The position numbers and the translations under genes were made by a program. Of a DNA stretch of 60,178 nucleotides, positions 1-60,178 are shown piece after piece. The first letter of the stretch is position 1, and each line of letters starts with the position of its first letter. The stretch is from Betaproteobacteria bacterium. GTDB lineage: Bacteria; Pseudomonadota; Gammaproteobacteria; Burkholderiales; Casimicrobiaceae. Below the pieces are notes generated by a model. The model did no database searches, was not told the DNA's origin, and saw nothing but the letters and a program-made list of their open reading frames with translations. The stretch covers positions 1-60,178 of the forward strand of contig JAOUIA010000017.1 in the NCBI GenBank assembly GCA_029884335.1, in the 5' to 3' direction.

Positions 1-404
1 GCGGCGAGCGTCAAGGCCGAGCCTGCAGGCACGCCCGGAGGCACGGCGACATCGACCAGGTGGAACACCTCGCCCTCGTAGCCGTAGTTGACCAGCGGTC
101 CGGCCGGCAGCGCCTTGGGCGCGGGCCACTGGATCGGTCCCGCGGTCAGTCCCGCGGGCAGCTTCCACGCCAGCGTGGTCGGCAGGCCCGAGTCGCCCGG
201 GTTCTGCCAGTACGTGTGCCAGCGCTCGCGGATCGCGAGGCGCAGCGCGACGGTCGTCGTCTGCCCGGGCACGAGCGCCGTGCGCTCGGCGACGAGCTCC
301 GCCTCGACGTTCGGCGTGCGCACCGCCGCCGCGCTCGCGAGCGACGCCAGTGCGGCGAGCAGCATGGTGGCGAAAAGCCGGGTCACGGCGTGGACGAGGA
401 GCAT
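1..404 (-). CDS. DsbD/ScsB-like thiol:disulfide interchange protein, N-terminal part (truncated by window edge)
   Basis: About 134 N-terminal residues are present; the rest lies before base 1. I start it at the ATG ending at 404, because this gives a full signal peptide (positively charged start, then hydrophobic residues about 10-25 ending near LASAAA); a second in-frame ATG lies 13 codons later. Residues 62-72 carry WHTYWQNPGDS, the characteristic motif of the periplasmic N-terminal domain of DsbD/ScsB-type reductases. In that family this domain receives electrons from a membrane CcdA-like domain and passes them to periplasmic partners. The membrane and thioredoxin parts cannot be seen here. 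It is divergent from the GDT1-family gene. Confidence 0.75.
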   Translation of the reverse strand, partial: MLLVHAVTRLFATMLLAALASLASAAAVRTPNVEAELVAERTALVPGQTTTVALRLAIRERWHTYWQNPGDSGLPTTLAWKLPAGLTAGPIQWPAPKALPAGPLVNYGYEGEVFHLVDVAVPPGVPAGSALTLA

Positions 405-524
405 CGGGTGCGCGAAGACCGGCGCGACGCGGCCTGCGACTGCTCTGAGCGCGCACGGCACCGGAGGTTCCCGGCATTGTGCCACCGCACGCGCGGTGGG
501 CCGCCAGCGGGGACTGCCGGGCAG

Positions 525-571
525 CCGAACGATCGTCCGGCGCCGATCGGCGGGGGCGCTCCCGGTAGAAT
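525..571. promoter_or_regulatory. Divergent regulatory region: near-palindrome and -10-like TAGAAT
   Basis: The 213-base gap between the DsbD-like gene and the GDT1-family gene holds a 16-bp near-palindrome at 525-540 (7 of 8 pairs, core CGAACGATCGT) and a plus-strand TAGAAT at 566-571, 47 bases before the TTG start at 618. No convincing -35 box is visible. The core resembles the perfect palindrome at 10563-10580. Its role as an operator is inferred. Confidence 0.35.
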
Positions 572-617
572 CACGCGCGCGCCCCCCCTCCACGGCGCCC
601 TTCCGGCGCCTCCAGCC

Positions 618-1199
618 TTGTTCTTCGAAGCCCTGTTCGTCTCCACCGCCGTCGTCGCCGTCGGCGAGATCGGCGACAAGACGCAACTCCTCGCACTGAT
701 GCTCGCGGCCCGCTTCCGCAAGCCGTGGCCGATCTGCGCCGGCATCCTCGTCGCGACGACGCTCAACCACACGCTGGCCGGGTGGGTCGGCAACTGGGTG
801 CGCCAGACCGTGCCGCCGGACGTGCTGAAGTGGATCCTCGCGCTGGCATTCTTCGCCGTCGCCGCCTGGGCGCTCAGGCCCGACACCTACGACGACGACG
901 CCGGCAAGCGCTCGCAGGCCGGCGTGTTCCTCGTCACGACGGTCGCCTTCTTCCTCGCCGAGATGGGCGACAAGACGCAGGTCGCCACGGTGATGCTCGC
1001 CGCACAGTTCCCCTCGCTCGTCGCCGTGGTGATCGGCACCACGCTCGGCATGCTCGTCGCCAACGTGCCGGTCGTGTTCGCCGGCCGCATCGCCTCGGAG
1101 AAGATCCCGTTTCGCCTGATCCGCATCGTCGCCGCGGCACTGTTCGCGCTGATCGGCCTGTGGGTGCTCGTGGCCGGGGTTCCCACGACCGGCATGTGA
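618..1199 (+). CDS. TMEM165/GDT1 (UPF0016) family manganese exporter-like membrane protein
   Basis: This 193-residue integral membrane protein has two copies of the family signature E-x-G-D-K-T: GEIGDKT near the start and AEMGDKT in the second half, each opening a repeat of three membrane helices. The family (yeast Gdt1, human TMEM165, bacterial MneA) moves Mn2+ or Ca2+ across membranes, so export of excess manganese is the likely role. The open frame extends far upstream, but the conserved protein begins at FFEALFVST, so I chose the TTG at 618. No yybP-ykoY manganese riboswitch is visible upstream. It is followed by leuS on the same strand after 68 bases. Confidence 0.85.
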   Translation: MFFEALFVSTAVVAVGEIGDKTQLLALMLAARFRKPWPICAGILVATTLNHTLAGWVGNWVRQTVPPDVLKWILALAFFAVAAWALRPDTYDDDAGKRSQAGVFLVTTVAFFLAEMGDKTQVATVMLAAQFPSLVAVVIGTTLGMLVANVPVVFAGRIASEKIPFRLIRIVAAALFALIGLWVLVAGVPTTGM

Positions 1200-1208
1200 C
1201 CCCGCCGG

Positions 1209-1214
1209 TATAAT
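1209..1214 (+). promoter_or_regulatory. -10 box TATAAT before leuS
   Basis: A perfect TATAAT lies 54 bases before the leuS ATG. No good -35 hexamer is found 16-18 bases upstream, so this is a likely but incomplete sigma-70 promoter for the leuS-lptE-holA operon. Confidence 0.5.
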
Positions 1215-1267
1215 CGAAGGCCTCGCCCGCCCCTTCGAGCGGACGCAACGCGCGCCGCCGCGAATCC

Positions 1268-3898
1268 ATGACGCCGTTCGAGCCCGCCAAGATCGAGACC
1301 GCCGCGCGCGACGCGTGGGCGCGCGCCGACGCCTATCGCGCCGTCGAGAAGCCCGGCGCGCGCAAGTTCTACTGCGTCTCGATGCTGCCGTACCCGTCCG
1401 GCCGGCTGCACATGGGGCACGTGCGCAACTACACGATCAACGACGTGATGTACCGGCACCTGCGCATGCGCGGCTGGAACGTGCTGATGCCGATGGGCTG
1501 GGACGCGTTCGGCCTGCCCGCCGAGAACGCCGCGATGAAGAACGGCGTGCCGCCCGCGCAGTGGACGTACCAGAACATCGCCTCCATGAAGCAGCAGATG
1601 CAGGCGATGGGGCTCGCGATCGACTGGTCGCGCGAGGTCGCGGCCTGCGACCCGGCGTACTACAAGTGGAACCAGTGGATGTTCCTGCGCATGCTGGAGC
1701 GCGGCGTGGCCTACCGCAAGACGCAGGTCGTCAACTGGGACCCGGTCGACCGGACGGTGCTCGCCAACGAGCAGGTGATCGATGGCCGCGGCTGGCGCAC
1801 CGGCGCCGTCGTCGAGAAGCGCGAGATCCCCGGCTATTACCTGCGCATCACCGACTACGCCCAGGAACTCCTCGACCGGCTCGACGGGATGGACGGCTGG
1901 CCCGAGCGCGTGCGCACGATGCAGGCGAACTGGATTGGCCGCAGCGAGGGCGTGCGCTTCGCGTTTACGCACGACATCCGCGGCACGGATGGGGAAACGA
2001 GCGGCCGGCCGATCGGCGACGGGCGCATGTACGTGTTCACCACGCGCGCCGACACGATCATGGGCGTGACGTTCTGCGCGGTCGCCGCCGAGCACCCGCT
2101 GGCGCTCCACGCGGCGAAGTCGAACCCCGCGCTCGCCGCGTTCGTGGACGAATGCCGCCGCGGCAGCGTGATGGAGGCCGACCTCGCGACGATGGACAAG
2201 AAGGGCATGCCCACCGGCCTCTTCGTCACGCACCCGCTCACCGGCGAGCGCGTCGCCGTCTGGGTCGGCAACTACGTGCTGATGGGGTACGGCGACGGCG
2301 CGGTGATGGGGGTGCCCGCGCACGACGAGCGCGACTTCGCGTTCGCGAAGAAGTACGCGCTGCCGATCCGGCAGGCGGTCGCCGTCGAGGGCGAGGCGTT
2401 CTCGACCGACGCGTGGCAGCCGTGGTACGAGGACAAGCAGCGCTGCCGCTGCGTCAACTCCGGCAGGTACGACGGCCTCGACTACAAGTCGGCGGTGGAC
2501 GCGATCGCCGCCGACCTCGCCGCGAAGGGCCTGGGCGAGAAGAAGGTGACGTTCCGGTTGCGCGACTGGGGCGTCTCGCGGCAGCGCTACTGGGGCACGC
2601 CGATACCGATCGTCCACTGCGCGTCCTGCGGCGCCGTGCCGGTGCCGGACCGCGACCTGCCGGTCGTCCTGCCCGAGGACTGCGTGCCCGACGGCAGCGG
2701 CAACCCGCTCGCGAAACGCGAGGACTTCCTCGCCGTCGACTGCCCGCAGTGCGGCAAGCCGGCGCGGCGCGAGACCGACACGCTGGACACGTTCGTCGAC
2801 TCGTCCTGGTACTACATGCGCTACGCGTGCCCGGACGCGCCGACGATGGTCGACGCGCGCAACGACTACTGGATGCCGATGGACCAGTACATCGGCGGCA
2901 TCGAGCACGCGATCCTGCACCTGCTCTACGCGCGCTTCTGGACCAAGGTGATGCGCGACATGGGCCTCGTCAAGTTCGACGAGCCGTTCACGCGCCTGCT
3001 GACGCAGGGCATGGTGCTGAACCACGTCTGGTCGCGGCGCAACGACCGCGGCGGCATCGACTACTTCCCGCCTGCCGAGGTGACGCCGGTGATCGGCGAG
3101 GGCGGGCGCATCGCCGGGGGCAGGCTCGCCGACGGCACCACGGTCGAGTACGGCGGCGTGGCGAAGATGTCGAAGTCCGAGCGCAACGGCGTCGATCCCG
3201 AGGAGCTGATCGCGAAGTACGGCGCCGACACGGCGCGTCACTTCGTGATGTTCGCCTCGCCGCCCGACGCCACGCTCGAGTGGTCCGACGCGGGCGTCGA
3301 AGGAAGCTACCGGTTCCTGAGGCGGCTGTGGACGTTCGCGCAGGGCGCGAAGGACACGGTGGCTGCCGCCAGCGGTTTCGACCCGCGCAAGGCCGACGGC
3401 GCGGTGAAGGCCGCGCGCCGCGAGCTGCACCTGACGCTGCGGCAGGCGAACTACGACTACGAGCGCATCCAGTACAACACCGTCGTGTCGGCCGGCTACA
3501 AGCTGCTGAACGCGCTCGAGTCGCTGCCGAAGGATGCGCGCGGCGCCGCGGCGCTCACGCGCGAGGGGCTGTCGATCCTGCTGCGGGTCCTCTACCCGGT
3601 CGTGCCGCACACGGCGTGGACGCTGTGGCAGGAACTCGGCTACGGGAGCGAGCACGGCGACCTGCTCGACGCGCCGTGGCCCGAGGTCGACGAGGGCGCG
3701 CTGGTCCAGGACGCGATCGATCTCGTGCTCCAGGTCAACGGCAAGCTGCGCGGCAAGCTCGTCGTGCCCGCGACCGCCGGCAGGGACGCGATCGAGGCCG
3801 CGGCCCGCGCTGCGCCGGAGGTCGCGAAGCACGCTGCGGGCGCGCCGGTGAAGAAGGTCGTCATCGTCCCCGGCAAGCTGGTCAATGTCGTCGTCTGA
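1268..3898 (+). CDS. leuS: Leucine--tRNA ligase
   Basis: The 876-residue protein charges tRNA-Leu with leucine in the cytoplasm. It is a class I synthetase of full bacterial length. The HIGH-type motif is HMGH at residues 48-51, and the KMSKS loop is at 633-637. An editing (CP1) insertion lies between them, and a zinc-binding cysteine pair pattern (CASCGAV, then CPQCGKP) is visible around residues 455-500. The tRNA-binding anticodon domain fills the C-terminus. It overlaps lptE by 14 bases, so leuS-lptE-holA is probably one transcript, an order common in proteobacteria. Confidence 0.98.
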
Positions 3899-4454
3899 TG
3901 AACGAGGCGGTACGACACTGGGTCCCCGCATCCGCGGGGACGACAAGCTCGTCCGCCGAACGACACTCGTCCGACTGGCCGTCGGACTGTGTCTCACGGG
4001 CTCGCTCGTCGGCTGCGGCTTCCAGCTGCGAGGGCAGGCGACCTTTGCGTTCGACTCCATCCACGTCAACGCGCCCGGCCAGCCGGCGTTCGCCGTCGAG
4101 CTCAGCCGCAGCCTCGCCGCCAGCGGCGGCGCACGGGTCGCGGAGAAGGCCGAAGCCGCGCAGGTGATCGTCGACGTCGTGTCGATCGTCGACGACAAGC
4201 AGGTGCTTTCGCTGTCCCCCGGCGGCCGCGTCCAGGAGTACGTGCTCGCCAAGGCCGTCGTGTTCAGGGTGCGCGACGGCGACGGGCGCGAGTGGCTGAA
4301 GCAGGACGAGATCGTCGTGCGCCGCACCTACGGCTACGACGACACCGAGCGGCTCGCGCGCGAGATCCAGGAACAGCGCCTGCGCGCCGAGATGCAGTCC
4401 GACGCCGTGCAGCAGATCGTGCGCCGGCTGCAGCTGGCCCGGCGCCCCGCGTGA
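3885..4454 (+). CDS. lptE: LPS-assembly lipoprotein LptE
   Basis: LptE is the outer-membrane lipoprotein that plugs the LptD barrel in lipopolysaccharide export. The frame gives 189 residues. A hydrophobic stretch ends in a lipobox, GSLVGC, directly followed by GFQLRG, the hallmark of LptE/RlpB. The start is uncertain. The ATG at 3885 overlaps the end of leuS and makes an unusually long polar N-region, partly encoded by a REP-type palindrome at 3912-3945. No good ATG/GTG start lies between the palindrome and the lipobox. The gene sits in the conserved leuS-lptE-holA order, which supports the assignment. Confidence 0.88.
3912..3945. repeat. REP-type palindromic repeat inside the lptE 5' coding region
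   Basis: The core is an inverted repeat, TCCCCGC / GCGGGGA (3923-3940), flanked by cgacactggg and cgaca. The same unit recurs at 30883-31003 and 49387-49482. Here it is read in frame as part of the LptE signal-peptide N-region. Confidence 0.7.
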
Positions 4455-4476
4455 CGCCTTCGCGCGCCGGGTTGCG

Positions 4477-5508
4477 GTGAACGTCCGGCCGGAAGACCTC
4501 GAGGCGCGGCTCGCACAGGCGCTCGCGCCGCTGTACGTCGTGCACGGCGACGAGCCGCTGGTCGCGCTCGAGTGCGGCGACGCGGTGCGCGCGGCGGCGC
4601 GCCGCGCCGGCGTCGAGGAGCGCGAGACCTTCGTCGTCGAGCAGCACTTCAAGTGGGACGCGCTGCTCGCCGCCAACGCGAGCATGGGACTGTTCGGCAC
4701 GCGGCGGTTCGTCGACTTGCGCATCCCGTCAGGCAAGCCGGGCGTGGAAGGCGGCAAGGCGCTCGAGGCGTATGCCGCCGACCCCAATCCCGACAACGTC
4801 ACGCTGGTCACGCTGCCGCGGCTCGACAAGGCCGCGCAGGGTTCCGCGTGGTTCACCGCGCTGTGCGAGCGTGCCGTCGTGGTGGCGGTGCAGCCCGTCG
4901 AGCGCGACGCGCTGCCGCGCTGGATCGCCGGTCGCCTGGCGAGGCAGAAGCAGAAGGCCGCGCCCGAGACGCTCGCCTTCCTCGCCGACCTCTGCGAAGG
5001 CAACCTGCTCGCGGCGCGGCAGGAGATCGAGAAGCTCGCGCTGCTGCTGCCCGAGGGTGCGCTCGACCACGACGCGGTCGAGGCGGCCGTCGCCGACGTC
5101 GCGCGCTACGACGTGTTCGCGGCGTCGGAGGCGTGGCTCGCCGGCGACGCCGCGCGCGCGGCTCGCATCCTCGTTTCGCTCGCCGCCGGGGGCGACGGGC
5201 CGCAACTCGCGATCTGGGCGCTGGGCGAGGACCTGCACGCGCTCGCTGCGGTCGAGGCGATGACCCGCGAGGGCACGCCGCTCGCGAGCGCGCTGCGCAA
5301 CGCGCGCGTGTGGGGCAGGCGGCAGCACGCGATGGAGAAGGCGGCGAGGCGCCTGCGCGGCGCGGCGCTGCTGCGCGGGCTCGTCGCGCTCGCCCGCGTC
5401 GACGCGCTGTCGAAAGGCATCGGCCGCGGGGACGCGTGGGACGAAGTGCTGGCGCTCGCGCTGGCCATCGCCGGCAAGAGCGCGCACCCCGTCGCGCTGA
5501 ACGCCTGA
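4477..5508 (+). CDS. holA: DNA polymerase III subunit delta
   Basis: HolA is the clamp-loader subunit that opens the beta sliding clamp. The 343-residue length is normal. The N-terminal region begins LAPLYVVHGDEPLVALE, matching the family's opening strand and Walker-A-like degenerate site, followed by the AAA+ lid and collar domains. It starts at GTG 4477, 22 bases after the lptE stop. It is the last gene of the leuS-lptE-holA set and is convergent with rsmE. Confidence 0.95.
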   Translation: MNVRPEDLEARLAQALAPLYVVHGDEPLVALECGDAVRAAARRAGVEERETFVVEQHFKWDALLAANASMGLFGTRRFVDLRIPSGKPGVEGGKALEAYAADPNPDNVTLVTLPRLDKAAQGSAWFTALCERAVVVAVQPVERDALPRWIAGRLARQKQKAAPETLAFLADLCEGNLLAARQEIEKLALLLPEGALDHDAVEAAVADVARYDVFAASEAWLAGDAARAARILVSLAAGGDGPQLAIWALGEDLHALAAVEAMTREGTPLASALRNARVWGRRQHAMEKAARRLRGAALLRGLVALARVDALSKGIGRGDAWDEVLALALAIAGKSAHPVALNA

Positions 5509-5525
5509 GCAATTGGCAGCGCAAT

Positions 5526-5702
5526 GCAGTACGACAACGTGAGCGCCAACGCACGCACGGTGGGCGTTGTTTCATGCCGCTGCCGGCGAGCGCCCGACGG
5601 GCCGCCCCGAGGGCGCTCGCGTGATTCCTGGCTCGATGCAAAAGGCGCTACGTCGACCTCACGGCATCCACTGCGCCCCCGAACGCCTTTTGCATCGATC
5701 TC
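5526..5702 (-). ncRNA. Copy A of a three-stem structured intergenic element (unknown family)
   Basis: This 177-base stretch begins right after the rsmE stop when read on the minus strand. It has a second copy at 24140-24328. Stem I is a perfect 14-bp pairing (5634-5647 with 5684-5697, CGATGCAAAAGGCG) enclosing 36 bases. Stem II is a perfect 10-bp pairing (5586-5595 with 5611-5620) with a 15-base loop containing GGGCCGCCCC. Stem III pairs ACAACG (5533-5538) with CGTTGT (5566-5571). TGATTCC between stems I and II is conserved. It may be a 3' UTR structure, a processed RNA, a bidirectional terminator between convergent holA and rsmE, or a dispersed repeat. No U-tract follows any stem. The ncRNA type is a working label. 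Confidence 0.45.
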
Positions 5703-6449
5703 CTAGCGCGCGTCGCCGGCGACGGCGGCGAGCGTGGCGAGCGCGGCGACCGCTGCCGTGTCGGCGCGCAGCACCCGCGCGCCGAGGTGCACGGGCACGA
5801 AGCCGCGTGCCACGGCGAGCGTCACCTCGGCCTCCGTGAAGCCGCCCTCGGGGCCCACCAGCACGGTGCGCGGCGGCGTGCGCGAAGCGAACCCCGCCAG
5901 CGACACGGTCGCGCCGGGCCCGGCGATCGCGCCCGGCAGGTTGGCGGGTCCGATGCCGCGCAGCCAGTCGTCGAGCGCCACCGGCTCGGCGATCGGCGGC
6001 ACGCGATTGCGCCCGCACTGCTCGCACGCCGCGATCGCAATGGAGCGCCAATGCTGCAGCCGCTTCGTCCCGCGCGCCCCGCGCATCGCGCCCTGGCTGC
6101 GCGCGGCGACGACCGGGACGATCGATGCGGCGCCGAGTTCGACCGCCTTGCGCACGGCCGCGTCCATCGGGTCGGTCGCGATGACCGCCAGCGCCAGGAC
6201 CGGCGCGCCGGCCCACTCGCGATCGACCGGATCGAAGCGGTCGACTCGCGCGCCCACGCCGTGGCGGTCGATGCGGTCGATCGCCGCGCGGTACTCGCCG
6301 CCGCGACCGTCGAAGAGGCGTATCGGCGCGCCGAGCGGCAGGCGCAACACGCGCACGGCGTGGTGCGCGACGTCGCCGGGCAGCGCGAGCGAGGTGCCGA
6401 CGCACGCCTGCCCGAGCGGGAAGTCTATGTAGAACCGGGGGTTGGGCAC
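5703..6449 (-). CDS. rsmE: 16S rRNA (uracil(1498)-N(3))-methyltransferase
   Basis: RsmE methylates U1498 of 16S rRNA using S-adenosylmethionine. It is a SPOUT-fold enzyme. The 248-residue protein from the GTG at 6449 starts PNPRFYIDFPL, close to the family's usual beginning, while the open frame upstream has no family sequence. The C-terminal knot carries VLVGPEGGFTEAE and LGARVLRADTAA, the SAM-binding signatures of RsmE. It is divergent from the luxR-type gene across a 299-base gap and convergent with holA. Confidence 0.95.
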   Translation of the reverse strand: MPNPRFYIDFPLGQACVGTSLALPGDVAHHAVRVLRLPLGAPIRLFDGRGGEYRAAIDRIDRHGVGARVDRFDPVDREWAGAPVLALAVIATDPMDAAVRKAVELGAASIVPVVAARSQGAMRGARGTKRLQHWRSIAIAACEQCGRNRVPPIAEPVALDDWLRGIGPANLPGAIAGPGATVSLAGFASRTPPRTVLVGPEGGFTEAEVTLAVARGFVPVHLGARVLRADTAAVAALATLAAVAGDAR

Positions 6450-6631
6450 GGCATTTGAAACGGGTCGCGAAGTCGCGACCGGCGGACGGACGGAGACGCC
6501 CGCAGCGTCGGCCGCGGCTACGATTCTGCCACGCACTCGCCGCGCGCGCCCTCGCATGACGAATGCATTAACGCGTCCACGCACTGCCGCCCGTCGCGCG
6601 CAGCCGACGGACGCGCGCGTGCGCACGCGCC

Positions 6632-6651
6632 CCCTGTCAATAGTGGCAGGT
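6632..6651. promoter_or_regulatory. Candidate lux box upstream of the LuxR-type gene
   Basis: This 20-base site has the form CCCTGT-N8-GCAGGT. It is an imperfect palindrome with 7 of 10 pairs, and it keeps the CTG...CAG ends expected at 12-base spacing in lux boxes. It lies 97 bases before the ATG at 6749 and could bind the encoded receptor. Binding is inferred. Confidence 0.4.
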
Positions 6652-6697
6652 GATGCCGCGCTCGTTGCCGGTTCACACTATTTCCCCACCGGCTGCG

Positions 6698-6714
6698 AGA
6701 ACCCATCGGGTTCT
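6698..6714. promoter_or_regulatory. 17-bp palindrome AGAACCC-ATC-GGGTTCT before the LuxR-type gene
   Basis: This is a perfect 7-bp inverted repeat with a 3-base centre, 34 bases before the ATG at 6749. In RNA it would form a small leader hairpin; in DNA it could be an operator. There is no direct evidence for either. Confidence 0.35.
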
Positions 6715-6748
6715 TGAGCGCACTCCTTCCGCGCGAGGAGCCCCCCGC

Positions 6749-7534
6749 ATGCTCAACCGAGTCGACATCAAGGCGCACCACGTGCTCGCCGCGGAGCGGA
6801 ACCCGAGGCTCCTGCAGCTGCTGGTCGACGCGGCCGACGGCGGCGGCGACCTGGTCGAGTCGGTGCGCGCGACGGTCGCCCGGTGGGGTTTCGACTCGTT
6901 CGTGTGCGGCCTCGCGTGCATGCCCGCGCCGACCCGCGCCGCGCAGCTGTACGTGTTCGCCACGCTCCCGGACGAGTGGCTGCGGCTCTACGAGACGAAC
7001 GGCTACGTCGAGGTCGACCCGCGGCTCGCGCTGTCGCACGACCGCCCGACGATCACGCCGTGGAGCAGCGGGGGATTCGCCGGGCGAGGCGAGCGCATCG
7101 ACGCCTTCCTGCGCGACGCCGCGCGCTTCGGCATCCGCAGCGGCGCGTGCTTCACGCTGCACAACGCCTACAACGACCGCGTGATGATCGGCTTCAACTC
7201 GACGCGCGAGCGCACGCTGCCCGAGGACATCGAGCCGCACCTCGGCGACCTGTACTCGTTCGGGCTGCACTTCCAGGCCGTGTTCATGCGCGCGGTGATC
7301 GAGCGCGGGCTGCCATCGCGCCTGCGCGGCGCGCGCCTGACGCGTCGCGAGCTCGAGGTGCTGAACTACGTCGCGTTCGGCCTCACCGCCAACGACATCG
7401 CGCCGAAGCTGTCGATCACGCCGCGCACGGTGCGCTTCCACGTCGACTCAGTCTGCTCGAAGATGGGCGTCCTCAACCGCGAGGAGGCGATCGCGCTCGC
7501 CGTCAAGGGCGGGCTGATCAACGTCGTGCCCTGA
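6749..7534 (+). CDS. LuxR-family quorum-sensing receptor (solo, no luxI nearby)
   Basis: The 261-residue protein has an N-terminal autoinducer-binding domain (about 20-185) and a C-terminal LuxR-type helix-turn-helix (about 197-255; LTRRELEVL...VRFHV). The ligand pocket keeps the canonical residues: W77, Y81, D90, P91, W105 and G132. Their spacings match TraR/LuxR W57, Y61, D70, P71 and W85 exactly, with G shifted by one. This suggests a receptor for an acyl-homoserine lactone or a close analogue. No luxI-type synthase is present in the window, so it would be a solo receptor sensing a distant or foreign signal. A lux-box-like site and a 17-bp palindrome precede it. The ATG at 6749 follows GAGGAG-type purines. 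Confidence 0.9.
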   Translation: MLNRVDIKAHHVLAAERNPRLLQLLVDAADGGGDLVESVRATVARWGFDSFVCGLACMPAPTRAAQLYVFATLPDEWLRLYETNGYVEVDPRLALSHDRPTITPWSSGGFAGRGERIDAFLRDAARFGIRSGACFTLHNAYNDRVMIGFNSTRERTLPEDIEPHLGDLYSFGLHFQAVFMRAVIERGLPSRLRGARLTRRELEVLNYVAFGLTANDIAPKLSITPRTVRFHVDSVCSKMGVLNREEAIALAVKGGLINVVP

Positions 7535-7542
7535 CGCGGGCG

Positions 7543-8286
7543 TCAGGCGACCAGCGCCTTGTACGCGTGCCAGGTGGCGTGGCCGATCACGGGCACCGCG
7601 ACCACGAGCCCGAGGAACCACAGGGCGAATCCCGCGCCCACGACCAGCGCGATCAGCGCGGCCCAGACGAGCATCGGCCCCACGTTCTCGCGGCATGCGC
7701 GCAGGCTGGTGAGCGCCGCGACCACGCCGTCGGTGTCGCGGTCGAGCATCATCGGCACCGACACGACCGAGATCGCGAACACGAGCGCGGCGAAGAAGCC
7801 GCCGATGGCGAAGTAGCCGAGCAGGAACTGCAGGTTGTCCGCCGCGAGCACGTTCGCGAGGAAGCGCTCCAGCGAAGGCATCTCGTCGGGGAACGACACC
7901 GCGATGACCACCAGCGAGGCGCGCGACCACACCAGCAGCAGCACGCCGAGCACCAGCGCGAAGATGCCGATCGCGCCGACGTTCGGCCGCCACGCGTCCA
8001 GCGTCGGGGCGAGCCACGGCGGCTCGCCGCGCTCGCGCCGGCGCGAGAGCTCGTAGATGCCGATGGCGAGGAACGGCCCGACCAGCAGGAAGCCGGTGGT
8101 GAGCCCCCACACGTACTCGTACGCGTGGCGGAAGACAAGCGCGACGAGCCAGCCCATCAGCGCGAACACGAGGCCGTAGAACGCGCTCGCCCTCCACGAC
8201 GCGCGGAAGTCGCGCCAGCCACTTGCCAGCCACCCCAGCGGGGCCCCGAGCCCGATCTTGCGCACGTCGGGCAACCGCGTGGGCAT
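7543..8286 (-). CDS. DUF2189 (BPSS1780-type) integral membrane protein
   Basis: This protein of about 247 residues has roughly six hydrophobic segments and the DUF2189 pattern: a short cytoplasmic start (LPDVRKIGLGAPLGWLASGW), then GPFLAIGIYELSRRRERGE and an SVPMMLDRDTD turn. The function of the family is unknown; it is found next to respiratory genes in some genomes, but not here. Two starts are plausible. The ATG at 8286 has GGAGG six bases upstream; a TTG at 8340 has AAGGAG and would add 18 residues. I chose the ATG. Confidence 0.8.
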   Translation of the reverse strand: MPTRLPDVRKIGLGAPLGWLASGWRDFRASWRASAFYGLVFALMGWLVALVFRHAYEYVWGLTTGFLLVGPFLAIGIYELSRRRERGEPPWLAPTLDAWRPNVGAIGIFALVLGVLLLVWSRASLVVIAVSFPDEMPSLERFLANVLAADNLQFLLGYFAIGGFFAALVFAISVVSVPMMLDRDTDGVVAALTSLRACRENVGPMLVWAALIALVVGAGFALWFLGLVVAVPVIGHATWHAYKALVA

Positions 8287-8376
8287 TGCGCCCTCCGCGC
8301 CTGGAGGTTGCGGGACCTCCCCGCCGTTCCGCTCGTCCAACGCTCGCTCCTTCGGTTTCCCGCCGCAGGGCGATCG

Positions 8377-9165
8377 CTAGAGAAAACCGATCAGCGCGTC
8401 GAGGACCCTGTCCGGCGCCTCGTTCGTCATCGCGTGGCCGCAATTGGGCAGGCTCACGACCCGCTTGTCGCGCAACGCGTCGATCAGCGCCTGCGCGGAC
8501 TTCGGCGGCGCCATGAGGTCGCGCTGCCCGGTCACGACCAGCGCGGGACAGGCGACGCTCGCCGCGGCGTCGAGGCCGCCGGCGTAGGCGTTGCACGCGG
8601 CGAGATCGATCGCGAGGACGCCCGGCAGCGCGCGCTCCAGCAGGCGCGTCGCACCGCCCGGCATCCACAGCCCCGGCACCGGGTGACCGCCGAGCAGCGC
8701 GCCCGGCGCGTGCTGCCAGCCGACGATCATCGCGTGCGCGGCAGGCTCGTCGTTGCGTGCGGCGTCCAGCAGCGCGTCGGACACCGGCATCGGCGCCGCA
8801 GGCCCCAGCAGCGCCAGGCGCCTGACCAGCGCCGGATGGCGCGCCGCGCACTCCAGCGCGGCGAGCGCGCCCATCGAGTGGCCGACCAGCGCCGCCTCGC
8901 GCACGCCGGCGGCGGCGAGGAACGCCGCGACCCAGTCGGAGAGCGCCTCGACGCTCGCCAGCGGCCTTCCGGCGGAGCGGCCGTGCCCCGGCAGGTCGAC
9001 GGCGAGCACGTTGCGCCCGTGGTGCGCGAAGTAGCGCGACTGCAGCGCCCACACGCTGTGGTCGTTGCCCGCGCCGTGGACGAATGCGAGCGTCGGCAGC
9101 GCTGCGTCGAAGGCGCGCGCGCCGGTGTACGCGTAGGTCTCCGCGCCGCCGACCGCGACGCGCAT
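8377..9165 (-). CDS. Alpha/beta-fold hydrolase
   Basis: This 262-residue hydrolase has the HGAGN oxyanion region, a nucleophile elbow GHSMG (Ser97), an acid residue in GQRDLM and a catalytic histidine in NCGHAMTNE. The substrate cannot be read from the sequence. Its ATG overlaps the TGA of the upstream metY-like gene by one base, so the two are probably translated together. That pairing could mean a role near O-acyl-homoserine or thioester metabolism, but this is only context. Confidence 0.85.
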   Translation of the reverse strand: MRVAVGGAETYAYTGARAFDAALPTLAFVHGAGNDHSVWALQSRYFAHHGRNVLAVDLPGHGRSAGRPLASVEALSDWVAAFLAAAGVREAALVGHSMGALAALECAARHPALVRRLALLGPAAPMPVSDALLDAARNDEPAAHAMIVGWQHAPGALLGGHPVPGLWMPGGATRLLERALPGVLAIDLAACNAYAGGLDAAASVACPALVVTGQRDLMAPPKSAQALIDALRDKRVVSLPNCGHAMTNEAPDRVLDALIGFL

Positions 9166-10469
9166 CACGCCTTCCCCGCCGCGTGCAGACCGCGCGACAG
9201 GTCCTCGATGAGGTCGTCCGCGTCCTCGAGTCCGATCGAGAGCCGGATCGTGCCTTCCGTGATGCCGGCGCGCGCGAGGTCCTCGGCCGACATGCGGAAG
9301 TGCGTCGTCGAGGCCGGGTGGATCACCAGCGACTTCGCGTCGCCGACGTTGGCGAGGTGCGAGAAGAGGCGCAGCGACTCGATGAAGCGCCGGCCCTGCG
9401 CGCGCGTGCCCCTGAGGTCGAAGCTGAACACGGCGCCGCAACCGCGCGGCAGCAGGCGGGCTGCCAGCGCATGGTCGCGGTGCGAGGGCAGTTCCGGATA
9501 CGCGACCCCTGCCACCATCGCGTGCTTCGCGAGGAACGCGACCACCTTGCGGGCGTTCTCGACGTGCCGCGCCATGCGCACCGGCAGCGTCTCGATGCCC
9601 TGCAGGATCTGCCAGGCGGTCGCCGGCGCCATGCACGCGCCGAAGTCGCGGATGCCCTCGCGCCGCGCGCGCAGCAGGAACGCTGCGGTCGTCGATTCCT
9701 CGGCGAACACCATGTCGTGGAAGCCGTGGTAGGGCTCGGTGAGCGTGGGGAACTTGCCGCGCGCCTTCGCGCCGTCCCAGTCGAACGAGCCCGAGTCGAC
9801 GAGCACGCCGCCGATGACCACGCCGTGCCCGGACAGGAACTTCGTCGCCGAGTGGAACACGAGGTCGGCGCCGTGCTCGAACGGCCGCAGCAGCCAGGGC
9901 GTGGTGAACGTCGAATCCACCAGCAGCGGCAGGCCGTGGTCGTGCGCGAGGGCGGCCACGCGCGGCACGTCAAGCACGTCGAGCCCCGGGTTCCCCAGCG
10001 TCTCGCCGAACAGCAGCCGCGTTTCCGGGCGGATCGCCGCGCGCCACGCGTCGAGGTCGCGCGGGTCGACGAACGTCGTCGCGATGCCGAAGCGCGGCAG
10101 CGTGTAGTCGAGCAGGTTGTGCGAGCCGCCGTAGAGCGCGCGCGAGGCGACGATGTGGCCGCCCGCGCCCATCAGCGTGCAAATCGCGAGGTGCAGCGCC
10201 GCCTGGCCGCTCGCGGTGGCGATCGCGCCCACGCCGCCTTCGAGCGCTGCGACGCGCTCCTCGAGCACCGCGCAGGTCGGGTTGGAGATGCGCGAGTAGA
10301 CGTGGCCCGCGCGCTCCATGTTGAACAACGCCGCGGCGTGGTCGCAATCCGGGAAGACGAACGACGCGGTCTGGTGGATCGGCGTCGCGCGCGCGCCGGT
10401 GGCCGGATCGGGCCGCGCCCCCGCGTGCAGCGAGAGCGTGTCGAAGCGATGCGACTTCGGCGTGGACAT
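9165..10469 (-). CDS. metY: O-acetylhomoserine aminocarboxypropyltransferase (sulfhydrylase)
   Basis: This PLP enzyme of the Cys/Met metabolism family has 434 residues, the long form typical of MetY. The family makes homocysteine from O-acetylhomoserine and sulfide. Visible signatures are RFDTLSLHAG at the start, the phosphate-binding ATASGQAA, and SATKFLSGHG with the Schiff-base lysine. I chose the ATG at 10469 because the family sequence begins there; an ATG at 10499 would add ten residues, and neither has a clear ribosome site. It lies divergent from the radical SAM gene. Confidence 0.9.
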   Translation of the reverse strand: MSTPKSHRFDTLSLHAGARPDPATGARATPIHQTASFVFPDCDHAAALFNMERAGHVYSRISNPTCAVLEERVAALEGGVGAIATASGQAALHLAICTLMGAGGHIVASRALYGGSHNLLDYTLPRFGIATTFVDPRDLDAWRAAIRPETRLLFGETLGNPGLDVLDVPRVAALAHDHGLPLLVDSTFTTPWLLRPFEHGADLVFHSATKFLSGHGVVIGGVLVDSGSFDWDGAKARGKFPTLTEPYHGFHDMVFAEESTTAAFLLRARREGIRDFGACMAPATAWQILQGIETLPVRMARHVENARKVVAFLAKHAMVAGVAYPELPSHRDHALAARLLPRGCGAVFSFDLRGTRAQGRRFIESLRLFSHLANVGDAKSLVIHPASTTHFRMSAEDLARAGITEGTIRLSIGLEDADDLIEDLSRGLHAAGKA

Positions 10470-10558
10470 CGGCGTGGGCAGCGGAAGGCGGGCCTTCATG
10501 GTAGCGCCCCGGCCGCGGCGGCAGGATGCCGGGGCTACCCGCGCACGGGCGAATCGCC

Positions 10559-10580
10559 TAGAATCGAACGATCGTTCGAT
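10559..10580 (+). promoter_or_regulatory. -10 box TAGAAT fused to a perfect 18-bp palindrome before the radical SAM gene
   Basis: TAGAAT (10559-10564) overlaps an 18-bp perfect palindrome, ATCGAACGATCGTTCGAT (10563-10580), that covers the expected transcription start, ten bases before the ATG. The form fits a repressor operator; TetR-family sites often look like this. It also contains CGAAC-N4-GTTCG, the layout of Gram-positive LexA boxes, although betaproteobacterial LexA sites differ. No adjacent regulator gene is seen. Confidence 0.55.
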
Positions 10581-10589
10581 CCACTGGCC

Positions 10590-11681
10590 ATGCCTTCCGA
10601 CCCGCCCGAACTCCCGACCCGCCGCATCGAGCGCGGTCGCGGCGCGACGTTCGACCCCGCCAACCGCTTCCGCCGCGACACACGCGAAGCAAGCGACGAT
10701 GGCTGGACGCGCGACGACGAGCCGGCGCCGCCACGCGCGACCACGGTGACGATCCAGCCCGCGCGCACGATCGTCGCTCGCAACGACTCGCCGGACATCC
10801 CGTTCGACCGCTCGATCAACCCGTACCAGGGCTGCGAGCACGGCTGCGTCTACTGCTACGCGCGGCCCTCGCACGCCTACCTCGACCTCTCGCCCGGGCT
10901 CGACTTCGAGACGCGCCTCTTCGCGAAGCCGAACGCGGCCGCGCTGCTGCGCGAGGAGCTGGCACGGCCGGGTTACGCGTGCGCGCCGATGGCGCTGGGC
11001 ACGAACACCGACCCCTACCAGCCGATCGAGCGCGAGTGGCGGATCACCCGTTCGGTGCTCGAAGTGCTCGCCGAGTGCGAGCACCCGTTCACGATCGTCA
11101 CCAAGAGCGCGCTCGTCGAGCGTGACCTCGACATCATCGCGCCGATGGCGGCGAAGGGCATGGCGCGCGTGTGCCTCTCGGTGACCACGCTCGACAAGTC
11201 GCTCGCCCGCACGCTGGAGCCGCGCGCAGCGGCGCCGCACCGGCGCCTGCAGGCGATCGCCACGCTCGCCGCGGCGGGCGTGCCGACCGGCGTCATGGTC
11301 GCGCCCGTGATCCCCCAGCTCAACGACCGCGACCTCGAGGCGATCCTCGAGGCCGCGGGGCAGGCCGGGGCGAGGTTCGCGGGCTGGATCATGCTGCGCC
11401 TGCCGCGCGAGGTCGCGCCGCTGTTCCGCGACTGGCTGGAGGTGCACCGCCCGCTCCGCGCGGCGCACGTGATGAGCCTGATGCGGCAGCTGCACGGCGG
11501 GCGCGACTACGACGCGACGTTCGGCACGCGCCAGCGCGGCCGCGGCGCCTTCGCCGAACTGATCGCGAAGCGCTTCGACCTGGCCTGCCGTCGCCTCGGC
11601 CTCGACGAGGACCTGCCGGCGCTCGACTCTTCGCGCTTCCGCCCGCCGCACCGGACTTCCGCACAGCTCGAGCTGTTCTGA
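10590..11681 (+). CDS. PA0069-family radical SAM protein (SplB-related)
   Basis: The 363-residue protein starts with a basic, disordered stretch (PTRRIERGRGATFDP, a family signature), then YQGCEHGCVYCYARPSH. That segment holds the CxxxCxxC cluster that binds the 4Fe-4S centre of radical S-adenosylmethionine enzymes. Later motifs include GTNTDPYQPIE and VMVAPVIPQLND. The family is related to spore photoproduct lyase, but its reaction is not established. The start at ATG 10590 gives the usual N-terminus; the longer open frame upstream is antisense to metY. An operator-like palindrome lies directly upstream. Confidence 0.88.
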   Translation: MPSDPPELPTRRIERGRGATFDPANRFRRDTREASDDGWTRDDEPAPPRATTVTIQPARTIVARNDSPDIPFDRSINPYQGCEHGCVYCYARPSHAYLDLSPGLDFETRLFAKPNAAALLREELARPGYACAPMALGTNTDPYQPIEREWRITRSVLEVLAECEHPFTIVTKSALVERDLDIIAPMAAKGMARVCLSVTTLDKSLARTLEPRAAAPHRRLQAIATLAAAGVPTGVMVAPVIPQLNDRDLEAILEAAGQAGARFAGWIMLRLPREVAPLFRDWLEVHRPLRAAHVMSLMRQLHGGRDYDATFGTRQRGRGAFAELIAKRFDLACRRLGLDEDLPALDSSRFRPPHRTSAQLELF

Positions 11682-11878
11682 GCCGTCGACGCGGCAACGC
11701 GCAGACCGGTTGACGCCTCGACGCTCCCGGCCCCGTACGACGAGGGGTTGCGCTTGCCACGGCAAACGGCGAAGCGTCTAATCCGGTCGCGGCAGGCCTG
11801 CCCGGCACCTTCGCGCCACGCGCGCGAGCAGGCCTCGCAGCGCACGCTCTCCCGCGTCGCATCCCCTGGAAGTGCTCC

Positions 11879-12559
11879 ATGCAGAACGCTCTTCGCGCCA
11901 AGCGCGTCCTCATCACCCAGGCGACGGATTTCATGGGCCCTGCCCTGTGCGAGGTCTTCGCCGAACAGGGAGCCGACGTTGTCGCTAACGCTGACGAACT
12001 TGTCGAGGCCGGCGCAGCCGAACGAGTGGTTCGCGACGCGGGACGCATCGACGCGTTGGTAGCCAACCTTGCGCTTCCGGCGCCGTCGACACCCGCCGCC
12101 GAAGTCACCGACGCCGAGTGGCGGCAGGTCTTCGCGGCATTGGTGGATCCGCTGCCCCGCCTGCTGCGGGCGGCCGCACCGGACATGGTCACGCGACGCT
12201 CGGGCAAGATCCTGGTCGTCGGCAGCGCGTCCGCCTTGCGCGGCATGAAGAAGGCGTCTGCCTACAGCGCAGCCCGCGGTGCGCAGCTTGCCTACGTTCA
12301 AGCGGTCGGCGTGGAGCTGGCCCCGCACAACGTCCAGGTGAATGCCATCGCCCAGAACTTCGTCGACAACCCCACGTACTTCCCCGCGGAAGTCCAGGCG
12401 AACCCGAGGTTCCGCGAACGTCTCGCGCGCGACGTGCCGCTGGGCCGATTGGTCTCTGCGCGCGAAGACGCGCTGTTCGCCGCATACCTGTGCAGCAGCG
12501 CGGCCGACTGCTTCGTCGGGCAGGTCTTCCCCGTGTGCGGCGGCTGGGTGGCGCGGTGA
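11879..12559 (+). CDS. Probable halohydrin dehalogenase (SDR-fold, HheB-like)
   Basis: At 226 residues it has the short-chain dehydrogenase fold but not its cofactor motif. Instead of TGxxxGxG it has T13-QATD-F18-M-G20, exactly the halohydrin dehalogenase nucleophile-site motif T-X4-F/Y-X-G. The catalytic residues are S116, Y129 and R133, exactly S-X12-Y-X3-R, with arginine replacing the usual SDR lysine. The later NAIAQNFVDNPTYFPAE segment resembles the halide-pocket loop of known Hhe enzymes, and the C-terminus VGQVFPVCGGW fits too. Such enzymes convert vicinal halohydrins to epoxides and open epoxides with anions without NAD(P)H. No haloalkane dehalogenase or epoxide hydrolase is adjacent. 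Third-position T is more frequent than in its neighbours, a hint of transfer. A cofactor-free pseudo-SDR is the alternative. Confidence 0.8.
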   Translation: MQNALRAKRVLITQATDFMGPALCEVFAEQGADVVANADELVEAGAAERVVRDAGRIDALVANLALPAPSTPAAEVTDAEWRQVFAALVDPLPRLLRAAAPDMVTRRSGKILVVGSASALRGMKKASAYSAARGAQLAYVQAVGVELAPHNVQVNAIAQNFVDNPTYFPAEVQANPRFRERLARDVPLGRLVSAREDALFAAYLCSSAADCFVGQVFPVCGGWVAR

Positions 12560-12708
12560 GAGCGGCGCCCGGGCCGGCGACCGGCAGGTAACGCGCGACG
12601 GGTCGCCGGACCGCGGAGCTGCAGGTACGATTGCGGCGCTTCGTTGCCCGCTGCCGCCGAGCCGGCCGCTCGCGCACAAACGAACAATCAAGGGAAGGAA
12701 GGGAGCCG

Positions 12709-13356
12709 ATGGACGACCTCGCCAAGCGACTCGCCGCCTGCTACAGCGGCGCGGTGCACGACGTGCTGCGCGGCATGGGGCACGAGAGCATCGTGCTGCC
12801 GAGCGCGATCAAGCCGCTCGACCCGAAGTGGAAGCTCGCCGGGCCGGCGTGGCCGGTCTCCGGTCACATCGACCGCACGAAGACGCGCGACGAGACGCTG
12901 CTCGGCTGGTGCACGCTGCTCTCCCGGGCGCCGGCGGGCCACGTCATCGTGTGCCAGCCGCACAACCACGAGGTCGCGCTGATGGGCGAGCTCTCGGCGC
13001 AGACGCTCGCGGCGCGCGGCGTGCTGGGCTTCGTCGTCGACGGCGGCTCGCGCGACACGGAGCTCGTGCTCGAGCAGGGCTTCCCGGTGTTCGCGAGCTT
13101 CCTGACGCCCTCCGACATCGTGCGGCGCTGGATCCCGGACGCCTACGGCGAGCCGGTCGACATCGGCGGCGTCACGATCCGCCACGGCGACTGGCTGCTC
13201 GGCGACCGCGACGGCGTGGTGATCGTGCCTCGCGAGATCGCCGGGGAGGTCGTGACGCGGACCGAGGAAGTGATCGCCACCGAGAGCGACATGCGGCGCG
13301 CGCTGATCGGCGGCATGGACCCCGTCGACGCCTACCACACCTACGGCAAGTTCTGA
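12709..13356 (+). CDS. RraA-like / 4-hydroxy-4-methyl-2-oxoglutarate aldolase family protein
   Basis: The 215-residue protein starts at an ATG preceded by GGAAGGGAG. The central segment GVLGFVVDGGSRDTE matches the active-site region of the RraA/HMG aldolase family, in which an aspartate and an Arg-Asp pair bind a divalent metal and pyruvate enolate. Members either cleave 4-hydroxy-4-carboxy acids to pyruvate or, as RraA, bind RNase E. Nearby aromatic-catabolic genes are absent, so I do not choose between these roles. Confidence 0.8.
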   Translation: MDDLAKRLAACYSGAVHDVLRGMGHESIVLPSAIKPLDPKWKLAGPAWPVSGHIDRTKTRDETLLGWCTLLSRAPAGHVIVCQPHNHEVALMGELSAQTLAARGVLGFVVDGGSRDTELVLEQGFPVFASFLTPSDIVRRWIPDAYGEPVDIGGVTIRHGDWLLGDRDGVVIVPREIAGEVVTRTEEVIATESDMRRALIGGMDPVDAYHTYGKF

Positions 13357-13379
13357 ATCACCAGCAATCGACTCGCACC

Positions 13380-14036
13380 GTGAAGCTCGCCATCATTCCC
13401 GTCACGCCGTTCCAGCAGAACTGCTCGCTCGTCGTCTGCACGACGACGAACCGCGCCGCGCTCGTCGACCCCGGCGGGGAAGTCGACCGGCTGCTCGACG
13501 CGGTCGCGAAGTCCGGCGCGACGCTGGAGAAGATCCTCGTCACGCACGGCCACGTCGACCACTGCGGCGGCGTGGCCGAGATCGCGCAACGCACGGGCGT
13601 GCCGATCGAGGGGCCGCAGCGCGAGGACGCGTTCTGGATCGACCAGCTCGCCCGGCAGGCGGCGATGTTCGGCGTGCCGACCGCGCGGCCGTTCGCGCCC
13701 GACCGCTGGCTCGAGCACGGCGACACGGCGGAGGTCGGCGCGATCCGCTTCGACGTCATCCACTGCCCCGGCCACACGCCGGGACACGTCGTGTTCGCCA
13801 ACGCCGGCCTCGGCGTCGCCTTCGTCGGCGACGTGCTCTTCGCCGGGTCGATCGGGCGCACCGACTTTCCGCGCAGCGACCACGCCGCGCTGCTCCGCTC
13901 GATCCGGACCCGCCTGTGGCCGCTCGGCGACGACGTCACGTTCGTCCCCGGCCACGGGCCGACGTCGACGTTCGGCGAGGAGCGCGCGACGAACCCCTTC
14001 GTCGGCGACGCCGCGTTTCGCGCCGGCGCTACGTGA
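13380..14036 (+). CDS. MBL-fold metallo-hydrolase (glyoxalase II-like, YcbL type)
   Basis: The 218-residue protein has the binuclear zinc motif THGHVDH (H56, H58, D60, H61), a later CPGHTPGH histidine, FVGDVLFAGSIGRTD with the bridging aspartate, and a final PGHGP histidine. This pattern fits YcbL-type hydrolases, which act on thioesters such as S-lactoylglutathione. It starts at GTG 13380, 23 bases after the RraA-like gene. It overlaps the convergent GST gene by 8 bases at the 3' ends. Confidence 0.88.
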   Translation: MKLAIIPVTPFQQNCSLVVCTTTNRAALVDPGGEVDRLLDAVAKSGATLEKILVTHGHVDHCGGVAEIAQRTGVPIEGPQREDAFWIDQLARQAAMFGVPTARPFAPDRWLEHGDTAEVGAIRFDVIHCPGHTPGHVVFANAGLGVAFVGDVLFAGSIGRTDFPRSDHAALLRSIRTRLWPLGDDVTFVPGHGPTSTFGEERATNPFVGDAAFRAGAT

Positions 14037-14646
14037 TCGGGTAGGTCAGGACCGCGGCGTAGGCCGCTCGCGCGCGCAGCCGCGCGAGCCACGCCTCGAC
14101 GTTGGCGTGGCGGCGCCGCTCGATCGGCAGCCCGTACCAGCGGTGCGCCGTGCACGCGAGCGGGATGTCGCCCATCGAGTGCGCGCCCGCCACGCACTCG
14201 CGATCGGCAAGCCGCGCGTCGAGCATCGCCAGCAGCGGCTCGGTCTTCGCGACGGATGCATCCACCGCGGCCTGGTTGCGCTCGGCGGGCGCCACGCGGA
14301 TCGTGTTCCAGAACGCGTCGAACAGCGCCGGGTTGAGCGTGGTGCACTGCCAGTCCATCCAGCGGTCGGCGTCGGCGGCCGCGCGCGGATCGGCGGGCCA
14401 CAGCGACCCGGCGCCGTAGGCCCGCGAGAGGTAACGCACGATGGCGTTCGATTCCCACAGCACGAAGTCGCCGTCGCGGATCACCGGGATCAGCTTGTTC
14501 GGGTTGCGCGCAAGCGCCTCCGGCGTGTCGAGACCGCCGAACTTGCCGCCCGCGTCGACGCGCTCGTACGCGAGCCCGAGTTCCTCCGCGCAGATCACGA
14601 CCTTCTGCACGTTGACCGACGACAGCCGGCCCCAGATCGTCAGCAT
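14029..14646 (-). CDS. Glutathione S-transferase family protein
   Basis: The 205-residue protein has the thioredoxin-like N-domain with WGRLSSVNVQKV and the glutathione-binding NPNKLIPVIRDG and ESNAIVRYL segments (cis-proline and Glu-Ser), then an all-helical C-domain. The catalytic region has Ser-Ser-Val-Asn in place of a tyrosine, as in theta/beta-like bacterial GSTs. A GGGAGG ribosome site precedes the ATG. The substrate is unknown. Confidence 0.88.
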   Translation of the reverse strand: MLTIWGRLSSVNVQKVVICAEELGLAYERVDAGGKFGGLDTPEALARNPNKLIPVIRDGDFVLWESNAIVRYLSRAYGAGSLWPADPRAAADADRWMDWQCTTLNPALFDAFWNTIRVAPAERNQAAVDASVAKTEPLLAMLDARLADRECVAGAHSMGDIPLACTAHRWYGLPIERRRHANVEAWLARLRARAAYAAVLTYPIT

Positions 14647-14750
14647 CCCCGCCTCCCCGCGCTCGCGATGCGGCAAGGATAACCGCAATGCACCGCGGCG
14701 TTGACCGGAGTCAACGCGGTACCCCGCGCACGGACTAGGCTGGACTTTGC

Positions 14751-14863
14751 CCCTCACCCCAACCCTCTCCCCCGTGCCGGGGGAGAGGGAGTCGCGGCTT
14801 TCCCCTCGCCCGCGACAGCGGGACGGGGAGTTCTTCTCCCTCCGCCCGCGATGGCGGGGGAAG
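14751..14863. repeat. Dispersed CTCACCCC-type palindromic repeats
   Basis: Three consecutive GC-rich hairpins of the form CCCTCTCCCCC...GGGGGAGAGGG stand between the GST start and the phosphoribosyltransferase. Related units are at 37620-37770. Read in frame they give the familiar spurious peptide LTLSP-like pattern, so they are non-coding. Confidence 0.65.
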
Positions 14864-14880
14864 GGCATGGCAACGCCCCG

Positions 14881-15546
14881 ATGAGCGACAACGGCGAACT
14901 CGACAAGGACTGGGGCCCGCACTTCCGCGACCGCACGGACGCGGCGGAGCGGCTGGCCGAAGCGCTGGCCACGTGGCGCGGCGGGCGTCCTCTCGTCTGC
15001 GCGATACCGCGCGGCGCCGTGCCGATGGCGCGCATCCTCGCGCAGCGTCTCGGCGGGGACGTCGACGTCGTCCTGGTGCGCAAGCTGCACGCGCCCGGCC
15101 AGCCCGAGTTCGCGGTGGGCGCGGTCGACGAGACCGGCTGGGTCTACGTGACCGGCCACGCGGCGGCCGCGGGCGCGAGCCAGGCATACCTCGACGAGCA
15201 GGCGGCCGCGGAACTCGCGACCATCAGGCGCCGCCGCGCGCTCTACACGCCGGGTCGCGCGCCGCTCGACCCTGCGGGCCGCGTCGTGATCGTCGTCGAC
15301 GACGGGCTCGCAACCGGTGCGACGATGATCGCGGCGCTGCACGCGCTGCGCGCGCGCAACCCCGCCCGCCTCGTCTGCGCGGTGCCCGTCGCCGCTCCCG
15401 ACTCCGTCGAGCGCGTGCGCCCCTACGCGGACGACGTCGTCGCGCTCGCCACGCCCGCGTGGTTCTCCGCGGTGAGCCAGTTCTACGCGAGCTTCCCGCA
15501 GGTCTCCGACGAGGAGGTCGTCGCGCTGCTGCGCGCTCCCGCGTAG
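14881..15546 (+). CDS. Phosphoribosyltransferase family protein
   Basis: The 221-residue protein has the PRPP-binding loop VIVVDDGLATGATM (two acidic residues, then the phosphate-binding TGAT) and an early PRGAVPMA segment. These mark a type I phosphoribosyltransferase, but not a specific salvage enzyme. An in-frame ATG at 14851 is a possible earlier start, but it lies in the repeat region. Its 3' end overlaps the convergent helix-hairpin-helix gene by 64 bases. Confidence 0.85.
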   Translation: MSDNGELDKDWGPHFRDRTDAAERLAEALATWRGGRPLVCAIPRGAVPMARILAQRLGGDVDVVLVRKLHAPGQPEFAVGAVDETGWVYVTGHAAAAGASQAYLDEQAAAELATIRRRRALYTPGRAPLDPAGRVVIVVDDGLATGATMIAALHALRARNPARLVCAVPVAAPDSVERVRPYADDVVALATPAWFSAVSQFYASFPQVSDEEVVALLRAPA

Positions 15547-16406
15547 TGCGCCGCGCACTCCGCCTCGCGCCCGCGCACGACGCGGCGCCCCGCGAGCGAG
15601 CCGCGCGTCTCGGTGACCACGGTGCGCTGCCGCTCGGCGTGCCCGCCGCCGTCGAAGTACAGCACGACCCAGTCGCGCGTGCGGTCGAGAGCGTGCGCCT
15701 GCGCGGTGTTCGAGTAGAGCGCGGTGAAGTGCCAGTCGCCGCGCCGGGTGTGGATCACCGGCAGCCATGCCTCGTGAGCGGGATTGAAGCGCCGCGGCGC
15801 GATCGTCGGCAGCGCCCCTGCCGCGGCCTGCTCGCGGTACTCGCGATCGACGTCCAGCAGCGCGCCGACCTCCGGCTCGTCGGCCGGCGACGGCGGGTGC
15901 CGGCGGCGCAGCCGCGCACGGTCGAGCATCTCCGCGAGCGCCGCGCGGATCGTCGCCGCGCGGCGCGGGCCCACGCCGGGAACGCGCTCCAGCGTTCCGT
16001 CGTGGGCCGCGACCTCGAGCGCTTCCAGCGTGTCCACGCCGAGGACGTCGTGAATGCGCCGCGCGAGGCCGGGGCCGACGCCGGGAACGCTGCGGAACAG
16101 CAGCGCCGGCTCCAGCGTGCCGCGCAGGCGCTCGAGCAGCGCCCAGCGCCCGGTGTCGAGCATCTCCGCGATCGCCGCACCGATGCCCGGCCCCACGCCG
16201 GGGATCGCCTCGAGTCCCTCGCGGCCACCCGCGCCGAACACTGCGCGCACGTCCTCCGGCAAGGCCTCGACGTTGGACGCCGCCTTGCGGTAGGCCGCAA
16301 CGCGAAACGGGCTCGCGCCCTGCGCCTGCAGCAACTCGGCCATCTGCCGCAGCGCCAGTGCGACCGCCTCGTTGTCGCTCGCGCGAACGCGACCTTCGGG
16401 CGCCAT
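15483..16406 (-). CDS. Helix-hairpin-helix protein with PolX-like N-terminus
   Basis: The 307-residue protein begins like the DNA-binding part of X-family polymerases: NEAVALALRQMAELL, then FRVAAYRKAASNVEAL. It has three helix-hairpin-helix turns with IPGVGPGI, VPGVGPGL and VPGVGPRR. The polymerase catalytic and PHP domains of PolX are missing. The C-terminal half contains WLPVIHTRRGDWHFTALYSN and is not one I can assign. DNA binding is likely and catalysis is unknown. AAGGAAAG precedes the ATG. Confidence 0.78.
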   Translation of the reverse strand: MAPEGRVRASDNEAVALALRQMAELLQAQGASPFRVAAYRKAASNVEALPEDVRAVFGAGGREGLEAIPGVGPGIGAAIAEMLDTGRWALLERLRGTLEPALLFRSVPGVGPGLARRIHDVLGVDTLEALEVAAHDGTLERVPGVGPRRAATIRAALAEMLDRARLRRRHPPSPADEPEVGALLDVDREYREQAAAGALPTIAPRRFNPAHEAWLPVIHTRRGDWHFTALYSNTAQAHALDRTRDWVVLYFDGGGHAERQRTVVTETRGSLAGRRVVRGREAECAAHYAGARSSATTSSSETCGKLA

Positions 16407-16581
16407 GCCTTTCCTTTTGGCAGCCGACCCGGTTCCCAGTCTGCGCCACCGCCGCCGGCACCGCGTTGACGGCCCTCAACCGGCAGTCGAACCGTCCCGA
16501 AGCGCATCTTGCCCCCGCTCAAGGCGCCCGCGGCCCGAAGGTCCATCCTGTTCCTTCATGGCCAGCCCCACGGAGGTGGGC

Positions 16582-17019
16582 ATGGTGGACGGGCCTGACG
16601 GCTGCGGCGTGCGATGGGAGCACTTCGCCCATGCGGCCGACGTGGGCGTGCGCGGCGCGGGCGCCACGAAGGCCGAAGCGTTCGAGCAGGCGGCCCTCGC
16701 GCTGACTGCGATCGTCACCGATCCGGCGGGCGTCGCCGCGGTGGAGGACGTGGAGGTGCGCTGCGAGGCGCCCGACGACGAGATGCTCCTCGCCGAGTGG
16801 CTCAACCGGCTGATCTTCGAGATGGCCACACGCGGGCTGGTCTTCGGCCGCTACGCCGTCGCGATCGAAGGGGCGGCGCTCGTCGCGCACGCGTTCGGCG
16901 AGCGCATCGACGTCGCCCGCCACCATCCCGCCGCCGAGCCGAAGGGCGCCACTTTCACCGCGCTGCGCGTCGCGCGAGACGACGGCGGCTGGGTCGCGCA
17001 GACCGTCGTGGACGTCTGA
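16582..17019 (+). CDS. Archease
   Basis: This 145-residue protein is the activator of the RNA ligase RtcB. The sequence FAHAADVGVRGAG and DDEMLLAEWLNRLIFE match the archease family, with the acidic residues that bind metal at the rim. I chose the ATG at 16582 because GGAGGTGG stands just before it; an ATG 24 bases earlier lacks this. It ends 3 bases before rtcB, so the pair is co-translated. Confidence 0.92.
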   Translation: MVDGPDGCGVRWEHFAHAADVGVRGAGATKAEAFEQAALALTAIVTDPAGVAAVEDVEVRCEAPDDEMLLAEWLNRLIFEMATRGLVFGRYAVAIEGAALVAHAFGERIDVARHHPAAEPKGATFTALRVARDDGGWVAQTVVDV

Positions 17020-17022
17020 CCG

Positions 17023-18453
17023 ATGGACCCGGGTCGCCTCCTCCGCCGTTCCGAGCACGAGTGGGAGATCGCGCCGTCCGGCGGCATGCGTGTGCCCGCA
17101 GTCCTGTACGCCAGCGAGGCCCTGATCCGCGCGATGGACGACAAGGTCGGCGAGCAGGCGGCCAACGTCGCCGCGCTGCCCGGCATCGTGCGCGCCTCCT
17201 TCGCGATGCCCGACGCGCACTGGGGCTACGGCTTCCCGATCGGCGGCGTGGCCGCATTTGACGCCAGGCGCGGCGGCGTCGTGTCGGCGGGCGGCGTGGG
17301 CTTCGACATCTCCTGCGGCGTGCGCTGCCTGACGACGAACCTGGCTCGCGCCGACGTCGAGGCCGTCAAGCGGAAGCTGGCCGACGTGCTCTTCGCGCGC
17401 GTCCCCGCAGGCATGGGCAGGACAGGCTCGATTCGCCTGTCGGCCGCCGAGACCGACGCCATGCTCTCGGGCGGCGCCCGCTGGGCCGTGGCGCGCGGCC
17501 ACGGCGGCGAGGCCGACCTCGAGCGCATCGAGGAGCGCGGCCGCATCCCCCACGCGAAACCCGGCACCGTGTCGGAACAGGCGCGCCGCCGCCAGCGCGA
17601 CGAGATGGGCACGCTGGGCAGCGGCAACCACTACCTCGAGGTGCAGGAAGTGGCGGAGGTCCACGATGCCGGCGCGGCCGCGGCGTACGGGCTCGCGCAG
17701 GGAGCGATCGTCGTGATGATCCACTGCGGCTCGCGCGGACTCGGCCACCAGATCGGCACCGAGTTCCTGAAGCGCATGGCGATCGCCGCGCCGTCGTTCG
17801 GCATCGCGCTGCCCGACCGCGAGCTCGCCTGCGCGCCGATCGACTCCGACCTCGGGCAGGAGTACCTCGGCGCGATGCGCGCCGCGATCAACTGCGCGCT
17901 GGCGAACCGCCAGATCCTCACGCACCTCGTGCGCGAGGCGTTCGCCGGCGTGCTGCCGGACGCGCGGCTCGACGTGCTCTACGACGTCTCGCACAACACG
18001 TGCAAGGTCGAGACCCACGTCGTCGACGGCAGGCCGTGCGAATTGCACGTGCACCGCAAGGGCGCGACGCGGGCCTGGGGACCCGGCCACCCGGAGCTGC
18101 CCGCGGCGCTGCGCACCGCCGGCCAGCCGGTGCTGATCGGCGGCTCGATGGGCACGGGCTCCTACGTGCTGGCCGGAACGCGCGAGTCCGGATCGCGCGC
18201 GTTCTCGTCGGCCTGCCACGGCGCGGGACGCGCGATGAGCCGCCACCAGGCGTTGCGCACGTGGTCGGGGCGGCAGGTCGTGGACTCGCTCGCAGCGCAG
18301 GGCATCCTGATCCGCAGCCCCTCGGACCGCGGCGTGGCCGAGGAGGCGCCCGGCGCCTACAAGGATCTCGGCGCGGTGGTCGGGGCGGCCGAAGCGGCGG
18401 GCCTCGCCCGCAAGGTCGCGCGCACCGTGCCGCTGGTGTGCATCAAGGGCTGA
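17023..18453 (+). CDS. rtcB: RNA-splicing ligase RtcB
   Basis: RtcB joins RNA 2',3'-cyclic phosphate or 3'-phosphate ends to 5'-OH ends using GTP and manganese, in RNA repair or tRNA splicing. The 476-residue protein keeps the metal ligands D95 and C98 (FDISCGVRC), H203 (GNH), H234 (IHCGSRG) and H324 (VSHNT), and the guanylylated histidine H399 in SACHGAGR. Archease directly upstream is the usual partner. There is no rtcA, and no sigma-54 regulator rtcR is adjacent, so control probably differs from the Escherichia coli rtc operon. Confidence 0.97.
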   Translation: MDPGRLLRRSEHEWEIAPSGGMRVPAVLYASEALIRAMDDKVGEQAANVAALPGIVRASFAMPDAHWGYGFPIGGVAAFDARRGGVVSAGGVGFDISCGVRCLTTNLARADVEAVKRKLADVLFARVPAGMGRTGSIRLSAAETDAMLSGGARWAVARGHGGEADLERIEERGRIPHAKPGTVSEQARRRQRDEMGTLGSGNHYLEVQEVAEVHDAGAAAAYGLAQGAIVVMIHCGSRGLGHQIGTEFLKRMAIAAPSFGIALPDRELACAPIDSDLGQEYLGAMRAAINCALANRQILTHLVREAFAGVLPDARLDVLYDVSHNTCKVETHVVDGRPCELHVHRKGATRAWGPGHPELPAALRTAGQPVLIGGSMGTGSYVLAGTRESGSRAFSSACHGAGRAMSRHQALRTWSGRQVVDSLAAQGILIRSPSDRGVAEEAPGAYKDLGAVVGAAEAAGLARKVARTVPLVCIKG

Positions 18454-18478
18454 CGCCCGCCACGACCAGGGAGACCGC

Positions 18479-19741
18479 ATGCTCCGCACGAACGACGCCC
18501 TCACCGTCACCCGCCTGCCCGGATTGTCGACGGCGATCCGCCGCGTGCTCTCCGCGCGCGCCGAGGCGACGGCCATCCCGTTCCGGGTCGTGTTCGCCGA
18601 CGGCAGCGAGTTCACGCACGGCGACGATGCGCCCGCCTTCACCGTGACGTTCCGCCGCCGCCGCGCCGAGCTCGCCCTGCTGCGCCATGGCCACGTCGGG
18701 ATCATGGAGGCCTACTTCGACGGCGACGTCGACGTCGACGGCGAGATCGCGCTCGCCTTCCGCGCCGCGTACGACTCGGGCTTCGACGAAGAGCGCAACC
18801 CGCTCGTCCTCGCGCGCAACCGCTGGCACGAGATCAACTACTCGAACCGCAGCGTCGCGCAGGCGAAGGCCAACGCGCGCGCGCACTACGGGCTGCCCAA
18901 GGCGTTCTACGAGCCCTGGCTGGACCGCGAGGGCATGACGTACACCTGCGCGTACTGGAAGGAGGGCACGGCCACGCTGGAGGAGGCGCAGCGCAACAAG
19001 CTCGACCACGTGTGCCGCAAGGTGCGGCTCGCCCCCGGCGAGACGTTCGTCGACGTCGGCAGCGGCTTCGGCGGCCTGCTGTTCCACGCGTGGGAGCGCT
19101 ACGGCGCGCGCGGCACGGGGATCAACACGACGACCGAGCAGGTCGAGGCCGTGCGCGAGGAGATCGCGCGGCGCGGGCTCGGCCACGCGATGTCCGTCGT
19201 CGAGTGCGACTTCCGCGAGATGCCCGGGCAGTACGACAAGCTGCTGTCGGTCGGGACGCTGGAGCACGCCGGGCGCGACCAGCTCGACGAGGTCGTGCGC
19301 GCGCACGCCGCCGTGCTGAAGCCCGGCGGGCTAGGCGTCATCCACTTCATCGGACACGTCGGCGACGCGGAGACCGAGTTCTTCATCCGCGAGCACATCT
19401 TCCCCGGGGGATGGATCCCGAGCCTCGCCCGCGCGCTGGAGGCGATGGAGGCCTCCGGCCTCGAGGTGCTCGACGTCGAGAACCTGCGCCGGCACTACGC
19501 GCTCACGCTCGACTGCTGGGCGGCGCGGTTCGACGCGGCGTGGCCGCGCATCCGCTCGCTCGACCCCGCACGCTTCGACGAGCGCTTCCGGCGCAAGTGG
19601 CGTACGTACCTGTGGTCCTGCGCCGAGCTGTTCCGCGCGCGCGCCGGGCGCACGCACCTCTTCCAGGTGCTCGTCGCCAAGGGCAACGTGGCGGCGAACT
19701 ACCCGATGAGCCGCGCGTTCCTGTACGCGCCGACCGCGTGA
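18479..19741 (+). CDS. CFA-synthase-like SAM-dependent fatty-acyl methyltransferase (TmsB/UfaM-like)
   Basis: The 420-residue protein resembles cyclopropane-fatty-acyl-phospholipid synthase. It has TYTCAYWKEG, the SAM-binding VDVGSGFGG, and SVGTLEHAGRDQ. It is translationally coupled to the flavoprotein gene (stop and GTG share GTGA). A CFA-synthase-like enzyme paired with an FAD oxidoreductase is the layout of actinobacterial TmsB-TmsA (10-methyl fatty acids) and of the proteobacterial methylated/furan fatty-acid genes. I therefore favour methyl transfer onto an unsaturated phospholipid acyl chain. Ordinary cyclopropane synthesis remains possible. Confidence 0.8.
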   Translation: MLRTNDALTVTRLPGLSTAIRRVLSARAEATAIPFRVVFADGSEFTHGDDAPAFTVTFRRRRAELALLRHGHVGIMEAYFDGDVDVDGEIALAFRAAYDSGFDEERNPLVLARNRWHEINYSNRSVAQAKANARAHYGLPKAFYEPWLDREGMTYTCAYWKEGTATLEEAQRNKLDHVCRKVRLAPGETFVDVGSGFGGLLFHAWERYGARGTGINTTTEQVEAVREEIARRGLGHAMSVVECDFREMPGQYDKLLSVGTLEHAGRDQLDEVVRAHAAVLKPGGLGVIHFIGHVGDAETEFFIREHIFPGGWIPSLARALEAMEASGLEVLDVENLRRHYALTLDCWAARFDAAWPRIRSLDPARFDERFRRKWRTYLWSCAELFRARAGRTHLFQVLVAKGNVAANYPMSRAFLYAPTA

Positions 19742-21087
19742 CCGGCCACGCCGACAGGCTCGCGCGGCTCGAGGCCGCGATCGCGTCGGCGCGGCGCGAA
19801 GGACGGCTCGCGATCGGTCTGGCGAAGCGGACGTCGAACCTGTTCCGCGACCGCGCGTCGCGCCGCGCGCCGCGCATCGATCTCTCCGGCTTCGACGCGG
19901 TGCTGGGCGTGGACACGTCGCGCGGGCTCGTCGAGGCCGAGGGCATGTGCACCTACGAGGCGCTCGCCGACGCCACGCTCGCGCGCGGCGCCGTGCCCGC
20001 CGTCGTGCCGCAGCTCAAGTCGATCACGCTGGGCGGCGCGGCTGCCGGCGTGGGCATCGAGGCGTCGTCGTTCCGCCACGGGCTGGTCCACGACACCGTC
20101 GTCGAACTCGACGTGCTGGCGGCCGACGGCAGCGTGGTGCGCTGCACCCCGGACAACAAGCACCGCGACCTGTTCCTCGGCTTCCCCAACTCGTACGGGA
20201 CGCTCGGCTACGCGCTTCGGCTGGTCGCACGCACGGTGCCGGCGAAGCGCTACGTGCGCCTGCGCCACGCGCGGCACGGCGACGCCGCATCGTTCTTCGC
20301 CGACCTCGCGGCGGCCTGCGCCGACCCGGCGGTCGACTACGTCGACGGCGTCGTCTTCGATCGCGGGCGACTCGTGCTGACGCGCGGGACCTTCGTCGAC
20401 GAAGCGCCCTCGACGAGCGACTACACGTTCGAGCGCATCTACTATCGCTCGCTGCTCGAGCGCGAGTCCGACCACCTGACCGCGCGCGACTTCCTCTGGC
20501 GCTGGGACACCGACTGGTTCTGGTGCTCGCGCAACGTCGGCGCGCAGCACCCGCTGCTGCGCCGCCTGTACGGCCGAGCGCGGCTCAACTCCGTCACCTA
20601 CCAGAGGATCATGCGGTGGAACGCGCGCGCCGGGCTCACGCGGGCACTCGACCGCCTGCGCGGCGTGCACGCCGAGTCGGTGATCCAGGACGTCGACGTG
20701 CCGATCGCCGCCGCCGAAGCGCTGCTCGCGTTCCTGCACGAGCGCGTGGGCATCCTGCCGATCTGGGTGTGCCCGCTCGCGCTGCCCGACCCGTCGCGAG
20801 CTGCCACGCTCTACCCGCTCTCGGCGGGAACGCCGTGGGTCAACTTCGGCTTCTGGGACGTCGTCCGCACGCGCGAGCGCCGGCCCGAAGGCTTCGTCAA
20901 CCGCGCCATCGAGCGCGAGGTCGCGCGGCTGGGAGGCGCGAAGTCCCTCTACTCGGACTCGACCTACACCGAGGACGAGTTCTGGGCGCTGCACGACCGT
21001 GCTGCCTATGCGGCGCTCAAGCGCCGCTACGACCCGGCCGGCGCGCTCCCCGACCTCTACGCCAAGTGCGTGCTGCGGAAGGGCTGA
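19738..21087 (+). CDS. FAD-binding oxidoreductase (TmsA/UfaD-like, DHCR24-type)
   Basis: The 449-residue protein starts at a GTG that overlaps the preceding stop. It has a PCMH-type FAD domain: VDTSRGLVEAEGMCTYEALAD, then VVPQLKSITLGGAAAGVGIEASSFRHG, and PNSYGTLGYALR. These segments are typical of the DHCR24/TmsA group. In TmsA-type proteins the flavoprotein reduces a methylene intermediate; in the furan fatty-acid pathway a related one introduces a double bond. The direction here is not determined. Its partner is the methyltransferase gene just upstream. Confidence 0.78.
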   Translation: MTGHADRLARLEAAIASARREGRLAIGLAKRTSNLFRDRASRRAPRIDLSGFDAVLGVDTSRGLVEAEGMCTYEALADATLARGAVPAVVPQLKSITLGGAAAGVGIEASSFRHGLVHDTVVELDVLAADGSVVRCTPDNKHRDLFLGFPNSYGTLGYALRLVARTVPAKRYVRLRHARHGDAASFFADLAAACADPAVDYVDGVVFDRGRLVLTRGTFVDEAPSTSDYTFERIYYRSLLERESDHLTARDFLWRWDTDWFWCSRNVGAQHPLLRRLYGRARLNSVTYQRIMRWNARAGLTRALDRLRGVHAESVIQDVDVPIAAAEALLAFLHERVGILPIWVCPLALPDPSRAATLYPLSAGTPWVNFGFWDVVRTRERRPEGFVNRAIEREVARLGGAKSLYSDSTYTEDEFWALHDRAAYAALKRRYDPAGALPDLYAKCVLRKG

Positions 21088-21100
21088 GCCGGCTGGCGCG

Positions 21101-22522
21101 TCACGCGGTCGCGCGCAGGTGGATCTCGAGCGCGGCGCGCAGCCCCGACTCGATCGCGCCCTGGATCCACGCGTGGGCGAGCGAGGCGTGCTCGCCGGCG
21201 AAGTGCACGCGCCCCTCCGGCGCGATCACGTGCTCGTGCAGCAGCGACTGCTGGCCCGGCTCGAACAGCGCGAACGCGCCGCCGGCGTACGGGTCGTCGT
21301 GCCACACCTTCGACGCGCCGACCTCGTACTCGGCGCTCGCCTGCGGGTGGATCGCGGCAAGGTTCTCCAGCGCCTGCTCGAGGCGCTCGGCCGGCGGCAG
21401 CGAGCCCCAGCGCTGCGCGTCCTCGGACCACGTGTAGCTCGCCACGACCACGCCGCGCCCCGTATCGCGCCCGTGATCGGGGTAGAAGACGTTGCGGATC
21501 GGCATGTCGGTGATCGTGCCCCCGCCGAAGATGCCGTCGTCGTCCTCCCAGAAGCGGCGCGCGAACTGCAGGAACACCTTCGCCGAGGCGTCGTAGCGCA
21601 GCTGGCGGATCGCGCGGCGCTTGCCGGGCGAGAACGGCGTCACCGTCTCGATGTGGCGCAGCACGGGGAACGGCAGCGCGAGGACGCAGTAGTCGGCGGC
21701 GAAGAGCGTCCGCCCGCCGCCGGTCTGGCAGTGAAGCGTGACGCCCCGCTCGCCCTGCTCGATCGCGCACAGCCGCGCTCCGTAGCGGATGCGCGCGCCG
21801 ACGGCAGGCATGAACGCGAGCGGCAGCCGGTCCATGCCGCCCTCGACCTGCACGAGGTCCTGGTAGAAGCGGCCGATCTCCTCGCGCAGCAGCTCGAGGA
21901 AGCACGAGCTCATCAGCGCCTCCTGGTTCTGCAGCAGGCCGAAGACCTCGATCTCCGGCTCGTGCCATCCCAGCCGCTCGAGGAAATCGCGCGTCGAGTA
22001 GCCGTCGTAGCGCTCGACGATCGACGCCCAGGCCGCGTCGCCGCCGCGCTCGACCTCGTCCACCAGCGGACGGATCGCGCTCTCCCAGCGCTTGCCGTAG
22101 GTCGTCGCGCGGTCCTGCTCGCTCATCTCGGCGGCCAGCAGCGCGGGGTTCGCCTCGATCTCGCTCCAGCGGTGGCGGCGGCCGCCGATGTGGCAGTAGG
22201 CCGCCGGGTTGTCGAGCGTGAACGCTCGCAGCGCGAGGCCGAAGCGCTCGGCGTAGGCGAGCGTCAGCGCGTGCGCGCGCGGGATGCGCATCGCGCCGGC
22301 CTCGCCGTAGAGTCCGGGCGCGAACGGCTCGCGCAGCGTGAGGATGCGGCCGCCGATGCGGTGCTGCGCCTCGAGGATGAACGGGTCGTGGCCGGCACGC
22401 GCGAGTTCGTACGCGGCGACGAGCCCCGCCATCCCCGCGCCGACGATCGCCACGCGCTGCCGCGGGCCGGCCCGCTCGGGGAGCCCGTCGCGGGCGATCG
22501 CGAGCCAATCGGGTTGCGCCAT
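21101..22522 (-). CDS. Flavin monoamine oxidase family protein
   Basis: The 473-residue protein has the dinucleotide-binding VAIVGAGMAGLVAAYEL, then EAQHRIGGRI (FAD ribose and GGR motif), and C-terminal GRVHFAGEHAS...WIQGAIESG, which contacts the flavin. These place it with amine oxidases and L-amino-acid oxidases. GGGAGG precedes the ATG at 22522. It is convergent with the fatty-acid flavoprotein gene, with 13 bases between stops. The substrate is not readable. Confidence 0.86.
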   Translation of the reverse strand: MAQPDWLAIARDGLPERAGPRQRVAIVGAGMAGLVAAYELARAGHDPFILEAQHRIGGRILTLREPFAPGLYGEAGAMRIPRAHALTLAYAERFGLALRAFTLDNPAAYCHIGGRRHRWSEIEANPALLAAEMSEQDRATTYGKRWESAIRPLVDEVERGGDAAWASIVERYDGYSTRDFLERLGWHEPEIEVFGLLQNQEALMSSCFLELLREEIGRFYQDLVQVEGGMDRLPLAFMPAVGARIRYGARLCAIEQGERGVTLHCQTGGGRTLFAADYCVLALPFPVLRHIETVTPFSPGKRRAIRQLRYDASAKVFLQFARRFWEDDDGIFGGGTITDMPIRNVFYPDHGRDTGRGVVVASYTWSEDAQRWGSLPPAERLEQALENLAAIHPQASAEYEVGASKVWHDDPYAGGAFALFEPGQQSLLHEHVIAPEGRVHFAGEHASLAHAWIQGAIESGLRAALEIHLRATA

Positions 22523-22817
22523 CTGCGTCCCTCCCCGCGTTGCGCCGATGCGCACAGCGTACGCGAGGCCGCACGCCGGCAGAAGCGCGACGGGCGCCCG
22601 CGGGCGCCGGTTCGGGGCGGCGCGGGCACGCCAAGCCGGCGCCCGACCGCAGCCGGGCGCATCGACGCCCGCCGCCGGCGCGTTCTCGGCAACCGGCGGC
22701 CACTCCCGTCGCAGGCGAACGATCGTCCTGTTCCGGCCGCGCTGTGCGCCGTGGCCGCCCGCCCCGCCCGGTTCGCCGTGACTCACGTCAAGGCGGAATC
22801 GGCATCCGGGCCGCACA

Positions 22818-23210
22818 ATGCGGGCCATCATGCTCGCACTCAATCTCGCGCCGGTCGCAATCGCCGGCGCCGCGCTCGCGGCGCACTTCTACCGCGCAGG
22901 CCAGGAAGCGGGCGTCGTCGCGTCGCTCGCACTGATAGCCCTCGCGCTGGTGCGCAGGCCCTGGGCCGCTCGCGTGGTGCAGGCGGGATTGCTGCTCGGT
23001 GCGCTGGAATGGCTGCGCACGATGGCGACGTTCACCGCCGTGCGCATCGCGGTGGGCCAGCCGTACCTGCGCATGGCGCTGATCCTCGCCGCCATCGCGC
23101 TCGTCACCGCGCTCGCGGCGCTCGTGTTCGAGCGGCGCGCGATGCGCCGTCGCTACGGGCTCGGCGGGGACACGCTCCCGCCCGCGACGCGGCCGGGGCT
23201 GCAGGGCTGA
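22818..23210 (+). CDS. Small integral membrane protein of unknown function
   Basis: This 130-residue protein has about four hydrophobic segments (near residues 5-22, 33-45, 52-66 and 83-103) and a basic C-terminal tail ERRAMRRRYG. I do not recognise a family. It is convergent with the DapA-family gene and stands alone on its strand. The 295 bases before it contain a GAACGATCGTCC core (22717-22728) like the sites at 525-540 and 10563-10580. Confidence 0.65.
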   Translation: MRAIMLALNLAPVAIAGAALAAHFYRAGQEAGVVASLALIALALVRRPWAARVVQAGLLLGALEWLRTMATFTAVRIAVGQPYLRMALILAAIALVTALAALVFERRAMRRRYGLGGDTLPPATRPGLQG

Positions 23211-23217
23211 CGATCCG

Positions 23218-24117
23218 CTACAGCGGCGGGAGAGTGGCGGACAGCCGCTCGGTCATCCGCAGCCCGAACGGCGTGGGCCGCTGCGCCGGCGAGCGGTCGA
23301 ACACCTCGCCGAGGCCGAGCCGCCGCGCGACGATGCGCTTGCCGTAGCAGACGAAGGTGTCGATCGAGCTCATCATGAACGCGATGAGCGGCAGCACCTC
23401 GCGGTAGAGCCGCTCGGCCTCGGCCTCGCCCTCGGGCGTGCCGCGCCGCATCGCCTCGTAGATCGCCACCTGCACGTCGAAGCATTCGGGGGCGGGGATC
23501 ATCCCCACGCAGCCGGCGCGAAGGCAGTCGGGCAGCTCCATGCCGCCGCGGCCGTTGAACACGCGGTAGGCGCCGCCGGTGTCGGCGACGACGCGCTCGA
23601 TCACGTGCGCCGGCGCCTCGCCCTTGAGCAGGCACACGTTCGGGTGCTGGCGATTGAGCGCCGCCAGCCCGGCGTTCGACAGGCCGACGCCGAGGAACTG
23701 CGCGGCGTTCTGCAGCGCGACCGGCAGGTCGGTGGAGTCGGCGACCGCGCCGAAGAAACGCAGCAGCTCGAGCTCGCCCATCGTCGCGGCAGCGGGCGGC
23801 TGCAGGATCACCCAGTCGGCCCCCGCCTCCTTCGCCGCGCGCGCGAACGCGGACTGCCCGTGCACCGACGGCTCGGCGACCGTCACCGCAAGCGGCAGGC
23901 GGCCGCGCAGCGCCTCCGCAGTCCACTCGAGCACTCGGCGGCGCTCCGCGGCGTCGAGCTTGTTCGTCTCCGTGGCAAGCCCGAGGATCGCCACGCCGTG
24001 CGCGCCGTGGCGAACGGCAGCCTCGACCTGCGCGGCGATCGGCTCGCGCAGCGGCGCGCCCTGCGCGTCGAAGAACGCGTAGAGGATCGGGTAGATGCCG
24101 TGGAAATCGGTACCCAT
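23218..24117 (-). CDS. Dihydrodipicolinate synthase family aldolase/dehydratase (sugar-acid lyase)
   Basis: This 299-residue TIM-barrel protein of the DapA/NAL family is the last gene of the sugar-acid operon. The Schiff-base lysine is K165 in CLLKGEA. The usual catalytic tyrosine (Y133 in DapA, in a YNVP context) is glutamine Q136 (ALQNAA), and the GTTGE loop is GLATE. It is therefore not a lysine-biosynthetic DapA. After the dehydratases upstream, a role on 2-keto-3-deoxy sugar acids is the natural inference. Copy B of the three-stem element lies in its leader. Confidence 0.82.
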   Translation of the reverse strand: MGTDFHGIYPILYAFFDAQGAPLREPIAAQVEAAVRHGAHGVAILGLATETNKLDAAERRRVLEWTAEALRGRLPLAVTVAEPSVHGQSAFARAAKEAGADWVILQPPAAATMGELELLRFFGAVADSTDLPVALQNAAQFLGVGLSNAGLAALNRQHPNVCLLKGEAPAHVIERVVADTGGAYRVFNGRGGMELPDCLRAGCVGMIPAPECFDVQVAIYEAMRRGTPEGEAEAERLYREVLPLIAFMMSSIDTFVCYGKRIVARRLGLGEVFDRSPAQRPTPFGLRMTERLSATLPPL

Positions 24118-24139
24118 TCGCGAGCCGCGTGTTTCTTCA

Positions 24140-24328
24140 GCAGTCCGACGCAACACGCCACCAACAGGCAGCGTACGGCGCATGACGCCCGTCGTTGCGT
24201 GCCCTTGCCGGCGGACGCCGCAGGGCCGCCCCAAGGCGTCCGCCCTGATTCCCTCCCGATGCAAAAGGCGCAACGACAACGCCGCGAGTCACCGTCGAGC
24301 GTACGAGCGCCTCTTGCATCGGAGCGCT
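24140..24328 (-). ncRNA. Copy B of the three-stem structured intergenic element (unknown family)
   Basis: This 189-base stretch lies between the arabinonate-dehydratase-like stop and the DapA-family start, reading on the minus strand. Stem I pairs 24256-24271 with 24307-24322 (16 bp). Its one imperfect position is G-U in minus-strand RNA but A-C in plus-strand RNA. Stem II pairs 24211-24219 with 24235-24243 and differs from copy A by two compensated pairs, with the same 15-base loop length and GGGCCGCCCC core. Stem III pairs ACGCAAC (24148-24154) with GTTGCGT (24194-24200). GCAGTCCGAC at its end matches GCAGTACGAC in copy A. Function unknown; a repeat family is the main alternative. Confidence 0.45.
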
Positions 24329-26068
24329 CTAGTGGCTCGGCCGGCCGATCTTCGCTCCGGACTTGCCGACCAGGAAGTCGAGGTCCACGCCCTGGTCGGC
24401 CTGGTTCACCGTGTCGCAGAACAGCTTGACCCAGCCGCGGTCGGCGTGCGGCGGGGGCGCCTTCCACTCCGCCTTGCGCCGCGCGAGCTCGCCCGCGCTC
24501 ACGTGCAGGTGCAGCTTGCGCCGCTCGACGTCGAGCTCGATCACGTCGCCGTTGCGCACCAGCGCGAGCGGGCCGCCGGCCGCCGCCTCGGGCGCCGTGT
24601 GCAGCACGACCGTGCCGTAGGCGGTGCCCGACATGCGTGCGTCGGAGATGCGCACCATGTCGGTCACGCCCTTCTTCAGCAGCTTGGCGGGCAGCGCGAA
24701 GTTGCCCACCTCGGGGAAGCCCGGGTAGCCCTTCGGGCCGCAGTTCTTGAGCACCAGCACGTCGTCGGCCTTGACGTCGAGCTTCGGGTCGTCGATGCGC
24801 CTGTGCAGGTCGTCGATGTCCTCGAACACGACCGCGCGGCCCTTGTGCTTCATCAGCTTCGGCGTGGCTGCCGAGGGCTTCAGCACCGCGCCCTGCGGGG
24901 CGAGGTTGCCGCGCAGCACGGCGATGCCGCCGAGCGGCTTGAACGGCTTCGCCAGCGGCGTGATGACGTTCGGGCCGTAGTTGACCGCGTCCTTGCAGTT
25001 CTCCCAGATCGTCCGGCCGTTCACCGTCAGCGCCTTCTTGTGCAGGAAGCGGCCGATCTCGCGAATCACGACCGGGAGGCCGCCGGCGTAGTAGAAGTCC
25101 TCCATCAGGAACTCGCCGGAGGGCATCAGGTTGACGAGGCAGGGCATCTCGCGGCCGAGGCGGTCCCAGTCGGCGAGCGTCATGTCCACGCCGACGCGGC
25201 GCGCGATCGCGATCAGGTGGACGACGGCGTTCGTCGAACCGCCGATCGCGCCGTTGACCATGATCGCGTTCTCGAACGCCTGCCGCGTCAGGATCCTCGA
25301 CATGCGCAGGTCCTCGTGCACCATCTCGACGATGCGCCGGCCGACCATGCGGGCGAGCACCTTGCGCCGCGAGTCGACCGCGGGGATCGCGGCGTTCGTC
25401 GGCAGGCCCATGCCGAGCGATTCCACCATCGACGCCATCGTCGAGGCCGTGCCCATCGTCATGCAGTGGCCCGCCGAGCGCGCCATGCAGGCCTCGACCT
25501 CCGGCATGTCGTCGAGCGTCATCGTGCCGACCTTGAGCGCCTCGGTGAATTTCCAGAGGTGCGTGCCCGACCCTACCGTCTCGCCCCGGTAGCGGCCGTT
25601 CAGCATCGGCCCGCCGGAGAGCCCGATCGTCGGCAGGTCGCAGGACGCCGCGCCCATCAGCAGCGCCGGCGTGGTCTTGTCGCAGCCCATCATCAGCACG
25701 ACGCCGTCGAACGGGTTGGCGCGGATCGACTCCTCGACGTCCATCGCGACCTGGTTGCGGAACAGCATGGTGGTCGGCCGCATCACCGGCTCGCCGAGGC
25801 TCATCACCGGGAACTCGAGCGGGAAGCCGCCGGCGTCGAGCACGCCGTACTTCACGTGCTCGGCGAGCTCGCGGAAGTGCGCGTTGCACGGCGTGACCTC
25901 CGACCAGGTGTTGCAGATGCCGATCACCGGACGGCCGATGAACTGGTCGTGCGGGAAGCCCTGGTTCTTCATCCACGAGCGGTGGACCATCGCGTCGCGG
26001 TCGTGGCTGCCGAACCAGCCGGCGGAGCGCAGCTGCTTCGACTTCTTCGGGGGCTTGTGCTTGCTCAT
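24329..26068 (-). CDS. IlvD/EDD family sugar-acid dehydratase, L-arabinonate dehydratase-like
   Basis: The 579-residue length equals that of the characterised Rhizobium L-arabinonate dehydratase. The iron-sulfur ligands C61, C129 (MMGCDKTTPA) and C202 (AGHCMTMGTAST) have the same spacing as C59, C127 and C200 of that enzyme. D130 and K131 fit the magnesium site, and SGTAYG near the C-terminus holds the catalytic serine. It would dehydrate a pentonate or related aldonate to the 2-keto-3-deoxy acid. It lies between the UxaA-like and DapA-family genes in the same operon. The exact sugar acid is inferred. Confidence 0.9.
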   Translation of the reverse strand: MSKHKPPKKSKQLRSAGWFGSHDRDAMVHRSWMKNQGFPHDQFIGRPVIGICNTWSEVTPCNAHFRELAEHVKYGVLDAGGFPLEFPVMSLGEPVMRPTTMLFRNQVAMDVEESIRANPFDGVVLMMGCDKTTPALLMGAASCDLPTIGLSGGPMLNGRYRGETVGSGTHLWKFTEALKVGTMTLDDMPEVEACMARSAGHCMTMGTASTMASMVESLGMGLPTNAAIPAVDSRRKVLARMVGRRIVEMVHEDLRMSRILTRQAFENAIMVNGAIGGSTNAVVHLIAIARRVGVDMTLADWDRLGREMPCLVNLMPSGEFLMEDFYYAGGLPVVIREIGRFLHKKALTVNGRTIWENCKDAVNYGPNVITPLAKPFKPLGGIAVLRGNLAPQGAVLKPSAATPKLMKHKGRAVVFEDIDDLHRRIDDPKLDVKADDVLVLKNCGPKGYPGFPEVGNFALPAKLLKKGVTDMVRISDARMSGTAYGTVVLHTAPEAAAGGPLALVRNGDVIELDVERRKLHLHVSAGELARRKAEWKAPPPHADRGWVKLFCDTVNQADQGVDLDFLVGKSGAKIGRPSH

Positions 26069-26130
26069 GGGCGTTGTGCGCGCCGCGGGGCGCGAGTGCG
26101 TTTGGAAAGGGGATCGGCGCAGGGCCGGGG

Positions 26131-27666
26131 CTACATGACGGCGCCGAGCTGCCAGGGCACGAACTCGTTCTGCCCGTAGCCGTGCATCTCGCTCTTCGTC
26201 TTCGCCCCGGACGCGGTGTCGAGCATGAGGCGGAACAGCGCCTCGCCGACCTCGGCGACGCCGGCGCCGCCGTCGACGATGGTGCCGGCGTTGAGATCCA
26301 TGTCCTCCTCCTGCTTCGTCCACAGCGCGGTGTTGGTCGCGAGCTTGAGCGAAGGCGCGGGCGCGCAGCCGTAGGCCGAGCCGCGCCCGGTGGTGAACAC
26401 GATCATGTTTGCGCCCCCGGCGACCTGGCCCGTCGCCGACACGGGGTCGTAGCCCGGCGTGTCCATGTAGACGAAGCCCTTCGCGGTCACGCCTTGCGCG
26501 TACTCGTAGACGTCGACGAGGTTCGTCGTGCCGCCCTTCGCCACGGCGCCCAGCGACTTCTCGAGGATCGTGGTGAGCCCGCCCGCCTTGTTGCCGGGCG
26601 ACGGGTTGTTGTTCATCTCGCCGCGCTCGCGCGCGGTGTACTCCTCCCACCAGCGGATGCGCGCGACGAGCTTCTCGCCGACCTCGCGCGACACCGCGCG
26701 GCGCGTGAGCAGGTGCTCGGCGCCGTAGATCTCGGGCGTCTCCGAGAGGATGCCCGTGCCGCCGTGGCGGACCAGCAGGTCGACGGCCGCGCCGAGCGCC
26801 GGATTGGCGGTGATGCCCGAGTAGCCGTCGCTGCCGCCGCACTGCAGCCCCACGGTCAGGTGCGCGGCGGACACCTTCTCGCGCTTCACGGCGTTCGCGT
26901 GCGGCAGCATCCCGCGCACCAGCTCGATGCCGTGGCGGATCGTCTTCGCGGTGCCGCCGGTGTCCTGGATGCTGAAAGTGCGCAGTGTCGGCGACTCCTG
27001 CAGCGACTGCGCGCCGAGCAGCGAGCTGATCTGGTTCGACTCGCAACCCAGGCCGACGACGAGCACGCCGGCGAAGTTCGCGTGGCGCGCGTAGCCGCCG
27101 AGCGTGCGTCGCAGCAGCGTCATGCCGTCGCCGTGCGAGTCCATGCCGCAGCCGGAACCGTGCGTGAGCGCAACCACGCCGTCGACGTTGGGGAATCCGG
27201 CGAGGCCCTCGCGAGCGAAGGCGTCCGCGATGCCGCGCGCGACCGTCGCCGAGCAGTTGACCGTGGACAGGATGCCGACGTAGTTGCGCGTCGCGACCTT
27301 GCCGGCGTTGAGGCCGTCGCGGCGCACGATGCCCATGAACGTGGCGGGCTCGGCGACGTACTGCGTGGGCTTCGCGTCGGCGCCGAACGCGTAGTCGCGG
27401 TCGAACGTGCCCATCGCGAGGTTGTTGAGGTGCACGTGCTCGCCGGGCGCGATGTCGCGCGAGGCGAAGCCGATGATCTGGTTGTAGCGCCGCACCGGCG
27501 CGCCGGCGCGGATGGCGCGCGTGGCGACCTTGTGCCCAGGCGGGACCAGTCCCGCCACAGTGACGTTCTCGTCGGCGAGCTTCGTGCCGCCGACGAGCTG
27601 CGCTCGCGCGATGACGACGTCGTCGGCGGGGTGGAGGCGGATGGTGAGCGAGGCTTGGGTGAGCAT
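26131..27666 (-). CDS. UxaA-family (altronate/galactarate dehydratase-like) protein
   Basis: The 511-residue protein combines an N-terminal SAF domain (LTIRLHPADDVVIA...IAPGEHVHLNNL) with the larger UxaA/GarD domain, as in full-length altronate dehydratase. Motifs include STVNCSATVAR, LTHGSGCGMD, GLGCESNQ, GLQCGGSDG and the NPSPGNKAGG turn. The family uses iron or manganese to dehydrate hexonates such as D-altronate to 2-keto-3-deoxygluconate. It is in the minus-strand operon, after the enolase-family gene and before the IlvD-type dehydratase. Confidence 0.88.
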   Translation of the reverse strand: MLTQASLTIRLHPADDVVIARAQLVGGTKLADENVTVAGLVPPGHKVATRAIRAGAPVRRYNQIIGFASRDIAPGEHVHLNNLAMGTFDRDYAFGADAKPTQYVAEPATFMGIVRRDGLNAGKVATRNYVGILSTVNCSATVARGIADAFAREGLAGFPNVDGVVALTHGSGCGMDSHGDGMTLLRRTLGGYARHANFAGVLVVGLGCESNQISSLLGAQSLQESPTLRTFSIQDTGGTAKTIRHGIELVRGMLPHANAVKREKVSAAHLTVGLQCGGSDGYSGITANPALGAAVDLLVRHGGTGILSETPEIYGAEHLLTRRAVSREVGEKLVARIRWWEEYTARERGEMNNNPSPGNKAGGLTTILEKSLGAVAKGGTTNLVDVYEYAQGVTAKGFVYMDTPGYDPVSATGQVAGGANMIVFTTGRGSAYGCAPAPSLKLATNTALWTKQEEDMDLNAGTIVDGGAGVAEVGEALFRLMLDTASGAKTKSEMHGYGQNEFVPWQLGAVM

Positions 27667-27679
27667 GGGGGTTTTCGCC

Positions 27680-27767
27680 GGAAAAGTAGGGTCAGACTCG
27701 ACTTTCCACCTTGGGGTTCAAGTAGGTCGTCAGCGCGCGCGGAAAGTCGAGTCTGACCCTACTTTCC
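27680..27767. repeat. Inverted repeat, arms of 27-28 bp (GGGTCAGACTCGACTTTCC type)
   Basis: Arm 27680-27707 and arm 27741-27767 are complementary except for one extra base, with a 33-base loop. Arm two contains the TAG stop (27759-27761) of the enolase-family gene, whose last codons Gly-Lys-stop are thus read from the repeat. It would form a strong hairpin between two operon genes. The sequence looks like a dispersed repeat family, but I see only this pair here. Confidence 0.75.
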
Positions 27768-28871
27768 GAGGGTGGCGCGGGCGACGCAGGCGCGCTCGAT
27801 CGCGGCGTGGTCCCACTCGATGCCGAGCCCGGGCGACTCGGGCGGGATCGCGTGGCCGTCGGCCATGGCAAGCCGCGAGGTCGCGATCGGGTCGAGCTGC
27901 GGGATGTACTCGACCCACGCTCCGTTGGGCACCGCCGCCGCGAGCGAGACGTGCAGCTCCATCAGGAAGTGCGGGCACACTGCGGCGTTGAACGCCTCGG
28001 CGAGATGCGCAACCTTGAGCCAGGGCGTGATGCCGCCCACGCGCGCGCAGTCGACCTGCACGATCGTGCACGCGCGCCGCTCGAGGTACTCGCGGAAGTG
28101 CGACGGGTGGTACAGCGATTCGCCGACCGCGACCGGCATCGTCGCGACCGCGGCCAGCTCGGCGTGGCCGGCGATGTCCTCCGCCGGCAGCGGCTCCTCG
28201 AACCACGCGAGCGACAGGCCGGCGAACGCGTGCGCGCGGCGGCGCGCCTCGCCCACCGTGAACGCCTGGTTGGCGTCGACCATCACCTCGAAGGCGCCGC
28301 CGACGGCCTCGCGGACCGCCGACAGGCGCGCGACGTCCTCGCCGATCGAGGGCTTGCCGACCTTGACCTTCGTGCCCCGGAAGCCGGCCGCCTGCGCCGC
28401 GAGCGACTCGTCGACGAGCTGCTGTGGCGGGTGGTGCAGCCAGCCGCCTTCGGTCGTGTAGACCGGCACGCGCGGCTGCGCGCCGCCGGCCGCCTTCCAC
28501 AGCGGAAGTCCGAAGCGTCGGCAGCGCGCGTCCCACAGCGCGGTGTCGATCGCCGCGAGCGCGAGGCTGGTGATCGCGCCCACCGCCGTCGCGTGCGTCG
28601 CGAAGAAGAGCTCCTTCCACAGCCGCTCGATCTCGAGCGAGTCGCGCCCGATCAGGCGCGGCGCGAGGTGGTCGCGCAGCAGCGCCAGCACCGACGAGCC
28701 GCCGGTGCCGATCGTGTAGGCGTAGCCGACGCCCTGCACGCCGTCGGCGCAGGTGACGCGCACCATCGGCGTCTCCTGCCGCACGAACGACTGGATGGCG
28801 TCGCTGCGGGGAACCAGCGGGGCGAGGTCGACCTGCCAAAGCTCGACTCGCTCGACGCGTGTCCCCGTCAT
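27759..28871 (-). CDS. Mandelate racemase/muconate lactonizing enzyme family dehydratase
   Basis: This 370-residue enolase-superfamily enzyme has the base TKVKVG (K-x-K), metal ligands in VDANQAF, WFEEPLP and VAVGESLY, and a C-terminal CPHFLMELH histidine, so a His/Lys acid-sugar dehydratase or epimerase. The ATG overlaps the dctM stop by four bases (ATGA), so the two are coupled. Its stop lies inside an inverted repeat. The substrate is probably an aldonate or hexarate brought in by the TRAP transporter. Confidence 0.87.
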   Translation of the reverse strand: MTGTRVERVELWQVDLAPLVPRSDAIQSFVRQETPMVRVTCADGVQGVGYAYTIGTGGSSVLALLRDHLAPRLIGRDSLEIERLWKELFFATHATAVGAITSLALAAIDTALWDARCRRFGLPLWKAAGGAQPRVPVYTTEGGWLHHPPQQLVDESLAAQAAGFRGTKVKVGKPSIGEDVARLSAVREAVGGAFEVMVDANQAFTVGEARRRAHAFAGLSLAWFEEPLPAEDIAGHAELAAVATMPVAVGESLYHPSHFREYLERRACTIVQVDCARVGGITPWLKVAHLAEAFNAAVCPHFLMELHVSLAAAVPNGAWVEYIPQLDPIATSRLAMADGHAIPPESPGLGIEWDHAAIERACVARATLGK

Positions 28872-30277
28872 TTGCCGTACAGCAGGTTCGGCAGCCACAG
28901 CGTCAGCGCCGGCCAATAGGTGATCAACGCCAACGTGACGAGCAGCGGGCCGAGCCACGGCAGCACGGCCCTCACCGTCGCCTCGAACGAGATGCGCGCC
29001 ACTTTCTGCAGGATGAACAGCACCATGCCCACCGGCGGCGTCAGCAGTCCGATCATGAGGTTGAGGATCATCACCAGCCCGAACTGCACCGGGTCGATGC
29101 CGAGCTTCGCCACGATCGGCATGAACACGGGGACCAGGATGGTGATCGCGGCGATCGTCTCCATGAAGCAGCCGACGAACAGCAGGAACACGTTGGCGAG
29201 CATCAGGAAGACGAGCGGATCGTCGGAGATCGAAAGCACCCACACGGCGATCGCCTCGGTGACGCGGGTGGTCGTGAGCACCCAGGCGAAGATCGACGCC
29301 GAAGCGACGATGAACAGCACGACCGCGGTCGTCTCGATCGTGTCCATCGAGATCTTCACCAGCAAGCGCCAGCTCAGCGTCCGGTACCACGCGATTCCGA
29401 GGAACAGCGCCCAGGCGACGGCCGCGACCGCCGCCTCGGTCGGCGTGAACAGCCCGGTGGCCATGCCGCCGATCAGGATGACCGGGGTGAGCAGCGCCAT
29501 GTAGGCCTCGAACCTGAAGGCCTTGTCGGCGGCCATCGTGCCAACCAGCAGCGCGCCGAAGCGCAGCCAGCCGGGCAGATCCTCGTGCGACCACAGGTAG
29601 TAGAGCGCGACAGCCGTCACCGCGACGAAGCCGAGCTCGAAGAAGGCGCCGCCCATGCGCCGCCACGAGAACGCCACGTCGCTGCCGTACTTCCGCACGT
29701 GAGCGTACCAGGCGACCATGCACATCATGAAAATCGCCATCAGCACGCCGGGGACGATGCCGGCGACGAACAGCTTGCCGATCGAGACGTTGGCCTGCAC
29801 GCCGAAGATCACCAGCGGCAGCGACGGCGGGATGATGGGCCCGAGCGTGGCGGAGGCGGCCGTGATGCCGAGCGCGAACTCGGTCGGGTAGCCGTGGTCC
29901 TTCATCGCCTTGATCTCGATCGTGCCAAGCCCCCCGGCATCGGCGATCGCGGTGCCCGACATGCCGGCGAAGACCACGCTGCCGACGACGTTGACGTGGC
30001 CCAGGCCGCCCTTCAGCCAGCCGACGAGCGCGAGCGCGAAGTTGTAGATGCGGTTCGTGATCCCCGCCGAGTTCATGAGGTTGCCGGCGAGGATGAAGAA
30101 CGGCACCGCGAGCAGCGGGAAGCTGTCCACGCCGCCGACCATCCGGTGGACCACCGTGAGGGGCGGGATCGTCCCCGACACCCAGATGTACAGGAGCGAG
30201 GCCAGCATCATCGCCAGCGCGATGGGGAGCCCCGTGGCCAGCGCCGCGAGGAACCCCCCGAGCAGCAGGCTGTTCAC
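28868..30277 (-). CDS. dctM: TRAP transporter large permease
   Basis: The 469-residue protein has about a dozen membrane segments and DctM signatures: LLAVPFFILAGNLMNSAG, GMSGTAIADAGGLGTI, ATLGPIIPPSLPLVIFG and LTPPVGMVLF. It is the sodium-driven transport subunit for organic acids. It starts at GTG 30277, 4 bases after the small permease stop. The surrounding dehydratases suggest a sugar-acid substrate. Confidence 0.95.
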   Translation of the reverse strand: MNSLLLGGFLAALATGLPIALAMMLASLLYIWVSGTIPPLTVVHRMVGGVDSFPLLAVPFFILAGNLMNSAGITNRIYNFALALVGWLKGGLGHVNVVGSVVFAGMSGTAIADAGGLGTIEIKAMKDHGYPTEFALGITAASATLGPIIPPSLPLVIFGVQANVSIGKLFVAGIVPGVLMAIFMMCMVAWYAHVRKYGSDVAFSWRRMGGAFFELGFVAVTAVALYYLWSHEDLPGWLRFGALLVGTMAADKAFRFEAYMALLTPVILIGGMATGLFTPTEAAVAAVAWALFLGIAWYRTLSWRLLVKISMDTIETTAVVLFIVASASIFAWVLTTTRVTEAIAVWVLSISDDPLVFLMLANVFLLFVGCFMETIAAITILVPVFMPIVAKLGIDPVQFGLVMILNLMIGLLTPPVGMVLFILQKVARISFEATVRAVLPWLGPLLVTLALITYWPALTLWLPNLLYGK

Positions 30278-30281
30278 CGTT

Positions 30282-30842
30282 CTAGTCCTCGTGCTCGCCG
30301 GGGCGCTCGAGCACGCTCCAGCCCTGACGGCGGTGGCGGATCGCGACCTGGATCGCGCGGAAAGTCATCAGCGCGAAGCCGGCGGTGACGATGCCGTAGA
30401 TCACGCTCATCGGGAAGTCGACGACCGTCATGTTGAGGTTGTGCATCCGCGGCACCAGCTCGATGCCGAGCCAGGTCGCGTAGCCCAGCAGGCCGATGCG
30501 CACGACGTCCACGCAGGTGGACAGCGCGCGGCGCGCGCCCGCCGGCAGGTAGCGATAGACGAACTCGACGTGGATGTGCGTGTTGCGGCGCACGGCCATC
30601 GACGCGCCGATGAACGTCACCACGATCAGCAGGTAGCGCGCGATCTCCTCGGTCCAGGCGGCCGAGTCCTGCAGCACGTAGCGGGTGAAGAACTGGTAGA
30701 AGACGTCGGCGGCGAGCAGCCAGAACACGATCAGCGCAAACCAGTCCTCGAACCGGTACTGCGAGACGTCGATCGGCGCGTCGGTCGCGTGGAAGTGACC
30801 TTCGGCGTCGAGGACGGGTTCGCTGTCGGTGACTGTGCTCAT
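30282..30842 (-). CDS. dctQ: TRAP transporter small permease
   Basis: The 186-residue protein has four membrane helices after a polar N-terminus of about 37 residues, with the DctQ pattern FYQFFTRYVL...WTEEIARYLLIVVTFIGAS and RRNTHIHVEF. It partners DctM. I start it at ATG 30842 (MSTVTDS); an earlier in-frame ATG would add six residues. Confidence 0.92.
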   Translation of the reverse strand: MSTVTDSEPVLDAEGHFHATDAPIDVSQYRFEDWFALIVFWLLAADVFYQFFTRYVLQDSAAWTEEIARYLLIVVTFIGASMAVRRNTHIHVEFVYRYLPAGARRALSTCVDVVRIGLLGYATWLGIELVPRMHNLNMTVVDFPMSVIYGIVTAGFALMTFRAIQVAIRHRRQGWSVLERPGEHED

Positions 30843-30882
30843 TGTCGGGCCTCGCGGCACCCGCGGGAACGGGTTCCGTCGC

Positions 30883-31003
30883 CGTCGTCGTCCCCGCGCA
30901 GGCGGGCGTCCTTACCGTCGTCGTTGCCGCGAAAGCGGGAACCCAGTGTCGTCGGGCGGCGCATGCGGAAGACGCTGGATCCCCGCCTGCGCGGGGATGA
31001 CCG
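30883..31003. repeat. Cluster of three REP-type palindromes
   Basis: Units at about 30883-30912, 30916-30956 and 30970-31003 share GTCCCCGC...GCGGGGA(C/T) cores with variations (GTTGCCGC...GCGGGAAC in the middle one). The third is in opposite orientation to the first two. They fill the 202-base gap between the dctP stop and the dctQ start. Confidence 0.65.
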
Positions 31004-31011
31004 GTTCACCG

Positions 31012-31035
31012 CCGGGCCCGCTCGCGCGGGCCCGG
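31012..31035 (-). terminator. Perfect 10-bp hairpin with TCGC loop after dctP
   Basis: CCGGGCCCGC (31012-31021) and GCGGGCCCGG (31026-31035) pair perfectly around four bases, just 9 bases downstream of the dctP stop on the minus strand. No U-tract follows. An attenuating or mRNA-stabilising hairpin that lets the binding protein be made in excess over the permease would fit TRAP operons; that role is inferred. Confidence 0.5.
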
Positions 31036-31044
31036 GTTCACCGG

Positions 31045-32022
31045 TCACTTGATCGCGACGATCTTGTCGTAGTCGGCCCGGGTGAAGCCCATCGATTCGG
31101 GCGTCGAATTCTTGAGCACCGCGTCGACGAAGCTCTGGCGGTTCACCTGCACGACCTGCAGGCCCTTCTTCCTGAACTCGTCGACCAGCTCGGCTTCGCG
31201 CTTCTTGATCTTGTCGGTCGCGCGCGCCGCCGCCTCGCGCGTCACGTCGGTGAAGATCTTCTTCTCGGCGTCGGTGAGCTTGTTCCACACGTGCGGGGCA
31301 ACCTGCGTGGTCAGGCCGTCGACGATGTGGCCCGTCAGCATGATCGCCTTCTGCACCTCGTAGAACTTCTTCGCCTCGATCGTCGTGAGCGGGTTCTCCT
31401 GCGCCTCGACCGTGCCGTTCTGCAGGGCGAGGTAGACCTCGGCGAAGGCGATCGGCGTCGGATTCGCGCCGCACGCCTTCGGCGTCGCCATGTACGCCGG
31501 CACGTCGGGCACGCGGATCTTGAGGCCCTTCATGCCCGCGCAGTCGGTGAACGGCTTCTGCGACGTCGTGTGCCGCGCGCCGTAGTAGGTGTAGGCGGTG
31601 ACCTGGATGCCGGTCTTCTTGCGGAACTCCTCGACCATGTCGGCGAACACCGCGCTCTTCGAGTAGGCGATCAGGTGGTCGGCGTCGCGGAAGATGAACG
31701 GGTAGTAGGCGATGCCGATGCGCGGATAGCTGCGCGCAGCGAACGACGGGCCGCTGATGATCATGTCGACGGTGCCGAGCGACATGCCCTGGTTGATGTC
31801 CGTCTCCTTGCCGAGCGAAGAGGCCGGGAAGACCTCGATGTCGATCTTGCCGTTCGTGCGCTTCTTGATCTCGGCCGCGGCCCACACCGACTCGGTGTGG
31901 TACGGCTCGGAGGTCTCGTAGACGTGCGCCCACTTGAGCTTCTGCTGCGCCGCCGCGGGCGCGGCGGCGACGACGGCGGCGGCGATGCCCGCCGCCAGGA
32001 ACAGCCTGCGAAACGGTTGCAT
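31045..32022 (-). CDS. dctP: TRAP transporter substrate-binding protein
   Basis: This 325-residue periplasmic protein has a signal peptide (FRRLFLAAGIAAAVVAA... cleavage near APAAAQQ). DctP-family features follow: KLKWAHVYETSEPYH, the conserved arginine region GLKIRVPDVPAY, and AFAEVYLALQNGTVEAQENP. It captures an organic acid for DctQM. I chose the second of two ATGs because AGGAGG then stands six bases upstream. Confidence 0.94.
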   Translation of the reverse strand: MQPFRRLFLAAGIAAAVVAAAPAAAQQKLKWAHVYETSEPYHTESVWAAAEIKKRTNGKIDIEVFPASSLGKETDINQGMSLGTVDMIISGPSFAARSYPRIGIAYYPFIFRDADHLIAYSKSAVFADMVEEFRKKTGIQVTAYTYYGARHTTSQKPFTDCAGMKGLKIRVPDVPAYMATPKACGANPTPIAFAEVYLALQNGTVEAQENPLTTIEAKKFYEVQKAIMLTGHIVDGLTTQVAPHVWNKLTDAEKKIFTDVTREAAARATDKIKKREAELVDEFRKKGLQVVQVNRQSFVDAVLKNSTPESMGFTRADYDKIVAIK

Positions 32023-32063
32023 GGTCATCCTCCTCTTGGGTGCGAAAGCGGAGCGAAGGGTCC

Positions 32064-33089
32064 TCAGGCGCACACCACCTGGACCTTCGTGTTCCGGGTC
32101 TTGTCTGCCGCGGCGGCGAACGCCGACACAGCGTCCTTCAGCGGGTACTGCCCCGACAGCAGCGGCCGCACGTCGACGCGCCGCGACGAAAGGTAGTCCA
32201 CCGCCCAGTCGAACTCGATCCCCCAGCGGAACACGCCGCGCAGGTCGATCTCCTTCGCCATGATCTCGTTCACCGTGAACGGCAGCGGCTCGTGCGGCAG
32301 CGTGCCGGCCTGCACCACCACGCCGCCCTTCTTCACCGCCGCCACGCAGGCCTTCAGCGCCGCGAAGCTGCCCGACACCTCGTAGCACACGTCGAACTGC
32401 GGCGCGGCCAGCCGGTCGCCCTCGCGGTCCGCGCGCAGCGTGTCGTCCGCGCCGGCCTCGCGCGCCTTGGCGAGCGGCCGCTCGAGGATGTCGGACACCG
32501 TGATGCTGCGCGCGCCGGCGAGGCGAGCCGCCATCACCGTGAGGCAGCCGATGGTGCCGGCGCCGGTCACGAGCACCGACTTGCCCATGAGGTCCGGGCC
32601 GCGGTGCACCGTGTGGAGCGCGACCGCGAGCGGCTCGGCGAACGCGATCTCGCCGAGCGTCAGGTCGCCCGCCACCGGATAGCACTGGCGCTCGGCCATG
32701 ACGAAGTACTCGCGGAACATGCCCTGCACGTGCGGGAACAGCGAGGCGCTGCCGACGAACTTCATGTTCGAGCACAGCTGCTCGCGGCCGGAGCGGCAGC
32801 CCTCGCAGCGGCCGCAGGCGTGCGAAGGCGAGACCGCGACCTTGTCGCCCTTCTTCACGCGCGTCACGCCCGGCCCCACGGCCTCGACCACCGCGGAGGC
32901 CTCGTGCCCGGGAATCAGCGGCTCGCGCACGACGAAGCTGCCGTTGCGTCCCTCGAAGTAGTAGTGCAGGTCGGAGCCGCAGATGCCGCCGGCGCCCAGG
33001 CGGAGCAGGACCTCTCCCTGCCCGGGGGCGGGCATGTCGAATTCGTCGAGCCTCAGGTCTTCCTTCGCGTGGATGCGCGCGGCCAGCAT
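32064..33089 (-). CDS. Zinc-dependent alcohol dehydrogenase, L-idonate 5-dehydrogenase-like
   Basis: This 341-residue medium-chain dehydrogenase has the catalytic-zinc region GGICGSDLHYYFEGR and GHEASA. The structural-zinc cysteines are CGRCEGCRSGREQLC, and the NAD site is VLVTGAGTIGCLTV. The GSDLHYY and FRWGIEFDW segments resemble IdnD, which oxidises L-idonate at C5; related enzymes act on L-gulonate and other hexonates. An SD-like GGAGAAGG precedes the ATG at 33089; an ATG at 33125 overlapping the gntR stop is an alternative start. It is the first enzyme gene after the regulator. Confidence 0.88.
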   Translation of the reverse strand: MLAARIHAKEDLRLDEFDMPAPGQGEVLLRLGAGGICGSDLHYYFEGRNGSFVVREPLIPGHEASAVVEAVGPGVTRVKKGDKVAVSPSHACGRCEGCRSGREQLCSNMKFVGSASLFPHVQGMFREYFVMAERQCYPVAGDLTLGEIAFAEPLAVALHTVHRGPDLMGKSVLVTGAGTIGCLTVMAARLAGARSITVSDILERPLAKAREAGADDTLRADREGDRLAAPQFDVCYEVSGSFAALKACVAAVKKGGVVVQAGTLPHEPLPFTVNEIMAKEIDLRGVFRWGIEFDWAVDYLSSRRVDVRPLLSGQYPLKDAVSAFAAAADKTRNTKVQVVCA

Positions 33090-33121
33090 GGCCTTCTCCC
33101 GTTGCCGCCCCGCGGGCGGCG

Positions 33122-33823
33122 TCATTGCAGCGTGTCCCAGCCCTTCGAGAAGCGCTTGTAAGCCATGTTGAGGTGGCGCTGCATCGCGCTCCTGGCCGCT
33201 GCGGCGTCGCGCGCAGCGATCGCCCTGGCCACTGCGCGGTGCTCGCCCATGGCAGTTTCCCACAGCCCCGGGTTGTCGTAATGATGCTCGAGCTGCTGGA
33301 ACAGCGGCCCGGTGCGCTCTTCCCACAGCGTCTTGACCACGTGGACCAGCGCGCCGTTGCCCGTGGCCTCGGCAACGCGCAGGTGGAACAGCCGGTCGGA
33401 GGCCAGCGACTTGCGGCCGTCGCCGTGTTCGCGCTCCATCTCGTCGAGCGCCTGCTCGATGGCCGCGACGTGCTGGCGCTTCGCAGACTTCGCCGCCAGC
33501 GCGGCGCACTCGGCCTCGATCACGTAGCGCGCGCGCAGGAGCTCGAACGGGCCGGCGGGCGCGTCCGGCTCGGAGGGCTTCGCGTCCTGCCCGGGGGCGA
33601 GCACGTAGATGCCGGAGCCGATGCGGACCTCGACCAGCCCCTCGACCTCGAGCGCGATCAGCGCCTCGCGCACGCTCGGCCGCGACACGCCGAGCTGCTT
33701 CGCGAGGTCGCGCTCGGGAGGCAGCCGTGCGCCGGAGGCGTACTCGCCCGAGCGAATGAGGCCGCGGATCTGGTCGGCGATCTGCCGGTACAGGCGGCGG
33801 GGTTCGATGCTCTGGAACGGCAT
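33122..33823 (-). CDS. GntR-family (FadR subfamily) transcriptional regulator
   Basis: The 233-residue protein has an N-terminal winged helix (about 10-75; LPPERDLAKQLGVSRPSVREAL, then a GSGIYV wing) and a C-terminal FCD domain with metal-binding histidines (DRLFHL, GEHRAV, QRHLNMA). It heads the sugar-acid operon and probably represses it in the absence of its ligand. A matching operator overlaps the promoter 53 bases upstream. FCD regulators usually sense sugar acids or carboxylates, in line with the operon. Confidence 0.93.
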   Translation of the reverse strand: MPFQSIEPRRLYRQIADQIRGLIRSGEYASGARLPPERDLAKQLGVSRPSVREALIALEVEGLVEVRIGSGIYVLAPGQDAKPSEPDAPAGPFELLRARYVIEAECAALAAKSAKRQHVAAIEQALDEMEREHGDGRKSLASDRLFHLRVAEATGNGALVHVVKTLWEERTGPLFQQLEHHYDNPGLWETAMGEHRAVARAIAARDAAAARSAMQRHLNMAYKRFSKGWDTLQ

Positions 33824-33852
33824 GAGGGGGCGACGCCGCAGGGCGGTCCGCC

Positions 33853-33894
33853 ACAGTAGCGCGGGGCCCGCGCGCTGGTCAAGTGGCATGACCA
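33853..33894 (-). promoter_or_regulatory. Operon promoter with GntR-type operator
   Basis: On the minus strand a -35 TTGACC (33877-33882) and a -10 TACTGT (33853-33858) are 18 bases apart. The inverted repeat TGGTCA-N7-TGACCA (33876-33894) covers the -35. The half-sites are like FadR-subfamily operators (TGGTC/GACCA). This would give autoregulation of the gntR gene and control of the whole 23218-33823 operon. Confidence 0.65.
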
Positions 33895-33913
33895 ATTTGG
33901 CCTCGCGCGACCA

Positions 33914-34423
33914 TCACCGCCGCGGCTTGAGGTGCACGTGCGCGTGCGGCGCCGCCCCCGGCGCGTGGGAGTGGGCGTGGGCCTTCGGGTCGGCGTGCAC
34001 GTAGCGGCTCCCGCTGCCTGACACCTCGACGCCGATGAGGTTGAGCTGGCCGTGGCGCACGCCGCGCTCCGCGACAAGCGCGTCGGCGAAGCGGCGCACC
34101 GCCGCGGTGGCGCCGCGCAGCATCAGCGTCTCGAGGCAGTCGTCGTGGTCGAGGTGCACGTGCATCGTCGCCACGCAGAGATCGTGGTGCTCGTGCTGCA
34201 GCGCGGCGAGCCGCTCGGCCAGCTCGCGCTCGTGGTGGCCGTAGACGTACGAGAGGCTCGCCACGCAGTATCCGGCAGCGTCGCGCTCCTGGCGCTGCCG
34301 CTCGACGGCGGCGCGGAGCACGTCGCGCACCGCCTCCGAGCGGTTCGTGTAGCCGCGCGCGGCGATCAGGCGGTCGAAGTCCTCGGCGAGGGAGGGCTCG
34401 AGCGAGATGGTGAAGCGGTCCAT
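33914..34423 (-). CDS. nikR: Nickel-responsive regulator NikR
   Basis: The 169-residue protein has an N-terminal ribbon-helix-helix ([20 protein letters not shown]...[11 protein letters not shown]) and an ACT-like nickel-sensing domain. The nickel ligands H77, H88, H90 and C96 match Escherichia coli H76, H87, H89 and C95. Beyond the usual end there is an extra histidine-rich tail of about 25 residues ([14 protein letters not shown]...), which may store or buffer metal. No nickel transporter, urease or hydrogenase gene is in the window, so its targets are elsewhere. Confidence 0.93.
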
Positions 34424-34505
34424 CGGCGGTGTGGCGGCTGGTGGCGGGAAACGGCAGTGTGACCCGCGCGACGGGCGTCCCGCAAGCGAGCGCGCCGCGC
34501 CGTCG

Positions 34506-34511
34506 TAGAAT
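34506..34511 (+). promoter_or_regulatory. -10-like TAGAAT before the second sugar-acid gene set
   Basis: TAGAAT in the context CGTAGAATCGC lies 55 bases before the ATG at 34567. No clear -35 is seen. The same hexamer recurs before several other genes in this window. Confidence 0.4.
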
Positions 34512-34566
34512 CGCCGCTGGCGACCCCGCGCGGGCCGCCGGCGGGATCCTCCCGCCCCTCCCCGCC

Positions 34567-35823
34567 ATGTCCACCACGATCGCACGCATTGCCGCCACCC
34601 CCGTCACGGTGCCGCTCGAGGCGCCGCTGCGCCACAGCAACGGCGCGCACTGGGGCCGGTTCGTGCGCACGCTCGTCGAGGTCGAGACCGCCGACGGCTA
34701 CGTGGGCCTGGGCGAGATGGGCGGCGGCGGCGAGGACGCGACGCGCGCGTTCGCCGCGCTCGAGTCGTACCTGCGCGGGCACGACGTGTTCCGCCTCGAG
34801 GCGCTGCGGATGGCCATCTGCAACCCGACCGCGAGCCTCTACAACAACCGCACGCAGCTCCACGCGGCGATCGAGTTCGCCTGCCTCGACATCGTCGGGC
34901 AGAAGCTCGGCGTACCCGTGCACGCGCTGCTCGGCGGCAAGCTGCGCGACGCGGTCGAGTTCGCGAGCTACCTGTTCTTCCGCTACGCCGACCCTGCCAC
35001 CGGCCGCGGCGAGGTGCGCACGCCGGAGCAGCTCGTCGACTGCGCCCGCGCGCTGAAGGCGAAGCACGGGTTCCGCGCGCACAAGCTCAAGGGCGGCGTG
35101 TTCCCGCCGGCGCACGAGCTCGCCTGCTACCGCGCGCTTGCCGCCGCGTTCCCCGGCGAACGGCTGCGCCACGACCCGAACTCGGCCTGGTCGTTCGGCG
35201 ACGCGATCGCGTTCGCCCGCGGCATCGAGGGCCTGCCCAACGACTGGCTCGAGGACCCGGTGTACGGCATCGCGCAGATGCGCGCGCTGCGCGAGTTCGT
35301 GAAGATGCCGCTCGCCACCAACACGATCGTCGTCAACTTCGAGCAGCTGGCGGCGAACGCGGCCATGCGCGCGGTCGACGTGGTCCTGCTCGACACGACG
35401 TTCTGGGGCGGCATCCGGCCCTGCGTCAAGGCCGCGGGCGTGTGCGAGACGCTCGGCACGCAGGTCGCCGTGCACAGCTCGGGCGAGCTCGGCGTGCAGC
35501 TCGCCACGATGCTGCACCTGGGCGCCGTCCTGCCGAACTGGTCGTACACCGCCGACGCGCACTACCACCACCTCGCCGACGACGTGATAGAAGGCGGCCC
35601 GCTGCGCTACGAGGGCGGCGCGATCCGAGTGCCCGACGCGCCGGGGCTCGGCGTCAGGCTGGACCGCGACAAGGTCGCGCGCTACCACGAGCTCTTCCGC
35701 GAGATGGGCGGCTATCCTTACGACCGCGATCCCGGCCGCCCGGGCTGGTACGCGCACGTTCCCAACCACGACTGGGCCGACCCCGCCGATGCGGCGGTGC
35801 CGGGCCTCACGCCGCAACGCTGA
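34567..35823 (+). CDS. Enolase-superfamily sugar-acid dehydratase (glucarate dehydratase-like)
   Basis: The 418-residue protein has [10 protein letters not shown] (K-x-K base), RHDPNSAWS (metal aspartate plus Asn), [17 protein letters not shown] and VHSSGELG (histidine base). The KLKGG/DPN/EDP/ATN pattern is that of the glucarate dehydratase branch. It heads a plus-strand set with an SDR and an FAH hydrolase, a combination known from non-phosphorylative L-fucose/L-rhamnose acid routes, although those use a different enolase subgroup. The substrate is therefore open. Confidence 0.85.
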
Positions 35824-35837
35824 ATGGAGAATCGACG

Positions 35838-36593
35838 ATGAGTGGACGCCTTGCCGGCAGGACCGCGCTGATCACCGCGGCGGGCCAGGGCATGGGACGC
35901 GCGGTGGTGCTGGCGATGGCGCGCGAGGGCGCGCAGGTCACGGCCACCGACGTCGACGAGCGGTTGCTGGCGTCGCTCGCCGGCACGCCGGGACTGACCA
36001 CGCGGCGGCTCGACGTGCTCGACGACGCCGCCGTCGAGGCCACGATCCGCGGCATGCCGCCGCTCGACATCCTGTTCAACTGCGCGGGCTACGTGCACAA
36101 CGGCACGATCCTCGACTGCGAGCCGAAGGACTGGGAGTTCACCATGAACCTCAACGTCCGCTCGATGTACGTCGCCTGCCGCGCCGCGATCCCCGCGATG
36201 GTCAAACGCTTCGAGGCCGGGGGCCGCGGCGCGTCGATCGTCAACATGGCCTCGATCGCCGGCTCGATCCGGGGCATTCCGAACCGCTTCGCCTACGGCA
36301 CCAGCAAGGCCGCGGTGGTCGGGCTGACCAAGGCGATCGCCATCGACTTCGTGCAGAAGGGCATCCGCTGCAACGCGATCGCCCCGGGCACGGTCGACAC
36401 GCCGTCGCTCGCCGACCGCATCAACGCCTTTCCGGACCCGGTCGCGGCGCGCCAGGCGTTCGTCGCGCGCCAGCCCATGGGTCGCATCGCCAAGCCCGAG
36501 GAGATCGCGCCGATCGTGATCTACCTCGCCTCCGACGAGTCCTCGTTCGTCACCGGCAACGTGTACTCCTGCGACGGCGGCATGACCATCTGA
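35838..36593 (+). CDS. SDR family oxidoreductase, 2-keto-3-deoxy-L-fuconate dehydrogenase-like
   Basis: This 251-residue classical SDR has TAAGQGMGRA for NAD binding, NCAG, MASIAG with the catalytic serine, and YGTSK. The opening GRLAGRTALITAAGQG resembles enzymes that oxidise 2-keto-3-deoxy-L-fuconate or -rhamnonate at C4. The FAH-family gene 37 bases downstream would then hydrolyse the 2,4-diketo product. It follows the enolase-family gene with 14 bases between. Confidence 0.87.
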   Translation: MSGRLAGRTALITAAGQGMGRAVVLAMAREGAQVTATDVDERLLASLAGTPGLTTRRLDVLDDAAVEATIRGMPPLDILFNCAGYVHNGTILDCEPKDWEFTMNLNVRSMYVACRAAIPAMVKRFEAGGRGASIVNMASIAGSIRGIPNRFAYGTSKAAVVGLTKAIAIDFVQKGIRCNAIAPGTVDTPSLADRINAFPDPVAARQAFVARQPMGRIAKPEEIAPIVIYLASDESSFVTGNVYSCDGGMTI

Positions 36594-36630
36594 CGCCGCA
36601 GCCCCTCCAACCCGCACACAAGGAAGACCC

Positions 36631-37491
36631 ATGAAGCTCGTACGCTACGGCCCTGCCGGCCGCGAGAAGCCCGGCCTGATCGACGCCGACGGCAAGCTGC
36701 GCGACCTCTCGCGCAAGGTCAAGGACATCGACGGCGCCGCGATCTCGCCGTCGTCGCTGGCGTTGCTGCGCAAGGTGGACACGAAGCGCCTGCCGCTGGT
36801 GAAGGGGCGCCCGCGCCTGGGCGCCTGCGTGACCGGCGTGGGCAAGTTCCTCGCGATCGGCCTCAACTACGTCGACCACGCGAAGGAGACCGGCTCGCCG
36901 ATCCCCGAGCACCCGATCGTGTTCTTCAAGACGCAGACGTGCATCCAGGGCCCGAACGACCCGATCATGCTGCCGAAGGACTCGACGCACACCGACTGGG
37001 AGGTCGAGCTGGGCGTCGTGATCGGACGCCGCGCGCGCTACGTCGAGGAGAAGGATGCGTTGCGCTACGTGGCCGGGTACTGCCTGATCAACGACGTCTC
37101 CGAGCGCGACTTCCAGATCAAGAAGGGCGGCGGGCAGTGGGGCAAGGGGAAGGGCTGCGACACGTTCGGCCCCATCGGCCCCTGGCTCCTCACTTCCGAC
37201 GAGGTCAAGGATCCGCAGAACCTGAAGATGTGGCTCAAGGTCAACGGGCAGAGAAAGCAGAACGGCAGCACGAGCACGATGATCTTCGGCGTCGCGCGGC
37301 TCGTCTCCGACCTTTCGCGCTACATGACGCTCGAGCCGGGCGACGTGATCACGACCGGCACGCCGCCGGGAGTGGGCATGGGACACAAGCCTGAGCCCGT
37401 GTACCTCAAGGCGGGCGACACGGTCGAGCTCGGCATCGACGGGCTGGGCACGCAGACGCAGAAGGTCGTGCCGTTCAAGGCACGGCGCTAG
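36631..37491 (+). CDS. Fumarylacetoacetate hydrolase family protein (2,4-diketo-3-deoxy-sugar-acid hydrolase-like)
   Basis: The 286-residue protein has the FAH catalytic core: AIGLNYVDHAKE, DWEVELGVVIG with the metal-binding glutamates, INDVSERDFQ, and GDVITTGTPPGVG. This subgroup includes 2,4-diketo-3-deoxy-L-fuconate hydrolase and enzymes annotated as ureidoglycolate lyase. Position after an enolase dehydratase and an SDR favours the diketo-deoxy-acid hydrolase role, yielding pyruvate plus a hydroxy acid. AAGGAAG precedes the ATG. Confidence 0.87.
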   Translation: MKLVRYGPAGREKPGLIDADGKLRDLSRKVKDIDGAAISPSSLALLRKVDTKRLPLVKGRPRLGACVTGVGKFLAIGLNYVDHAKETGSPIPEHPIVFFKTQTCIQGPNDPIMLPKDSTHTDWEVELGVVIGRRARYVEEKDALRYVAGYCLINDVSERDFQIKKGGGQWGKGKGCDTFGPIGPWLLTSDEVKDPQNLKMWLKVNGQRKQNGSTSTMIFGVARLVSDLSRYMTLEPGDVITTGTPPGVGMGHKPEPVYLKAGDTVELGIDGLGTQTQKVVPFKARR

Positions 37492-37508
37492 TCGCGAGCG
37501 GCGAGGGG

Positions 37509-37534
37509 CCCCATTGCCGCGAAGCGCAATGGGG
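37509..37534 (+). terminator. Hairpin after the FAH-family gene
   Basis: CCCCATTGC and GCAATGGGG pair perfectly around 8 bases, 17 bases after the stop at 37491. No T-tract follows, so it may be a Rho-type end or part of a repeat. Confidence 0.4.
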
Positions 37535-37619
37535 ATCGACGCCGGACGACTGGCGCCGGCTGCCGACGCTCGGCGTCGCATCCGCCACGCCCGTCCGGGG
37601 AGGCGCACGGCGCTAGTCT

Positions 37620-37770
37620 CCCTCACCCCCGACCCCTCTCCCGGCTGACGCCGGGCGAGGGGAGTTGGCGCCCCTCACCCCCGGCCCCTCTCCCAGCTGA
37701 CGCCGGGCGAGGGGAGATGCGAGATTCCCTCTCCCCCGGCGACGGGGGAGAGGGTGAGGGTGAGGGGGGC
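37620..37770. repeat. Two tandem and one inverted CCCTCACCCC-type repeat units
   Basis: Units at 37620-37664 and 37671-37717 are nearly identical (CCCTCACCCCCG, CCCCTCTCCC, then GCTGACGCCGGGCGAGGGGAG). A third, 37727-37770, is in the opposite orientation. They fill most of the gap between the FAH gene and the convergent XylX-like gene. Related units stand at 14751-14863. Confidence 0.7.
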
Positions 37771-37784
37771 TCGGCGCGCGCCCG

Positions 37785-38963
37785 CTAGAGCAGCCCCCGC
37801 CTCGCGAGATTGCGCATCAGCGCCGACGCGCCGAAGGTCCACGGGGCGATGGCGTCGGCGTACTCGACGCGGTTGACCAGCGCGCCGAGCGCGGGTGTGG
37901 CGATCGTCACCACGTCGCCGATCGCGTGGGTGAAGCCCTGCCCGGGGCCGTAGCGGTCCTTGATCGGCGCGAACATCGTGCCGCAGAAGAGCACGAAGCC
38001 GTCCGGGTACTGGTGGTTCGGCCCGATCGCCTGCGCGACCAGGTCGAGGGGGTCGCGGCTGATCTTCGCCATCGAGCTCGAACCCGCGAGCACGAAGCCG
38101 TCCTCGCCCTCCACGCGCAACGCGATGTCGGCGCGGCGCACGTCGTCGATGCCGAAGCGGTCGTCGAACAGGCGCACGAACGGCCCGATCGAGCACGACG
38201 CGTTGTTGTCCTTCGCCTTGCCTAGCAGCAGCGCGCTGCGGCCCTCGAAGTCGCGCAGGTTCACGTCGTTGCCGAGCGAGGCGCCGGCGACCTCGCCGCG
38301 GCTGTTGACGAACAGCACCATCTCCGGCTCGGGGTTGTTCCACGCCGACTTGCGGTGGATGCCGATGTCCGCGCCGGTGCCCACCGACGACATCGGCTGA
38401 CCCTTGGTGAAGATCTCCGCGTCCGGCCCGATGCCGACCTCGAGGTACTGCGACCACGCCTTCTGCGCGATCAGCACCTCCTTGACGCGCGCCGCCTCGG
38501 GCGAGCCGGGGCGCACGGAAGCGAGGTCGCCGCCGAGGATCGCGCCGATCGCCTCGCGCACCGCGCGGGCCTTCGCCGGATCGCCGCGCGCCTGCTCCTC
38601 GATGACGCGCTCGAGCATGCTCTCGACGAACGTGACGCCGGCGGCCTTCACCGCCTGCAGGTCGCAGGGAGCGAGCAGCCACGGACGGGAAGCGTCGCGC
38701 GTGGCCGCGGGCGTGTTCGCCAGCACGTCGTCGAGGTCGCCGATGCGCGGCAGGTCGCGCGCCGCGGCTGCGGTCCGCGCGGGGTGCTCGAACTCGAGCA
38801 GGGCCGCCATCGTAGGCGCGGCCGCCGAGAGGTCCCACAGCGCGCCGTCGCGCACCACGCACACGGACGGCCCGTCCAGCGCAGGCACGTGCGCCCGGCC
38901 CACCAGCACCGCGGACCCGCCGTCCTGCGGCAGGCTGCGTCCCCCGATCAAGCGCTCGCGCAT
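37785..38963 (-). CDS. FAH-family protein, 2-keto-3-deoxy-pentonate dehydratase (XylX)-like
   Basis: The 392-residue protein belongs to the longer FAH subgroup. Segments such as FTKGQPMSSVGTGADIGIHR, WNNPEPEMVLFV, GNDVNLRDFEGRSALLLG and KDNNASCSIGPF resemble XylX of the Weimberg route, which turns 2-keto-3-deoxy-pentonate into alpha-ketoglutarate semialdehyde. The arabinonate-dehydratase-like gene 13 kb away could supply its substrate. No semialdehyde dehydrogenase lies in the window. It is convergent with the shorter FAH gene. Confidence 0.82.
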   Translation of the reverse strand: MRERLIGGRSLPQDGGSAVLVGRAHVPALDGPSVCVVRDGALWDLSAAAPTMAALLEFEHPARTAAAARDLPRIGDLDDVLANTPAATRDASRPWLLAPCDLQAVKAAGVTFVESMLERVIEEQARGDPAKARAVREAIGAILGGDLASVRPGSPEAARVKEVLIAQKAWSQYLEVGIGPDAEIFTKGQPMSSVGTGADIGIHRKSAWNNPEPEMVLFVNSRGEVAGASLGNDVNLRDFEGRSALLLGKAKDNNASCSIGPFVRLFDDRFGIDDVRRADIALRVEGEDGFVLAGSSSMAKISRDPLDLVAQAIGPNHQYPDGFVLFCGTMFAPIKDRYGPGQGFTHAIGDVVTIATPALGALVNRVEYADAIAPWTFGASALMRNLARRGLL

Positions 38964-39022
38964 CGCACGTTCCCTCCCTGCGGGCGAGGATACCCGACGC
39001 GGGGCCTGGAGCGGCGCTGCGG

Positions 39023-39028
39023 CATAAT
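39023..39028 (+). promoter_or_regulatory. -10-like CATAAT before the AhpD-like gene
   Basis: CATAAT lies 34 bases before the ATG at 39063 in the gap with the divergent XylX-like gene. No -35 consensus is visible. Confidence 0.35.
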
Positions 39029-39062
39029 CGGCGCGTCCCGCCGCCCGCCCGGAGCCGCCCCC

Positions 39063-39461
39063 ATGGCCCTCGTCCCGCTCGTCGAGTACGACGCCGCCCC
39101 GCCCGAGGTGCGCGCGGTGTACGACGACATCCGCGCCACCCGCAAGTCGGACTACGTCAACGACTTCTGGAAGGCGCTGGCCAACGACCCGGCCACGCTG
39201 CGGCGGACGTGGGCGCAGACCAAGGAGGTGATGGCCGCCGGCGCGCTCGACCCGCTGGTCAAAGAGCTCATCTACCTCGCGGTGTCGATCACGAACAACT
39301 GCGAGTACTGCACGCACACGCACCACGCCGCGGCGAAGGGCAAGGGCATGACCGACGCGATGTTCGCCGAGGCGATGGCCGTGACCGCGCTGGCCAACGC
39401 GAACAACCGGCTCGCCAACGGCTATCGCGTCGACGTCGACGCGCGCTACCGAAGCGCATGA
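39063..39461 (+). CDS. Carboxymuconolactone decarboxylase/AhpD-like protein
   Basis: The 132-residue all-helical protein has CEYCTHTHH, the CxxC-plus-histidine site of AhpD-type alkyl hydroperoxidases within the carboxymuconolactone decarboxylase family. It could act as a peroxidase or reductant partner. Length and motif are typical. It stands alone, divergent from the XylX-like gene. Confidence 0.88.
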   Translation: MALVPLVEYDAAPPEVRAVYDDIRATRKSDYVNDFWKALANDPATLRRTWAQTKEVMAAGALDPLVKELIYLAVSITNNCEYCTHTHHAAAKGKGMTDAMFAEAMAVTALANANNRLANGYRVDVDARYRSA

Positions 39462-39554
39462 GCGCCGCCGGGCCGCCGCGAGGACGCCTGCGCGAGCGGG
39501 GCGCCAGCCAGGCGCAATGCGCGCGTCCGCTCGCGCTGGCGGCGGCCGACACGA

Positions 39555-39651
39555 AAGCCGCACGCACTGCTGGGCCGTCCAAGGAGGCCGCTCATTGCGC
39601 CCCCCCGGGGGGCAGCGCAGCGGCGAATGCCGCAAGCGTGGGGGTCCATTG
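39555..39651. repeat. Intergenic GCCCCCC/GGGGGGC repeat reaching the pip start codon
   Basis: The stretch holds CATTGCG-CCCCCC-GGGGGG-CAGCG (hairpin at about 39598-39615) and ends AATGCCGCAAGCGTGGGGGT, followed by ccattg, whose TTG is the probable pip start. Similar GTGGGGGTCCA-ending units are familiar as dispersed repeats in Burkholderiales. Only one copy is in this window. Confidence 0.5.
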
Positions 39652-40653
39652 AGTTCGAGCACCGACGCCACGCGCCACCTCGCGGCGGACGCGTTCCTCC
39701 ACCCGCCGATCGAGCCGAACGCGAGCGGCCGGCTCGCGGTCGACGCTCGCCACTCCCTTTACTGGGAGGAGTGCGGCAACCGCGACGGGCCGGTCGTCGT
39801 GTTCCTGCACGGCGGGCCGGGCGGCGGCTGCCTGCCGCACCACCGCCGCTTCTTCGATCCCGCGCACTGGCGCATCGTGCTCTACGACCAGCGCGGCGCG
39901 GGCCGCTCGAGCCCGAACGCGAGCGTGATCGACAACACGACGTGGACGCTGGTCGCCGACCTCGAGAAGCTGCGCGGCCTGCTCGGCGTGGAGTCGATGA
40001 CGCTGTTCGGCGGCTCGTGGGGCTCCACGCTCGCGCTCGCCTACGCGCAGACGCACCCGCAGCGCGCGGCGGGGCTGGTGCTGCGCGGCATATTCCTCGC
40101 CACGGCGCGCGAGATCGACTGGTTCATGCACGGCATGGGCCGCTTCTTTCCCGAGGCGCGCTCCGCGTTCGAGGGCTTCCTGCCGCCGGGCGAGCGCGCC
40201 GACCTCCTCGGCAGCTACCACCGCCGCCTCGTGGATCCCGACCCCGCCGTGCACCTGCCGGCGGCCTACGCGTGGGACCGCTACGAGACCGCGTGCTCGA
40301 CGTTGCTGCCGCGCGCCGAGACGCCGCCTGTGCTCAGCGACGACGCCGCGGCGCTGGCGATCGCGCGCATCGAGGCGCACTACTTCGTCCACCGCGCGTT
40401 CCTCGACGAGGACCAGCTGATCGCCAACCTCGGCCGCATCCGCCACGTGCCGTGCATCGTCGTGCACGGCCGCTACGACGTCGTGTGCCCGGTCGAGAGC
40501 GCGTGCGCGCTCGTCGCCGCGTGGCCGCAGGCCGAGCTGGTGATCGTCCCCGACGCCGGCCACTCCGTGCGCGAACCGGGCATCGCGCGCGAGCTGGTCG
40601 CCGCGATGGAGCGCATGAAGGCGCGCATCGCCCTGCGCGGCCCGGCCGCTTGA
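39649..40653 (+). CDS. pip: Proline iminopeptidase
   Basis: This 334-residue alpha/beta hydrolase cleaves N-terminal proline from peptides. Family signatures are LHPPIEPNASG near the start, VVFLHGGPGGG, DQRGAGRSSP, the nucleophile elbow GGSWGST, HGRYDVVCP and AGHS with the catalytic histidine. The TTG at 39649 is the only reasonable start after the repeat. The stop overlaps the bioA start (TTGA). Confidence 0.92.
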   Translation: MSSSTDATRHLAADAFLHPPIEPNASGRLAVDARHSLYWEECGNRDGPVVVFLHGGPGGGCLPHHRRFFDPAHWRIVLYDQRGAGRSSPNASVIDNTTWTLVADLEKLRGLLGVESMTLFGGSWGSTLALAYAQTHPQRAAGLVLRGIFLATAREIDWFMHGMGRFFPEARSAFEGFLPPGERADLLGSYHRRLVDPDPAVHLPAAYAWDRYETACSTLLPRAETPPVLSDDAAALAIARIEAHYFVHRAFLDEDQLIANLGRIRHVPCIVVHGRYDVVCPVESACALVAAWPQAELVIVPDAGHSVREPGIARELVAAMERMKARIALRGPAA

Positions 40654-41981
40654 GCGCCCTCCCGCCGCTCTCCGCCAACGCCGGCTGGCTCGCGCGCAGC
40701 CGCGCGGCGGTGTGGCACCCGTGCACGCAGATGAAGCAGCACGAGACGCTGCCGCTCGTGCCGATCGCCCGGGGCGAAGGCGCGTGGCTCGTCGACTTCG
40801 ACGGCCGGCGTTATCTCGACGCCGTGTCGTCGTGGTGGGTGAACCTGTTCGGGCACGCGCACCCGCGGATCAACGCGGCGCTGCGCGCGCAGCTCGACGA
40901 CCTCGAGCACGTGATCCTCGCGGGCTTCACGCACGCGACCGTCGTGGAGCTCTCCGAGCGGCTCGCCGCGCTCGCCCCGCCCGGCCTCGGGCACGCGTTC
41001 TACGGCTCGGACGGCGCCTCGGCGACCGAGATCGCGCTCAAGATGAGCTTCCACGCCTGGTCGAACCGCGGCGCTCCGGAGAAGCGCGAGTTCGTGAGCC
41101 TCGAAGGCAGCTACCACGGCGAGACGCTGGGCGCGCTCGCGGTGACCGACGTGCCGCTGTTCCGCGACACCTACGCGCCGCTGCTGCGCCGCTGCGCAAC
41201 CGTGCCCTCGCCCGACGCGCGCCGCGCGCGCCCCGGGGAATCCGCCTCGGACGTCGCCGAGCGCGCGGCACAGGGGCTGGAAGCGCACCTCGCCGCGCAC
41301 CACGCGACGACGGCAGCGCTGATCGTCGAGCCGCTGGTGCAGGGGGCGTCCGGCATGGCGATGCACGACCCGCGCTACCTCGCCCGCGCGCGCGAGCTGT
41401 GCACGCGCTTCGGCGTGCACCTGATCGCCGACGAGATCATGACCGGCTTCGGCCGCACGGGAACGCTCTTCGCCTGCGAGCAGGCCGGCGTCAGCCCCGA
41501 CTTCCTGCTGCTGTCGAAGGGCCTCACCGGCGGCTACCTGCCGCTCGCGTGCGTGCTGACGACCGACGAGGTGTACGCGGCGTTCTGGGACGACGACACC
41601 GCGCGCGGCTTCCTGCACTCGCACAGCTACACCGGCAACGCGCTCGCCTGCCGCGCGGCGCTCGCCGTGCTCGACATCTTCCGCGACGACGACGTGATCG
41701 CCGCGAACCGCGCGAAGGCGCAGCGCTGGGCCGCCCGGGCGGCGGCGCTGGCCGCCCACCCGCGCGCGCGGAACTTCCGGAACCGCGGCATGATCTGGGC
41801 CTTCGAGGCGGACAACCCGCGCCCCGACTTCGCGCGCTGGTGCTTCGCGCGGGCGCTCGCGCGCGGCGTGCTGCTGCGGCCGATCGGCCGTACCGTCTAC
41901 TTCATGCCGCCCTACGTGGTCACCGACGACGAGTTTGCGCTGCTCTGCGATACCGCCGCCGAGGTGCTGGATGCGGCGTAG
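40650..41981 (+). CDS. bioA: Adenosylmethionine--8-amino-7-oxononanoate transaminase
   Basis: BioA makes 7,8-diaminopelargonate in biotin synthesis. The 443-residue class III aminotransferase has VWHPCTQMKQHE, the BioA-specific start, then SSWWVNLFGHAHP, YGSDGASATEIALKMS, ADEIMTGFGRTG and LLLSKGLTGGYLPLA with the PLP lysine. It starts at TTG 40650, overlapping pip, and its end overlaps dacB by 11 bases. Other bio genes are not adjacent. Confidence 0.95.
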   Translation: MSALPPLSANAGWLARSRAAVWHPCTQMKQHETLPLVPIARGEGAWLVDFDGRRYLDAVSSWWVNLFGHAHPRINAALRAQLDDLEHVILAGFTHATVVELSERLAALAPPGLGHAFYGSDGASATEIALKMSFHAWSNRGAPEKREFVSLEGSYHGETLGALAVTDVPLFRDTYAPLLRRCATVPSPDARRARPGESASDVAERAAQGLEAHLAAHHATTAALIVEPLVQGASGMAMHDPRYLARARELCTRFGVHLIADEIMTGFGRTGTLFACEQAGVSPDFLLLSKGLTGGYLPLACVLTTDEVYAAFWDDDTARGFLHSHSYTGNALACRAALAVLDIFRDDDVIAANRAKAQRWAARAAALAAHPRARNFRNRGMIWAFEADNPRPDFARWCFARALARGVLLRPIGRTVYFMPPYVVTDDEFALLCDTAAEVLDAA

Positions 41982-43404
41982 CCTCGCGCTCGGCATCCTC
42001 CTGCTGCTGTGCGCGACCGCCGCGCGCGCCGAGCTGCCCCGCGCGGTGGCGCGCGCGTTCCTCGACGCGAAAGTGCCGCTCGATCGCGTGGCCGTCGTCG
42101 TGCAGCGCGTTGACGCCGCGCGGCCGCTGTTCGCGCACCAGCCCGACGCGCCGATGAACCCGGCCTCGACGATGAAGCTGGTCACCTCGTTCGCGGCGCT
42201 GGAGCTGCTCGGCCGCGACTACCGCTGGAAGACCGAGGCGTGGCTCGGCGGCCCGCTCGTCGAGGGTTCGCTGCGCGGCGACCTCGTGCTGCGCGGCGGC
42301 GGCGACCCCAAGATCACGATCGAGCAGTGGCAGGCGTTCATGGCAGACCTCCGCGCGAAGGGCCTCGCGCGCGTCGAGGGCGACCTCGTCCTCGACCGCA
42401 GCCTCTTCCGGCTGCCGCAGCACGATGCCGCGCAGTTCGACGCCGAGCCGCTGCGACCGTACAACGTCGGCCCCGACGCGCTGCTGGTGAACTTCAAGGC
42501 GGTCCGCTTCGCGTTCGCCCCCAACGCTGCCGGCGACGCGGTGGAGGTGAAGCTCGAGCCGCCGCTGCCGCAGGTTGCGCTCGGCGCCACCCCCGCGCTC
42601 GTCGACGGCGACTGCAACGACTGGCGGCGCTCGGTCGCAGCGTCGTTCGTCAACCAGCCGCGCGGCGCCGCGGCCGCCTTTCCCGGCCGCTACCCGCGCG
42701 GCTGCGGCGAGCGCGACTGGCACGTGGCGATGCTGGACCACTCCACGTACGTGCACGGCATGTTCGCGACCTACTTCGCGCAGGCCGGCGGCAGCTTCGG
42801 CGGCGCGGTGCGCGACGGGCTCGCGCCCCGGGAGGCGCCGTTCGCGGTGATGGAGTCCGCGCCGCTCTACGACATCGTGCGCGACGTGAACAAGCTGTCG
42901 AACAACGTCATGGCGCGCCAGCTCTACCTGACGCTCGGCGCGCACTCGCTCGGAGCGCCGGCCACGCTGGAGAAGTCGCACGAGGCGCTGCGCCGCTGGC
43001 TCGCGCGGCGCAAGCTGGCGCTGCCGGGGCTCGTCGTGGAGAACGGCTCCGGGCTCTCGCGGCAGGAGCGCATCACGGCCGGCGGGCTCGCGCGCCTGCT
43101 CGCGGCGGCCGACGCGAGCCCCGTGCGCGACGAGTTCGCGAGCTCGCTCGCAGTGGCGGCCACCGACGGCACGCTGGAGCGGCGCATGCGCAACGGCTCC
43201 GCCGTCGGCCGGGGCTTGCTCAAGACCGGGTCGCTCGAGGGCGTGCGCGCGCTGGCCGGCTACGTGATCGACGGCGCGGGCTCGCGCTGGATCGTCGTCG
43301 CGATGGTCAACGACCCCTCCGCGATCCGCGCGAACGCGCCGCTCGACTTCCTCGCCGACTGGGTGATCCGCAACGCGTCGACGTGGACGCGCGAGCGGCG
43401 CTGA
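41971..43404 (+). CDS. dacB: D-alanyl-D-alanine carboxypeptidase/endopeptidase (PBP4)
   Basis: The 477-residue periplasmic protein has a signal peptide (RRSLALGILLLLCATAARA). The active-site motifs are S66-T-M-K69, S-N-N (KLSNNVMARQL) and KTG (LLKTGSLEG), typical of class C low-mass penicillin-binding proteins that trim peptidoglycan cross-links. Its ATG lies within the last codons of bioA. Confidence 0.95.
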   Translation: MRRSLALGILLLLCATAARAELPRAVARAFLDAKVPLDRVAVVVQRVDAARPLFAHQPDAPMNPASTMKLVTSFAALELLGRDYRWKTEAWLGGPLVEGSLRGDLVLRGGGDPKITIEQWQAFMADLRAKGLARVEGDLVLDRSLFRLPQHDAAQFDAEPLRPYNVGPDALLVNFKAVRFAFAPNAAGDAVEVKLEPPLPQVALGATPALVDGDCNDWRRSVAASFVNQPRGAAAAFPGRYPRGCGERDWHVAMLDHSTYVHGMFATYFAQAGGSFGGAVRDGLAPREAPFAVMESAPLYDIVRDVNKLSNNVMARQLYLTLGAHSLGAPATLEKSHEALRRWLARRKLALPGLVVENGSGLSRQERITAGGLARLLAAADASPVRDEFASSLAVAATDGTLERRMRNGSAVGRGLLKTGSLEGVRALAGYVIDGAGSRWIVVAMVNDPSAIRANAPLDFLADWVIRNASTWTRERR

Positions 43405-43462
43405 CCGTCGCAGCGTCGACGCCCGGCGCGCGGCCGGGCGTCGAAACGGCACCGCCTGCGCT

Positions 43463-43885
43463 TCACCCGCGCGGAATCGGCCGCTGGTCCTTGAAGTACA
43501 GGATGCCGCGGATCACGCGGTAGAGCACCCAGATCGCGACCGCCGCCCAGATCAGCGGGCCGAGCGCGAAGCCGATCAGGACGATCGCGAGCGCGATCAG
43601 CACGACCCAGCCGATCACCGCCCACAGCGTCGACCACCAGAACGTGCCGATCGTCCACTCGACGTGGGACTCGAGCCAGGTGCCGCGCGCCTCGGCGCGA
43701 TTCACGTAGGCGATGATCACCGCGACGATGCCGATGAAGGTGAGCAGCGGCGCCGGCGTGACGAGGCCCGAGCTGCCGATCTGCGTGAGTGCCGCCAGCC
43801 CGAGCAGCACGTAGACGATCAGCATCGCCGTGGTCGGCGGCGAGCCGGCGGCAGCCGTCGTGCGGGGCGGGGGAAAGTCGGCCAT
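43463..43885 (-). CDS. DUF4870-like membrane protein
   Basis: The 140-residue protein has about three to four hydrophobic segments and the conserved core IAYVNRAEARGTWLESHVEW, then a WAIWVLYRVIRG-type C-terminal helix. This resembles the COG3671/DUF4870 group of membrane proteins of unknown role. I start it at ATG 43885 (MADFPPP). It is convergent with dacB. Confidence 0.75.
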   Translation of the reverse strand: MADFPPPRTTAAAGSPPTTAMLIVYVLLGLAALTQIGSSGLVTPAPLLTFIGIVAVIIAYVNRAEARGTWLESHVEWTIGTFWWSTLWAVIGWVVLIALAIVLIGFALGPLIWAAVAIWVLYRVIRGILYFKDQRPIPRG

Positions 43886-44033
43886 GGCAGCGCTCCCTTC
43901 GTGGAGGACCGCCGCGAGCTCGCGGCGCGCCCGGAATGTGGGACCGATGGTACCCGCAGTCAACGCCCGGCGGACGGACGACGCCCCGGCGCGACGGTCG
44001 GCGCCGGGCCGCGACCGGCGCGGCGGGCGCGCG

Positions 44034-44504
44034 TCAGTAGCGCCTGCCGTCCTTGCGGGCCGCGAAGACGCCCTGCTCGTCCTCGCCCCACATGAGGTCG
44101 TCGTCCGGGTAGAACGCGTTGTCGCCCTCGACCCGGTTGCCGATCTCGAGGTAGCGCGCGACCGCGCCGCTGCGGTTGACGAAGTGGTGCGCGTCGCGCG
44201 CGCCGGCCGGGTAGCCGGCGCACGTCCCCGCGCCGAGCACCTGCTCGCCGGCGTTCGTGACCAGCGTCACCTCCCCTTCGAGCACCCAGACGAACTCGTC
44301 CTCCAGCGTGTGCCAGTGGCGCAGCGCGGACTGCGCGCCCGGCGCGAGCGTCACGAGGTTGACGCCGAACTTCGTGAGCCCGCAGGCGTCGCCCAGGCGG
44401 CGCTTGCTCCGCTCGCCCATGCGCGAGCGGAAAGGCTCCGGGTACGACGAGCTGCGCTTGTCCGGGACGTCGGCGGGGTCGAGCGCGGGGAGCTTGAGCG
44501 GCAC
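44034..44504 (-). CDS. Cupin-domain protein
   Basis: The 156-residue single-domain cupin has RHWHTLEDEFVWVLEGE (metal-binding His-x-His and Glu) and GYPAGARDAHHFVN with the last histidine. The start is a GTG at 44504. Some such proteins bind small acids or act as isomerases, but nothing here fixes the substrate. It is divergent from the DUF883 gene. Confidence 0.85.
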   Translation of the reverse strand: MPLKLPALDPADVPDKRSSSYPEPFRSRMGERSKRRLGDACGLTKFGVNLVTLAPGAQSALRHWHTLEDEFVWVLEGEVTLVTNAGEQVLGAGTCAGYPAGARDAHHFVNRSGAVARYLEIGNRVEGDNAFYPDDDLMWGEDEQGVFAARKDGRRY

Positions 44505-44599
44505 GGCGGCCTCCGGAAACTCGAAAACGGCATGCTACCCCGGCGCGCCGCCGTGCACGACCATTGACCGGGCCGGCGTCGCCCCTGCGGGATGGTGTC

Positions 44600-44605
44600 T
44601 ATAAT
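44600..44605 (+). promoter_or_regulatory. -10 box TATAAT before the DUF883 operon
   Basis: A perfect TATAAT lies 55 bases before the ATG at 44661. TTGACC at 44564-44569 is too far (30-base spacer) to be its -35, so the promoter is only half supported. Confidence 0.5.
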
Positions 44606-44660
44606 GGCCGGACGCGGACGTCGGAGCCCCCGCGTGCGTGCGGTTCCCAAGGAGAGGACG

Positions 44661-44969
44661 ATGACCCAGTTCGAACGTGCCCGCGACCAGATTGTCGACG
44701 ACTTCTCGACCGTGCTGAACGAGGCCGAGGACCTGCTCAAGAAGGCCGGCCAGGAGACCGGCGACAAGGCGAAGGACCTGCGCGCGCAGGTCGAGCGCAA
44801 GCTGCTGACGGCGAAGCTGCGGCTGCAGGAGCTCGAAGGCCGCGCGGTCGACCAGGCGAAGGCGGCGGCCCGCTACACCGACGACATGGTGCACGATCAC
44901 CCGTGGCAGGCGATCGGCGTCGCCGCGGCCGTCGGCTTCCTCGTCGGCCTGCTGCTGAACCGGCGCTAG
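44661..44969 (+). CDS. DUF883 family protein (ElaB/YqjD-like, ribosome-associated membrane anchor)
   Basis: The 102-residue protein has a long charged helix followed by a single C-terminal membrane segment with glycines (HPWQAIGVAAAVGFLVGLLLNRR), the YqjD/ElaB pattern. In Escherichia coli these proteins tether stationary-phase ribosomes to the membrane. AAGGAGAGG precedes the ATG. It is the first gene of a trio like yqjD-yqjE-yqjK. Confidence 0.9.
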   Translation: MTQFERARDQIVDDFSTVLNEAEDLLKKAGQETGDKAKDLRAQVERKLLTAKLRLQELEGRAVDQAKAAARYTDDMVHDHPWQAIGVAAAVGFLVGLLLNRR

Positions 44970-44976
44970 AAGCCGA

Positions 44977-45414
44977 GTGAGCGTCGGCGACACCGACGCC
45001 GGCCCGGGCGAGCCGAGGCCGCGCAACCTTGGCCTGCGCGCGGCGCTGAAGCGCCTCGCGGCGGCGGGGCTCGGGCTCGCGTCGACCCGCGCCGAGCTCC
45101 TGTCCGTCGAGCTCACGGAGGAGCGCGAGCGCCTGACGCAGCGCGTCGCGCTGGTCGCCGCCGGCGGGCTGATGCTCGCGTTCGGCGCGATGTTCGCCGG
45201 CGCGTTCGTCATCGTGATGTTCTGGGACACGCACCGGCTGTGGGCGATCGCGCTGGTCGCGGCCGCCCACCTCGGCGCCGGCGCCTGGCTGCTGGTGCGG
45301 GCGCGCAATCTCGGGCGCGGCGCGCCGCCGCCGTTCGCGGCCAGCATCGCCGAGCTCAGGAAGGACCGCGAGATAATCGAGCGCGCCCTCGGCGAGCGGG
45401 ACGAGGCGGCATGA
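44977..45414 (+). CDS. YqjE-like phage-holin-family membrane protein
   Basis: The 145-residue protein has an amphipathic start, two central membrane segments (VALVAAGGLMLAFGAMFAG and the following one) and a C-terminal SIAELRKDREII segment that is conserved in YqjE-type proteins. It starts at GTG seven bases after the DUF883 gene and overlaps the next gene by four bases. Function unknown. Confidence 0.82.
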   Translation: MSVGDTDAGPGEPRPRNLGLRAALKRLAAAGLGLASTRAELLSVELTEERERLTQRVALVAAGGLMLAFGAMFAGAFVIVMFWDTHRLWAIALVAAAHLGAGAWLLVRARNLGRGAPPPFAASIAELRKDREIIERALGERDEAA

Positions 45415-45674
45415 GCCACCCCGACCTCGCCGCGCGCAAGGCCGAGCTGGTCGCGCAGTGCGACCTCGACCGCATCCGCCTCGCGCACGCGCTGCTGCTC
45501 GCGCGCCAGTCGGCGAGCCCGTTCGGCGCGGGCGGGCTGGCCCGCACGTTCGCGGGCCGGGCGCTCGGCTTCGCGCTGCCGCTGCTCGCCCGCGCGCGGC
45601 ACAGCGGGCTGCTGCGCGTCGCCGCGCTGGCGCTGTCGGTGGTCCGCGCGGTGCGCAGCTTCATGCGCCGCTGA
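45411..45674 (+). CDS. Small YqjK-like protein
   Basis: The 87-residue basic protein begins with a charged helix (LAARKAELVAQCDLDRIRLA) and ends with a hydrophobic stretch and VRSFMRR. Position as third gene after DUF883 and YqjE-like genes, with an ATGA overlap, supports a YqjK-like identity; the sequence alone is weak evidence. Confidence 0.7.
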   Translation: MSHPDLAARKAELVAQCDLDRIRLAHALLLARQSASPFGAGGLARTFAGRALGFALPLLARARHSGLLRVAALALSVVRAVRSFMRR

Positions 45675-45687
45675 TAGTAACAGCCTA

Positions 45688-47205
45688 TTACAATCCGAGC
45701 TCGCGCCAGAGCGCGTCGACGCGCGCGCTGACGGCGGCGTCCGCCGCGATCGGCCGGCCCCACTCGCGCGCGGTCTCGCCCGGCCACTTGTTCGTGGCGT
45801 CGATGCCCATCTTGCTGCCCAGGCCCGCCACGGGCGAGGCGAAGTCGAGGTAGTCGATCGGCGTCGAGGGCACGATCAGCGTGTCGCGCGCCGGGTCGAC
45901 GCGCGTGGTCAGCGCCCAGACCACCTCCTTCCAGTCGCGCACGTTCACGTCGTCGTCGGTGACCAGCACGATCTTCGTGTACATGAACTGGCGCAGGAAG
46001 CTCCACACGCCGAACATCACGCGCTTCGCGTGCCCGGGGTACTGCTTCTTCAGGGCGACCACCGCGATGCGGTAGCTGCAGCCCTCGGGCGGCAGGTAGA
46101 AGTCGGCGATCTCGGGGTACTGCTTCTGCAGCAGCGGAACGAACACCTCGTTCAGCGCCACGCCCAGCATCGCCGGCTCGTCGGGCGGCTTGCCGGTGTA
46201 CGTCGAGTGGTAGATCGGGTCGCGGCGCAGCGTCACGCGCTCGATCGAAAGCACCGGGAAGCGCTCGGCCTCGTTGTAGTAGCCGGTGTGGTCGCCGAAC
46301 GGCCCCTCGAGCGCGGTCTCGTAGCCGGTGGGGTCGCTCGCGTCGGGGCGCAGGAAGCCCTCGAGCACGATTTCCGCGGAGGCGGGGACCTGGAGGCCGT
46401 GCGTGACGCACTTCACGATCTCGGTGCGCCCGCCGCGCAGCAGGCCGGCGAACTGGTACTCGGAGAGCGTGTCGGGCACCGGCGTGACCGCGCCGAGGAT
46501 CGTCGCCGGGTCGGCGCCGAGCGCCACCGCGACGGGGAAAGGCGTGCCCGGGTGCGCCTTCGCGTGGTCGCGGAAGTCGAGCGCGCCGCCGCGGTGCGCG
46601 AGCCAGCGCATGATCACCTTGTCGCGCGCGATCACCTGCTGCCGGTAGATGCCGAGGTTCTGCCGCTTCTTGAGCGGCCCGCGCGTGACGGTGAGGCCCC
46701 AGGTGATGAGCGGCGCGACGTCGCCCGGCCAGCACGTCTGCACCGGCAGCCGCGCGAGGTCGACGTCGGCGCCTTCCCACACCACTTCCTGGCACGGCGC
46801 CGACGAGCGCTCCTTCGGCGCCATGTCGAGCACCTTCATGAACAGCGGCCGGGTGTTCTGCCAGGCGTCGACGAGCCCCTTCGGCGGCTCCGGCTCCTTG
46901 AGGAACGCGAGCAGCCTGCCCACCTCGCGCAGGCTGCGCGCCCAGTCGCGCGGGTCCGCGCCCATGCCCTTCGCGACGCGGCCGGGCGTGCCGAACAGAT
47001 TGCCGAGCACCGGGATCGTGCCACCCGCGGGCGAGCGGAAGGCGCCCTTCGGCCGCTCGAACAGGATCGCCGGCCCGCCCGCCTTGAGCACGCGGTCGCA
47101 GATCTCGGTCATCTCGAGGCGCGGGTCGACCTCGGCGCGCACGCGCTTCAGTTCCCCGTCCGCCTCGAGTTGCGCGAGGAAGTCGCGCAGGTCGCGATAC
47201 GCCAT
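45688..47205 (-). CDS. ubiD: UbiD family decarboxylase (4-hydroxy-3-polyprenylbenzoate decarboxylase)
   Basis: UbiD decarboxylates the prenylated 4-hydroxybenzoate in ubiquinone synthesis, using prenylated FMN made by UbiX. The 505-residue length is usual. It begins [22 protein letters not shown], typical of UbiD, and contains [20 protein letters not shown] and [13 protein letters not shown], the prFMN/metal region with the catalytic E-x-x-x-D-type acids. It lies 2 bases after the SDR stop on the same strand. Confidence 0.95.
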
Positions 47206-47207
47206 GC

Positions 47208-47990
47208 TCAGAGGACCGGGTTGGCGGCGCCGTCCATCGGCACGATCGCGCCGGTGACGTAGCTCGCGCGGTCCGAGGCGAGGAACAGCGCGACCTGCGC
47301 GATCTCCTCGGGCGTGCCGAGCCTGCCGATCGGGATGCGCGCCTCCGCGCGCCGCTGCAACTCGTCGATGCCGAGCCCGGTCATGCGCGACTCCGCCTCG
47401 AGCCCTTCCTGCACGCGGCCGGTCAGCGTGAGGCCCGGGTTGATCGCATTCACGCGCACGCCTTGCGCAGCGTACGCCGCCGCGAGCCCCGCGGTGGCCA
47501 GCATAAGCGCCGCGTTCGCGGCGCCTCCGGGCAGGTGCACCGGATTCGCCACGCGCCCGCCGGAGCCGACGACGTTCACGATCGCGCCGCGCCCGCGAGC
47601 GGCCATGCGCTTGACCACGACGTCGGTCGGGTGGATGTAGCTGAAGAACTTCGCGTCCATCGCCGCGCGCCACGCGGCCGCATCGAGCTCGTCCGGGGGA
47701 TAGCGCTTCGCGGCGCCCGCGCAGTTGACCAGCACGTCGATGGGCCCGAGCGCGCGCTCGATCGCGTCGACCGTCGCACGCGCCTGCACGGCGTCGACCA
47801 GGTCGGCGGCGAACGCCTGCACCCTCGCGCCGGCGGGCATCGCCGCCAGCGCGGCGTCGAGGTTCGCGCGGCTGCGCGACACCAGCGCGACGCGCGCGCC
47901 CTCCGCCGCGAACGCGGCCGCGCAGGCGCGCCCGATGCCCTTGCTCGCTCCCGTCACCGCAACGACGCGGTCGCGCAATCCCAGGTCCAT
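47208..47990 (-). CDS. SDR family protein lacking the catalytic Tyr-x-x-x-Lys
   Basis: The 260-residue protein has an intact NAD(P) motif [10 protein letters not shown] and NCAGAAK, and the family's C-terminal [14 protein letters not shown]. Where the active-site YxxxK is expected, after the serine region VVGSGG, the sequence reads [11 protein letters not shown], so both tyrosine and lysine are missing. It may bind cofactor without classical SDR chemistry. It is coupled to ubiD (2-base gap), but a ubiquinone role is not implied. Confidence 0.85.
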
Positions 47991-48050
47991 GCCGTCGTCC
48001 TCCGTCAGCCGCAGCCCGTCATCTTAGCGAAGCTGCGGCGCCGCGCGCCG

Positions 48051-48056
48051 TAGAAT
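48051..48056 (+). promoter_or_regulatory. -10-like TAGAAT directly before the MFS start (leaderless candidate)
   Basis: TAGAAT ends 6 bases before the ATG at 48063, so a start of transcription at or very near the ATG is expected. No Shine-Dalgarno sequence is present. A leaderless mRNA is inferred. Confidence 0.4.
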
Positions 48057-48062
48057 GCGCGC

Positions 48063-49331
48063 ATGACGGCGCCTCCCCACCGCCCGTACGACGCCGCGTT
48101 CCTCGCCGCGCGGCGTGCCGTGTTCGCCATCGTGCTGGCGAGCTACGTGCTCTCGTTCTTCCACCGCACCGCGCCGGCGGCGATCGCGGGGGAGCTCACG
48201 CAGGCGTTCTCGATCAACGCGGCGGTGCTGGGCACGCTCGCCGCGACCTATTTCTACGTCTACACGCTGCTGCAGATCCCGGTGGGCGTGCTCGCGGACA
48301 CGCTGGGCCCGCGACGCATCCTCGCCGCCGGCTCGCTGGTCGCCGCCGCGGGGTCGCTGCTGTTCGCGCTGGCGCCGGCGTGGGAACTCGCGGCGGTCGG
48401 GCGCACGCTGGTCGGCGTCGGCGTGTCGGTCGCCTTCATCGCCATCCTCAAGATCTCCGCGGTCTGGTTCGCGCCGAACCGCTTCGCCACGCTCAACGGC
48501 GTCACGCTGCTTGCCGGCAACCTCGGCGCCGTCGCCGCCGGCGCGCCGCTCGCCTGGGTCGTTTCGATGGCGTCGTGGCGCAGCGTGTTCGTCGTGCTGG
48601 CCGCGCTGTCGGCGCTGCTCGGTGTTGCGACCTGGCTCGTCGTCCGCGACCGGCCGCAGGAACGCGGCTTCGCGCCGGTCAGCACCGCGGTCGCCCCGGG
48701 CGCGCGCATCGACTGGAAGAAGGCGCTGCGCGACGTCCTCGCCAATCCGCGCACGTGGCCCGCGTTCGCCGTCAACCTCGGCGTCGGCGGCAGCTACCTC
48801 GCGTTCGCCGGCCTGTGGGCGGTGCCGTGGCTCGAGCACGCCTACGGCATGTCGCGCGTCGCCGCCGCGCAGCACGCCAGCGCGCTCCTGCTCGGCGTGG
48901 CTTTCGGCGCGCTGGCGATCGGCATGCTCTCCGACCGGCTCGGCAGCCGCAGCCGCGTGCTGCGCGCGGCCGTGCTGCTCTACGCCGCGACGTGGATCCC
49001 GCTGCTCGCGCGGGTCGACTGGCCGATGTGGGCCACGCTCGCGTGGTTCCTGCTGATGGGTCTCGTCATCCCCGGCTTCACGCTGACCTGGACGATCGCC
49101 AAGGAGGTCAACCGGCCCGAGCACTCGGGCATCGCGACGTCGGTGGCCAACGTCGGCATCTTCCTCGGCACCGGGATCATGCAGCCGCTCGTGGGCAGCG
49201 TGATCGACCGCGGGCGCGCCGCCGGCGACATCGCCGGCGCGTGGCAGCACGGCATGCTGGTGATGGCAGGCGCCGCGACGATCGGCGCGCTGCTCAGCTT
49301 TCTCGTGCGCGAGCCGGCACGCGCGCGCTAG
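48063..49331 (+). CDS. MFS transporter
   Basis: The 422-residue protein has 12 predicted membrane helices. The loop-2 motif of the major facilitator superfamily is GVLADTLGPRRILA, with its counterpart GMLSDRLGSRSRV in the second half. The start FFHRTAPAAIAGEL resembles nitrate/organic-acid-type members, but the substrate cannot be named. Its stop codon lies at the end of the large inverted repeat at 49327-49536. Confidence 0.92.
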   Translation: MTAPPHRPYDAAFLAARRAVFAIVLASYVLSFFHRTAPAAIAGELTQAFSINAAVLGTLAATYFYVYTLLQIPVGVLADTLGPRRILAAGSLVAAAGSLLFALAPAWELAAVGRTLVGVGVSVAFIAILKISAVWFAPNRFATLNGVTLLAGNLGAVAAGAPLAWVVSMASWRSVFVVLAALSALLGVATWLVVRDRPQERGFAPVSTAVAPGARIDWKKALRDVLANPRTWPAFAVNLGVGGSYLAFAGLWAVPWLEHAYGMSRVAAAQHASALLLGVAFGALAIGMLSDRLGSRSRVLRAAVLLYAATWIPLLARVDWPMWATLAWFLLMGLVIPGFTLTWTIAKEVNRPEHSGIATSVANVGIFLGTGIMQPLVGSVIDRGRAAGDIAGAWQHGMLVMAGAATIGALLSFLVREPARAR

Positions 49332-49536
49332 CTGTCATCTGTCAAGACGTTGTTGCTGCAAAGCATGCGCTGCTCCCAACCATGAGTCGTCGTCCCCGCG
49401 AAGGCGGGGACCCAGTGTCTTTCGTGCCAGCCAGCTTGTCGAATCGACGAGACGCTGGGTCCCCGCCTTCGCGGGGACGACGCATGAACTGAATTCATGG
49501 ACGGGCGAAACAACGTATTGAAGCTTCACAGCTAGC
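49327..49536. repeat. REPIN-like 210-bp inverted repeat between convergent genes
   Basis: Two arms of about 95-105 bases face each other. From outside inwards they share GCTAGCTGT, an 8-base variable spacer, AA(G/T)ACGTTGTT, a variable spacer of 24-29 bases, and CATG(A/C)GTCGTCCCCGCG with the rest of a 34-base REP unit (49387-49420 and 49450-49482). The TAG stops of the MFS gene (49329-49331) and the DLH gene (49532-49534) lie inside the outermost 9-bp arms. It could act as a bidirectional terminator or be a mobile REP pair. Confidence 0.75.
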
Positions 49537-50437
49537 GCGCGAGCGCCTCGCGCAGGATCGCCGCGACCTTCGCGTTCGCCTCCTCGCGCGCCTTCGGGTT
49601 CGGCCCGACGTGCACGCCCTCGCCCGGCTTCGCGCCGTTGGGAACGTTGCGCAGCAGCCGCACCTCGCCGCCCGGCGCGTCGAAGCCGTGGTGCGCTCCA
49701 GGGTACACGGTCACCTCGAGCGGCCACTTCGCGTCGCGGCCGCGCACGCCGAGCGCCTCGCAGGGCGCGGCAGGCGTCCAGTCGTCGTCGGCCCCGATCA
49801 GGATCGCGAGCGGGACGGCCGGCTTCCAGCGCGCGTCGCGCAGCGAGACGTTGCAGCCGGGGTAGAACGCGATCGCCGTGCGGAAGAACGGCGGCGCATC
49901 GCGCGCCTCGCGGAAGGCGGCCACCTGCGGGTCGGCGGCGTTCACCGCCGCGAGCGTCGTGCTGCCGCCGTGCGACCAGCCGAGCAGGGCGATGCGCGAC
50001 GGGTCGATGTCCGCCTGGCGGCCGAGCCAGCGCAGCGCGCCCAGCGCGTCGAGCCGTCGCTGCGCCGGCCTGATCGTCCGCTCGGCCGAAGGGATCGTGC
50101 ACACCTCGCGCCTGCCGCGCGGGCCGAAGCTGTCGGGAAGCAGCACCGCGTAGCCCGCCGCGACGAGAGAGCGCGCCTGCGCGGCGTGCCGCGCGGAGAG
50201 GCGGCCCTCGCGGCCCTTCGCGTCGCTGTAGATGCCGCCGCAGCCGTGCAGCGCGATCACGGCCGCGCGTCCGCCCTCCGGAGCGGCGCCTTCCGGCACG
50301 AACAGCAACCCCTCGATCCGCACCGGTTCGCCTTCCACCAGGTCGAGCGACTCGAAGCGGACGCGCTCGGGCGCGGGCTGCGCGAACGCCGCGAGCGGAA
50401 GCGCGAGCAGCACGGCGAGGAACAGGAGCGATCGCAT
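49532..50437 (-). CDS. Secreted dienelactone hydrolase family protein
   Basis: The 301-residue protein has a signal peptide (RSLLFLAVLLALPLAAFAQ) and an alpha/beta hydrolase fold with ALHGCGGIY, the nucleophile elbow LGWSHGGST, an acid near GADDDWT and a YPGAHHGFD histidine. This places it with dienelactone hydrolase-like periplasmic enzymes; the substrate is unknown. It is convergent with the MFS gene. Confidence 0.88.
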   Translation of the reverse strand: MRSLLFLAVLLALPLAAFAQPAPERVRFESLDLVEGEPVRIEGLLFVPEGAAPEGGRAAVIALHGCGGIYSDAKGREGRLSARHAAQARSLVAAGYAVLLPDSFGPRGRREVCTIPSAERTIRPAQRRLDALGALRWLGRQADIDPSRIALLGWSHGGSTTLAAVNAADPQVAAFREARDAPPFFRTAIAFYPGCNVSLRDARWKPAVPLAILIGADDDWTPAAPCEALGVRGRDAKWPLEVTVYPGAHHGFDAPGGEVRLLRNVPNGAKPGEGVHVGPNPKAREEANAKVAAILREALAR

Positions 50438-50504
50438 GGTCGTGGAAGCATCCGGGTCGTGAAGCGGATGTTGCCTCAAAGCGGCACCGGCCGCGAGGCG
50501 TCCT

Positions 50505-51005
50505 TCACGCCGCGAGCCAGGGCGCCAACGCGCGCCACGCGGCGAGCTTTTCCGCGTACGGACGCGTGTACGCGGGGCTCGTCGACGGCAGAACGAGCGT
50601 CGCGTAGCCCGCCGCCGCCCACGCGGTTGCGCCGCGCGCGGCCGTGTTGCCGTTGAATGCCACCGCGCGCAAGGCCGTCGCAATACGGCGCACGCGCCGC
50701 ACCTCGCCGCGCTCCGCGTCGCGGATCGCGCCGTCGCTCGACCCCGGGCGGCGGCAGGCGACGATCGTGTCCCACAGCCCGACACCGCGCGAGCGCAGCC
50801 GCGCGAGCCGCTCGGGATACGGAAGACCCGCCAGCGGCTCGCCGAGGATCTCGCCGACGATCGGCCAGAAGTGGTTGCGCGGATGCGCGTAGTACTGCCG
50901 CGCCGCGAGCGACGCGGCACCGGGAAAGCTGCCGAGGATCAGCACGCGCGTGCCGGCGTCGACGACCGGCGGCAGGCCGCGCCGGCGCGGCGCGGCCGCG
51001 CTCAC
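50505..51005 (-). CDS. DNA-deoxyinosine glycosylase (uracil-DNA glycosylase superfamily)
   Basis: The 166-residue protein has [14 protein letters not shown] and [15 protein letters not shown], the base-flipping and catalytic-Asn region of the Mug/hypoxanthine-DNA glycosylase branch, and [10 protein letters not shown] near the C-terminus. These enzymes remove deaminated bases. The GTG start overlaps the ubiA stop by four bases. Confidence 0.9.
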
Positions 51006-51928
51006 CTTCCCGGCCACGAGCCCGCGCGCACGGCGTAGTCGAGCGCGGTGCCGGCGAACACCGCCATCCCGAGCCAGTGGTTGTGCAGGAACGCCCTGAA
51101 GCAACGCACACGGTCGCGATCGCGGATCAGCCACAGGTGGTAGGCGGCGATCGCCGCGGCGACGCCGAGCCCGGCGAAGTACAGCGCGCCGAGGCCGATC
51201 TCGACGCCCGCCCAGGCCATGCCGGCGAGGTAGATCGCGTAGCACAGCGCGATCGCGGCGACGTCGAAGCGGCCGAACGTGATCGCCGAGGTGCGGATGC
51301 CGATGCGCAGGTCGTCGTCGCGGTCGACCATCGCGTACTCGGTGTCGTAGGCGACGACCCAGAACAGGTTGATCGCGAGCAGCCCCCACGCGAAGGCCGG
51401 CACGCGGCCCAGCGCCGCGGCGTAGGCCATCGGGATGCCGAAGCTGAACGCGATGCCGAGGAAAGCCTGCGGCAGCGCGAAGAAGCGCTTGAAGAACGGG
51501 TAGACGAAGGCGATCGCCGCGGCCGGGAACGACCACAGCACGGCGGTGCGATTCGTCGAGAGGATCAGCAGGAACGCGCAGAACGCGAGCGCGCCGGCGA
51601 GGAGCAGCGCCTCGAACGGCTCGATCTCGCCCTTCGCCAGCGGCCGCGCCGAGGTGCGCTCCACGTGCGCGTCGAACGCGCGGTCGGCCCAGTCGTTCAC
51701 CGCGCAGCCCGCCGAGCGCATCAGCAGCGTGCCGACGACGAACACGATCAGCAGCTTGAACGACGGCGCGCCCCAGGTCGCGAACCACAGCGCGGTGAGC
51801 GTCGGCCACAGCAGCAGCAGCGTGCCGATCGGCTTGTCGAGGCGCAGCAGCCGCTCGTAGGCGTCGATGCGCGCGCCGATCGTCCGCCAACGCGTCGCCG
51901 CGGCGGCGCGCGGCCTGGGCGCCGTCAC
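51002..51928 (-). CDS. ubiA: 4-hydroxybenzoate polyprenyltransferase
   Basis: UbiA attaches the polyprenyl chain to 4-hydroxybenzoate in the membrane. The 308-residue protein has about nine helices and two aspartate-rich motifs: [15 protein letters not shown] (NDxxDxxxD) and [12 protein letters not shown]. It starts at GTG 51928, overlapping the epimerase stop by four bases. With ubiD at 45688 it is one of two ubiquinone genes in the window. Confidence 0.95.
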
Positions 51929-52827
51929 AGCGGCAGCGCCATCTGTTTGCGGAGGTCGCGCGGCGCGATCTCGGCGAGCAGGTCCTGCGGCGCGGGGTAG
52001 CGCAGCCGCACGCGCAGCTCGCGCTTCATCCTGGCGTTCGCGAGGCGCCGCGACTCGCCCATGAACGACAGCAGCATCGGCGCGACGCGCGCCTCCGCCT
52101 CTTCCCAGTCGACACGCGGCGGGCGCGGCAGGTGAAAGGCGTCGGCGATCGCGTCCATCCAGTCGCCCATCTTCATTTCGGCGTCGTCGGTGACGTTGTA
52201 GGCGCGGCCCGGCCTGCCGCGGAACAGCGCGGCGACCACCGCCCGCGCGAGGTCGTCGGCGTGCACGTGGTTCGTGTAGACGTCGTGGTCGGCGGAGAGC
52301 ACCGGCGTGCCGTGGCGCACGCGCTCGAGCGGCAGGCGCGTCGCGGCGTAGATGCCCGGCGCGCGCAGGATCGCCAGCGACACGCCGTGCGCCGCGGCCC
52401 ACGCCCGCAGGCGGTCCTCGGCGGCGACGCGGCGCTTCGCGCGCGGCGTCTGCGCACGACGGGGGCGGTGCTCGTCGACACGCGCGCCGGCGCAGTCGCC
52501 GTACACGCCCGACGTCGAGATGTAGACGAAGCGGCGTGGTATCCTGCCGTGGCGGATGAGCGCGGCGACAAGGCGCTGCGTGCGCGGGTCGTCGCGGCCC
52601 TCCGACGGCGGCGGCGCCGCGTGCACGACGGCGAACGGCCCGGGCGGCAGCCGGTCGAGCGAGCGGAAGTCGTCGAGGTCGCCGACGATCGGCACCACGC
52701 CGTGCGCGCGCAACCGCGGCGAGTCCTCGGCGCGGCGCACGAGCCCGGTCATGCGGGCCCGCCCGCGCAGGAGCGAGGCGGCGCGCAGCGCGACGTCGCC
52801 GCAGCCGATCAACAGTACGCGCAGCAC
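51925..52827 (-). CDS. NAD-dependent epimerase/dehydratase family protein
   Basis: The 300-residue extended SDR has a Rossmann start [14 protein letters not shown] (GxGxxA form), [11 protein letters not shown] with the Ser-Tyr region and a degenerate lysine position, and [12 protein letters not shown]. Such proteins sit beside ubiA in many betaproteobacteria without a defined reaction. It starts at GTG 52827 after GGGGAGG, divergent from the ferredoxin-reductase gene. Confidence 0.85.
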
Positions 52828-52845
52828 GACCCTCCCCGCACTTCC

Positions 52846-53880
52846 ATGCCCCAAGTCATTATAAAGCCGAGCGACCACGCGTTCGCGTGCGCCGCCGACG
52901 AGACCGTGCTCGAGGCGGCGCTGAAGGCCGACCTCGTCCTGCCCTACGGCTGCCGCAACGGCGCCTGCGGATCCTGCAAGGGCGAGATCCTCGAAGGCAG
53001 CGTCGACTACGGGCCGCACCAGGCGACCACGCTGACCGACGACGAGAAGCGTGCCGGCTTCGCGCTGTTCTGCTGCGCGAAGCCGAAGACGGACCTCGTC
53101 ATCAAGGCGCGCGAGGTCCGCCGCGCGGGCGACATCCCGATCAAGCGCCTCCCGGTGCGCATCGAGTCGATCGACAAGCCCGCGCCGGACGTCGCGGTCG
53201 TGCGGCTCAAGCTGCCGGCGACCGAGCGGCTGCAGTTTCTCGCGGGGCAATACGTCGACTTCCTCCTGAAGGACGGCCACCGGCGCAGCTTCTCGCTCGC
53301 CACGCCGCCGCACGACGATGCGCTGCTCGAGCTGCACATCCGCCACATTCCCGGCGGCTTCTTCACCGACCCGCTGTTCACCAGCTACAAGGGCCGCGAG
53401 ATCCTGCGCATCGAGGGGCCGCTCGGCACGTTCTTCCTGCGCGAGGAATCGGACAAGCCGATGATCTTCGTGGCCGGCGGCACCGGCTTCGCGCCGATCA
53501 AGGCGATGCTCGAGCACCTGTTCCACCACGGGACTGAGCGCCCGATGGTGCTCTACTGGGGCGCGCGCTCGCTCGCCGACCTGTACCTTCCCGACCTGCC
53601 GGCGCGCTGGCAGTCCGAGCACCCGAACTTCACGTTCATCCCGGTGCTCTCGGAGCCGAAGCCGGCGGACAACTGGCCCGGCCGCACAGGGTTCGTGCAC
53701 CAGGCGGTGCTGGACGACTTCCGCGACCTCTCCGGCTACCAGGTGTACGCTTGTGGCGCGCCGGCGATGATCGACGCCGCGCGCAGCACGTTCACGGCCG
53801 CGCGCGGCCTGCCGGCTGACGAGTTCTTCGCCGACAGCTTCACCTACGCGGCGGAGAGCGAGGCGCGCGTCGCGGGCTGA
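52846..53880 (+). CDS. CDP-6-deoxy-delta-3,4-glucoseen reductase-like flavoprotein (2Fe-2S/FAD/NAD)
   Basis: The 344-residue electron-transfer protein has an N-terminal plant-type ferredoxin domain (C36-x4-C41-x2-C44 and C76). An FAD domain with [10 protein letters not shown] follows, then an NAD domain with [13 protein letters not shown] and ending YACGAPAMI. The same layout occurs in AscD-type reductases and in phenol/toluene oxygenase reductases. Its usual betaproteobacterial place beside ubiA hints at supplying electrons to an oxygenase or hydroxylase, but this is not shown. Confidence 0.88.
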
Positions 53881-54094
53881 CTCGCAAGGCGGCGCGCCCG
53901 ACGCGCCGATCGTCGTTGGCGCGTCGAAGACCTGGGCTCGGCGTCAGGCCAGCGGCGAGTTCTCCTTACGACCCTTCGGCGACAGTCACAGCGCCGATTT
54001 CATCGCTGCGAAGCAGTCGCTCACGCTGCTGTGTCGCTGAAGGGCGGTGGGAAGGACGCGAGACGCTCCTGCGGCGGGACGATCAATGACTGGT

Positions 54095-54733
54095 TCAGTC
54101 CGGGAACAAGAGCGTGTACAGCGCCTTGGCTGTCGGCGTCATGTTCTTCACATCGGGCCGCAGCACGTTGTCTTCTGGCGCCAGCAGCTTGGCGTAGACC
54201 GCCTGGTACACGCGCTTGACCACGCCCGGCGCAACGAGTTCGCGGTCATAGCCAGGAAAGAAACCGAGCAGACGGTAGCCGCCATTCTCGAGACCCTGCT
54301 GCATGTAGCGGTGCTTGAGCGTCACCATCGCATAGATGAATGCCGCGCCCATGCGGCGCCCGGCCTCCTCCATGCCCTCGATGATCCTGCGCGTGATGCC
54401 CCGGCCGACGTGCTCCGGCGCGATGACGACGAGGCGCCCCCACAGCGCCAACGAATCCACTTCGCGCTCGCCCGCCCACAGGCCTACCAGCTCGTCGCCG
54501 TGCCACACGGTGAGGGCGATGACGTCCTTGTCGACGGCGCCGTCGAGGCAGACGCGATCGCGGTAGAAGTCTTCTCGCAGGAAGACGCTGTTCACGCCGT
54601 AGGTGATGTCCGGATGCCACTGCGACAAGGCCGCAGCGACGGGCGCGACGTGCTCGCCCCGCATGGTCTGCACCGCGTAGCCCGGCGGCAACTCGACAAG
54701 GCCCAACGCCTCGCTCCAGGGCAGCCAATTCAT
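54095..54733 (-). CDS. GNAT-like acetyltransferase-fold protein, copy 2
   Basis: The 212-residue protein has a GNAT-like core (LVGLWAGEREVDSLALWGRLVVIAPEHVGRGITRRI, with a VxAPExxGRG acetyl-CoA-type loop) followed by a conserved C-terminal extension MTPTAKALYTLLFP. It is a paralogue of the gene just upstream; its ATG overlaps that stop (ATGA). I cannot assign a substrate, and acetyl-CoA binding is inferred from the fold only. Confidence 0.7.
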   Translation of the reverse strand: MNWLPWSEALGLVELPPGYAVQTMRGEHVAPVAAALSQWHPDITYGVNSVFLREDFYRDRVCLDGAVDKDVIALTVWHGDELVGLWAGEREVDSLALWGRLVVIAPEHVGRGITRRIIEGMEEAGRRMGAAFIYAMVTLKHRYMQQGLENGGYRLLGFFPGYDRELVAPGVVKRVYQAVYAKLLAPEDNVLRPDVKNMTPTAKALYTLLFPD

Positions 54734-55389
54734 CGTGATCCGCCCGCGCCCGGCTGCGGAAACAACACGTCGAACAGGGCCCGCGCGCGCGGCGTGAGGT
54801 TCGCCGGGTCGGGCCGCACCAACTCGCCCTCGGGCACCAGCACCTTGCAGTAAACCCCCTCGAACACGCGCCGCACATCGCCCGGAGCGACCTCCTCGCA
54901 GTCGTAGCCGGACGTGAACCCGATGAGCTGGAAGCCGGCGCTCTCGAGCGCGTACTGCATGTGCGGGATCTTCAGCGTGGCCAAACCGAACAGGAACTCG
55001 GCCCCCATCGCCCGACCGACCCGCTCGGCCAGCGGCATGACGGTGGACGCGAGCTTGGCGCTGCGGTGCTCGGGCGCGATGACAATCAACCGGCCATACA
55101 TCGCCATCGTGTCGGGCAGCCGCTCCCACGACCACATGCCGACCAGATCGTCGGCGCGCTTGAACACGCCGACAAACACGTCCTTGCGCGTCTCGTCTCC
55201 CAGACACACGCAGGCATCGTAGAAAGCTTCGCGCAGGTAGCAGCTGCCGCCTCCGACCGCAATATCGGGATGCCAGCGCTGGATGCCGGTGATCAATGCC
55301 GGCACGTCCGCGCGCAAGAGCTTCTCGTAGCGATAGCCGTCGGGCAGCGGGGCGAGCACCGAAATCTGCGCGATGGTAGGCCACTCCAT
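54730..55389 (-). CDS. GNAT-like acetyltransferase-fold protein, copy 1
   Basis: The 219-residue protein aligns with its neighbour over the whole length. Shared points are WHPDI, LREAFYDACVCL against LREDFYRDRVCL, GRLIVIAPEH against GRLVVIAPEH, and the C-terminal LTPRARALFDVLFP. The acetyl-CoA loop is weaker here (EHRSAKLAS) than in the other copy, so the two may have different roles. The pair looks like a tandem duplication in one transcript. Confidence 0.7.
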   Translation of the reverse strand: MEWPTIAQISVLAPLPDGYRYEKLLRADVPALITGIQRWHPDIAVGGGSCYLREAFYDACVCLGDETRKDVFVGVFKRADDLVGMWSWERLPDTMAMYGRLIVIAPEHRSAKLASTVMPLAERVGRAMGAEFLFGLATLKIPHMQYALESAGFQLIGFTSGYDCEEVAPGDVRRVFEGVYCKVLVPEGELVRPDPANLTPRARALFDVLFPQPGAGGSR

Positions 55390-55779
55390 GAAAGACGATC
55401 CCCTGTTCTCCGGATTGGTCCGAGTATGACCGTGAACCTGCGCTGGTTCAACCGCGCATCACCATGACGTGCGCGGCTGAGCCACCCATGAGCAGCCGGT
55501 GGCGGCCGCCTGCTGATGGCCGGTTGCTCGAGTTCGCGGTCGACTCCGAGAACTGTCGCTCGCGGCGGCGTTGCGATTTGAGCGACGCCTGCTTGAGGCC
55601 CTCCCCCGGATCTGCTGCTGTCGGCCGTGAGCCGTCACCGCCGCGCACATCTTGCATCGGATCAGGGCCTGCGGAAGACCCGGCGCACGCGGAAGCTCCG
55701 GGCCGTCGCCCAGCTATCGCCGGTCAACTGCAGCGCGACCTCGAAGGCCGACGGCGGAGATGATCGGCACGTCGTGCGA
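55390..55779. other. 390-base gap with no recognised gene
   Basis: Between the GNAT-like pair and the small secreted protein I see only short overlapping frames without family features, no clear promoter for the GNAT pair and no repeat of the families found elsewhere. Confidence 0.5.
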
Positions 55780-56133
55780 CTAGACAAACGAGACGGTGAC
55801 TTTCACGTCCTTTGACCATGCGTAGCTTCCGAGCGCACGCGTCACGATTTCGGTGACCGAAGAGATCATGAAGTCACGCTGCTCCTTGCTTGGCCTCTTC
55901 TCGCCGTCTGCCGGTTTCAGAGTGACCAAGACCTCCCGATTGTTGCTGACGACGGTCACCATGACCCTGAGCCGCAACGGCCAACCGTCCGTCTTCGTCT
56001 TGATGTTTTCGGCGAGGTAGACACGCAGCCACTCCGCACGGGTCGGCGAATACGGAGCGTTGAGATCGGCCGAAAGTGCCTGCCCTGCACAAAGCAGGAT
56101 GCAGAGAGCCGATGACGTCAGCAGCTTGGTCAT
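55780..56133 (-). CDS. Small secreted protein of unknown function
   Basis: The 117-residue protein has a clear signal peptide (TKLLTSSALCILLCAGQALSA, cleavage before DLNAPYS), then a soluble domain rich in beta-type sequence (LRLRVMVTVVSNNREVLVTL). No family is recognised. Codon use is less GC-biased than in the flanking housekeeping genes, as in the rest of 53881-56526. Confidence 0.6.
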   Translation of the reverse strand: MTKLLTSSALCILLCAGQALSADLNAPYSPTRAEWLRVYLAENIKTKTDGWPLRLRVMVTVVSNNREVLVTLKPADGEKRPSKEQRDFMISSVTEIVTRALGSYAWSKDVKVTVSFV

Positions 56134-56526
56134 GTCTTGCCTGTCGCTTCCGTGGGAAATTCAGATCCGCCTCCGCTTCGCGCGGACGGAGCCGTTGACT
56201 GCCTGCCTTGAGGGCCGGACCAAACCGCAGCGCGTCTTGGCACGACCATCGTAACGGACAGGTTCCCGTACCTGTTGACAACTTGCCGCCAACTCCCCGT
56301 CCGGGATTGCGGTTCAGCGCTCGTAGCGCCACGCTGAGCCTGCCCTGCCTCGATTCCGGTCGTGGGCAGCGTCGGCTCAGGAGCAGGTGCATGGCAGGAG
56401 ATGGCCGATCGCAGACCGTGCCTTGCCGGGCGCGCTGGCGCCCAACCCCGCGCTCGACCACAGGCACCGGCCTGCGACTTTCGTTGCGCGCGGGCACCGA
56501 CACCAGCGCGCACGTGAGCCTCGACG
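56134..56526. other. 393-base gap with no recognised gene
   Basis: The gap between the small secreted protein and hemY holds an ACAGGT-N6-ACCTGT inverted repeat at 56258-56275 and otherwise no feature I can support. The inverted repeat has the half-sites in the opposite order to a lux box. Confidence 0.4.
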
Positions 56527-57723
56527 CTATCGCGAGCGCCCCTCCAGCTCGGCGATGGCGAGCCGCAGCGCGGCGGCGAGGTTCGCGCTGGCCGCCTCGT
56601 GCTGGCCGATTCGCGCCAGCAGCTCGCCGAGCGCGAGCCGCGTGCGCCAGCCGTCCTCGAGCGCGAGGCTCGCCTCGTAGTACGTCTGCGCCTTGCCCCA
56701 CAGCTGCGCGCGCTCGCACAGGCGGCCCAGCGCGAAGAGCAGCGAAGCGTCCTGGCTGTGCGCCGGCAGCCAGCGCTCGGCCGTCTCGAGCTGCTTCGTG
56801 ACGTCCGGGAGCTCGCATCCGGCGTAGAGCGCGACCAGCTCGGGGTCCCAGTGCCGCTCGAGGCTGCGCAACGCGATCTCCGCCGCCTCGCGCGGCGAAC
56901 CCTGGTCGCCGAACGCACGCGCGGCTGCGCGCGCCACGCGCGGCTGCGCGCGCTCCGCGTCGGACAGCCGGCCCCAGTACGCGCGCAGTCCGCCGGGGTC
57001 GGCGCCAAGCGCGCGCAGCGCCTCGGCGTGCGCGGCAGCGCGGAGCAACTCGGCCTGCCCGGCGTCGTACACCTTGCGCTTGTGCAGCTGGTCGATGAGC
57101 GCCGGCGTCTCCGCGTGCCGGCCGGCCTGTGTGAGCGTGCGCAGCTCCAGTCGCAGCGCCGCGGTGTGCATTCCCGCTTCGCGCTTGAGCTCCGCGAGGC
57201 GCGCGAGCGCGTCGGCCGTCCGCCCCTGCTCCAGCGCCGCCTCCGCCTCGATCATCATGCGCGGCACCGCGAGGCTGCGCACCTGCGCGTCGGCGCGCGC
57301 GAGCAGCGACTCGACCGCCCCGAAGTCGCGCATCTCCAGCGCCGCCTTCGCACCGATCAGCGCCGCGAGCCCGGAGGAGCGGGGAATCGCGAGCGCCTCG
57401 TCCGCGGCCTGCCGCGCGCGGCCGTAGCGGCCCTCCAGCAGCCCGACCACGGCGGCGTCCTGCTTCGCGCGCGCTCTTTCGACGTGCTGCGCGCGGCGGT
57501 GCTCGCGCACCTCGGAGGGCAGACGCGCGAGCCGGGCCGCAAAGCGCGCGATGGCGTAGACCGCGACGAACAGCGCCGCGAGCAGCAGCAGGAACGCGTT
57601 GACCGACAGCTCGAGCCGGTAGGGCGGCGCGACGAACAGCACGTAGCCCGTGCTGATCCGCGCGAACAGCGCCACCGCCACGGCGATCGCGCCGAGCAGG
57701 AGGAAGACGAGCAGCGTGCGCAC
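56527..57723 (-). CDS. hemY: HemY-family TPR membrane protein
   Basis: The 398-residue protein has two N-terminal membrane helices (LLVFLLLGAIAVAVALFA and LSVNAFLLLLAALFVAVYA) and a long helical TPR region. This HemY is the proteobacterial TPR protein of the hemCDXY operon, not protoporphyrinogen oxidase. Its exact role in haem synthesis is not settled. It starts at GTG one base after the hemX stop. Confidence 0.9.
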   Translation of the reverse strand: MRTLLVFLLLGAIAVAVALFARISTGYVLFVAPPYRLELSVNAFLLLLAALFVAVYAIARFAARLARLPSEVREHRRAQHVERARAKQDAAVVGLLEGRYGRARQAADEALAIPRSSGLAALIGAKAALEMRDFGAVESLLARADAQVRSLAVPRMMIEAEAALEQGRTADALARLAELKREAGMHTAALRLELRTLTQAGRHAETPALIDQLHKRKVYDAGQAELLRAAAHAEALRALGADPGGLRAYWGRLSDAERAQPRVARAAARAFGDQGSPREAAEIALRSLERHWDPELVALYAGCELPDVTKQLETAERWLPAHSQDASLLFALGRLCERAQLWGKAQTYYEASLALEDGWRTRLALGELLARIGQHEAASANLAAALRLAIAELEGRSR

Positions 57724-57724
57724 G

Positions 57725-58804
57725 TCAGCGGTTCGCGCGCGCGGGCGTCGGCGGCACGCGCGGCTCCTGCGCGGCCTTGAGCGCGCGCACCGCGTCGAGG
57801 CTCGCCCCGAGGTCCGGCAGGTCGTCGGGCATCGGCGTGTTGAGCATCTGGGAGAGCGTCTCCTGCAGCGCCTGGCCCTGCTTCGTGCGCATGTCGAAGT
57901 ACTGGCGCGTCCAGGCCAGCGCCGCCTTGAGGTCGGCCTTGTAGCTCGCCTCCTGACGGCCGAGGATCGCCACGCGCGCGGAGAGCAGCCGCAGGCGGAG
58001 GTTCTCGCGCAGGAAGTAGGCCTGCTCGCGCGCCACCAGCGGCGCCATCGGCCGGTCGCTGATCTCGAGGCGCACGAGCGAGCGCAGCTCCTCCCACGCG
58101 TCGCCGAGGAAACGTCGCCAGGCCGGCGGCTCGGCCGCGGGAGCGGCGGGCTTCGGCGTCGGCAGGCGCTCGTCTCGCGCCAGCGGGAGCGCGTCGACCT
58201 GCGCAATCGCGGCGTCGAGCTTCACGGTGATCGCGGTGACGTCGATGAACGGCACCGCGCGCAGCCGCTCGACGTCGCGCCCGATCGCGCGGCGCAGCGG
58301 CGCGACCTGCGGGCGGTCGACGCGCGCGAGCTTGCCGTCGGCGAGCTGCAGCGCGGCGAGCGCCGCAGGCACGTTGCCGGCGAGCGCCAGCTGCTGGTTG
58401 GCGATCAGCAGGATCTGCTCGACCTCGGTGAGCGCGAGGTCGTCGCGCGACGGCGCCATCTCGCGGTAGAGCGCCTCGAGCGCGGCCTGCTGCGACTGCG
58501 ACTCGGCGACGCGCGCCTGGAGGAGCGCGAGCTTCGCCTGCGCCTCGCGCAGCTCGCCGTCGACGCGACCCTCGCGCTCGCGTGCCGCGGCCTGCGCCGC
58601 CTCGGTTGCGGTCAGCCGGCGCGCGGCCTCCTCGCGCAGGTCGCGGACTTCGCGACGCGCGTCGAGCCAGCCCGCGGCGGCGAGCGCGGCAACGGCCATC
58701 GCCGCGACGACGACGAACCCCCGCGACGCGAGCCGGGTGGCCGGCGCATGCGGTTCGGCGCCCCCTCCTGACGGGGGTGCCGGCGGATCGGCGGGATCGC
58801 TCAT
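57725..58804 (-). CDS. hemX: HemX family protein (annotated uroporphyrinogen-III C-methyltransferase)
   Basis: The 359-residue protein has a proline-rich cytoplasmic start, one membrane helix (about 29-47), a coiled coil with many Ala/Glu/Arg, then the HemX domain (LTEVEQILLIANQQLALAGN, IGRDVERLRAVPFIDV). It lacks the SAM methyltransferase fold implied by the old name. In most relatives it follows hemD; here a divergent gene and a palindromic promoter region lie directly upstream, so hemC and hemD are elsewhere. Confidence 0.9.
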   Translation of the reverse strand: MSDPADPPAPPSGGGAEPHAPATRLASRGFVVVAAMAVAALAAAGWLDARREVRDLREEAARRLTATEAAQAAAREREGRVDGELREAQAKLALLQARVAESQSQQAALEALYREMAPSRDDLALTEVEQILLIANQQLALAGNVPAALAALQLADGKLARVDRPQVAPLRRAIGRDVERLRAVPFIDVTAITVKLDAAIAQVDALPLARDERLPTPKPAAPAAEPPAWRRFLGDAWEELRSLVRLEISDRPMAPLVAREQAYFLRENLRLRLLSARVAILGRQEASYKADLKAALAWTRQYFDMRTKQGQALQETLSQMLNTPMPDDLPDLGASLDAVRALKAAQEPRVPPTPARANR

Positions 58805-58828
58805 CGCATTGGACGGAAGTGCGTCGTG

Positions 58829-58866
58829 ATTCTAGCAAGCGGACCCTTGGTCCTGCTTGCTAGAAT
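58829..58866. promoter_or_regulatory. 38-bp palindrome with outward-facing TAGAAT boxes between hemX and the divergent gene
   Basis: Arms ATTCTAGCAAGC (58829-58840) and GCTTGCTAGAAT (58855-58866) are perfectly complementary. The 14-base centre contains a further GGACC/GGTCC pair. Each end provides a TAGAAT -10-like box, one for hemXY and one for the plus-strand gene. A shared operator or a symmetric divergent promoter is inferred. Confidence 0.55.
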
Positions 58867-58925
58867 GCGTCCACAGGCGCGCACGCTGCGCCGCCTGCAC
58901 GCTGCAGGGAGGCAGCCGGACCACC

Positions 58926-59519
58926 GTGAACGGATTCACGCTGCTCGCGTTGATCGTGCTCGCGCTCGGCATCGTGTTCGCGTACCGCTACGGCGCGCTG
59001 CGCGCGCGCCGCGAGATGCGCGCCGAGGCGCCGCTGCGGCCCGCGGTCGTCGCCCCGCCTCCGCCCCCCGGGGCGCCCGCGCCGGCGACCGTCGGCGCCC
59101 CGGAGGCTGCGTCGATTCCAGCATCGTCCGCCGATGCCGAGCTCGCGCACCTGCGCGAGCTCGCCGAGGAGCGCCGCGCGCTGCACCGCGAGCTCGCCGC
59201 CGCGCGCGCCGACACCGCGCGCTACCGGCAGATCGTCGTCGACATCGAGAACAACGCGCCGCCGCCGCTGCTCGACGGCCCCGGTGCGCCGGACGACCTC
59301 AAGCTGATCGTCGGCGTCGGCCCGGTGCTCGAGCGCATGCTGCAGCAGCTCGGCATCTCCACCTATCGCCAGATCGCGCGCTGGACCGAGCGCGACATCG
59401 ACGAGTTCGACGCCAAGCTGCCGGAGTTCCACGGCCGCATCCGCCGCGACGGCTGGGTGACGCAGGCGCGCGCGCTGCACCAGAGCAAGTACGGCGAGCC
59501 GCCGTCGGCGCGTGGCTGA
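58926..59519 (+). CDS. Membrane-anchored protein with helix-hairpin-helix (5' DNA nuclease-like, COG3743) domain
   Basis: The 197-residue protein starts at GTG with a membrane helix (FTLLALIVLALGIVFAYRYG). A Pro/Ala-rich linker, a coiled coil (about 75-105) and a C-terminal domain DDLKLIVGVGPVLERMLQQL follow, continuing QLGISTYRQIARWTERDIDEFD. This domain is the flap-endonuclease-like helix-hairpin-helix found in COG3743 and often linked to membrane proteins. Nuclease activity is not established. Its end overlaps the EamA gene by 8 bases. Confidence 0.8.
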   Translation: MNGFTLLALIVLALGIVFAYRYGALRARREMRAEAPLRPAVVAPPPPPGAPAPATVGAPEAASIPASSADAELAHLRELAEERRALHRELAAARADTARYRQIVVDIENNAPPPLLDGPGAPDDLKLIVGVGPVLERMLQQLGISTYRQIARWTERDIDEFDAKLPEFHGRIRRDGWVTQARALHQSKYGEPPSARG

Positions 59520-60178
59520 CGGAAAGCCCGCGCTCGGCCGCGCGCTGCTGCCGGTCGCGGTGCTCACGCTCGTGTGGGGCTGCAACTGGCCGATCCTGAA
59601 GCTCGGCGTCTCCGAGCTCGAGCCGCTCTCCTTCCGCAGCTACACGATCGCGTTCGCGGGGCTGGGCCTTTTGGCGGTGGCGAAGCTCTCCGGGGAGAGC
59701 ATCGCGATCCCGCGCCGCCTGTGGCCGCTGGTGGCGCAGCTCGCGTTCTTCAACATCACCGCGTGGAACGCGCTCGTGCTCTTCGGCCTGCAGCAGATGC
59801 CCGCCGGGCGCAGCGCGATCCTCGCCTACACGATGCCCGTGTGGGCGACGGTCATCGCCGCGCTCGTGTTGAGCGAGCCGCTCGGCAAGCGCAAGGCCGT
59901 CGGGCTGGCGCTCGGCATGGCCGGGATGCTGGTCCTGCTCGGCGACGACCTGGCCAACATCGAGCGGCGCCCGTTCGCCGCGCTGATGATCCTCGGCGCC
60001 GCGGTCACCTGGGCCTGCGGCACGGTGCTGCTGCGCAAGCACAAGCCGGCGATCCCGCAGAACGCGCTGACCGGCTGGATGATGATCGTCGGCTGGCTGC
60101 CGATCGTCGTCGCCGCGCCGTTCCTCGACGACCGCTGGATCGTCGAGATCCCCGGCATCTCGGGGAGGGCGTGGTTCG
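59512..60178 (+). CDS. EamA-family (DMT superfamily) transporter, C-terminus beyond window
   Basis: About 222 residues are present before the window ends. Membrane helices and the first EamA repeat are visible (LTLVWGCNWPILKLGV, ITAWNALVLFGLQQMPAGRSAIL, TMPVWATVIAALVLSEPL). The second repeat begins at AALMILGAAVTWACGTVLLRK. Members export metabolites or amino acids; the substrate is unknown. It starts at GTG within the preceding gene's last codons. Confidence 0.88.
   Translation, partial: MADGKPALGRALLPVAVLTLVWGCNWPILKLGVSELEPLSFRSYTIAFAGLGLLAVAKLSGESIAIPRRLWPLVAQLAFFNITAWNALVLFGLQQMPAGRSAILAYTMPVWATVIAALVLSEPLGKRKAVGLALGMAGMLVLLGDDLANIERRPFAALMILGAAVTWACGTVLLRKHKPAIPQNALTGWMMIVGWLPIVVAAPFLDDRWIVEIPGISGRAWF

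Follow-up and report, generated by a model that had tools for sequence, protein, structure and literature searches.

Two stretches of a 60,178-nucleotide window of betaproteobacterial DNA share three potential stems in the same order, and each lies directly after the stop codon of a minus-strand gene. The question raised by this locus was whether these stretches act on the genes that they follow or arrived there as copies of something mobile. The original prediction took them for a two-copy element under selection as folded minus-strand RNA (an RNA derived from a 3' untranslated region, an attenuator, or another regulatory element), with a dispersed mobile repeat as the main alternative. The data described below favor the alternative. 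The stretches are very probably members of a new family of non-autonomous miniature inverted-repeat transposable elements (MITEs), spread by MITE-like transposition at CTAG-like sites, while the length of the target duplication, proposed to be 4 bp, is less sure than the mode of transposition.

The repeat unit and its copies

Both stretches are minus-strand copies of one non-coding unit of about 186-188 bp, which has imperfect terminal inverted repeats and CTAG-like tetranucleotide flanks, and its layout can be seen directly in the sequence. An alignment of the two with further copies shows that a CTAG-like flank is followed by CAGNNNGATGCAARAGGCG and, after some 35 bases of variable sequence, by CGCCTYTTGCATC. 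Beyond a spacer come stem II, whose loop is GGGGCGGCCC, and a short third hairpin, whose loop is of the AACAACG type; the right end TGCATCATGCTG and a second CTAG-like flank complete the order. Stem I arises from pairing of the left end with a second, inverted occurrence of its motif inside the unit, and in the window copies it consists of GATGCAARAGGCG and CGCCTTTTGCATC around a loop of 36-37 bases. Since the left end also recurs inverted at the right end, with CAGNNNGATGCA present imperfectly at both, the unit possesses the terminal inverted repeats expected of a MITE. Read on the plus strand, both window copies carry TGATTCC between stems I and II, GGGCCGCCCC within the 15-base loop of stem II, and GCAGT(A/C)CGAC at the far end.

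Copy A (186 bp, minus strand, positions 5517-5702) lies between the stop codon of rsmE, a gene with a Methyltrans_RNA domain whose minus-strand TAG at 5703 adjoins the copy, and the stop codon (5506-5508) of a convergent plus-strand DNA polymerase III delta-like gene (4477-5508). Its left flank, at the stem I end, is CTAG (5703-5706) and contains the rsmE stop; its right flank is CCAA on the minus strand (5513-5516). Stem I and its loop occupy 5635-5696, and stem II, with the conserved loop, 5586-5620. Copy B (188 bp, minus strand, 24141-24328) lies between the minus-strand TAG stop of an IlvD/EDD dehydratase gene, which adjoins it at 24329, and a downstream gene of the DHDPS family on the same strand. 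Here the left flank CTAG (24329-24332) contains the dehydratase stop, the right flank is CTGA on the minus strand (24137-24140), stem I and its loop lie at 24258-24320, and stem II, with the same loop, lies at 24210-24244.

The two look-alike copies, the layout of their stems, and their abutment on minus-strand TAG stops are therefore as originally described, and both sites are real, although copy A extends to about 5517 and not only to 5526. The single flaw in stem I of copy B is indeed a G-U pair on the minus strand. The arms of stem II, which read GCGAGCGCCC/GGGCGCTCGC for copy A and GGCGGACGCC/GGCGTCCGCC for copy B, differ by two swapped and compensated pairs. The compensation itself is genuine, but the difference is common to the other copies of each subfamily and so does not represent two sites changing independently.

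The description as a two-copy element did not hold, as there are about 50 copies in the genome of the window (G000). A strict stem I pattern found 7 places in G000, or 13 when A or G was permitted at one position, and a BLAST search of G000 with copy A returned at least 45 matches at E≤1 and at least 40 at E≤1.3e-9. The wider search suggested by the original prediction was performed with a covariance model derived from an alignment of 26 copies. Among 22 genomes of the same genus, this model gave 55 matches in G000, 66 in G008, 7 in G015, 6 in G001, and 1 each in G009 and G003, a few of these being antisense overlaps, and no match in the other 16. In the GTDB species collection, the strict stem I pattern was found in 39 stretches, all within four assemblies (34 in SJ348, 2 in SJ17, 1 in SJ575, and 2 in BroJett026), which share contig numbers and positions with G008, G001, G009, and G015.

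The length of the unit is nearly fixed. In the DNA examined, terminal repeats that face each other at a distance of 30-4000 bases bound 55 distinct spans. Of these, 40 measured 190-199 bp, a length that includes three flank bases on either side, and in G008 both ends were retained in five shortened derivatives of 45-125 bp. The repeat is thus short, non-coding, multi-copy, and of near-fixed length, as MITEs are. In a tree of 87 copies, in which 14 of 84 inner branches were well supported, the copies of G000 and G008 fell mostly into separate groups, and copies A and B were placed in different subfamilies. Copies are dispersed, their distribution across genomes is patchy, and amplification occurred separately within lineages.

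Target sites and gene ends

The placement of the repeat was studied in 94 of the 121 model matches in G000 and G008. The 27 left out comprised 5 from G000 (weak, truncated, or antisense overlaps) and 22 from G008 (some of them weak). Both ends were recognized in 64 of the 94 copies, and the 30 without a recognizable right end are absent from the flank counts. Among the 64, the flanking 4-mer was CTAG on the left in 26 and on the right in 18, and TTAG, CTAA, GTAG, CCAG, CTGG, and CCGG were among the others. Identical flanks such as CTAT/CTAT and CCAA/CCAA also occurred. In G008, identical flanks were found in 8 of 38 copies versus 3.9 in shuffles (p 0.017), and identical 4-mers other than CTAG in 5 of 38 versus 1.0 expected (p 0.0012). 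G000 showed no such excess (5 of 26 versus 4.7 expected, none outside CTAG), for which decay of the flank away from the stop codon is a plausible reason. The left ends are ragged, which counts against the MITE reading: a TAG was present within 20 bases before stem I in 65 copies, at the standard distance in 46 and elsewhere in 19. Compared with the IS5 target list contained in the consulted portion of PMC5493358, the flank spectrum corresponds to an IS5-type YTAR target that is mostly CTAG.

A second repeat, starting TGTCCCGYACCGG, adjoins the right end of three copies (L010, L008, and L029; e.g., G000:C45 near 20450). It follows CTAG elsewhere in L010 and may share the target.

The flanks also bear on the closest alternative, an IS630/Tc1-like MITE that duplicates only the TA inside CTAG. 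This differs from the preferred MITE reading only in the enzyme and the duplication length, so that the odds of the two overlap, and taken by itself it is considered unlikely. A preference of IS630 for TA in CTAG is indicated by a title in the reference list of PMC2170065, and the outer flank base in G008, which is C on the left in 20 of 38 copies and on the right in 30 of 38, is more variable on the left, as would follow from the right C being part of the element. The identical 4-mers CTAT/CTAT and CCAA/CCAA and the excess of such flanks in G008 count against this alternative, and only one DDE_3 gene exceeded the cut-off in six genomes, without matching ends.

The position of the copies at stop codons can be related to the scarcity of the target. 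The window DNA has 72% G+C and contains 17 CTAG tetranucleotides versus about 152 expected from base composition. Ten of the 17 were the stops of coding-looking frames, two of these being at the repeat copies; coding calls were made by a rule on G+C by codon position and not from gene annotation. A coding-looking stop adjoined 70 of the 94 copies, in both orientations (left end 40, right end 22, both 8, and neither 24). Homologues in either orientation relative to genes, which the original prediction had named as evidence against its RNA reading, are therefore what was found at adjacent stop codons. Background CTAGs in the DNA examined lay at coding-looking stops in 16 of 41 cases in G000, 4 of 24 in G008, and 8 of 15 in the window, counted by rules slightly different from those used for the copies. 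As these fractions are lower than 70 of 94, the enrichment at stops exceeds what the supply of CTAG alone provides. Such an excess would be produced by the loss of insertions within genes and likewise by a preference for gene ends.

The orthologous sites were found to be largely empty. At the end of ilvD, the stop codon was TGA in 16 of 19 relatives, TAA in 1, and TAG in 2, and no repeat was present in 18 of the 19. In G008, where the stop is TAG (L225, G008:C37), a repeat remnant was recognized by eye that was not reported by the covariance model. It is oriented opposite to copy B, and the ilvD site was therefore probably hit twice independently. The ilvD stop of G001 is also TAG, with no repeat there. 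A point against the MITE reading is that the flanks of copy B are unequal, CTAG on the left and CTGA on the right, the latter being what 16 of the 19 relatives have at that stop. For rsmE, the initial bases downstream of the gene showed no repeat in any of the 11 relatives read, and in the closest of them (G015) the gene ends in TGA and the site is empty. The covariance model found no significant copy in 30 ilvD and rsmE loci (best E 0.04).

From these data the following mechanism is proposed. A transposase supplied in trans would act on the terminal repeats and insert the unit at YTAR sites, most often CTAG, with a 4-bp duplication of the kind made by IS5-type enzymes. Since CTAG is scarce and frequently supplies a TAG stop, insertion into CTAG would explain the copies at gene ends. 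Insertions within genes would be lost, so that the surviving copies would lie at gene ends, with TAG retained at the junction. The internal hairpins, including the one with the nearly invariant loop, would be kept in the lineages that found new copies, probably because the mobilizing machinery needs them.

Conserved hairpins and the search for a mobilizing system

The folds of copies A and B scored better than those of shuffled sequences (z -3.3 and -2.9, respectively), and for either copy a single one of 200 shuffles scored as well. Covariation was assessed in 24 divergent copies chosen to span the lineages (7 from G000, 7 from G008, 4 each from G001 and G015, and 1 each from G009 and G003; a further G001 copy, L081, was dropped). 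The three stems were 92% paired in this set (98% for stem I, 92% for stem II, and 77% for stem III), and changes on both sides were found at 11 of 29 pairs. These amounted to 30 cells versus 7.7 in shuffles, which ignore relatedness, and at most 7 in slid controls. Counts of this kind are inflated by relatedness, but individual pairs had changed in different ways in separate lineages. The loop of stem II was exactly GGGGCGGCCC in 74 of the 81 copies where it could be anchored. The predicted conservation of a folded structure was thereby confirmed for stems I and II, and the covariation in this wider alignment was strong.

It is possible that the hairpins are part of how the element moves, and that folded DNA or RNA hairpins are recognized by a mobilizing system that also favors gene ends, delivering copies to stops beyond the supply of CTAG. 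This structure-dependent mode is regarded as a minor possibility.

No autonomous partner was found by the DDE_5, DDE_3, DDE_Tnp_1, and Y1 searches or by paired ends in the DNA examined. IS701 elements target YTAG, a pairing for which no report turned up in a literature search; an IS701-type mover was rejected, as DDE_5 genes were absent from all 22 genomes. No DDE_3 or DDE_Tnp_1 gene was present in G000. The one DDE_3 gene above the cut-off was in G008, with terminal-repeat matches nearby only at chance level, and the same was true of end matches near the three DDE_Tnp_1 loci of G008. At one DDE_Tnp_1 locus (L215), facing three-mismatch end matches were 1.8 kb apart, but one of them was inside the gene, and chance alone is expected to give matches of this kind. 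Both IS630 and IS4/IS5 genes were rejected as movers, being few and without matching ends. Searches of plasmids with copy B and of phages with copy A gave patches only, covering at most 21% of the query, viral contigs contained no exact match to the 22-base left-end pattern, and no description of the repeat was recognized in literature searches.

A Y1 (HUH) enzyme that moves the repeat in the form of single-stranded DNA, as for REP/RAYT or IS200/IS605 non-autonomous elements, is very unlikely. Hairpins with a conserved loop and few wobble pairs would suit folded DNA, and a Y1_Tnp gene was present in all four genomes with several copies. However, such genes were also present in 6 of 13 searched genomes free of copies and in neither of the two single-copy genomes. 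Across 14 Y1 loci, each at most 3.3 kb long, no convincing copy was found (best model E 0.04), with single two-mismatch end matches in 4 of the 14, and Y1/RAYT genes were rejected as movers because no link between them and the copies was seen. The terminal inverted repeats and the 4-bp flank excess in G008 also count against such movement, as Y1 elements are not known to make such a duplication.

REP-like repeats of the GTCCCCGCGAAGGCGGGGAC type were observed in the window at 49388-49482, 3914-3944, and 30971-31001, one of them an inverted pair, and a near-identical 48-bp pair beginning CCCTCACCCCCGACCCCTCTCCC, 52 bases apart and 94% alike, occupies 37620-37719.

The strand preference expected of an RNA was sought in stem I. 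Across 90 copies, the minus strand showed 24 G-U cells versus 37 A-C cells, and the two arms agreed better within copies than between copies, which gives no support to selection on that RNA strand after insertion; the pattern fits stems that are maintained as DNA or in the source copies. No Rfam family reached its gathering score within the window, and two loci searched permissively yielded only three weak matches, all below gathering scores. A structured minus-strand RNA (from a 3' untranslated region, an attenuator, or a stabilizer) kept for regulating the preceding gene is therefore highly improbable, since the covarying stems I and II with folds that beat shuffles, the more frequent stop-side position of the left end (40 versus 22, p 0.03), and the placement of copy B between two co-directional genes are outweighed by the near-equal orientations of the 64 copies with both ends (24 left, 18 right, 6 both, and 16 neither), the lack of a G-U excess on the sense strand, the unrelated genes that the window copies follow, the orthologous sites without the repeat, and the lack of a convincing Rfam match in those searches.

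An apparent regulatory RNA thus becomes a mobile repeat, and its position at stop codons is explained by a likely target that is rare and often is the stop itself. If movement proves to depend on the hairpins, the element would have a structural need that MITEs do not usually show. In this Burkholderiales genus, represented here by metagenome assemblies, the copies mark the ends of genes and could affect read-through or mRNA decay. A lone right-end repeat was also present in G008 (L193, about 3001-3100; G008:C214) at the start of a gene that by eye resembles one for a glycyl-tRNA synthetase beta subunit, and its own ATG may serve as the start codon of that gene.

Comparison with known systems

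The target of the MITE-like element resembles that of IS5 of Escherichia coli. In the consulted parts of the sources, IS5 is described as duplicating YTAR (PMC5493358, PMC10359306), and its 24 listed targets include CTAG 15 times, CTAA and TTAG 3 times each, and CAAG once (PMC5493358). IS5 differs in being autonomous and encoding its transposase, and no related gene with the ends of the repeat was found here. Only the targeting is IS5-like, and as no matching transposase was found among the three DDE families and Y1 searched, the repeat is not assigned to an IS5-derived family.

RUP, Correia/NEMIS, CIR, and YPAL, as far as they are treated in the consulted part of PMC2229807, are likewise small, dispersed, and often intergenic, and several can fold as RNA. 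Most of the units in that account are A+T-rich with TA ends (YPAL is neither), whereas the present repeat is G+C-rich and flanked by CTAG, and its internal hairpins are separate, with a fixed loop in one of them.

MITEPsy1 of Pseudomonas syringae, according to the portion of PMC3189936 consulted, is also short, non-coding, present in several copies, and bounded by terminal inverted repeats. Its insertion sites are CTAG or YTAA, where 4 nucleotides are duplicated. It differs in its length of 100 nucleotides and in its presumed origin from an IS5-family element resident in the genome; internal covarying hairpins are not mentioned in that portion, and its ends show by eye at most a partial resemblance (GGTC...AAAA) to those of the repeat. 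Among the systems covered by these sources, MITEPsy1 is the nearest described relative in behavior.
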